Part shown: piece after piece, positions 1 to 33,622 of the stretch | Layout: every line of letters begins with the position of its first letter | How positions within the stretch are numbered: position 1 is the first letter of the stretch | From: Tannerellaceae bacterium | Lineage (GTDB): Bacteria; Bacteroidota; Bacteroidia; Bacteroidales; Tannerellaceae | Reading direction: 5' to 3' | Length of the DNA: 33,622 nucleotides | Assembly: GCA_031280435.1 (NCBI GenBank) | Contig: JAITGS010000074.1 | Coordinates: 1-33,622 of the forward strand | The notes under the pieces: model-generated | What the model saw: only the letters and a program-made list of their open reading frames with translations | Database searches by the model: none | What the model was told of the DNA's origin: nothing | Program-made: the position numbers and the translations under genes

Positions 1-2
1 TC

Positions 3-119
3 CTTATCCTGGACATAAGCCTGTGGTTCATGCTCAACCTGTATTTCAATTCCCTAATCCGCCAACGTCCTAAAGAGATTAAAAGCTATGTTGAGATGAG
101 AACCGGCGGTGTGGAATGA
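3..119 (+). CDS. C-terminal fragment of an unidentified membrane-associated protein
   Basis: An open frame enters from the left edge and ends with TGA at 117-119. Only about 38 residues are visible. They start with a hydrophobic stretch (LILDISLWFMLNLYF) and end with a basic, polar tail (SLIRQRPKEIKSYVEMRTGG). This looks like a last membrane segment with a cytoplasmic tail. It lies 44 bases before rfbF on the same strand, so it is probably the preceding gene of the polysaccharide operon. The family cannot be named from so short a piece. Confidence 0.5.
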   Translation, partial: LILDISLWFMLNLYFNSLIRQRPKEIKSYVEMRTGGVE

Positions 120-163
120 GGTTGAAGAAAGCAACTACCACGAGATAAACATTACTGAATATA

Positions 164-940
164 ATGAAGGCAGTTATACTTGCCGGAGGTTTCGGCACGA
201 GATTAAGTGAAGCAACCAGCCTGATTCCCAAACCGATGGTTGAGATAGGCGGTAAGCCTATTCTGTGGCACATTATGAAGACATACTCTTATTATGGGGT
301 CAACGATTTCGTAGTGTGCTGTGGATACAAACAATATATAATCAAGGAATACTTTGCCAACTATTTCCGCCACAATTGTGACCTGACCGTCGATTTATCC
401 GATGACAGTATTCAAATTCACGACAACAAATCCGAAAAATGGAAAGTTACTATGGTTGATACCGGCTTGAACACCATGACCGGAGGACGTATCAAGCGCA
501 TCCGGAAATACGTCGGGAACGAACGTTTTCTGCTGACTTACGGCGACGGCGTAGGCGATATCAACATTCGCTCAACGGTTAAATCGCATGAAAATTCGAA
601 ATGCGTGCTTTCCTTGACGGCATACAAGCCATCTGGGAAATTCGGCGCCCTGGAAATAGACGCGAATACCTCCCAAGTAAAATCATTCACGGAGAAACCC
701 GACGGCGACCTTAGCTGGATCAATGCCGGATATTTTGTCTGTGAACCCTCGGTGTTCGATTACATTCCGGATGACGATACTGTTATTTTTGAACGCGCCC
801 CCCTTGAAAATCTGGCGAAAGACGGAAAAATGCATGCCTATCTGCACAATGGTTTCTGGAAACCGATGGACACGATGCGTGATAGCGTCGAATTGAATGA
901 AATGTGGGACAGCGGCAAAGCTCCGTGGAAAGTGTGGTAA
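164..940 (+). CDS. rfbF: glucose-1-phosphate cytidylyltransferase (RfbF)
   Basis: Makes CDP-glucose from CTP and glucose 1-phosphate, the first step to CDP-linked 3,6-dideoxyhexoses, in the cytoplasm. The 258-residue length is normal for RfbF. The nucleotidyltransferase signature AGGFGTRL lies at about residues 7-14 and IPKPMVEIGGKPILWHIM just after it. The YGDGVGDI stretch near residue 126 is the metal/nucleotide-binding region, and the C-terminus FWKPMDTMRDSVELNEMW is typical of the family. The next gene starts 15 bases downstream and encodes RfbH, followed by RfbG, so the three core CDP-dideoxysugar enzymes sit together. The order F-H-G differs from the F-G-H order of enterobacteria. Family and activity are well supported. 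Confidence 0.96.
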   Translation: MKAVILAGGFGTRLSEATSLIPKPMVEIGGKPILWHIMKTYSYYGVNDFVVCCGYKQYIIKEYFANYFRHNCDLTVDLSDDSIQIHDNKSEKWKVTMVDTGLNTMTGGRIKRIRKYVGNERFLLTYGDGVGDINIRSTVKSHENSKCVLSLTAYKPSGKFGALEIDANTSQVKSFTEKPDGDLSWINAGYFVCEPSVFDYIPDDDTVIFERAPLENLAKDGKMHAYLHNGFWKPMDTMRDSVELNEMWDSGKAPWKVW

Positions 941-955
941 AATCAACACAACATC

Positions 956-2308
956 ATGACGAAAGAAAAGGAAGAACTCAAACGACAGATTCTCGAACTA
1001 ACTAAGGAATATTACGGCTTAGTTCACGGACAGACAAAACCTTTTGAAGAGGGCGAAACCTTCGTGAACTACGGAGGACGTCATTTCGACGAAAATGAAC
1101 TGGTGAATTTGGTAGATTCATCTTTGGATTTCTGGCTGACGGCCGGGCCATGGGCGCAACGATTTGAAAAACGTTTTGCTGAATGGATGGGGGTGAAATT
1201 CTGTTCTACGACAAATTCCGGTTCCTCTGCAAATCTGGTGGCGTTCATGTCTCTGACTTCGCCGCGACTTGGCGGGCGACGAATTGAAAGAGGAGATGAA
1301 GTAATAGCCGTCGCCTGTGCGTTTCCCACTACGGTAACACCAATCATTCATTACGGAGCGATTCCTGTGTTCGTAGATGTAACGATACCCGAATACAACA
1401 TCGACGCAAGTTTGCTCGACAAAGCTCTGTCGACGAAAACGAAAGCCGTAATGATCGCGCACTCGCTGGGAAATCCCTTCGACCTGCGGACGGTGAAGGA
1501 TTTTTGCGACGCACACGGGCTTTGGCTGATTGAAGATAATTGTGACGCGCTCGGCTCGGAATATCTTTACGACGGGAAATGGCGAAAAACGGGTACCGTG
1601 GGACATATAGGCACTTCATCGTTTTATCCTCCGCATCATATAACCATGGGCGAGGGAGGCGCTGTATATACAAACGATCCTTTGCTTCACAAAATTGTAA
1701 ACTCGTTCCGCGACTGGGGACGCGACTGCTGGTGTGCCGGAGGACGTGACAATACATGTAAGCGCCGGTTCGACAAACAATTCGGTGAGTTGCCAGCAGG
1801 CTACGATCACAAATACGTCTATTCGCATTTCGGATACAACCTGAAACTGACCGACATGCAGGCGGCAATAGGCTGCGCGCAGTTGGATAAGTTAGACAGA
1901 ATCGTCGAATCGCGGCGCAACAATTTCAATCGCCTGCGAAAGGGGCTGGATGGCGTCGCAGGCTTAATCCTCCCCGAAGCCCAGGCGAACTCCAATCCGA
2001 GCTGGTTCGGTTTCCCGATTTCTGTGATGGAGGACGCTGGTTTTACCCGCAACGAACTGACGCGATACATGGAAAGCAAACGGATACAGACGCGAAACTT
2101 GTTCGCGGGGAATTTGACGAGACATCCGGCATTCGACGCAATGCGCGTCGCTGGAGAAGGCTATCGCGTTGTCGGCGACTTGAAACGGACGGATTTCGTT
2201 ATGAACAACACGTTTTGGACAGGCGTTTACCCCGGCATGACGGGACGCATGCTCGACTATATGATCGCCACAATCAGGGAATTTGTGAAAAAGCATGAAA
2301 ATAATTGA
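956..2308 (+). CDS. rfbH: CDP-4-dehydro-6-deoxyglucose 3-dehydratase (RfbH/E1)
   Basis: Removes the C3 hydroxyl of CDP-4-keto-6-deoxyglucose. It is a pyridoxamine-phosphate and [2Fe-2S] enzyme of the DegT/aminotransferase fold. At 450 residues it has the usual E1 length. The usual PLP-binding lysine is replaced by histidine in SFYPPHHITMGEGG (H227/H228), the hallmark of this dehydratase. The four cluster cysteines can be seen as C196 (EDNCDALGSEY) and C258, C260 and C268 (RDCWCAGG...TC). The end overlaps the start of rfbG by 14 bases, which suggests translational coupling. E1 normally needs an E3 reductase (RfbI/AscD type) to supply electrons. No such gene is present in the window. Confidence 0.96.
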   Translation: MTKEKEELKRQILELTKEYYGLVHGQTKPFEEGETFVNYGGRHFDENELVNLVDSSLDFWLTAGPWAQRFEKRFAEWMGVKFCSTTNSGSSANLVAFMSLTSPRLGGRRIERGDEVIAVACAFPTTVTPIIHYGAIPVFVDVTIPEYNIDASLLDKALSTKTKAVMIAHSLGNPFDLRTVKDFCDAHGLWLIEDNCDALGSEYLYDGKWRKTGTVGHIGTSSFYPPHHITMGEGGAVYTNDPLLHKIVNSFRDWGRDCWCAGGRDNTCKRRFDKQFGELPAGYDHKYVYSHFGYNLKLTDMQAAIGCAQLDKLDRIVESRRNNFNRLRKGLDGVAGLILPEAQANSNPSWFGFPISVMEDAGFTRNELTRYMESKRIQTRNLFAGNLTRHPAFDAMRVAGEGYRVVGDLKRTDFVMNNTFWTGVYPGMTGRMLDYMIATIREFVKKHENN

Positions 2309-3371
2309 CGGATTCGACGGGTTTTACGCCGGAAAACGGGTTCTCGTAACCGGACACACGGGCTTCAAGGGATCGTGGCTTTCCATCTGGCTGCGCGAAA
2401 TGGGAGCCGAAGTTGTCGGCATCGCACTGGAACCGTATTCTGCCGAAGACAATTACGTGCTGTCGGGCTTGAAGGACAAAATCACCGATTTGCGCGGCGA
2501 CGTTCGCAACGGAAAATTGCTGAAGGAGGTTTTCGACGCGCACCGTCCCGAAATAGTGTTTCATCTGGCGGCGCAGCCCTTAGTCAGGCTTAGTTACGAG
2601 ATTCCGGCTGAAACCTACGAAACCAACGTCATGGGAACCGTCAACCTCATGGAAGCCATTCGTGTTACGGAGAGCGTAAGGCTTGGCGTGATGATAACTA
2701 CCGACAAATGTTACGAAAACAGGGAACAGATTTGGGGTTATCGCGAAAACGAGCCGATGGGCGGCTACGATCCGTATTCGTCAAGCAAGGGATCCGCCGA
2801 GCTTGCCATTGCCTCGTGGCGACGATCGTTTTTCAATCCGAAGAATTACGAAAAACATGGCAAATCGTTAGCAAGTGCGCGTGCCGGAAACGTTATTGGC
2901 GGAGGCGATAGGGCAGCGGACAGAATCATACCGGACTGTATTCGTGCGCTGGAGGCGGACAAAGCTATTGAAATGCGAAATCCCGAAGCTATACGTCCCT
3001 GGCAGCACGTTTTGGAGCCGTTGAGCGGATATTTGCTGCTGGCGATGAAAATGTGGCGCGAACCGACTGTTTACTGCGAAGGCTGGAACTTCGGACCTGC
3101 AAGCGAATCGATAGCAACTGTCAGAGACGTCGCAACGAAAGTTGCGAAACATTACGGAAAAGGCGAACTGCGTGACTTGTCCGATCCTGCCGCCGTGCAC
3201 GAAGCCGGACTGCTGATGCTGGACGTTTCGAAGGCGAAATTCAAATTAGGCTGGACGCCTCGCCTGAACCTCGACCAAACCGTCGCCTTGACTGTCGAGT
3301 GGTACAAAAGATACCGCAACGAAAATGCTTACGAACTGTGTGTAGAACAAATACGAAGGTATTTGCAATGA
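2295..3371 (+). CDS. rfbG: CDP-glucose 4,6-dehydratase (RfbG)
   Basis: Oxidises CDP-glucose to CDP-4-keto-6-deoxyglucose, the substrate of RfbH. It is an extended short-chain dehydrogenase/reductase. The NAD-binding motif GHTGFKG is at residues 20-26 and the catalytic Tyr-Lys pair at Y161/K165 (YSSSK). TTDKCYEN near residue 135 supplies the catalytic Thr region. The 358-residue length matches the family. The start at 2295 lies inside the end of rfbH, and the stop overlaps the next start as ATGA, so the genes are tightly packed. Together with rfbF and rfbH this is the complete early CDP-dideoxyhexose pathway. Confidence 0.96.
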   Translation: MKIIDGFDGFYAGKRVLVTGHTGFKGSWLSIWLREMGAEVVGIALEPYSAEDNYVLSGLKDKITDLRGDVRNGKLLKEVFDAHRPEIVFHLAAQPLVRLSYEIPAETYETNVMGTVNLMEAIRVTESVRLGVMITTDKCYENREQIWGYRENEPMGGYDPYSSSKGSAELAIASWRRSFFNPKNYEKHGKSLASARAGNVIGGGDRAADRIIPDCIRALEADKAIEMRNPEAIRPWQHVLEPLSGYLLLAMKMWREPTVYCEGWNFGPASESIATVRDVATKVAKHYGKGELRDLSDPAAVHEAGLLMLDVSKAKFKLGWTPRLNLDQTVALTVEWYKRYRNENAYELCVEQIRRYLQ

Positions 3372-3907
3372 AAACGATATTGATAACCGGATTTGACGGA
3401 TTGCGGATTATTGAAGCAAACGTCTGCAAAGATACACGGGGATTATTTCTGAAAACCTTTAACCAAAGCGTGTTCCTTGATTTGGGATTGGAAACGAACT
3501 ACAAGGAAAGGTATTATTCCAAATCACGCGGGAATGTGATTCGCGGAATGCATTTTCACACTCCGCCTTACGACCATGTAAAAACAGTGAATGTGTTGCA
3601 CGGCGCCATTCTGGATGTTGTCGTTGATATTAGAAAAGAATCGCCTTCTTACAAACAATATTTTACTACGGAACTGAATGATAGCGACGGACGTTTTTTA
3701 TACATACCGAAAGGTTTTGCTCACGGCTTCAAGGCATTGACCGACAACGCCATTGTGGAATACAATCAAACTTCGGAATACAACAAAGAGGCGGATTGCG
3801 GTATTCGCTGGGATTCCTTCGGATTCGACTGGCAAACAGGCAATCCGACTATTTCCGAAAGAGACTGTAAATTTCCTGCGTTAAACAATTTTGTTTCTCC
3901 TTTTTAA
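3368..3907 (+). CDS. RfbC/RmlC-like sugar-nucleotide epimerase, probably CDP-sugar 5-epimerase
   Basis: A 179-residue cupin of the dTDP-4-dehydrorhamnose 3,5-epimerase family. I chose ATG 3368, which overlaps the rfbG stop as ATGA. A start further upstream would run far into rfbG and would not align with the family. Visible family features are the DTRGLFLKTFNQ segment near the N-terminus, the catalytic-histidine segment VIRGMHFHTPPYDHVKTV, the HGAILDVVVDIR strand and the FLYIPKGFAHGF strand. No rmlA, rmlB or rmlD gene is seen, so a dTDP-rhamnose role is unlikely. The position after rfbFHG matches AscE-type enzymes, which epimerise C5 of CDP-4-keto-3,6-dideoxyglucose on the way to CDP-ascarylose. 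That substrate is an inference from context. Confidence 0.85.
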   Translation: MKTILITGFDGLRIIEANVCKDTRGLFLKTFNQSVFLDLGLETNYKERYYSKSRGNVIRGMHFHTPPYDHVKTVNVLHGAILDVVVDIRKESPSYKQYFTTELNDSDGRFLYIPKGFAHGFKALTDNAIVEYNQTSEYNKEADCGIRWDSFGFDWQTGNPTISERDCKFPALNNFVSPF

Positions 3908-3910
3908 ACG

Positions 3911-4789
3911 ATGAAAATACTTATTTCGGGAGCAACGGGCTTTATAGGTAAAAATTTGTCAATCGCATTGACCGAAAAACATGAAATTCATGTTTTAGGG
4001 CGTTCATCATCGAATATTTCCGATTTCAACCATGTTTTTTATTTTGAAAATAATATTTCCGAACTGCATGATTATTTGGAAAAGCACCAAATAGCTGGTA
4101 TCATTCATTTGGCGTCTCTGTTTTTATCTTCGCATAAGAATACCGATATCGAAAACTTGATTGAATCGAATATTCTTTTAGGAACGTCCTTGCTGGAAGC
4201 GGCTCAAAATACAAGTATAAGATGGTTTTTGAATGCGGGAACTTTTTGGCAACACTACGATTTCAATTCAAAAAATTATAATCCGGTAAATTTGTATGCC
4301 GCAACAAAGCAGGCTTTTATTGACTTGGCTAAATATTACACGGAAACTTCGGATATAAAGTTTGTTACTTTGAAAATTTGCGATACGTTCGGATCCGGAG
4401 ATACAAGACTTAAAATATTTAATTTATGGAATAAAATATCGGAAACAGGTGAAACATTGGTAATGTCCCCCGGCGAACAATACATTGATATGCTTTATAT
4501 AGACGATGTAGTTGACGGTTTTGTACGCCTCGTTCACCTGTTAAATTCGGATGAAAAATTGGAGGCAGATTATGCCCTGTATGCGGAGACCAGATATAAA
4601 CTGAAAGAGCTATCCGTTTTATATCAGAATGCTACGGGGAAAAAGTTGAATATCCAATGGGGAAAACGAGAATATAGAACGAGAGAAGTGATGGAACCAT
4701 GGAAAATGGGAAATAGATTGCCCGAATGGAAAGCAAAGGTTTCAATGGAAGACGGGATATTAAAAACGATGGGATTATGTATGGAGTGA
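3911..4789 (+). CDS. NAD(P)-dependent epimerase/dehydratase, probable CDP-3,6-dideoxyhexose synthase (RfbJ/AscF-like)
   Basis: A 292-residue extended short-chain dehydrogenase/reductase. The Rossmann motif GATGFIG is at residues 7-13 and the active-site Y..xK is in NLYAATK near residue 135. GIIHLASL, the DIxFVxLKICDTFGSGD stretch, the EQYIDMLYIDDVVDGF stretch and the overall length recall RfbJ (CDP-abequose synthase) and AscF. Such enzymes reduce the C4 ketone as the last step of CDP-3,6-dideoxyhexose synthesis. It begins four bases after the epimerase-like gene, and the pair epimerase plus reductase fits CDP-ascarylose. Abequose or another dideoxyhexose cannot be excluded. Codon use is already more AT-rich than in rfbFHG. 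Confidence 0.82.
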   Translation: MKILISGATGFIGKNLSIALTEKHEIHVLGRSSSNISDFNHVFYFENNISELHDYLEKHQIAGIIHLASLFLSSHKNTDIENLIESNILLGTSLLEAAQNTSIRWFLNAGTFWQHYDFNSKNYNPVNLYAATKQAFIDLAKYYTETSDIKFVTLKICDTFGSGDTRLKIFNLWNKISETGETLVMSPGEQYIDMLYIDDVVDGFVRLVHLLNSDEKLEADYALYAETRYKLKELSVLYQNATGKKLNIQWGKREYRTREVMEPWKMGNRLPEWKAKVSMEDGILKTMGLCME

Positions 4790-4847
4790 CATGAGCCTGC
4801 TGAGTGGGAAGAAAATACTGTTGTAAAATAATAAGCCTTAGTGTAAG

Positions 4848-5837
4848 ATGGACAAGAAAACAAATTTTTTTCAATACACAAACAATTTCATTAAAACCTC
4901 GCATGTTTTATCTATTCCGATATTAGAGTCAAATTTGCGTAATAAATCGGCGGTTACGATTGCAATACCTACATATAAACGAAGTAATTTGCTGAAAATA
5001 ACTATTGATAGCGCATTAAATCAGTATGGATATGATGATTATAATGTTATAGTGATAGATAATAATCCGGAACGAAATGATGCTACCGAGCAATTGCTAC
5101 TTACGTATAATAACTCCAAATTAAGTTATTTCAAAAATGAGCAAAATATTGGAATGTGTGGAAACTGGAATAGATTTTTTGAATTATCGCAAACACAATG
5201 GACTGTAATGCTGCATGATGATGACATATTATCTCCTTATTATCTTGAAACGATAAGTCGATATTTAGATGATAATATTTCATTAATAAAACCTCAAATT
5301 GTTAAATTCTACAATAATGAGAATTTAGAATATCCGAAATATCAGTGCACACTACCGTTGAGGAAATTGGCATTAACCGATTTTATGTTGGGTTGTGCTA
5401 TTGGAGCGCCTTCTCATGTGATTTTTCAAACAAAAGATGTTATTCAATTAGGCGGATTTAACGAGGATTTTTATCCGACGTTTGATTTTGTCTTTAATTT
5501 ACAATGTGTCAAATGCAAAAATATTTATATGCTTCCTTATATGCTCGGCGGTTATAGGGTTCTTGAAAATGAAAGTCTGCAACAATCCACAATGAAACGG
5601 TACTTTCAAAATCGTCTTATTATAAGTGCTTTTATTTTAAGAAATCTACATGTTCCGAAATTATTTATTAAAATCATTCACTTTTTTGCTTATCCGTTAT
5701 GGGTAGGCGATATAGGACGAAAATATAAAATGAAGTATAAAATGAATATCGTTTATCACATTCTGCCCGATTGTATAGGCAGCTTTGTTGTTAGAGTTTT
5801 TTCTTATATGGTAAAAGCTATAAATAATGTCTATTAA
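4848..5837 (+). CDS. glycosyltransferase family 2
   Basis: A 329-residue GT-A fold inverting glycosyltransferase that would add one sugar to the lipid-linked O-unit at the cytoplasmic face. The family-2 start AVTIAIPTYKRSNLLKITIDSAL lies about 35 residues in, so there is a short N-terminal extension. NVIVIDNNPERND, the GMCGNWNRFFE segment and the metal-binding MLHDDDIL motif follow. A 58-base AT-rich gap separates it from the reductase gene. It overlaps the flippase gene by 11 bases. Donor and acceptor cannot be told from sequence. The gene is clearly AT-rich compared with rfbFHG. Confidence 0.88.
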   Translation: MDKKTNFFQYTNNFIKTSHVLSIPILESNLRNKSAVTIAIPTYKRSNLLKITIDSALNQYGYDDYNVIVIDNNPERNDATEQLLLTYNNSKLSYFKNEQNIGMCGNWNRFFELSQTQWTVMLHDDDILSPYYLETISRYLDDNISLIKPQIVKFYNNENLEYPKYQCTLPLRKLALTDFMLGCAIGAPSHVIFQTKDVIQLGGFNEDFYPTFDFVFNLQCVKCKNIYMLPYMLGGYRVLENESLQQSTMKRYFQNRLIISAFILRNLHVPKLFIKIIHFFAYPLWVGDIGRKYKMKYKMNIVYHILPDCIGSFVVRVFSYMVKAINNVY

Positions 5838-7278
5838 GAAAACATTAGTCAAAGGAGTGTACTTCATGGCATTGGCTAATTATTCGGGAGTAATTGTCGG
5901 ACTTATAATTACTGCCGTTTTAGCAAGACTGTTGTCTCCTTCCGATTTTGGCGTAGTTGCTATAGCGATGGTTTTCATCACGTTCTTTTCCTTATTAAGC
6001 GATGCCGGTATCGCATCTGCGATTATTCAATTTAAAGAACTAAACAGGAAAGACATAAGTAATATTTTTGGATTTGCGTTTTGGACGGGATGCCTGTTAA
6101 GTGTCATTTTCCTTGTCCTCGCTCCATTTATAGCACGATTCTACGAAAAGGAAATTCTAATTAATATTTGTAGAATTCTTTCAATACAGGTTTTTATTAC
6201 AACCTTAAATATTGTTCCGAATGCTTTACTTCTAAAAGAAAAAAAATTTAATATCATTGCATATCGACGGGTTTCCATTCAACTTTTTTGCGGTATTATA
6301 GCCATATTGGCGGCAATATATGGAGCGGGTCTATATGCTTTATTAATAGCGCCTGTTGCCGGGAGTATCTTAGAATTAATTGTAAACATGTATTTTTCTA
6401 AAATACAATTAAACATCTTATGTAATTTAAGCCCGATTAAGCAGATATTTTCATTTTCGGCATTTCAATTTTCGTTTAGTTTCATCAATTATTTTGGTCG
6501 CAATCTGGATAAATTAATTATAGGGAAGAGCATTGGGATATCTCAACTTGGGTTTTATGAAAAATCTTATCGTTTAATGATGTTACCCATTCAAAATACT
6601 ACGGGAATTGTCTCTCCCGTACTGCATCCGATTTTATCTGATTTTCAAAAGACCCCGGAAGTAATTTTTAATGCATATCTCAAAATAACAAAATTATTGG
6701 CAAATATTTCTTTTCCTGTCGCAGTTATCTTTTTTTTTATTGCAAATGAATTAATATTATTAGTTTTCGGCACACAATGGGGAGATGCCGTTCCTGCCTT
6801 TAGAATACTTTCAATTTCAATCGCACTACAAATTCCCATGGTTACAGCCGGAGCGATTTTTCAATCGCTTAATAAGACAAAAGAATTATTCATACTCGGA
6901 ACCCTTAATGTTTTAATCGCTGTGGGAGGTCTTTTAATTGCAACTCGTTTTTATGGCACCATTGAAGCCATAGGTATAGCGTTCGTTATAACATGCTTTA
7001 TTTCTTTTATAAATTCATTCTGGACAATAACAAAATATGCTTTCCATAAAAGTTTTGGAATAGTACTAAAAATATTTTTCATGCCTTTTCTATGTTACAT
7101 CATTCAATTTTTGATATTATATTTTTTATCTAATTATATGGATTACAGTATATGGCTATCTCTATCATTAAAAGTGAGTGTCTGGATGTTTTTAACATTT
7201 CTGTATTTCCAGTTTTTTACGGAATATAAGCCGGTTGTCCTTGTTTGTTCCTTTTATCTAAAAATCAAGCGTAAATGA
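5827..7278 (+). CDS. Wzx-like lipopolysaccharide/polysaccharide flippase
   Basis: A 483-residue integral membrane protein of the MOP/polysaccharide exporter superfamily. It would flip undecaprenyl-linked repeat units across the inner membrane. The N-terminus (KGVYFMALANYSGVIVGLIITAVLARLLSPSDFGVVAIA) is characteristic of the Wzx/WzxC-type group. Hydrophobic segments are spread over the whole length (roughly a dozen). SIQLFCGIIAILAA and the FGRNLDKLIIGKSIG segment are typical internal landmarks. It overlaps both neighbours (11 bases upstream, ATGA downstream), so it is translated as part of the operon. With the EpsG-like polymerase it indicates a Wzx/Wzy-dependent pathway. Confidence 0.9.
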   Translation: MSIKKTLVKGVYFMALANYSGVIVGLIITAVLARLLSPSDFGVVAIAMVFITFFSLLSDAGIASAIIQFKELNRKDISNIFGFAFWTGCLLSVIFLVLAPFIARFYEKEILINICRILSIQVFITTLNIVPNALLLKEKKFNIIAYRRVSIQLFCGIIAILAAIYGAGLYALLIAPVAGSILELIVNMYFSKIQLNILCNLSPIKQIFSFSAFQFSFSFINYFGRNLDKLIIGKSIGISQLGFYEKSYRLMMLPIQNTTGIVSPVLHPILSDFQKTPEVIFNAYLKITKLLANISFPVAVIFFFIANELILLVFGTQWGDAVPAFRILSISIALQIPMVTAGAIFQSLNKTKELFILGTLNVLIAVGGLLIATRFYGTIEAIGIAFVITCFISFINSFWTITKYAFHKSFGIVLKIFFMPFLCYIIQFLILYFLSNYMDYSIWLSLSLKVSVWMFLTFLYFQFFTEYKPVVLVCSFYLKIKRK

Positions 7279-8183
7279 AACTGTATGTAATCATCGTAAC
7301 TTACAACGGTCGCAAATGGTACGACAAATGTTTCGGAAGTGTAAGAAATTCTTCCGTTCCGGCTCAAGCTATCGTTATAGACAATGCGTCCTCAGACGAT
7401 ACTGTTTCCTACATAAAGGAAAATTATCCGGAAATACATCTTGTCGAAAGCAATAAAAATTTGGGATTTGGCAAAGCAAACAATATAGGGATAAAATATG
7501 CTTTGGAGCATGGAGCTGATTATGTATATCTTTTAAATCAGGACGCATGGGTATATCCAAAAACTTTTGAAACCTTAATCAAGGTTTCCGTGAAAAATCC
7601 GGATTATGGTATTATCAGTCCGATGCAGATTACTGCCAATGAAGATAAGTTCGATAAAAAATTTTCAACGTGTTGTAGTACCCCGTCTTGCGAAAATCTG
7701 ATTGATGATTTATATTTTAACACAGTACAAGAAGTATATGAAATCAGAAATGTTATGGCGGCGCACTGGTTGATTACGAAAGCCTCTCTTTTGTTCATTG
7801 GTGGATTTTCCCCTGTTTTTTTCCATTATGGAGAGGATTATAATTTAATTGATCGAATGCGATATCATGGATTTAAATGTGGAATCTGTCCGCTGACAAC
7901 GGGGGTTCATGACCGTGAATTGCGTAAAACAACGAAACGCAAATCAATGTACATGTATTATATTGATACACTAATACGAAGTAGCAATATAAATATGTCC
8001 GGACGGGCAAGGATGAAATCCATATTTATATCAATCATTTATTTCATGATTGCTGTGTACCGGTACCGATCTATAAGCCCTATTATATATTTTTTCAAAT
8101 GGCTTTGTCTTACCCCTAAAATCATTAAGTACAATTGTAAAACAAAGAGAAAAAGAATCTTTTTTGATACGTTTGAAAGTTAA
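7275..8183 (+). CDS. glycosyltransferase family 2 (rhamnosyltransferase-like)
   Basis: A 302-residue GT2 protein. It opens with YVIIVTYNGRKWYDKCFGSV, then IVIDNASSDDTVSYI and the ESNKNLGFGKANNIGI segment common in WbbL/RfbF-like rhamnosyltransferases. YLLNQDAWVYP is the DxD-equivalent region, and HYGEDYNLIDRMRYHG is the acceptor-side acidic motif. The C-terminus has a hydrophobic stretch (FISIIYFMIAVYRY) that may bind the membrane. Its start overlaps the flippase stop as ATGA. Sugar specificity is unknown. Confidence 0.88.
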   Translation: MKLYVIIVTYNGRKWYDKCFGSVRNSSVPAQAIVIDNASSDDTVSYIKENYPEIHLVESNKNLGFGKANNIGIKYALEHGADYVYLLNQDAWVYPKTFETLIKVSVKNPDYGIISPMQITANEDKFDKKFSTCCSTPSCENLIDDLYFNTVQEVYEIRNVMAAHWLITKASLLFIGGFSPVFFHYGEDYNLIDRMRYHGFKCGICPLTTGVHDRELRKTTKRKSMYMYYIDTLIRSSNINMSGRARMKSIFISIIYFMIAVYRYRSISPIIYFFKWLCLTPKIIKYNCKTKRKRIFFDTFES

Positions 8184-8192
8184 ATACAGGTT

Positions 8193-8336
8193 ATGAATAC
8201 AATAAAATACACGGTAATTATTCCCCACAAAAACATTCCCGATTTACTTCAACGTTGTTTGGATTCTATTCCGCGTAGGGAAGACATTCAGATTATCTAT
8301 TTCAGCTTATTTTGCTTAAGCCACTTAAAGAGTTAA
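8193..8336 (+). pseudogene. remnant of a family 2 glycosyltransferase gene
   Basis: An ATG ten bases after the preceding gene opens a 47-residue frame: MNTIKYTVIIPHKNIPDLLQ and then RCLDSIPRREDIQII. This is a clear GT2 N-terminus up to the second beta strand. The next residues should be an acidic, Asp-rich nucleotide-binding strand. Instead the frame runs into unrelated sequence (YFSLFCLSHLKS) and stops at 8334-8336. No continuation of the GT2 fold is seen before the next intact GT2 gene at 8405. I read this as the scar of a gene deletion or replacement in the locus. Confidence 0.7.
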
Positions 8337-8404
8337 ATAGCGGAATCATTATTGCAATTTATAGTACATAATTGATGTTTAAACCATCAAAAAACGTGAA
8401 TGAC

Positions 8405-9436
8405 ATGAAAAAAGTATCGGTTGTTACGGCTGTATTTAATCGCGCAAATTTGATAGAGAGAACAATAATTAGTTTATTGTCTCAAACTTATTCCAACTGG
8501 GAACATATCATAGTCGATGACGGTTCAACCGATAATACAGTGAATGTGATTGAAGAATATTCTCAAACAGATGACAGAATAAAACTGTTCCATAGAGGCA
8601 CACTAATGAAGGGGAGCAATACGTGCCGCAATATCGGAATACGAGAATCTCGAGGAGATTATATCATATTTCTTGATTCCGACGATACACTTTCTTCTTT
8701 TTGTCTACAACAAAGGGTAAGCTTAATGTCTATAAATCCCAATTGCGATTTCATGGTGTTTCCAGGTATTTACAAACAAATAGAGTCCGAAGACTATTGT
8801 CCTGACAATTATTTAATATCTTCTTATTTTTATAAAAATAAAGGAGAAAGTATTGTTTCCCTGTTTATCAACCTTGATGTACCGTGGATGCCATCTTCTC
8901 CAATATATTTAAGAGAAAAACTATTGCAAAACGACATCTACTTTGATGAAGATATTATAAAATTTCAAGATATTGTGTTTCATATTAAAGTGTTATGCAG
9001 TCAGTTAAAGTTTGATGTCGTAAAAAGCAATATAAAACCAGATCATTTTTGGGTTGCGCATAAGTATAGCAGTATTGGTAAAACGAATGCAAATATTGAC
9101 ATCTTACAATCAAATATAATTGTGATAAAAAGAATAATAAGCATACTTGCAATGAATGGATTCGACACATTAATAGATGCAAAGGTTTTTTTTCGCTTAT
9201 TGTGGTTGACTTTTTACATCCATAGCTTTTGCATAAATGAAGATGAAGAAAAGAAGAAATCATGCCTGTATTTAAGCGAATTAAAAAACTTTAGATTGCC
9301 TTATAATTGTTTAAATATGGTTTCACGTATTCCTAATGTGTTTTTACGAAAGTTGTTCATGAAAATACTGTTGCTTTACAAGAAAAAGAACAAATATTTT
9401 CTTAAAACAAAAATGTCTAAGATATACAAGTTTTAG
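8405..9436 (+). CDS. glycosyltransferase family 2
   Basis: A GT2 enzyme of 343 residues from ATG 8405. An ATG at 8375 would add ten residues (MFKPSKNVND). I prefer 8405 because MKKVSVVTAVFNRANLIERT then starts directly with the first GT2 strand. WEHIIVDDGSTDNTVNVIEEY and the metal-binding IIFLDSDDTLS are typical. CRNIGIRESRGDY is the usual helix before the DxD motif. The C-terminal 150 residues are AT-rich in coding, lysine-rich and not recognisable. It follows the GT2 remnant and lies 19 bases before the next GT2 gene. Substrate is unknown. Confidence 0.87.
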   Translation: MKKVSVVTAVFNRANLIERTIISLLSQTYSNWEHIIVDDGSTDNTVNVIEEYSQTDDRIKLFHRGTLMKGSNTCRNIGIRESRGDYIIFLDSDDTLSSFCLQQRVSLMSINPNCDFMVFPGIYKQIESEDYCPDNYLISSYFYKNKGESIVSLFINLDVPWMPSSPIYLREKLLQNDIYFDEDIIKFQDIVFHIKVLCSQLKFDVVKSNIKPDHFWVAHKYSSIGKTNANIDILQSNIIVIKRIISILAMNGFDTLIDAKVFFRLLWLTFYIHSFCINEDEEKKKSCLYLSELKNFRLPYNCLNMVSRIPNVFLRKLFMKILLLYKKKNKYFLKTKMSKIYKF

Positions 9437-9455
9437 GAGGTGAAAACGACTAATA

Positions 9456-10211
9456 ATGAAGAATCCTTTAATATCCGTCATAACCGTGGTTTACAACGGT
9501 GCAACTACCTTGGAGCAAACCATGCTCAGCGTAATCAATCAGACGTATCAAAATATTGAGTATATCATTATCGACGGCGGTTCGAACGATGGCACAGTTG
9601 ATATTATCAAAAAATACGAAAAGCATCTTGCTTATTGGATTAGCGAACCCGACAAAGGGATTTACGACGCGATGAACAAAGGAATAGCTAAGGCTAAAGG
9701 CGAAATAATCGGATTGATTAACAGTGACGACTGGTATGAAACGGACAGTATCGAATCGGTTGTAACCGCATTTAAAAAGAATGAGACAGAAATTGTTCAC
9801 GGCAACATACGACTGATTGACGAAGGAAGAAATAAGTCCGTTGTCTGTGTTCCCGTTAAGGACTTAACACAAATACGGTATAAAGGCATGATTTTATGGC
9901 ACCCTTCGTTCTTCGTGCACAAAAATGTATATGCAAATGTTGGTAAGTTTAATATCAATAATCTTGTTGCATCTGACTATGAATTTACATTGAAATCTTA
10001 TTTAAGTGGTGTCAAATTTCACTATATAAACAGGATAATTACCAATTTCCGATTGGGCGGCGTCAGCGACCGAAAGATATTGCTTGGATTTGCGGAATGT
10101 CGTCGCATTGCGATACGCTACGGAGTTTCAAGAACGCTTGTAAATTTCTTCTACATCAAACGACGAATCGGAATAATGGTGAAATCAATACTATCAAAAG
10201 ATAAAATATGA
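9456..10211 (+). CDS. glycosyltransferase family 2 (WcaA/WfgS-like)
   Basis: A 251-residue compact GT2. Motifs in order: ISVITVVYNGATTLEQTMLS, YIIIDGGSNDGTVDII, WISEPDKGIYDAMNKGIAKA and the metal-binding INSDDWYETDS. The SEPDKGIYDAMNKG block marks the subgroup found in many O-antigen and capsule loci. HPSFFVHKNVY is the usual acceptor-side motif. A strong purine Shine-Dalgarno sequence (AGGAGGT, 9435-9441) overlaps the previous stop codon, but it is 15 bases from ATG 9456, longer than usual. The gene's end overlaps the next start as ATGA. The sugar transferred cannot be told. Confidence 0.9.
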   Translation: MKNPLISVITVVYNGATTLEQTMLSVINQTYQNIEYIIIDGGSNDGTVDIIKKYEKHLAYWISEPDKGIYDAMNKGIAKAKGEIIGLINSDDWYETDSIESVVTAFKKNETEIVHGNIRLIDEGRNKSVVCVPVKDLTQIRYKGMILWHPSFFVHKNVYANVGKFNINNLVASDYEFTLKSYLSGVKFHYINRIITNFRLGGVSDRKILLGFAECRRIAIRYGVSRTLVNFFYIKRRIGIMVKSILSKDKI

Positions 10212-11296
10212 ATAAAAGTATCACATTTTTACTGCCGCGGACAGGTGAAATTCCGATAGGTGGGTTTAAAGTGGTTTATGAATATGCCAACAGGCTTGTG
10301 CGGGACGGATATTCGGTTAACATCATATACGGCATAGTAGCCCGCCCGATTAGTAATATTATGCTTAAATGCGCTTATTATTTTTTGCGTTTTTTTCGCT
10401 GGGTGAAATATTTATACTACAGGAACTATACCCCCGACTCGTGGTTCAAGACGGATGAAAGAGTAAAACACATACTTAAATATTCTCTGTCGGAAAAAGG
10501 CATGCCCGAAACAGATTGTTATGTTGCAACCGCATGGAATACTGCCGTATGGTTGAATAAATATCACATCCCTACCAAAAGAAAATTTTATTTTATACAA
10601 CATTTTGAAGATTGGGCGGGGCCATATAATGCTGTTTTGGACACGTGGAAAATGAATTTAACTAAAATAGTAATTGCTCCCTGGCTGCAAAAAATTGCAG
10701 ACGATCTATGCGAAAAGTCTTATCTCATTGAAAACGGATTTGACGAAAAGAAATTTCACATAACGATTCCTGTGGAAAAAAAAAACAAATATTCAGCCGT
10801 AATGTTGTGGCATGACCTTCCATTTAAGTCTTGTAGAATGGGATTAAAGGCGCTGGAACGTGTAAAAAACAAACATCCTCAATTTAAAGCCGTATTTTTC
10901 GGAACGCCCGACAAGCCGAAAGATTTACCCGCATGGATAGAATACCATAAAGTGCCTTCGGCCGAGAAGCATCTAAATATATATAATGCCTCGGCAATAT
11001 TCGTTGGGACGAGTTCCAGTGAAGGATGGGGGTTAACCGTCGGAGAAGCAATGTTGTGCGGATGTGCGGTAGCATGTACCGACAATGAAGGATATGCTAT
11101 TGTGGCTCATGATGAAAAAACGGCTTTGCTGTCGCAAATCGGCGATGCAGTAGCTTTATCGAAAAACATTATGCGTTTAATTGAGGACGATTCTTTGCGA
11201 ATAAAAATAGCCATGGCAGGAAATCTCTTGATCAAGAACTATACTTGGGAACGTTCGTATAAGAAATTTGCATCTTTGTTAAGCCAAGAATTTTAA
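10208..11296 (+). CDS. glycosyltransferase family 4
   Basis: A 362-residue GT-B fold retaining glycosyltransferase. The N-terminal half starts with SITFLLPRTGEIPIGGFKVVYEYANRL, a glycine-rich loop for acceptor binding. The C-terminal half has the GT4 donor-binding signature: FVGTSSSEGWGLTVGEAMLCG contains the E-x7-E pair and is followed by VACTDNEGY. It is the only GT-B enzyme among the sugar transferases of the locus. The start overlaps the preceding GT2 gene by four bases. The following polymerase gene begins four bases after its stop. The sugar donor is unknown. Confidence 0.88.
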   Translation: MNKSITFLLPRTGEIPIGGFKVVYEYANRLVRDGYSVNIIYGIVARPISNIMLKCAYYFLRFFRWVKYLYYRNYTPDSWFKTDERVKHILKYSLSEKGMPETDCYVATAWNTAVWLNKYHIPTKRKFYFIQHFEDWAGPYNAVLDTWKMNLTKIVIAPWLQKIADDLCEKSYLIENGFDEKKFHITIPVEKKNKYSAVMLWHDLPFKSCRMGLKALERVKNKHPQFKAVFFGTPDKPKDLPAWIEYHKVPSAEKHLNIYNASAIFVGTSSSEGWGLTVGEAMLCGCAVACTDNEGYAIVAHDEKTALLSQIGDAVALSKNIMRLIEDDSLRIKIAMAGNLLIKNYTWERSYKKFASLLSQEF

Positions 11297-11300
11297 TTTT

Positions 11301-12476
11301 ATGCTTCTTCCTTATTACGTCTTTTTCGGCTTTTTCGGAATTGCTTCTATATTGGATTATTTGAAGTGCGAATATGAAGTCTATTTATTAAAGCGTTTTT
11401 GCTTTCTCGGAGGATTAATTTTAATCCTTTTTTTTGTTGGGTTACGCTATAAGTTGGCAAGCGATTGGATGTCCTATACTGTAATGTATGAATATACTCC
11501 CTCAATAATAAATATAGACTTTGATTCTATTGTAGAGCCTGGATTCAACATATTGCTTTCTTTATTCAAAACTGTAGGGTTTTCGTTTGAATTACTGGTG
11601 TTTTGCATTACTCTTTACAACGCGATTTCCTTATTCTCATTTATAAACAGAAGTCAAATAGACTATAAAATAACATTTATTGCCGTGGCTCTGGTACTTA
11701 ATGTATTTAGAGAAATCGATATTTTAAGGCAATCACTGGCATTGTATACAATATTGTACGCATTTTCCAACAAGAAACCAAATGTATTGAAAAATATTAT
11801 GCTACTGGTTGTAGCAATAAGCTTTCATTATACAGCAATAATATTCGTAGTATTTTATGCTGTGAAACAAATTAAACTAACAAAAAACATCTTGTTATTC
11901 CTATCAATTTCTTATGTTGTATCATTGTTTTATACCATTCCGGCATTATCCATCCTGTTAGAAATCCCAAATTCGTCAAGTATATATATATTGAAAGCTC
12001 AAAGATTAATATTGGCAGTTGGATTTCAACGAGATATAAGTTTTTCTACTTTGTTAAACTTATCGTTTCTCCTGCTATTATATTTCAACCGCAATAAATT
12101 AAAAACACTCACGAATATCGAGCTTACATTGGTGAATATGTTCTTGTTCTATATTTTACTTTGTATATTTTGCAAAGAAATAAAAGAAGTGGTCGACAGA
12201 CTCTCCTATTATTTTGCATTTGGCTTGGCATTCATGTTCTGTTTGCTGCCTAATTTGGTTCCAATAAAGGATATAAAAAAATATATCCTTTTTGTGCCAT
12301 GTCTATATGTGTTTTTGAAATTGGGAATACATTTCCGTAATGAAGCAGCGGTTTATGGACTGACACCATACAGAAATGTTCTTTTTCAGAAAACATACAA
12401 TGAAAGTGAGATTCTTCAACGATATTATCATATGCAGGAAATGGCGCGAGAAGATATATTCAAAAAACACAATTAG
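11301..12476 (+). CDS. EpsG-family O-antigen polymerase (Wzy)
   Basis: A 391-residue hydrophobic protein with roughly ten membrane segments. It likely polymerises flipped repeat units at the periplasmic face of the inner membrane. The N-terminal part has the EpsG-type signature FVGLRYKLASDWMSYTVMYE, where the Arg and the Asp-x-x-x-Tyr pattern are conserved. A later stretch, FREIDILRQSLALYTILYAF, matches the second conserved EpsG region. Wzy proteins diverge strongly, so this rests on topology, motif and context (one flippase and many glycosyltransferases in the same operon). The gene is among the most AT-rich here. Confidence 0.85.
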   Translation: MLLPYYVFFGFFGIASILDYLKCEYEVYLLKRFCFLGGLILILFFVGLRYKLASDWMSYTVMYEYTPSIINIDFDSIVEPGFNILLSLFKTVGFSFELLVFCITLYNAISLFSFINRSQIDYKITFIAVALVLNVFREIDILRQSLALYTILYAFSNKKPNVLKNIMLLVVAISFHYTAIIFVVFYAVKQIKLTKNILLFLSISYVVSLFYTIPALSILLEIPNSSSIYILKAQRLILAVGFQRDISFSTLLNLSFLLLLYFNRNKLKTLTNIELTLVNMFLFYILLCIFCKEIKEVVDRLSYYFAFGLAFMFCLLPNLVPIKDIKKYILFVPCLYVFLKLGIHFRNEAAVYGLTPYRNVLFQKTYNESEILQRYYHMQEMAREDIFKKHN

Positions 12477-12485
12477 CATGTTGTA

Positions 12486-13253
12486 ATGAACTACACCAAG
12501 GTTTCCGTATGTATGGCAACGTATAACGGGGAAAAATACGTAAAAGCGCAAATAGAAAGTATATTGCCTCAATTGTCGGATGATGACGAAATCATCGTAT
12601 CTGATGATCAATCAACAGATGGAACTTTAACAGTAGTAAAGGAAATAAATGATTCAAGAATAAAGATTTATTCTTGTGCAAGAAATAAGCAAGGTTTGAC
12701 AAAGCACGCATGTGTAGTAAGTAATTTTGAAAATGCATTAAATAATGCAAGGGGAGAATTTATATTTTTGTCTGACCAGGATGATATTTGGTTACCTGAA
12801 AAATACGGTAAAACCATGCGCCTGCTACGCCAATATGATTTGGTGGTATCCGACGCAACCGTCGGTGATAAGGATTTAAACTTTTTGGAAAAGTCTTTTT
12901 TTTATCATTTTCATTCCAGAAAGGGAATATTGAACAATATTTATAGATGCATGTATTTTGGTTCGTGTATGGCGTTTAACCGAAAAATTTTGAATTATTC
13001 TTTACCCTTTCCAGATTACAATGAAACGGGACATGATTTATGGATTGGCTTGGTTGCTGAAATGACTGGGAAAGTGATCTTTTTTCAAGAGCCTTTAATT
13101 ATTTATAGGCGTCATGAAAATTCGATCACGAATATTACACCAAAAATAGATAGAAGCGGACGAGAATTAATTAAAAAGATAACCGGAAGAATTGTCATTG
13201 CAAAAGCTGTTCTTTCATTTTATTGGAGGTATAAAGTATGCAAAAAGGTTTAG
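12486..13253 (+). CDS. glycosyltransferase family 2 (RfbF-like rhamnosyltransferase subgroup)
   Basis: A 255-residue GT2. It starts with VSVCMATYNGEKYVKAQIESILPQL, then DDEIIVSDDQSTDGTL and the diagnostic FIFLSDQDDIWLPEK motif of the subgroup that includes rhamnosyl- and galactosyltransferases. The FGSCMAFNRKIL and HDLWIGLVAE segments are the usual acceptor-side motifs, and YRRHENSIT closes the catalytic domain. It starts ten bases after the polymerase stop and overlaps the next gene by 16 bases. Donor sugar is unknown. Confidence 0.89.
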   Translation: MNYTKVSVCMATYNGEKYVKAQIESILPQLSDDDEIIVSDDQSTDGTLTVVKEINDSRIKIYSCARNKQGLTKHACVVSNFENALNNARGEFIFLSDQDDIWLPEKYGKTMRLLRQYDLVVSDATVGDKDLNFLEKSFFYHFHSRKGILNNIYRCMYFGSCMAFNRKILNYSLPFPDYNETGHDLWIGLVAEMTGKVIFFQEPLIIYRRHENSITNITPKIDRSGRELIKKITGRIVIAKAVLSFYWRYKVCKKV

Positions 13254-13996
13254 TATCGATAATAACTCCCATGTATAATGCTGAGAAATACATTGCCGAT
13301 ACGATTAAAAGTGTATTAGCTCAAACTTATTCGCAATGGGAAATGATTATAGTCAACGACGGCTCTAAAGATGAGTGCGAACGAATTGCAAGTGAATTTG
13401 CAAGGAAAGATACAAGAATAAAAGTGTTTTCACAGCAAAATAGAGGTTCGGCGTCAGCACGTAATAACGGTATAAGAAGAGCTGCAGGACAATATATCGC
13501 TTTGTTAGATGCGGATGATTTATGGGAACCGTATTTTCTGGAATTACAATTGTCTCATATGAACGATAAAAAAGCTTTGTTGGTTTACGGTTCTCATAAA
13601 CGCATCGATGCAGACGGAAGGGAATGTCTTATACCCTTCATTGCTCCGAGTAAAATCACGTACAAGGACTTGCTTAAAACATGTTCCATTTCATGTTTGA
13701 CAGCCTTGTATGATACATCCGATTATGGAAAATTTTACCTTGATGAAAAGTTGAAAAGTTTGAGAGACGATCATCTTTATTGGCTAACTATCATAAAACA
13801 TACGGGAGTTGCTTACGGAAATAAAAAAATTATTGCTTCGTATCGATTATTAGGAAATTCCGTGACGAGCAACAAAAAGAAAATGATTGTGCCCCAATTT
13901 AAGGTTTATTACAAATATGAAAAACTGGGGCTATTTCGTAGTCTGTATTATCTTGCTAATTGGGCACTCCGTGGATATTTGAAATATCGGAAATAG
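13238..13996 (+). CDS. glycosyltransferase family 2, last gene of the polysaccharide operon
   Basis: A 252-residue GT2. Visible motifs are VSIITPMYNAEKYIADTIKS, WEMIIVNDGSKDECE, NRGSASARNNGIRRAAGQYI and the metal-binding ALLDADDLWEP. A good Shine-Dalgarno sequence (GGAGGT, 13225-13230) lies seven bases before ATG 13238, inside the end of the previous gene. This fixes the start and shows coupling. The coding region ends 38 bases before a strong terminator, so it closes the operon. The short form lacks extra C-terminal domains. Sugar specificity is unknown. Confidence 0.9.
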   Translation: MQKGLVSIITPMYNAEKYIADTIKSVLAQTYSQWEMIIVNDGSKDECERIASEFARKDTRIKVFSQQNRGSASARNNGIRRAAGQYIALLDADDLWEPYFLELQLSHMNDKKALLVYGSHKRIDADGRECLIPFIAPSKITYKDLLKTCSISCLTALYDTSDYGKFYLDEKLKSLRDDHLYWLTIIKHTGVAYGNKKIIASYRLLGNSVTSNKKKMIVPQFKVYYKYEKLGLFRSLYYLANWALRGYLKYRK

Positions 13997-14034
13997 TATC
14001 TTCCTCCTCTTCTCCAAAACCCTCCGAAATCAAT

Positions 14035-14075
14035 AAAAAGGGGACGCATCTAAAGCATCGGTGCGTCCCCTTTTT
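14035..14075 (+). terminator. rho-independent terminator of the polysaccharide operon
   Basis: A perfect hairpin lies 38 bases after the last glycosyltransferase stop. The left arm AAAAAGGGGACGCA (from 14035) and the right arm TGCGTCCCCTTTTT enclose a 13-base loop. The run of T after the GC-rich stem is the classic signal. The A-run before it would let it work on both strands. Confidence 0.93.
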
Positions 14076-14200
14076 ATTTTTCGTGCTGCTCATGCTGAAG
14101 AGATGCTGGGGCTTCAGGCTGTTATGAGGATTTCCGGAGCTGTGCCGGATGCTGCCGGCGAGCCTGTACGCATCATCTTATGACAGAGCTGAAACTATTT

Positions 14201-14504
14201 GGGGTCAATGCGACTGTCGCATTTTGCCCGGGAGAAGTTGTGGGGCCAATGCGCCATGACCGGATTTTTTTGACGGGCATCAAATTCAGTTTGATGGCGC
14301 CCGGATTTTTCTGACGGATATCGAATTCAGTTTGACTGGGCTCAGATTTTTTTGACGAGGATCGAATTCAGTTCAAAACCTCCCAGATTTTTTTGACGGG
14401 GATCGAATTCAGTTCAAAACCTCCCGGATTTTTCTGGCTGGGATCGAATTCAGTTCGACGGCGCCCGGATTTTTTTGACGGGGATCGAATTTAATTCGGC
14501 TAAT
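14201..14504. repeat. 41-bp tandem repeat array 1
   Basis: Six clear units start about every 41 bases, anchored on GATTTTT at 14263, 14304, 14345, 14386, 14427 and 14468 (spacing exactly 41 each time). The consensus reads roughly CCGGATTTTTTTGACGGGG, then ATCGAATTCAGTTC, then a variable end. Two older, degenerate copies precede it: GGGGTCAATGCG at 14201 and GGGGCCAATGCG at 14242, again 41 bases apart. Each unit holds a small inverted repeat around TTCAG, for example CATCAAA/TTTGATG in the first unit and TCGAA/TTCGA in the fifth. No open reading frame of interest crosses it. It occupies most of the 600-base gap between the polysaccharide terminator and the next gene; 14076-14200 shows nothing recognisable. 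Confidence 0.95.
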
Positions 14505-14540
14505 CCTAAAAAAAATTTGGAGCGAAAATTTTAGAGTGTG

Positions 14541-14573
14541 TTTGTTTTGAAAAGAAAATTTAGCCTAACTTTG
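14541..14573 (+). promoter_or_regulatory. Bacteroidetes-type promoter for the DUF6261-like gene
   Basis: TAACTTTG at 14566-14573 matches the -7 consensus TAnnTTTG of Bacteroidales sigma-ABfr promoters. TTTG occurs at 14541-14544 (21 bases upstream) and again at 14546-14549 (16 bases upstream) as candidate -33 box. The start codon follows 32 bases later at 14606. Confidence 0.7.
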
Positions 14574-14605
14574 GCGCACTATAAATTATCAAAAACAATT
14601 TTACA

Positions 14606-15538
14606 ATGAACAAACCAATATCGATTCTCTTTAAAACCTCCGTGCGGAAGCTGCGTATAGGCGAGCACGAATATTTTTATTCTGCACTTATTGCCGTGCT
14701 CAATGCCCTTGTCGGAACCGTTCCGAGCCTTGTCCCCATATTTACAGTGCTTAAAAACAAAGTTGCATCGGAAGCAGAGCTGTACAAAATCGTTCTGGCA
14801 TCGGCCCTGACGCCTGAACTCCTCTTCCTTCATCGCCAGCGTATTTCGGCCTTCGGACTGTTCAAGCATACCGTTGGTCACGCCGAATTTTCGAAGGTTG
14901 CCGCCGTTTTGCAGGCTCACAACATCCTCCGGCCGCTCGTGAACACTTACAAAAACATTGGCAAGGGTTCCTACATGAACATAAGCGGTATGTTTTCCAA
15001 TTTCATAATTGATTGCGAGAAGGCCGAATACAGTCCTTTCCTCCAGACGCTCGCCCTGATACTGCTGCTGGCCGAGATGAAGAATGTAAACAATCAGTTT
15101 AAGGATAAATTTATAGAGCGGGCGATAGATAAGGAAAATGTATCCCGCAAGGGTTCGCTTGCCTCTGCCCGGACTGAAGTGGACGGAGCTTTCGAAATCT
15201 TTATCGACGCCATAAACAGCGCCTACCTGCTCAACGAACTTGGCGCCAAGGATCCGACCCTGCGCGCTAACCTCACAAACCTGATCGTCCCGATCAACGC
15301 CGAGCTCACCGAGGTGAAGAACCTCCTGGCACATCGCGGACATCACAAACCAAAAGACGACGGCAAGGAGGACGGCGGCACCCAAACCCCAATAACTCCT
15401 CCTACGCCTCCGCCCCCTCCGGAAACCGGTACGCAAAACCCCAACACTGACCGGCCGGACGCTTCGCAAACCACCCAGAATCCAACCGACGAGCCGCATC
15501 ACCTCGACCCCAACGAGCATCCGGCCATGGGCGAGTAG
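14606..15538 (+). CDS. DUF6261-like protein with proline-rich tail
   Basis: A 310-residue protein without signal peptide or clear membrane helix. Residues 1-245 are mostly helical. The segment after LALILLLAEMKNVNNQFKDK and the later FIDAINSAYLLNEL resemble the Bacteroidetes family DUF6261, whose function is unknown. The last 65 residues differ: they are rich in Pro, Thr, Asn and Asp (TPPTPPPPPETGTQNPN) and look disordered. The start at 14606 fits the promoter 32 bases upstream. It forms its own transcription unit, with a terminator 30 bases after the stop. The family name rests on recognition of the helical pattern only. Confidence 0.65.
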   Translation: MNKPISILFKTSVRKLRIGEHEYFYSALIAVLNALVGTVPSLVPIFTVLKNKVASEAELYKIVLASALTPELLFLHRQRISAFGLFKHTVGHAEFSKVAAVLQAHNILRPLVNTYKNIGKGSYMNISGMFSNFIIDCEKAEYSPFLQTLALILLLAEMKNVNNQFKDKFIERAIDKENVSRKGSLASARTEVDGAFEIFIDAINSAYLLNELGAKDPTLRANLTNLIVPINAELTEVKNLLAHRGHHKPKDDGKEDGGTQTPITPPTPPPPPETGTQNPNTDRPDASQTTQNPTDEPHHLDPNEHPAMGE

Positions 15539-15567
15539 GCCTCCGCACGTGCCTGAATTATTTACGG

Positions 15568-15603
15568 AAAGAGCCGCAGACATCACTGTTTGCGGCTCTT
15601 TTT
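15568..15603. terminator. bidirectional hairpin terminator
   Basis: The arms AAAGAGCCGCA (15568-15578) and TGCGGCTCTTT (15591-15601) pair perfectly around a 12-base loop, followed by more T. It lies between two convergent genes, so the A-run on one side and T-run on the other can serve both the DUF6261-like gene (+) and the iron-sulfur protein gene (-). Confidence 0.92.
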
Positions 15604-15636
15604 GCGATATGGCCTCTTGCAGCCCGGCACGGGGCG

Positions 15637-16305
15637 CTATCCGATTTGCAGCTTGCGCATACGGTCGACGCTCTTGTACCATTCGTCCGTAGGCATGCTG
15701 AGCAGGGTGGGGCTGCACTGCTCGCCGAACAGAAGGTCGAGCAGATGATGCGGGCGGCGGCCTCCGGTGTGCATGGACTTCAGGCAGGTGACGCAGTATA
15801 CGGCAACGTCGTCGCAAGGCATGGAGCCTGCCCGCCTACGCATGTGCTCGTGCATCTTGTCGATTGACAGGAGGCCGTAGAAGCTGCTGCCGCAGCAAAC
15901 CGACTTGTATCCGTGCAGCCTCGTTTCCCTCACCCGGATGTTCATTTTCTCCAGAAGGCTGCGGACGGCGGCGTGCACTTCCGGACGCTTGCGCACCGGG
16001 CAGGCGTCGTGAACCGACATCTCGCGGCCGCCGTAGTCGGGGAAGGGGAAGCCGGCGTCCGCATCTATCAGCTCCCAGAAGGTGACGCCCCGCACGCCTT
16101 CGTACAGATTGTTGAACCTGCGGTGGCATCCGGAGCAGATGCATACTATGCGCGAACCCTGGGGAACCTGCGGATCGTGATGACAGCAGATGCGGTGCAT
16201 TGCGACGCCGGGCGAGAGCTTGCGCAGGCAGCCGAGCGCCCTCTCCTCGGCCTCCGGCTTGTATAGCGTCCATGCGCAGCCGGGATTGAAATAAATCGTT
16301 TCCAT
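15637..16305 (-). CDS. (Fe-S)-binding protein with two CCG (cysteine-rich, HdrB/GlpC-like) domains
   Basis: A 222-residue soluble protein with two copies of the CCG motif (PF02754 type). The first copy is C10, C40-C41 and C57-x2-C60 (CICSGC). The second is C102 (HDACPVRK), C137-C138 (VCCGSSF) and C171-x2-C174 (YCVTC). In heterodisulfide reductase HdrB, GlpC, succinate reductase SdhE and LutA/LldE-type proteins, such motifs bind iron-sulfur clusters and pass electrons. Here no partner flavoprotein or ferredoxin gene is adjacent, so the redox partner is unknown. It is transcribed away from panB, with a shared 138-base intergenic region. Fold assignment is good, reaction unknown. Confidence 0.85.
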   Translation of the reverse strand: METIYFNPGCAWTLYKPEAEERALGCLRKLSPGVAMHRICCHHDPQVPQGSRIVCICSGCHRRFNNLYEGVRGVTFWELIDADAGFPFPDYGGREMSVHDACPVRKRPEVHAAVRSLLEKMNIRVRETRLHGYKSVCCGSSFYGLLSIDKMHEHMRRRAGSMPCDDVAVYCVTCLKSMHTGGRRPHHLLDLLFGEQCSPTLLSMPTDEWYKSVDRMRKLQIG

Positions 16306-16355
16306 ACTGATGATTTTTTGTGAGGAGCATTGTCGCTCCCATTATTACAACTTTA

Positions 16356-16411
16356 CAAATATATGGACAAAACCAAGCAGGCGCTCACCTATTGTTTTTC
16401 CTTTATATTTG
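16356..16411. promoter_or_regulatory. divergent -7 boxes between the Fe-S gene and panB
   Basis: Two TATATTTG boxes face away from each other. One is on the minus strand (seen as CAAATATA at 16356-16363) for the iron-sulfur protein gene. The other is on the plus strand at 16404-16411 for panB, 33 bases before its start. Both match the Bacteroidales -7 consensus TAnnTTTG. No good TTTG -33 box is seen at the expected distance for either, so the assignment is moderate. Confidence 0.55.
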
Positions 16412-16443
16412 CGCATTATTAATTTTAAGGACAATACACAAAT

Positions 16444-17268
16444 ATGTCAGTAGCAAAACGAAACTCAGACGACAGGAAAGTCACTACTCATCGCCTCACG
16501 GAGATGAAAAAGCGCGGAGAAAAGATTGCAATGATTACGGCCTACGACTTCTCTATGGCCAAGATTATTGATGCAGCCGGGATGGACGTAATACTCGTGG
16601 GCGATTCGGCTTCCAACGTAATGGCCGGCAATATAACCACGCTCCCCATCACGCTCGACCAGATGATATATCACGGCAAATCGGTTGTGAAAGGCGTCAA
16701 GCGGGCGCTCGTGGTTGTCGATCTGCCCTTCGGAACCTATCAGGGAAGCGCCAAGGAGGCCGTTTCGTCGGCTATCAGGGTGATGAAGGAAACGCATGCC
16801 GACTGCATCAAGATGGAAGGCGGCTCGGAAATACGCAAGGCCGTGGAGCGAATCATCTCCGCCGGAATACCCGTCATGGGGCATCTGGGACTAACGCCGC
16901 AGTCGATCAATCGCTTCGGAACCTACACGGTCAGGGCCCGCGAGGAGGCCGAAGCCGGCAAGCTCATCGAAGACGCCCATCTGCTCGAAAACCTCGGCTG
17001 CTCGGCCATAGTGCTCGAGAAAATACCTGCGCTGCTGGCTGCACAGGTAGCTTCCGAGCTGACAATCCCCATGATAGGAATAGGCGCCGGAGCCGGAGTA
17101 GACGGGCAGGTGCTCGTGGCCCACGATATGCTGGGCATAACCGAGGGCTTCTCGCCACGCTTCCTCAGGCGATACGCCAACCTGAAGGACACAATCACCG
17201 GCGCCGTGCAGACATATATAGAAGATGTGAAGCGACAGGACTTCCCCAACGCGAAAGAGCAATACTGA
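16444..17268 (+). CDS. panB: 3-methyl-2-oxobutanoate hydroxymethyltransferase (PanB)
   Basis: Transfers a hydroxymethyl group from 5,10-methylenetetrahydrofolate to 2-oxoisovalerate to give ketopantoate, the first committed step to pantothenate and coenzyme A, in the cytoplasm. The 274-residue length is normal. Seen are the N-terminal [20 protein letters not shown], the metal/substrate motif [44 protein letters not shown] and the C-terminal [20 protein letters not shown]. The gene stands alone here; panC and panD are not in the window. A strong terminator follows within 30 bases. Confidence 0.97.
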
Positions 17269-17292
17269 GCTCCTGCCTGAGGCCATAAAAGA

Positions 17293-17334
17293 GAGGGCCG
17301 CCCGACGTTTCCTGTGCGTCGGGCGGCCCTTTTT
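17293..17334 (+). terminator. rho-independent terminator of panB
   Basis: A 14-bp perfect stem, AGGGCCGCCCGACG (17294-17307) with CGTCGGGCGGCCCT (17317-17330), encloses a 9-base loop and is followed by TTTTT. Just after it, a second small hairpin (GTGGCCCC 17340-17347 with GGGGCCAC 17359-17366) runs into the left inverted repeat of the next element. Confidence 0.93.
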
Positions 17335-17362
17335 ATGATGTGGCCCCGGCCGTCGATTGGGG

Positions 17363-17675
17363 CCACTTCTTATTAAGAAGCGGAACGCTCATCTTTAGGA
17401 GCGATTCGCAAATGTACAAAAGATTTGGCAGTAACAATTTAGCGATCGACATATATAAGACAAGCCAAACAGCCTCCCCGCCAATGCTACTTGAAAACAA
17501 GCGTTTAACATCTGTTTTCCGGAATCCGCAATAAAACTCCTAAGAGCCGGAAGCTTATACGGATTGTGTTTTACAAGCCTTAAACGCCGGCCCTTTTTCC
17601 CAGCCGAGTACAGGGATAGAAGCCAAGTCTTTATCACTGCCCGCTCTGAGCGTTCCGCTTCTTAATAAGAAGTGG
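17363..17675. repeat. 313-bp segment with perfect 29-bp terminal inverted repeats (candidate invertible promoter or MITE)
   Basis: The left repeat (17363-17391, starts CCACTTCTTATTAAGAAG) and the right repeat (17647-17675, starts TGAGCGTTCCGCTTCTTAAT) are exact reverse complements over 29 bases, with 255 bases between. Each repeat is itself an imperfect palindrome around CTTCTTA-n-TAAGAAG. The right copy extends this to about 27 bp (GTTCC...GGAAC, 17652-17678), the form expected of a site-specific recombinase crossover site. The inside holds one good promoter that points left (next entry). No flanking target duplication is visible, which speaks slightly against a transposed MITE. The weak 80-codon frame between the repeats on the minus strand (17395-17637) has no recognisable features. 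The segment sits directly before the sigma-like gene. Confidence 0.85.
17409..17437 (-). promoter_or_regulatory. outward/leftward promoter inside the inverted-repeat segment
   Basis: On the minus strand, TACATTTG (plus-strand CAAATGTA, 17409-17416) matches the -7 consensus TAnnTTTG exactly. A TTG (plus-strand CAA, 17435-17437) lies 18 bases upstream as -33 box. It is the only exact -7 match between the two repeats on either strand. In the present orientation it reads toward the panB terminator. If the segment were inverted, it would sit just inside the right repeat and read into the sigma-like gene about 80 bases away. No exact TAnnTTTG box is seen between the right repeat and that gene, only TATAGTTTG with one extra base. 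Confidence 0.55.
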
Positions 17676-17720
17676 AACTTTTTAAACAAGGAAAGGGAAT
17701 CATTTTATAGTTTGTACGCT

Positions 17721-18971
17721 ATGCTTTTGAAAGAAATACTGAGGAAGGAAGAAGAAAAACACAGGCTTAAGTTTATAGGAATAGTTACCGATTGGGAAGA
17801 TACAATGAAGCGGACGGCCAAGGCTTTTGCACCCGGCCCGAGCTTCGCGGCCGAGCATAAGGCTAAGCTTCTGCATTGCTTTTATAGCTCCATACTCGCT
17901 TACAACAATTTCATACGGAGGGAGAAATTCCGTAATGCTAATCTGAAACGACATCACTTTATGAAGACCGCCACTTATGTTCTGCGCCTGCGAAATGCCC
18001 CGGCAGACGGCCTCGACGGCGAACTGAAAACAGGCGCCGCCATAACGCTCGCCTATCATCTCTCGCCAAGCCTGTACGAGGCCATCTACACAGGCTTCTG
18101 CGATTGCGAAACAGACTTTGCCTCGCCGCAGGAGGCCGACGACTTCTTTGCCGCCGGAGCAGCCGCAGGCTTTCCGCTCGATGTGGCCCGACTCGTGGAG
18201 CGCCTCTCGGTCGATGATGCCTCGTTTTGGGAACTGCTGGCGCGATACCTTAAGGACCTGGCTTATGCCGCCGTGAATTACTATTTGCAGAAGGCGGACG
18301 ATAGCGGCTATTCCGAGATAATAAGGGATGATACCTGGACTAATGCTTACGAGATTTTGCGCAGGCGCTTTGTTTTGGGCCAGGGCAATGTCCCGGTCTT
18401 TGAAAGCGGCCGCGATTTCCGCAATTACATCATCACCGTTTGCAAAAAACTCTCGGCCAACCTGTACCGCAAGTACTGCCTGAAGCAGGAGCTGTCCCTG
18501 TCCCTCTCCTATCCGCCCGGAAGCAGCGCCGACGACGAGGCCGACAGTCCCGTCCGGGAGCAGAGCACCTTCGACCTGCCGGAGGATGAAGACGGCGAGC
18601 CCTCCGACGACTTTGCCCTGCTCGACATCAATCCGGATAACCCCTACGAGGTGGCGCATGCCGTGTCAATCATATTGCTGAACTCCGCGCATCCGCTGCA
18701 TAGCCGGCTGATAGCCGGCATAGAAGACAAGGTGCGGATACTGATCGACAAGGCAACGAACGGGATGAGCTACAACGAAATCATCTCGGAACTGTACGGC
18801 GAGCGAAACATGAGCCGCGAGGAGTTTCAGCGCGCCGTAGTGAAGGCCCGCAAGGATTACGAGCGGGTGAGGAAGCTGCTGTTCGAGCGTTTGACGGGCT
18901 TAATAAAAAAAACGTCGGGCGCCGTCACAATCCCGGCATCGTCGACATACTATAATAAAAAGCAATTATGA
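17721..18971 (+). CDS. divergent RNA polymerase sigma factor-like protein
   Basis: A 416-residue cytoplasmic protein from ATG 17721 (a TTG at 17712 would add three residues). Residues 1-195 are not recognisable. Residues about 198-255 (DTWTNAYEILRRRFVLGQGN to IITVCKKLSANLYRKYC) resemble sigma region 2 of ECF factors, with an acidic linker (DDEADSPVREQ...PEDEDGEPSDD) after it. Residues about 347-390 (MSYNEIISELYGERNMSREE to KARKDYERVRKLL) resemble region 4, the -35-binding helix-turn-helix. The next gene, overlapping by four bases (ATGA), encodes a membrane anti-sigma factor, which supports the call. It is far longer than ordinary ECF sigma factors (about 180 residues). Sequence similarity is weak, so this is a context-supported assignment. 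Confidence 0.62.
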   Translation: MLLKEILRKEEEKHRLKFIGIVTDWEDTMKRTAKAFAPGPSFAAEHKAKLLHCFYSSILAYNNFIRREKFRNANLKRHHFMKTATYVLRLRNAPADGLDGELKTGAAITLAYHLSPSLYEAIYTGFCDCETDFASPQEADDFFAAGAAAGFPLDVARLVERLSVDDASFWELLARYLKDLAYAAVNYYLQKADDSGYSEIIRDDTWTNAYEILRRRFVLGQGNVPVFESGRDFRNYIITVCKKLSANLYRKYCLKQELSLSLSYPPGSSADDEADSPVREQSTFDLPEDEDGEPSDDFALLDINPDNPYEVAHAVSIILLNSAHPLHSRLIAGIEDKVRILIDKATNGMSYNEIISELYGERNMSREEFQRAVVKARKDYERVRKLLFERLTGLIKKTSGAVTIPASSTYYNKKQL

Positions 18972-19603
18972 AGGAGATTAAATACAGAGTGTGCTCGACG
19001 GCGCAGGCAGATCGTTATCTGCTGAACCGCATGTCGGCCGAAGAGGAGGATAGCTTTCAGGAGCATCTGGAGCAGTGTGCCTCGTGCTCCGACTATCTGA
19101 AGCGAGTGCGGACGCTCTCGTCGCTTATATCCGGCGAAGAGGCTACGGCTTATGAGGAAGAATTTGAGGCTGCGACGCAGCTGCGTAGACGGCTGAAGCT
19201 CCGGACGCAGCTGTCTGTGGCGGCAGCCATTGCACTGCTGCTGAGCGTGTCGCTCTATTGGCTTGCAGGAGAATATCCGGGGAACGGGCTCACGAGCCAC
19301 ATCCCCTTCATCAGCGAGATGTCGCGGGCCCGAGGAGCCGATGCCGATCTGCAGGTATTATTCCCCGACAAGGATACCCTCACCTTTATTATATCCGAAA
19401 AGCCTCTGGTATTGAAGTGGAACAAGGCGGTCAACTATAAGCTGACCCTGCGCTCGAACGGCAAAATGGTGATGCAGATAAGAGCCTTCGGCGATCATTA
19501 TTCGCCGGGCCGCGAGGAGCTCGCTCGACACCGGCATTTAGACTGGACGCTGGAAGGGAGCTCCTTCGCACGCAAGGAGGGGCATATACTGCTGAAGAAA
19601 TAG
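18968..19603 (+). CDS. transmembrane anti-sigma factor with zinc-binding motif
   Basis: A 211-residue single-pass membrane protein. The cytoplasmic part has the zf-HC2/ZAS motif H33-x3-C37-x2-C40 (HLEQCASC) in a helical setting (ADRYLLNRMSAEEEDSFQEH), as in RsrA/ChrR-type anti-sigma factors. One membrane helix spans about residues 82-100 (LSVAAAIALLLSVSLYWLA). The remaining 110 residues would be periplasmic and may sense an envelope signal; part of it (PLVLKWNKAVNYKLTLRSNG) looks like a small beta domain. The start overlaps the sigma-like gene's stop, typical for sigma/anti-sigma pairs. It would hold the sigma-like protein at the membrane until released. Confidence 0.78.
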   Translation: MKEIKYRVCSTAQADRYLLNRMSAEEEDSFQEHLEQCASCSDYLKRVRTLSSLISGEEATAYEEEFEAATQLRRRLKLRTQLSVAAAIALLLSVSLYWLAGEYPGNGLTSHIPFISEMSRARGADADLQVLFPDKDTLTFIISEKPLVLKWNKAVNYKLTLRSNGKMVMQIRAFGDHYSPGREELARHRHLDWTLEGSSFARKEGHILLKK

Positions 19604-19643
19604 GGCAGGGAAGAAAGCCGAATCAATTTTAATACTTATATAA

Positions 19644-20174
19644 ATGAAGACAATCAATCTAATGAAGTACATTTTACTATTGTGTGCGCTTGGCCTGTGC
19701 ATGTTTTCGTGCAAGAGCAAGGATGGCTATTTCCGCATGCCGGAGCTCGATTTCAGATCGGATGCCTATTTCTTCAGGGCCGTAGGCTCGGCTGAGGATG
19801 CCGCCATGCAGACAGCTAAGGCCAAGGCCGTCCATCTGGCCAAGCTGGATATAGCGAAGAGCATGGGCTCGGTGATGGAAGCCACGGTCAAGAACTATCT
19901 CGGAAGCGCAAATAACGGCGACAGCCAGGACAGATTCGAGCAGATAAGCCGCGAAACCGTGCGGCAATCGCTCGTCGACGTCAGGCTGAAAGACCTTGTT
20001 TACAAACGGGAAAAGAACGGCAACTTCTCCTGCATAGCCTTCGTTGAGATGCCCGTGCAGGAAGTGTCGGGAAGGTTCGCAAGGCTGGGAGCCGAGAGTG
20101 TGCAGCTCGACAAAGAGCTCTTCGAGCAGGAGTATAACCGTGCCTTGAGCACCATCAACAGCCGGGAGCTATGA
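19644..20174 (+). CDS. LPP20-like lipoprotein
   Basis: A 176-residue probable lipoprotein. The signal peptide (MKTINLMKYILLLCALGLCM) ends in a lipobox-like FSC with C23 as lipidation site; an alternative start at Met7 would also work. The mature part begins with FFRAVGSAEDAAMQTAKAKA, a pattern of the LPP20 family where aligned alanines mark a helix before a small alpha/beta domain. KNGNFSCIAFVEMPVQEV is the matching strand. The Cys after Lys-rich spacing fits an outer- or inner-membrane-anchored protein. It overlaps the next gene by four bases. Function is unknown; similar proteins accompany envelope machines. Confidence 0.72.
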   Translation: MKTINLMKYILLLCALGLCMFSCKSKDGYFRMPELDFRSDAYFFRAVGSAEDAAMQTAKAKAVHLAKLDIAKSMGSVMEATVKNYLGSANNGDSQDRFEQISRETVRQSLVDVRLKDLVYKREKNGNFSCIAFVEMPVQEVSGRFARLGAESVQLDKELFEQEYNRALSTINSREL

Positions 20175-20956
20175 GAGCGCTCGGATTAATAGCCTGCGCA
20201 GCGCTCTTATGTGCCGGAAGCCACATGGCAGGCGCGCAAACAATCAAGGTACGGAATGCAAAGGGCGAATGGCCGGTGCAGAACATCACGCCGGAGAAGG
20301 CCAGGGAGCTGGCTCTGTTTAACGCCAAAACCGATGCGCTCAAAAAAGCCGGGATAGGCGAGGTAGTCACCGGCATAGACCTGTCGAGCGACGACGAGTT
20401 TGTCCGGATATCGAACATAGAGATAGGGGGCGACGTTACGGACTTCGAGATAGTGAGCGATGACTTGAAAACCATGCAGTTCGAATCCTTCAAGATAATC
20501 GTCGCAGAGGTGGTTATCAATGCCGAGGTCAGGAAATACAATACCGCGCCCGACCCCGAATTTCAGTTCAAGGTGGAGGGAATAAACCGCAACTATAAAG
20601 AGCACGAAAACCTCTTTTTCTCGATCACCCCATATCAGAACGGCTATCTACGAATCTTCCTCTTTGAAGACGACGGACGGGGCGAGCTGATATATCCCGA
20701 CAATCTGGAGCTCGACCTGCTGCATACCAAAGACAAAGCCGTAGACTTCCCTATGAACCGGGAGTATCAGTATAGGCTCGTCGGGACGGATCAGACCAAG
20801 AGCCGGGAGAACAACCGCCTGCTCTTCGTATTCCTGAAGAACAAGATTCGGTTCACCGAGCAGGACGTCAACCTGCACTCCGTGCTGCACTGGCTTGCCA
20901 AAATAGAGCCCGACAAGAGGATGACAAGCTTCGTGCAGTTCTCAATCTCCAAATGA
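20171..20956 (+). CDS. secreted protein with DUF4384-like C-terminal domain
   Basis: A 261-residue exported protein with a signal peptide (MRALGLIACAALLCAGSHMA, cut likely after AGA at residue 22). Residues about 35-120 form an LPP20-like region (PEKARELALFNAKTDALKKA, then a strand IIVAEVVINAEV). Residues about 140-205 (LFFSITPYQNGYLRIFLFED) match the pattern of DUF4384, a beta domain frequently found beside or fused to caspase-like and stress-operon proteins. The start overlaps the lipoprotein gene (ATGA). Its role is probably periplasmic and tied to the caspase-like protein three genes on; that is inference. Confidence 0.7.
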   Translation: MRALGLIACAALLCAGSHMAGAQTIKVRNAKGEWPVQNITPEKARELALFNAKTDALKKAGIGEVVTGIDLSSDDEFVRISNIEIGGDVTDFEIVSDDLKTMQFESFKIIVAEVVINAEVRKYNTAPDPEFQFKVEGINRNYKEHENLFFSITPYQNGYLRIFLFEDDGRGELIYPDNLELDLLHTKDKAVDFPMNREYQYRLVGTDQTKSRENNRLLFVFLKNKIRFTEQDVNLHSVLHWLAKIEPDKRMTSFVQFSISK

Positions 20957-20982
20957 TTATTAATCCCTTAAATATTTTAATT

Positions 20983-22599
20983 ATGTATAGAAAACATCTC
21001 AGCTTACTTTTGATCGGCGGCTTATCCCTGCTGCCGGGCCTGATCACAGCCCAAATCGGCAACGTCCGGGTGGCGGCCGAAGAGAATAGAATCATTATCA
21101 CTTACGACTACGTGGAGCAAAGCGAGGCTATCGACGACATAGCCGTCACCTACACCTCAGGCTCCGACACTACGGCCAAAAAGGCTACGGCCTTAAGCGG
21201 CGACATTCGCGACCTGCGTCCCGGAACCGACAAGCGCATCGTCTGGAGTCCGCTGGAAGAAACTCCGGTACCTTCGTCGGAGAACTTGGTCATCAAGCTC
21301 ACCGGCCTGCGCGATCCGGCAAAGCAGGAGCTCTGCGACGACAAGCTGCATCTGGCCGACAATTATTTCCGCATGGAAGACAACGACAACGCCATCCATT
21401 ATTATAAGGAGATGCTGAACTGCCCCGGCTGCAATTGCCATCCTAAGGACATAGCATACGCGCTTGCGCAGATTGAACGGGCCGAAGCCAGGATGAACCA
21501 AAAAGACAAGCTGCACCTTTCCTACCTCTTCGATATGGCTACGGCCGACGGAGGAGGAAGCCTGCAAGGCGTTTCCGTCTTCCAGCTGCGAGCCAAGGGA
21601 GTGGGATACTATGCCTCCTTCCGTTCAAACGGCGCATTCTATTCGCCCCAGCGAACCGCCTCCTACTACAATCACAAGGACCATGCCGACAACTACATCA
21701 TCGAACCGCTCGGGACGACGCGCATCTCATCATGGCTCTTCTCAACCGGAATCACGCGGCGCTTCTGGCATCATGAGTACGCTTCGGCATACGCCTACGG
21801 CGGAATAGGAATAGGAGCCAACGCCACCGCCGGCGAGCATCACGTAACCGAAGCAGGATATACCGGCAAGCAATGGATCACCAACGAGCGACAGAACCTC
21901 TTCCTCAGTCCGGAGCTCGGAGTGATGGCCAACGTGGTCGACTGGATATCGCTTATGGCAGGAATAAAGCTGCCGATAGCACTCACCGACCACGACATAG
22001 TGAAGCCCAAAGGCATCAGCTTTATGCTCGGCGCAGGAATCAAGCTCAAGAACCTCGATGCGGATACTTACGGCCGGCGAGCCAACACCTACGTGGCATA
22101 CATACTCGACCTCCCCGACCAGTCCGGCCCCGACAAGCTGCAAAGCACAAACATCATAGGTATCTCCGCCGGAACACTATCATATAATAAGGTAGGAGGA
22201 TATTTCTCGGCAAGGATAAACCCGCTGGTATTTAACTCGCGCGAGGAATCCGACCTGGGCGAAGGAGCCGTTTACCGCGGAATGACCGACTACGGCAACG
22301 CCTTCGCAACCGTTGGCCTCACGTGGATGTACTTCTACGGAGGCGTAGGAGTATCCTACCAAAAAGAATTTAAAGCCTACCGCGAAGACGGAGCCGACAT
22401 CTGGAACAGCTCTCGAACCAAGTTCGGAGCATGCACCGAGTTCGGCATCAACCTGCGCCTGTTCGACAAGCTGCTGCTCCGCGGAGGAGTAACCTTCCCC
22501 GGATTCAACCTTAGCGGAGCCGACGGAGTCTTCACCATGGGGCCGAACAACATCTACTATTCGCTCGGCATAGGCTATGTTTTACCCTCAAGATACTAA
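20983..22599 (+). CDS. probable outer-membrane beta-barrel protein with N-terminal Ig-like domain
   Basis: From ATG 20983 the protein has 538 residues and starts directly with a signal peptide (MYRKHLSLLLIGGLSLLPGL...TAQ); an ATG at 20953 would add an unlikely ten-residue leader. Residues about 24-110 form an Ig-like domain seen in Bacteroidetes envelope proteins (RIIITYDYVEQSEAIDDIAV, then SGDIRDLRPGTDKRIVWSPL). Residues about 115-165 are helical with four Cys in the loop CPGCNC and look like a TPR-type unit (LADNYFRMEDNDNAIHYYKE). From about 170 on, alternating strands with aromatic ends (GVGYYASFRSNGAFYS; YYSLGIGYVLP at the C-terminus) suggest a beta barrel. Function unknown; it ends three bases before the caspase gene. 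Confidence 0.65.
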   Translation: MYRKHLSLLLIGGLSLLPGLITAQIGNVRVAAEENRIIITYDYVEQSEAIDDIAVTYTSGSDTTAKKATALSGDIRDLRPGTDKRIVWSPLEETPVPSSENLVIKLTGLRDPAKQELCDDKLHLADNYFRMEDNDNAIHYYKEMLNCPGCNCHPKDIAYALAQIERAEARMNQKDKLHLSYLFDMATADGGGSLQGVSVFQLRAKGVGYYASFRSNGAFYSPQRTASYYNHKDHADNYIIEPLGTTRISSWLFSTGITRRFWHHEYASAYAYGGIGIGANATAGEHHVTEAGYTGKQWITNERQNLFLSPELGVMANVVDWISLMAGIKLPIALTDHDIVKPKGISFMLGAGIKLKNLDADTYGRRANTYVAYILDLPDQSGPDKLQSTNIIGISAGTLSYNKVGGYFSARINPLVFNSREESDLGEGAVYRGMTDYGNAFATVGLTWMYFYGGVGVSYQKEFKAYREDGADIWNSSRTKFGACTEFGINLRLFDKLLLRGGVTFPGFNLSGADGVFTMGPNNIYYSLGIGYVLPSRY

Positions 22600-22602
22600 G
22601 CC

Positions 22603-24228
22603 ATGAAGAAGAGAAGCATCACAATAGCACTGTCATTATGCATGGCATGCGCCTCCCTTGCCTGGGGGCAGGCTTCATCGGGCAGCGTATCGGTTTCTAT
22701 CAGCGGCCTCTCCTTCGCGCCGGATTCTATGACGGACATACCCGCCGTGCAGAGCCCGCCGCTGCTTGAGATTTCAGACCTGCGCCTTGCAGGAACCGAC
22801 AGCCCCGGAATACTTGCGGCCAACGAATCCGGCTTCATCTACTTCACACTCCGAAACGCAGGGCAGGGCGACGCTTACAATCTGCGGCTGTACGCTTCGG
22901 AGAAAAACGGCATAGAAGGCTTGCAGCTTCCCTCCCAAAAGTTCATAGCACGGCAGCTCAAGCCGGGCGAGAGCCGAGCCGATTCCCTTTCCGTATCGGG
23001 CCTTAGGAACCTTGCCGAGGGAATGGCCGAAATAGAGCTGTATATGAACGAGGCAAACAGCCATGCCGGCCCGCCCGTGCAGACCTCCATACGCACGCGG
23101 GAGTTCTCGCTGCCCAAGCTGATCATATCAGACATTGTGCTGTCGGACATCAGCGACAGGGAGATCAGGCTCTATGCCACGATCAGGAACAGCGGCCTCT
23201 CAAGCCTGCAAGACGTCAGCATAAACGTGAAATACCCCGACGTTGTGCTCGCCAAAGGAAAGAGCTCCGAAACGCTGCCGCTGCTCAAGCCCGACGAATC
23301 GAGGGAAGTGTTCTACACCTTCGCTAAAACGCGAGCCTTCAACGGCACGCACAACTACACCTTCGACGTCGACATAAAAGACAAAACAGACCTCGCCAGA
23401 TACCACAAGGCCGTCTACACCAAAGAAAGAGTAGTCGCTGCGGAGCGCGACCCCATAGACAACGATATCCCGCGCTCCACCAAGGTAGAGCCCAGCTCAA
23501 ACACATACGTGCTCATCATAGGCAACGAAAACTATAAGAAAATATCACCCGTGCCGCATGCAATCAACGACGCCCGCGTGTTCGGCGAATACTGCCGCCT
23601 CACCTACAATGTGCCCAAGTCAACAAACATACACTTCGTGGCCAATGCCGGACTGGCAGACATGAAGGATGGATTGGACTGGCTTGTAACAAAGGCCAAA
23701 GAAGCAAAAGGAGGAAACGCCGAGCTCATCATCTACTATTCCGGCCACGGAACGGTAGGCAAAGCCAGGGACGGGACAAGCGACGACGACCAGTACCTCG
23801 TGCCCGTCGACGTGTCGAACCTCGACGTAAGCCTGTCGATCAGCCGCCACGACATCTACGCATCGCTCAGCGAAGTATCCTTCAAGCGAGCATCCATCTT
23901 CCTCGACGCATGTTACAGTGGCGACAAACGGCCGATAGTGAAAGAGCCGGTATACAAATGGAAAGGCAAAATCTTCCTTTTCGCATCATCCTCCTTAGGA
24001 CAGGTATCCAACCCATACTCCGAGAAAGGCCACGGATTCTTCACCTATTTCCTCCTCAAAAGTATATGGGAAACACGCGGAAACATCAACTACGCCGACA
24101 TGGTCGAACAGGTCAAGCAACAGGTGAGCTCCGTATCAAAAAGCATAACAAAGGAAGAGCAGAAGCCACAGGAAGTTCCCATGCCCGAAGCAAAAGACGA
24201 ATGGAAGCGATGGAAAATAGCCAACTGA
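22603..24228 (+). CDS. caspase-family cysteine protease (peptidase C14), exported
   Basis: A 541-residue protein with a signal peptide (MKKRSITIALSLCMACASLA, cut near GQA). Residues about 60-290 contain two Ig-like/CARDB-type beta domains (FIYFTLRNAGQGDAYNLRLY and YATIRNSGLSSLQDVSINVK). The C14 domain begins about residue 305 (TYVLIIGNENYKKISPVPHA). The catalytic His is H382 in IIYYSGHG and the catalytic Cys is C437 in IFLDACYSG, with the family's normal spacing. FLFASSSLGQVS and GHGFFTYFLLK complete the fold. It should cleave after basic or acidic P1 residues, which cannot be told here. The signal peptide puts it in the periplasm or on the surface, unlike cytosolic metacaspases. It is the centre of the sigma/anti-sigma operon. 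Confidence 0.92.
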   Translation: MKKRSITIALSLCMACASLAWGQASSGSVSVSISGLSFAPDSMTDIPAVQSPPLLEISDLRLAGTDSPGILAANESGFIYFTLRNAGQGDAYNLRLYASEKNGIEGLQLPSQKFIARQLKPGESRADSLSVSGLRNLAEGMAEIELYMNEANSHAGPPVQTSIRTREFSLPKLIISDIVLSDISDREIRLYATIRNSGLSSLQDVSINVKYPDVVLAKGKSSETLPLLKPDESREVFYTFAKTRAFNGTHNYTFDVDIKDKTDLARYHKAVYTKERVVAAERDPIDNDIPRSTKVEPSSNTYVLIIGNENYKKISPVPHAINDARVFGEYCRLTYNVPKSTNIHFVANAGLADMKDGLDWLVTKAKEAKGGNAELIIYYSGHGTVGKARDGTSDDDQYLVPVDVSNLDVSLSISRHDIYASLSEVSFKRASIFLDACYSGDKRPIVKEPVYKWKGKIFLFASSSLGQVSNPYSEKGHGFFTYFLLKSIWETRGNINYADMVEQVKQQVSSVSKSITKEEQKPQEVPMPEAKDEWKRWKIAN

Positions 24229-24234
24229 CACGCC

Positions 24235-25683
24235 ATGAAGCACAAGATTACGGCATTAGTCATAATGCTTTGCGCCCTTACTAAAGTAGGAGCGCAAGAA
24301 GAGCTCGACAGCATAGTGAAGCAATTCATGGCCGACAGGCAGCTGATGCTCGAAGAGTTCAACGCATACGTCGATTCCATAGACCTCGACTTCTCGCGAT
24401 ACCTTGCCCGCAACTGGGATACCTTCCGCGTAGAGCCCGCCGTGCAGGCCCCCGTCAAGCCGCAGCCCAAAGAAGAGCCCGTTTACGTGCCCGACATAGC
24501 GCCGCGGCAAGACTCGGCCGTCGTCATCGAATCCGTTCCGGATGATGCGGCATACATGGAGCCGGCCATTCCCAAAGCAGACCTCCAGATTATGCCCGGA
24601 GCCGCGGCCGGCGCAAGCCTCAGCGTCGACTTCTTCGGCGGGCCCGTAAGGGTAGCAATACCCGAAGGCTATCAAACCGGAGCCGAGCCCCTCGGAACCG
24701 GAGAGAAGCAAGTGGCCGACTACTGGTTCAAGCTATCCAAAACAGGCAGCTCCGCCTTCGTGCGAGACCTCATGCTCAAGAAAGAAGCACTCGACCTCAA
24801 CTCCTGGGGCCTTTACCGATTCATACTCGCCACGGCCAACGCCTGCTTCAGCGAACGGCAGCCCAACGAAAGAGCCGTCTTCACCGTTTTCCTCCTCAAC
24901 CGAGCAGGATACAAGGCCCGCATAGGACGAATCAACAATGCCCTCGTAGTAATGCCCGCCATACGGAACAAAGTGTACGGACTGCAATACATACCCTTCC
25001 GCGACGGCAACTATTACATAATGGACAACATAGACACCAGCGGAGGCATCGCTTCTTATAACCTCAACTACGGACGGGCCGCCTTCTTCATCGACCTCCG
25101 GATAATGAAGCCCCCCAAGCTACCCATAAACCTGCGGACCGTGGAGAGAAGCTACAACGGTAAAACGTACAGCATAAGGAGCAACAAAAACTTGGTGGAC
25201 TATTACGGCGCATATCCGCATACATCGCTCGACATATATGGCGACATGCCCTTCTCCGACATTTCGGGGCAAAGCCTCGACGCCGCGCTCGAAGCCGACA
25301 TGAAGGGGAAAACCGAAGCCGAAAAGCTCAGCTTCCTGCTCAACTTTGCCCAGCGGGCCTTTAAGTACAAGATGGACGAAGATGTTTTCGGACGCGAGAA
25401 ATTCTTCTTTGCCGACGAAACCCTTTTTCATCCATGGTCGGACTGCGAAGACCGCGCCGTGCTCTTCAGCCGGCTCGTCAAGCGCTTTTGCGACCTCAAG
25501 GTGCTGCTCGTAGACTACCCCACGCACGTGGCAACAGCCGTGCGAATCAACGAGCCCGGCGACGCCATCGTTTACAACAACGACCGCTACGTCATCTGCG
25601 ACCCCAGCTATGTGGGAGCTCCCGTAGGCGCCACCATGAGCGGCTGCAACAACGAATCCGCCGAAGTGATAGCCCTCAGATGA
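24235..25683 (+). CDS. transglutaminase-like cysteine protein, exported
   Basis: A 482-residue protein with a signal peptide (MKHKITALVIMLCALTKVGA). Residues about 75-110 are Pro/Asp-rich and probably disordered. The C-terminal third carries a transglutaminase-like papain fold: C404 in SDCEDRAVLFSRLVK, H431 in DYPTHVATAV and D456 in YVICDPSYVGAPVG form the Cys-His-Asp triad. FLLNFAQRAFKYKMDEDVFG before it is the usual helix of such domains. Bacterial members act as proteases or amide-crosslinking enzymes. It starts six bases after the caspase-like gene, and it ends the operon. The pairing of two cysteine enzymes in an operon with sigma/anti-sigma genes is unusual. Confidence 0.85.
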   Translation: MKHKITALVIMLCALTKVGAQEELDSIVKQFMADRQLMLEEFNAYVDSIDLDFSRYLARNWDTFRVEPAVQAPVKPQPKEEPVYVPDIAPRQDSAVVIESVPDDAAYMEPAIPKADLQIMPGAAAGASLSVDFFGGPVRVAIPEGYQTGAEPLGTGEKQVADYWFKLSKTGSSAFVRDLMLKKEALDLNSWGLYRFILATANACFSERQPNERAVFTVFLLNRAGYKARIGRINNALVVMPAIRNKVYGLQYIPFRDGNYYIMDNIDTSGGIASYNLNYGRAAFFIDLRIMKPPKLPINLRTVERSYNGKTYSIRSNKNLVDYYGAYPHTSLDIYGDMPFSDISGQSLDAALEADMKGKTEAEKLSFLLNFAQRAFKYKMDEDVFGREKFFFADETLFHPWSDCEDRAVLFSRLVKRFCDLKVLLVDYPTHVATAVRINEPGDAIVYNNDRYVICDPSYVGAPVGATMSGCNNESAEVIALR

Positions 25684-25790
25684 GCGAAAGAAGGCTTCGG
25701 CACCCGCTTGAAAACCTCGGAGGCTTGCGAAAAATATATTCGGCGGAATTGAATGTTACAAGGACAACTCGAATCATTTCACTTGCCTGC

Positions 25791-26100
25791 GAATTTTCGC
25801 GAGGCTTCTCCACGATCGCAAAAGCTTGCGAACGTGTTCGCGAGCTTTCTCCACAATCGCAAAAGTCTGCGAACGTGTTCGCGAGCTTTCTCCACGATCG
25901 CAAAAGTCTGCGAACGTGTTCGCGAGCTTTCTCCACAATCGCTAAAGTCTGCGAACGTGTTCGCGAGCTTTCTCCACAATCGCAAAAGCTTGCGAACGTG
26001 TTCGCGAGCTTTCTCCACAATCGCAAAAGCTTGCGAATTTTCGCGAGGCTTCTCCACAATCGCAAAAGCCTGCGAATTTTCGCGGCCGACCTCCACGATC
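25791..26100. repeat. 41-bp tandem repeat array 2
   Basis: TTCTCCAC recurs at 25806, 25847, 25888, 25929, 25970 and 26011, exactly 41 bases apart, then at 26050 (39 apart). The end units are degenerate. The unit reads roughly CGAGCTTTCTCCACAATCGC then AAAAGTCTGCGAACGTGTTCG. GCGAAC-GT-GTTCGC in each central unit is a hairpin-forming inverted repeat, up to 10 bp per arm with one mismatch. The outer units carry GCGAATTTTCGC instead, again palindromic. Open frames run through on both strands only because 41 shifts phase and lacks stops; they encode low-complexity repeats and I do not call them genes. The array fills the 571-base gap after the transglutaminase-like gene; 26101-26254 is AT-rich and shows no clear promoter. 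Confidence 0.95.
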
Positions 26101-26254
26101 GAGGACTCATTGCATCTCTATCGCGGAGTACGGAAGAAAAATCAAAAATTTCAAACCCTCGCCTGTCACATTCCAGGATATACTACCATTATATAGTAAA
26201 CAAAGCAAATCACATCAAATCAAATTAATGTTTCACAATTAAATTTTAAATGAC

Positions 26255-26923
26255 ATGACAACAAAAGTTTTCTTTACAATTTTAGGATTCGCATTGATAC
26301 TTACCGCATGCGGTACGAGTAAAAAATCAGTAGGCACGTCGGGCAACCCGGCTCCTCCCACAAGGGATGAACTTGTAACCGAGGCGGTGCGCAAAGCCAT
26401 GAAAGACGCCCGCGATGCAGCGAAAGTCTACGAAAAGGACGGCTACAAGACTTTCATAGGCGCCCTCCCAATGGCGCGGCAGGTGGAAGAATCCTACCTC
26501 CGCAATGTACAAAAGGATGCCAAGGGGCAGCCCCTCTACCTGGCCGGCGATGCCGACGTTACCGGCGGAAGCTCAGGCGTTGCACAGGCACAGGCGCTTC
26601 ATCAGGCCAAGGTCAATCTGGCATCGCAGGTCAACGTCCACCTGGCCGGCCTGGTAAAGCAGAGCCTCGGAGAGGATAAATCTGCCTCGCTCGGAAAATT
26701 TCTGCAGGCCACCCAGGAGCTACTCGTGGGCGACATGGAGCGCGTCGACAAGGTGATAGAGATTTACAGGCAGCTGCCCGACAACCGCTATCAGGTCCTC
26801 ACCCGCGTGATGTACAACACCGACCTGGCCATGCAGGCAGCCGAGAAGCGCCTCTTGCAGTCGCTCGAAAACGAAGCCGAAGACCTGCACAAAGAAGTAT
26901 CCGAAATCCTTAACAGGCAATAA
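26255..26923 (+). CDS. LPP20-like lipoprotein
   Basis: A 222-residue lipoprotein. The signal peptide MTTKVFFTILGFALILTAC has a good lipobox (LTAC, lipidated C19), followed by a Ser/Gly/Pro linker. The body has GDADVTGGSSGVAQAQALHQ leading into a long helix (AKVNLASQVNVHLAGLVKQS), the layout of LPP20-type proteins, and a helical C-terminus (NEAEDLHKEVSEILNRQ). It resembles the lipoprotein at 19644 in plan but not closely in sequence. It is the first gene after the second repeat array and is followed by its own terminator, so it is probably a separate unit. Role unknown. Confidence 0.75.
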   Translation: MTTKVFFTILGFALILTACGTSKKSVGTSGNPAPPTRDELVTEAVRKAMKDARDAAKVYEKDGYKTFIGALPMARQVEESYLRNVQKDAKGQPLYLAGDADVTGGSSGVAQAQALHQAKVNLASQVNVHLAGLVKQSLGEDKSASLGKFLQATQELLVGDMERVDKVIEIYRQLPDNRYQVLTRVMYNTDLAMQAAEKRLLQSLENEAEDLHKEVSEILNRQ

Positions 26924-26938
26924 TCTACTAAAAACCAC

Positions 26939-26998
26939 GAACCGCGCCGCAGGGCATATAGCCACAGCCGGAACAGCCCCGGCGCGGTTCCCTTCTTA
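26939..26998 (+). terminator. hairpin terminator after the lipoprotein gene
   Basis: GAACCGCGCCG (26939-26949) pairs with CGGCGCGGTTC (26980-26990) across a 30-base loop. A C/T-rich tail (CCTTCTTATT) follows. The stem is strong, the T-run is imperfect. Confidence 0.7.
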
Positions 26999-27039
26999 TT
27001 CAAACAATCTTTTATAAACTATTTAATTCAGCTACGATT

Positions 27040-28404
27040 ATGAAACACATTAAACTTTTTATTCTGACAACAGCCCTTTGCCTTACGGCATCAAATCTAT
27101 GGGCACAAACGGTTGTAGGAGCCGGAACAATAGGCAACTCGGCAATCACCTGGAGCCTCACAAGCGACAGCGTACTGACCATTAGCGGCAAAGACGCCAT
27201 GCCGGACAACGTACAGCCCTGGGAGAACCTTCGCAAAGCCATTAAGACTGTCGTCATCAGCGACGAAATCACGGTGATAGGCTCGGGGGCTTTCAAGGAT
27301 TGTATCAATATAGATTCGGTACGGATTCCTTCCACCCTAATCAATATCGAGCACTTTGCCTTTTACAATTGCAGCAGCCTGGCGAGGATTAGCTTGCCGG
27401 AGAAACTGCTGAAAATAGGCGACAGCGCCTTTACAGGATGCAGCAGCCTCAGTTCGATAGAGATTCCGCCGCATGTAACCTCCATAGGAGTCAGCGCCTT
27501 TGAAAAATGCAGCAGTCTCAGTTCGATAGAGCTCCCGGCTAACGTTACCGACATAGGCACCAGCGTCTTTAGCTCTTGCAGCAGCCTGACCTCTATTGTT
27601 ATCCCCGACAAGATTACCGTAATTAAGGAATGGACATTCTATGAATGCAGCAAACTGAAGTCGGTCGTTATTTCTAAGGCCGTAACATCAATAGAGCGCT
27701 ATGCCTTCTACGGATGCAGCAGCCTGGAGGACATCATTCTTCCCGAAGCCCTGACAAGAATATCCTACGATGCATTCAGCGGTTGCAGAAGCCTGACCTC
27801 CATAGTTATACCCAAGCGCGTCGACTATATAGGCAGCGATGTTTTCGCCAATTGCGTTGAGCTGAAGTCGGTCGTCATATCCGAAGGCATTCCCTATATC
27901 CCCGACAGAGCCTTTACGAATTGCAGCAATATAGACTCTATACGTATCCCCGCAAGCGTGCAGAGCATAGGCTCGAATGCCTTCGGCGGATGCAGGCTCT
28001 CGGACGTCTACGTCCATTGGGAGCAGCCCATTGACATCAGCGGTAAAGATGTCTTCAGCGGCATGACCCTCTTCGTTACCACCCTTCACGTACCGCAGGG
28101 CACAAAAGCCCTCTACGAAGCCACCGAGGTATGGAAAGACTTCGGCACCATACTCGAAGCCGGCGAAACCGACGGCGTCGAAGCAGCGGCCCTCTCCGCA
28201 CTACCGTCCCTCAGCGTACGCTCGTCAGCCGAGGGCCTGCGCCTCTCCGGCCTGCGCGTCGGCGACGACATCAAGGTCTACACCGTAGCCGGACAGCTTA
28301 TATATATATGTAAGGCCACGGCGACGGAGCAAGTCGTCCCGCTATCCGAGCGCGGCATAGTGATAGTAGCTTCGGGCGGCCGTAGCGCTAAGTTTGTGAA
28401 CTGA
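27040..28404 (+). CDS. BspA-type leucine-rich repeat surface protein with type IX-like C-terminal sorting domain
   Basis: A 454-residue secreted protein. Signal peptide: MKHIKLFILTTALCLTASNL, cut after WAQ. Residues about 75-320 consist of roughly ten BspA/TpLRR repeats (LRR_5) of 23 residues, such as AFTGCSSLSSIEIPPHVTSI and AFEKCSSLSSIELPANVTDI. A linker with VPQGTKALYEATEVWKDFGT closes the repeats. Residues 378-454 form the C-terminal domain (SLSVRSSAEGLRLSGLR, VYTVAGQLIYICK, GIVIVASGGRSAK), which resembles type IX secretion sorting domains. BspA-like proteins act in adhesion. The C-terminal DNA is nearly identical to that of the next two genes. Confidence 0.9.
   Translation: MKHIKLFILTTALCLTASNLWAQTVVGAGTIGNSAITWSLTSDSVLTISGKDAMPDNVQPWENLRKAIKTVVISDEITVIGSGAFKDCINIDSVRIPSTLINIEHFAFYNCSSLARISLPEKLLKIGDSAFTGCSSLSSIEIPPHVTSIGVSAFEKCSSLSSIELPANVTDIGTSVFSSCSSLTSIVIPDKITVIKEWTFYECSKLKSVVISKAVTSIERYAFYGCSSLEDIILPEALTRISYDAFSGCRSLTSIVIPKRVDYIGSDVFANCVELKSVVISEGIPYIPDRAFTNCSNIDSIRIPASVQSIGSNAFGGCRLSDVYVHWEQPIDISGKDVFSGMTLFVTTLHVPQGTKALYEATEVWKDFGTILEAGETDGVEAAALSALPSLSVRSSAEGLRLSGLRVGDDIKVYTVAGQLIYICKATATEQVVPLSERGIVIVASGGRSAKFVN
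28171..28404 (+). repeat. C-terminal domain coding cassette, copy 1
   Basis: A 234-base stretch from GACGGCGTCGAAGCAGCG to the stop codon. It is nearly identical in DNA sequence to 29512-29745 (same length, a few scattered differences) and, over its last 205 bases, to 32664-32869. It contains a (TA)5 run in CTTATATATATATG. Only the last codons differ (KFVN here, KAVL in the others). Confidence 0.9.
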
Positions 28405-28423
28405 TAATGTTTTAAAGGTTGCG

Positions 28424-28460
28424 GCCGGTCGGCGGCTAAAACTGCCGGCCGGCTTATTTT
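28424..28460 (+). terminator. hairpin terminator after the LRR protein gene
   Basis: GCCGGTCGGC (28424-28433) pairs with GCCGGCCGGC (28444-28453) with one G-T wobble and a 10-base loop, followed by TTATTTT. It lies 19 bases after the stop codon. Confidence 0.8.
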
Positions 28461-28485
28461 GAACCATCATGAAACTTTCAAGAAG

Positions 28486-29745
28486 ATGAAAACGATTACA
28501 CTTACAATTATCGCTCTATTGATGAGCGCAAGCAGCTTTGCCTTCAGCGGAGGCAACGGCAAACAGGCCGACCCCTATCTCATCTCCTCCAAAGCCGACT
28601 GGGAAGAGTTCGCCCGAATGGAAGGCGAAAGCGCCGGCATGCACTTCCTGCTCACAGAAGATTTGACCGGCGAACCCTATATCAGCATATCGCGACCGGC
28701 CTTCTCAGGACATTTCGACGGCGGAGGCCACGAGCTGGAAGTGAAACTCGGCTTCGGGCCTTTCGGAACGCTCAAGGCCGGAGCCCTTATAGAGAACCTG
28801 ACTGTAAGCGGGACGATTGCCGGTACCTATGCCGGTTATGTTTATGCAGGCGGTATTTGCGATAGAATGGACGCTAATACTACTATACGGAGATGTCACA
28901 ATAAAGCGGATATTAATATAGGAAACAGTAATATGGGGCACATCGGCGGCATTGTCGGAGCAGGGTTGGGGCTAATAGAAAACTGTTCAAATAGCGGAAG
29001 CTTGACATGCAATGGTAGCTATATATATATAGGAGGTATAATCGGCCTGGCATCCGCAGCTACTATATCCAATTGTTACAATATCGGAGATGTTATCGCC
29101 ACCGGCTATAATTCTTACGCCGGAGGCATCTGCGGACGCGGATCCTCATCCGTAATACAAAACTGCTTTGCCGCAAACGAACGTATCACATGCACAACCG
29201 GAGGCCGGATAGTCTCCTCCAAGAGCGAGAATACCATAACAAACTGCTATGCGCTCGAAAGCATGACAGTCAACGGCAACTGGGCCGTGGCCGAGAATAC
29301 CGCAAGCGAAAAGAACGGCCTGGACGCAACACTGTCCGACTTCCAAAGCCAAAGCTGGATAGAGCAAAACCTGGGCTGGGACTTCGAGGAGATATGGCAA
29401 ATCGCCGACAACTCCTTCCCCTCCCTGCAACCTGGCTACGGCTCCGATCCCGGCACTGATCCCGATCCTGATCCTGATCCCGATCCTGATCCCGATCCTG
29501 ATCCAAATCCCGACGGCGTCGAAGCAGCGGCCCTCCCCGCACTACCGTCCCTCAGCGTACGCTCGTCGGCCGAGGGCCTTCGCCTCTCCGGCCTGCGTCC
29601 CGGCGACGACATCAAGGTCTACTCCATAGCCGGACAGCTTATATATATATGTAAGGCCACGGCGACCGAGCAGCTCGTCCCGCTATCCGAGCGCGGCATA
29701 GTGATAGTAGCTTCGGGCGGCCGTAGCGCTAAGGCGGTCTTGTAA
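28486..29745 (+). CDS. secreted GLUG-repeat protein with Asp-Pro linker and type IX-like C-terminal domain
   Basis: A 419-residue protein from ATG 28486, where the signal peptide (MKTITLTIIALLMSASSFAF) begins; a TTG at 28459 would add nine residues. The body starts with a typical GNGKQADPYLISSKADWEEF and FLLTEDLTG. GLUG-like repeats follow at about residues 110-250 (GGICDR..., HIGGIVGAGLGLIENCSN, GGIIGLASAATISNCYNIGD), a beta-helix-type fold of surface adhesins. Residues about 320-342 are a DP-repeat spacer (DPDPDPDPDP) just before the C-terminal domain at 343-419. The last part is the shared sorting cassette. Likely a surface adhesin. Confidence 0.85.
   Translation: MKTITLTIIALLMSASSFAFSGGNGKQADPYLISSKADWEEFARMEGESAGMHFLLTEDLTGEPYISISRPAFSGHFDGGGHELEVKLGFGPFGTLKAGALIENLTVSGTIAGTYAGYVYAGGICDRMDANTTIRRCHNKADINIGNSNMGHIGGIVGAGLGLIENCSNSGSLTCNGSYIYIGGIIGLASAATISNCYNIGDVIATGYNSYAGGICGRGSSSVIQNCFAANERITCTTGGRIVSSKSENTITNCYALESMTVNGNWAVAENTASEKNGLDATLSDFQSQSWIEQNLGWDFEEIWQIADNSFPSLQPGYGSDPGTDPDPDPDPDPDPDPDPNPDGVEAAALPALPSLSVRSSAEGLRLSGLRPGDDIKVYSIAGQLIYICKATATEQLVPLSERGIVIVASGGRSAKAVL
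29512..29745 (+). repeat. C-terminal domain coding cassette, copy 2
   Basis: Same 234-base cassette as 28171-28404, including third-codon positions and the (TA)5 run. It begins right after the DP-repeat linker. Differences from copy 1 are few (for example VGDDIKVYTVAG reads PGDDIKVYSIAG). Confidence 0.9.
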
Positions 29746-29770
29746 GAGTAATTCATAAAACAATAATCAC

Positions 29771-32700
29771 ATGAACACACGATCATTTTCTCTTATCGCA
29801 GCGCTTATGCTGCTTGGCGCATCTGCCGTGGCGCAGGAAGCCATCAATATCAATAGCAGCGGCGAGGCTTCATTGCTGCGCGCCGCACAGAGCATAGCAA
29901 TGCCCGAAGGAGCCCTGCGCACTCGCTCCTTCGACTACAATCCGAGGCTGAGGCAGCTAACCGAGGCCAACAAGGGCGATACCCTGCTGCTCGACTTCTT
30001 CGACGACAGCCGCTACAAGGCCGTTGTAGCCAATGTGGCAACCGACGTAGCCGGCGTGCTGGGCATAACGGCCCACATTGTCGACAGCGACTTTGCCGCC
30101 TGCTTCATATCCGTCTCCGATGCGGGCATAAGCCTGCGGGCCGACCTTCCTGCCTGCGATGCGCAATACCGGGCAGCCAAGATTGAGGGCGCTACCTCCC
30201 TCTCGCACTTCTCCCTCTCCGACGTGAGGCGGAAGAGCGCCGGCCCCGACATTGCCCTGCCGCCTCCGACCCGCTCCCAAACGATTCAGCCCGCTACGGC
30301 TGCTCCCCAAACTAAAGCCGCCGACGACATAGAGGAGCCTGTAACCATTGACGTGTTGATAGTGTACACTGCCAAGTCCAAGCAATGGGCCGAGCAGAAC
30401 GTTACAAGCATAGACAATGCAATAAACCAGGCATTTCAATACGGCAACTACGTGCTGAGCAATTCGCAAACCAAGCTCACGCTAAACATGGTTTATAAGT
30501 ATGAAACAAACTATGCGGTAGAGAATCTCGCCGATGCCAGCGACGCCTTGGGCCCATTGCAGAATCCAACCGACGGTGTGATGGACGATGTGCATGCCTT
30601 GCGTCGGAAGTACGGAGCCGACTTAGTTGCATTAATGCCTGTCGGCGGCGGAGTGGGATTTTTGCCGTCAAGTAATTTAACGGAGCCGTCCGGAGGATTT
30701 AGCGTAACAGGGGTTGAAGGCAGCGTATACAGCACAACCTTGGTACATGAGATAGGACACAACCTCGGAACGCATCATCATTGGCAGCAAAAAGATGGCC
30801 CCGGCCCCGGAATATTCCCGTACTCCAGCGCATGGCGCGGTAAAGCCCCAAACGGCAAATGGTATTTCACCATCCAGTCTTACGGAGGCGATCAGTTTCC
30901 CGACAAAAATCCCTCCACCATGATTCCCTATTTCTCCAACCCGGACATCACTGTCCACGGCGTGCGCATCGGCAGTTATGAGAAGGAAAACAATGCCCTC
31001 ACCATAAAGCAAACCAAGCACATGATTGCGCGATACTCCGAACTGATAGGAGCCGCGGATCCGTTTGAGGTCGGTTCCGCCGGAGTGCTGACCGGCTACT
31101 ACGGTCAGGGCGGGCATGTAGGCATCCCGGCCAACATTGGCGTGACGGCCATAGGATCCTCCGTATTCCGCGGACTCGCAAGCTTGCAGGCCATCATCAT
31201 TCCCGAAGGCGTCACCGCCATTGGAGAGCGAGCCTTTGAGAACTGCGCCGCCCTCGGCATTGCCACCTTGCCTGCTTCGCTGACGGATATAGGAGCCTCG
31301 ACCTTCGGAGCCTGCACCGCCCTCGGCAGGATATACGCCAATGCCGCAACTCCTCCGGCCGTCGCCGCCAATGCATTTGCCGGAGTGAATACCGCCGCCT
31401 GCAACCTTGTTGTCCCCGTCGGTAAAAAGAGCCTTTATACAGCAGCCGCCGTATGGAAAGACTTCGGAACGATTACGGAGGTTCATACCTCCGGAGATTT
31501 CGTGGTCGATGACGGAGTATTGAAGAAATACGCAGGCTTGGCTATTAATGTCGTCATACCAAGCGATGTTTACGCCATAGCCGACATCGCCTTCTATGGT
31601 TCCAGAATCACTTCGGTGGTAATGGGCGAAACGCTTCAGAGCATAGGCCGTCAAGCCTTTGCAGAGTGTCGCAACTTGGAATCGGTATCCATCCCCGCCT
31701 CCGTAACATACATAGGCGACGACGCCTTCGACCGTGCAGGAGTGAGCGCCATTAATGTAGCCGCCGGAAATGCCGTATACTCGTCGGTCGACGGAGTTCT
31801 GTTTACCAAAGACAAATCACAGCTGCTGCAATATCCCATGGAAAAAACAGCTGCTGCATACAACATTCCCGACGGGGTAGAAAAGATCAGGGAACGAGCC
31901 TTCCACAATAATAATTCCTTAGAATCGGTATCCATACCCGCCTCCGTAAAATACATAGGCGACGACGCCTTCGACCTTGCAGGAGTGAGCGCCATTAATG
32001 TAGCCGCCGGAAATACCGCATACTCGTCGGCCGACGGAGTTCTGTTTACCAAAGACAAATCATGGCTGATGCACTATCCCATGAGAAAAACAGCTGCTGC
32101 ATACAACATTCCCGACGGGGTAGAAAGCATCAGGACGCGAGCCTTCCGCGATAATAATTTCCTGCAATCCGTCACAGTCCCCGCCTCCGTACGCTCTATT
32201 GAGTATATAGCCTTTGAGAGCTGCCAGAGCCTGCGGAGCATAGAAGTGAGTGAAGCCAACGCGGTTTACGCATCCGTAGACGGCATGCTGCTCAACAAGA
32301 GCAAAACCGAACTCATACGCTATCCCGGCGGAAAACCCGGCAAGGTCGTAATCCCGGCATCGGTAACGGATATAGGATGGATTTGCTTCTGGAACTGTAC
32401 TAAGCCCGACTCCATGCTCATTCCCGCAAGCGTACAAAAGATAGAGCCCGACTTCGGCAACTTCCATAATCTGCGCCACATGGCAGTATACTGGAGCCAG
32501 CCCCTCGCCGTTCCCGACGATCTCTTCAAATCGGTAAATCTGAGCAATACCACCCTCAGCGTTCCTCCCGGCCGGAAAGCCCTCTACCAAAGCGCTACGG
32601 TATGGAAAAAGTTCGGTCGCATTGTTGAGCGCTCCACCGACACAGGTCTCGAAGAAGCTATCGCACTCCCATCCCTCACCGTACGCTCGTCAGCCGAGGG

Positions 32701-32869
32701 CCTTCGCCTCTCCGGCCTGCGCGTCGGCGACGACATCAAGGTCTACTCCATAGCCGGACAGCTTATATATATATGTAAGGCCACGGCGACGGAGCAAGTC
32801 GTCCCGCTATCCGAGCGCGGCATAGTGATAGTAGCATCGGGCGGCCGTAGTGCTAAGGCGGTACTTTAG
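29771..32869 (+). CDS. secreted metzincin metalloprotease with LRR_5 repeats and type IX-like C-terminal domain
   Basis: A 1032-residue protein with signal peptide MNTRSFSLIAALMLLGASAV. Residues about 25-180 look like a propeptide. The metalloprotease domain spans about 190-420 (DVLIVYTAKSKQWAEQNVTS at its start). The zinc motif HEIGHNLGTHH has H326, E327, H330 and H336, as in reprolysin-like metzincins. MIPYFSNPDITV near residue 388 is the Met-turn. Two sets of BspA-like LRRs follow (about 430-600 and 600-910), with an exact-length duplication of 81 residues in the second. The shared C-terminal cassette ends the protein. It probably acts outside the cell or on its surface, binding targets through LRRs and cutting them. 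Confidence 0.92.
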   Translation: MNTRSFSLIAALMLLGASAVAQEAININSSGEASLLRAAQSIAMPEGALRTRSFDYNPRLRQLTEANKGDTLLLDFFDDSRYKAVVANVATDVAGVLGITAHIVDSDFAACFISVSDAGISLRADLPACDAQYRAAKIEGATSLSHFSLSDVRRKSAGPDIALPPPTRSQTIQPATAAPQTKAADDIEEPVTIDVLIVYTAKSKQWAEQNVTSIDNAINQAFQYGNYVLSNSQTKLTLNMVYKYETNYAVENLADASDALGPLQNPTDGVMDDVHALRRKYGADLVALMPVGGGVGFLPSSNLTEPSGGFSVTGVEGSVYSTTLVHEIGHNLGTHHHWQQKDGPGPGIFPYSSAWRGKAPNGKWYFTIQSYGGDQFPDKNPSTMIPYFSNPDITVHGVRIGSYEKENNALTIKQTKHMIARYSELIGAADPFEVGSAGVLTGYYGQGGHVGIPANIGVTAIGSSVFRGLASLQAIIIPEGVTAIGERAFENCAALGIATLPASLTDIGASTFGACTALGRIYANAATPPAVAANAFAGVNTAACNLVVPVGKKSLYTAAAVWKDFGTITEVHTSGDFVVDDGVLKKYAGLAINVVIPSDVYAIADIAFYGSRITSVVMGETLQSIGRQAFAECRNLESVSIPASVTYIGDDAFDRAGVSAINVAAGNAVYSSVDGVLFTKDKSQLLQYPMEKTAAAYNIPDGVEKIRERAFHNNNSLESVSIPASVKYIGDDAFDLAGVSAINVAAGNTAYSSADGVLFTKDKSWLMHYPMRKTAAAYNIPDGVESIRTRAFRDNNFLQSVTVPASVRSIEYIAFESCQSLRSIEVSEANAVYASVDGMLLNKSKTELIRYPGGKPGKVVIPASVTDIGWICFWNCTKPDSMLIPASVQKIEPDFGNFHNLRHMAVYWSQPLAVPDDLFKSVNLSNTTLSVPPGRKALYQSATVWKKFGRIVERSTDTGLEEAIALPSLTVRSSAEGLRLSGLRVGDDIKVYSIAGQLIYICKATATEQVVPLSERGIVIVASGGRSAKAVL
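31679..32164 (+). repeat. 243-bp tandem duplication inside the metalloprotease gene
   Basis: Two adjacent copies start with GAATCGGTATCCAT at 31679 and 31922. Each is 243 bases, that is 81 codons, so the frame is kept. They encode SIPASVxYIGDDAFDxAGVS, the NAVYSSVDGVLFTKDKSxLL type segment and IPDGVExIRxRAF. Copies are very similar with scattered substitutions, so the duplication is fairly recent. Confidence 0.9.
32664..32869 (+). repeat. C-terminal domain coding cassette, copy 3
   Basis: The last ~205 bases of the metalloprotease gene repeat the cassette at 28171-28404 and 29512-29745, with the same (TA)5 tract in CTTATATATATATG. Upstream of about 32664 the similarity fades. Confidence 0.88.
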
Positions 32870-32935
32870 GCCGAAGCTGCCGGAATAAAGCCTCCGTAAT
32901 GAGCTTGGAAGAGGCCAAATGTTAAAAAAACAACA

Positions 32936-33171
32936 GCTCCTTCTTCGTCGAGGAGGCTCCAAAAAAAATTTTTGGGGCCTCCTGCACGAAAAAGGAGGCT
33001 CAAAAAAAAAATTTGGAGCCTCCTGCACGAAGAAGGAGGCGCCAAAAAAAAATTTTGGAGCCTCCTGCACGGAGAAGGAGGGCCAAAAAAAAATTTTGGA
33101 GCCTCCTGCAAGAAGAAGGAGGCGCCGGAAAAAATTTTTGGAGCCTCCTGCACGAAGAAGGAGGCGCTGGA
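32936..33171. repeat. tandem repeat array 3, 41/42-bp period, strongly palindromic
   Basis: AGGAGG recurs at 32951, 32993, 33034, 33076, 33117 and 33159 (spacings 42, 41, 42, 41, 42). The unit reads AGGAGGCGCC, then a run of A and T (A7-9, T3-5), then GGAGCCTCCTGCACGAAGA. Two inverted repeats alternate: GGCGCCAAAA/TTTTGGAGCC around the A/T centre, and CCTCCT/AGGAGG around GCACGAAGA. The first unit alone can form a 16-bp stem (AGGAGGCTCC with GGGGCCTCCT) and may terminate transcription of the metalloprotease gene. No gene is credible here: frames in it encode only Lys/Phe-rich repeats. Confidence 0.95.
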
Positions 33172-33274
33172 AAAGCTTAGGGAAGGCAGGAAAAAAGCGG
33201 ACAACTCCCCCAGGAATGGTGTCAAAAGCCCTTCACGCTCGAACAATGTGTCATGAGGGTGATGTGCGTTGTGC

Positions 33275-33302
33275 GTAGAGACGCGATGCATCGCGTCTCT
33301 AC
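33275..33302. repeat. perfect 28-bp palindrome (dispersed GTAGAGACGC-type element)
   Basis: GTAGAGACGCGATG is followed at once by its exact reverse complement CATCGCGTCTCTAC. GTAGAGACGC...GCGTCTCTAC palindromes are known as small dispersed repeats in many bacterial genomes, notably cyanobacteria. A T-rich tail (ATTTTGAC) follows, so it could also end transcripts. Confidence 0.8.
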
Positions 33303-33354
33303 ATTTTGACATGACCTGTTTGGGCAGGCTGAATTACTTTTAGACTCCTCTCCT

Positions 33355-33521
33355 GAGCATTTTGCCGCCGTCACTGTAAGGCAGAAAAAGCAATTAGTAG
33401 AGCTTCCGGTTAGGGGACTTCTATTAATTAGATTTTTCAAGGCTTGCGACGGAGGGGAAAGCGGAGTGTACTTTAGTACATGAGCATTTTGCCGCCGTCG
33501 CATAACGCAGAAAAAGCAATT
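33355..33521. repeat. pair of ~40-bp direct repeats with inverted arms near the right edge
   Basis: GAGCATTTTGCCGCCGTC starts both copies (33355 and 33482, 127 bases apart), and both end with GCAGAAAAAGCAATT. Between them, TGCGACGG (33445-33452) pairs with CCGTCGCA (33495-33502), and TGTACTTTAGTACA (33467-33480) is a small inner palindrome. No gene is evident on either strand; a 122-codon minus frame (33222-33590) covers the palindrome and both repeats and is not convincing as a protein. The rest, to 33622, is AT-rich and shows nothing recognisable. It may be the edge of a mobile or dispersed element. Confidence 0.6.
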
Positions 33522-33622
33522 CTCAACCCTTAAAAAGGGATATGCAGACAAAAGGCGACTGTCAGAGGTCAAAAAACTGTTAAACAGCAAATTAAATGAA
33601 GTTAGAGTGTGTTTTCGTCTTG

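Follow-up and report, generated by a model that had tools for sequence, protein, structure and literature searches.

A putative invertible promoter upstream of a sigma-like, anti-sigma and caspase-like operon in a Tannerellaceae bacterium

The operon and the inverted repeats that precede it

The window is a 33,622-nucleotide stretch from a Tannerellaceae bacterium, whose genome is termed G000 here (its relatives are Tannerellaceae MAGs, numbered G001 onward, with sample codes suggestive of termite gut metagenomes). The features of interest include: (i) panB and its terminator, which insulates the downstream region from read-through, (ii) a pair of inverted-repeat arms enclosing an outward promoter, and (iii) an operon that starts with a sigma-like gene (Table 1). 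The gene order of this operon is kept in five other species, to the extent of their contigs.

Table 1. Coordinates of the features upstream of and within the operon, and of the candidate recombinase gene encoded elsewhere in the genome.
Feature	Position	Strand	Remarks
panB (ketopantoate hydroxymethyltransferase), upstream neighbor	16444-17268	+	
panB terminator, intrinsic, strong	17284-17340	+	-39.6 kcal/mol
Left inverted-repeat arm	17363-17391	+	Site core CCACTTCTTATTAAGAAGCGG at 17363-17383
Invertible interior (putative)	17384-17654	.	271 bp separating both 21-bp cores
-7 box TACATTTG, outward promoter	17409-17416	-	Aimed away from the operon as assembled
TTG of -33 element	17435-17437	-	18 bases upstream of the -7 box
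AAACA half-site	17513-17517	-	134 bp from promoter-end site; rest of family 132-135
AAACA half-site	17567-17571	-	83 bp from far-end site; rest of family 80-94
Right inverted-repeat arm	17647-17675	-	Site core CCGCTTCTTAATAAGAAGTGG at 17655-17675
Right-arm palindrome then TTTTT, terminator-like hairpin	17652-17683	+	Predicted part of the 5' leader once ON
Sigma-like protein, first gene of the operon	17721-18971	+	Profile match of the C-terminal half to ECF sigma regions 2-4
Anti-sigma factor (zf-HC2)	18968-19603	+	
Lipoprotein-like protein	19644-20174	+	Kept in the operon
DUF4384 protein	20171-20956	+	
Secreted-looking protein, family not recognized	20953-22599	+	Kept in the operon
Caspase-like peptidase (Peptidase_C14) with CARDB domain	22603-24228	+	
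Conserved protein	24235-25683	+	Ends the tightly packed block
Conserved lipoprotein-like protein	26255-26923	+	Next gene in orthologous operons too
Tyrosine recombinase, 397 aa, intact gene	G000:C25:19774-20964		Arm-DNA-bind_5, Phage_int_SAM_5 and Phage_integrase domains

Alignment of orthologues makes ATG 17721, not TTG 17712, the most likely start codon of the sigma-like gene. Its product has no match in Pfam or NCBIfam; however, profile-profile comparison of six orthologues against 15 ECF sigma factors from the same genome gives a match spanning residues 165-377 (probability 79%, E 1.6e-5; 0.2% for the reversed control). A PDB sequence search with the orthologue profile returned weak matches only, including one ECF sigma at E 1, and the single-sequence AlphaFold model (pLDDT 39.8) was unusable. 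The product is, thus, a putative sigma factor on profile-profile grounds, and the function of the operon is likewise predicted from sequence. Two sigma-like orthologues, those of G004:C130 (L018) and G005:C136 (L020), each have one in-frame stop (TAA and TGA, respectively) inside the matched stretch. Repeats of other kinds are noted as well: degenerate direct repeats of type GGATTTTTTTGACGGGGATCGAATTCAGTTC are found at 14260-14500 of the window, upstream of an ORF at 14606, and AAACGNNCGTTT repeats with a 42-bp period are found at G003:C7:15393-15782 and C143:14656-14919.

The initial annotation described perfect 29-bp inverted repeats 255 bp apart, each an imperfect palindrome, and recomputation confirms this: the arms are 29 nt each, 100% complementary and spaced by 255 nt (chance expectation ~5e-11), with a 27-bp near-palindrome of the form GTTCCRCTTCTTA-N-TAAGAAGYGGAAC at each arm (17360-17386 and 17652-17678). 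Folding of the right arm gives a strong hairpin (-16.6 kcal/mol, z -4.8) with U5 after it. The single exact TANNTTTG box of the interior is the minus-strand, leftward box of Table 1, also in agreement with the earlier description of a lone box, with TTG 18 bases upstream, that faces away from the operon. On the plus strand, no -7 box is detected in 17269-17720, even allowing one mismatch in TTTG; thus, the operon as assembled has no visible promoter between panB and the sigma-like gene, as had been claimed. In silico inversion moves the -7 box to 17622-17629 of the plus strand, with TTG 18 bases upstream, and so aims the promoter at the sigma-like gene as proposed; the computed distance to ATG 17721 is 91 bp, close to the 'about 80 bases' first given. 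The arrangement is that of an inverton, in which inverted repeats of 10-40 nt bound a promoter-bearing segment adjoining a gene start.

A family of paired sites in Tannerellaceae

The interior of the window element has no second copy in its own genome. The repeat itself, for which a genome search had been recommended, recurs there: the genome has four full sites as two pairs, and a third locus opens contig C64. The second pair is found on contig C109 (2525-2551 and 2722-2748, with 30-bp perfect repeats), and its interior carries an exact promoter, TATATTTG, aimed away from an acetyltransferase-like gene that begins 55 bp past the left site. In C64, the site occupies the first bases of the contig, and a paralogous gene begins ~40 bp after. 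Both genes are presumed to be of the MBOAT type, as read from sequence and not from a family search.

Among the relatives, more than 20 inverted paired copies are found in the genus and family, many upstream of SusC-like genes. The genomes with the site include G001, G003, G004, G005, G010 and G017 of the genus (and G018, with one mismatch) and G020, G033, G117 and G138 of other family genera. The reversed control pattern does not occur in the own genome and is almost never found in the relatives. A pattern scan of contigs also finds the site unpaired, as a lone palindrome and probably a terminator, in Sporosarcina, Psychrobacter and others. A few elements depart from the simple pair. Three sites at 53-840 of G017:C118 (L058) form two adjoining invertible segments preceding a 641-aa ORF, a possible multi-state switch, and a switch-like element at ~4950-5440 of G020:C5 (L088) is flanked by 1402-bp inverted copies that are 99.8% identical. 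A Dysgonomonadaceae MAG, from a sample shared with a Tannerellaceae MAG, has three sites; these stand in a row at 1733-2341 (L115), and one interior is 90% identical to that of G010 C9 from the same sample, a likeness that may reflect transfer between families or mis-binning.

The members of this Tannerellaceae CCRCTTCTT-type family share a blueprint. Nearly all sites are inverted pairs 200-550 bp apart (mostly 330-380), and the central bases of the 21-bp sites vary among elements (TTATTAA, TTACTAA, TTATCAA, TTATGAA, TTACCAA and TTCGAAA) but agree inside each pair. Site-specific recombination requires matching central bases. Well-preserved interiors have one outward promoter each, whose -7 box begins 30-33 bp from one site; they also have two motifs of type TTTGCAAACATTTTTGCAAACA, both reading toward the promoter end. 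Most of the family promoters were called by consensus alone. The AAACA halves of these motifs keep set distances regardless of total length: 69-82 and 80-94 bp for those measured from the far site, 143-146 and 132-135 bp for those measured from the promoter-end site. With at most one mismatch, 81 motifs of this type occur in 32 interiors versus 15.8 expected from dinucleotide shuffles.

The window element fits this blueprint in that its 21-bp sites form an inverted pair with a matching core, and the -7 box begins at 33 bp from the left core, inside the family range. Only two AAACA are found on the relevant strand; their distances, 83 bp to the far site and 134 bp to the promoter-end site, correspond to the second halves of the motifs, and the partner half of each is degenerate. 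Thus, the element appears to be a member with partly eroded motifs. The two own elements are also short (271 and 176 bp compared to 305-360 bp in most relatives), with one AAACA per pair left, or one lost. Overall, its assignment as a candidate invertible promoter of the CCRCTTCTT-type family is well supported.

A second type of candidate switch precedes the same operon in two relatives. The sigma-like gene is preceded by AAACGTTCGTTT and AAACGAACGTTT, 129 bp apart, in G005 and by AAACGACCGTTT and AAACGGTCGTTT, 175 bp apart, in G014; in both, a TANNTTTG box adjoins the inner side of the upstream arm and faces away from the operon. The Mpi promoter repeat of B. fragilis, ARACGTTCGTN (PMC8375218), is exact in G005, deviates in its central bases in G014 and is absent from the window arms. 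Mpi-type pairs occur several times genome-wide in G005, and the only close inverted pair among eight matches in G014 is the one at the operon; from pair counts, a chance pair within a few hundred bases of a given gene is estimated at ~1e-3 to 1e-4 per genome. The operons of G003, G004 and G011 and a second copy in G014 have no Mpi-type element. All three elements found at the operon (window, G005 and G014) are in the OFF orientation. The Mpi-type elements of the two relatives, as a second and unrelated inversion system before this operon in other species, suggest selection for its phase variation (stochastic control).

Candidate recombinases and evidence of inversion

No recombinase gene is recognized in the window, as stated in the initial annotation, and the search of the genome that it advised for a serine or tyrosine invertase finds the tyrosine recombinase of contig C25 (Table 1) and an Mpi-like serine recombinase (G000:C85, 196 aa). 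Within the family, orthologues of the tyrosine recombinase (at least 46% identity) occur in 10 of 12 site-bearing genomes compared to 8 of the 113 others, with a Fisher p of 1.4e-8 that serves as a guide only because related genomes are not independent. Two genomes, G017 and G117, have sites and no close recombinase match. Several of the eight site-negative carriers have inverted pairs of a variant site (CCACCTCTTRCTTAGAGGTGG or similar), ~350 bp apart and beginning a few dozen bases past the recombinase gene. A variant or common site (or pair) is found shortly downstream of the recombinase gene in G005, G007, G014, G018, G029, G033, G108, G110, G134 and G138; the linkage is loosest in G134, where the pair is several hundred bases away. 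The C25 gene of the own genome has no adjoining site. Mpi-like genes show no association with the window-type site among genus members (p 0.66). The C25 enzyme is, on comparative grounds, the likely invertase of the window element. Its arm-binding domain would fit the paired motifs found at fixed offsets in the DNA, by analogy with the arm-site recognition of CTnDOT-type integrases (PMC8138268).

Inversion is apparent from comparison of related loci. At a SusC-type locus with flanks ~77-87% identical across G001, G117, G003 and G010, the interior of G003 is inverted compared to those of G001 and G117, such that G003 is ON and the others OFF relative to the gene. Similarly, contigs C187 and C233 of G004 are paralogous loci with left flanks 90.7% identical and interiors 89.5% identical in opposite orientation. 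Inversion has, therefore, occurred within the family. In G003, the element (2251-2612 of G003:C139, L057) is flanked by two divergent SusC-like genes; thus, its inversion would choose either gene and would not act as an on/off switch.

Contig breaks are also frequent at the sites, with 9 of 27 element-bearing places at most 250 bp from a contig end (1.2 expected) and two contigs, own C64 and G004 C233, that start or end in the site itself. Such breaks would fit mixed orientations in the samples, although near-identical paralogous interiors can also break assembly. The G001 contigs C55, C82, C96 and C106 (L042, L043, L045 and L046) have pairwise ends in the same interior joined to different flanks, a pattern that either mixed orientations or the presence of several near-identical elements would produce. 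The window element itself is predicted to flip in its own strain.

Interpretation and alternatives

The favored reading, with a probability of about 0.86, is that 17363-17675 is an inverton flipped by a trans-acting tyrosine recombinase, OFF as assembled and ON after inversion. The recombinase of the C25 type would bind both inverted sites, contact the internal AAACA half-sites as arms and invert the stretch between them. As assembled, the promoter would drive transcription toward the panB terminator and the 3' end of that gene, leaving the operon OFF; once flipped, it would read into the operon, and the right-arm hairpin would be part of the leader. Expression is, thus, predicted to follow orientation. 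The invertible-promoter reading of the initial annotation gains strength from the same site pairs around an outward promoter at more than 20 loci, from inverted interiors and from a linked, co-occurring tyrosine recombinase. Support falls from the element being still active in this strain, to the C25 protein being the one that flips it, to the half-sites serving as arm sites.

The element could instead be a frozen relic that descends from an invertible promoter and no longer flips, with the operon silent or served by another promoter. This is unlikely, although the own elements are consistent with inactivity because their interiors are shortened, half of each arm-like motif is gone and the own recombinase is unlinked to the site; the arms at two loci are nonetheless perfect repeats of 29 and 30 bp, the -7 box and leftover AAACA positions match those of relatives within a base or two and the candidate recombinase gene is intact. 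That the same switch is flipped by the Mpi-type serine recombinase of C85 is less probable still: Mpi is a master invertase of B. fragilis (PMC4747536), and the own genome has an Mpi-like gene, yet such genes are equally common with and without sites in the genus, Mpi sites (PMC8375218) are unlike those of the window and it is the tyrosine recombinase gene that is linked to sites.

Two further readings dispense with inversion of a promoter. A MITE (a non-autonomous transposable element with palindromic ends) would explain a terminal repeat in several copies per genome. This alternative, raised in the initial annotation, is very improbable and not borne out: target duplications are absent from the outer flanks inspected at both own loci, interiors are mostly dissimilar between loci (paralogues excepted), the position before orthologous SusC genes is the same in four species, cores agree within and differ between elements and the promoter geometry is fixed. 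Finally, two similar terminator or attenuator hairpins, with no recombination, would account for the strong right arm and its U5, but matched asymmetric cores in inverted pairs at more than 20 loci, most without a T-run, together with the inverted interiors and recombinase linkage, leave this reading scarcely credible.

Several known systems resemble the proposed inverton. The polysaccharide promoters of B. fragilis are alike in that a short invertible promoter in inverted repeats occurs at many loci under a master recombinase acting in trans; however, Mpi is a serine recombinase that uses ARACGTTCGTN (PMC8375218), whereas the elements here have CCRCTTCTTNNNAAGAAGYGG, a tyrosine recombinase and, in the window, a regulator/protease operon as target. 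The B. fragilis tyrosine recombinases Tsr0667 and Tsr19 control promoters at a distance as well as SusC/D shufflons (PMC4747536). As far as the available text of that study goes, they resemble the present family in acting on several invertible loci, including SusC-like genes, with local and distant sites, and differ in that internal paired half-sites are not described; this comparison is by description and not by site sequence. The IntCTnDOT-type integrases share the Arm-DNA-binding, SAM-like and integrase domains and recognize arm sites besides core sites (PMC8138268), but integrate and excise mobile elements, whereas the family here would invert promoters. In Clostridioides difficile, pdcB and pdcC are also regulatory, not surface, genes with an invertible upstream element (PMC9286219); by contrast, they belong to an unrelated phylum and another type of signaling, with no sigma/anti-sigma/caspase operon.

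The kind of switch is, thus, already known; the site family, its likely enzyme, its geometry and its target appear undescribed as far as the literature was searched, and that search found no invertible promoters of caspase or sigma operons. The broader proposal stands at about even odds: that these are miniature-integrase-site switches, with a CTnDOT-like recombinase, internal arm-type sites and a genome-wide regulon, and that the operon was independently captured by two unrelated systems in three species.

In Bacteroidales, the known cases of phase variation mainly concern surface structures. With an operon of a regulator and a caspase-like protease under a flip switch, a clonal population would be able to split at the level of a whole regulatory program. 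In addition, the fixed internal half-sites provide a testable model for the recognition, and perhaps the direction, of inversion by an arm-binding tyrosine invertase.
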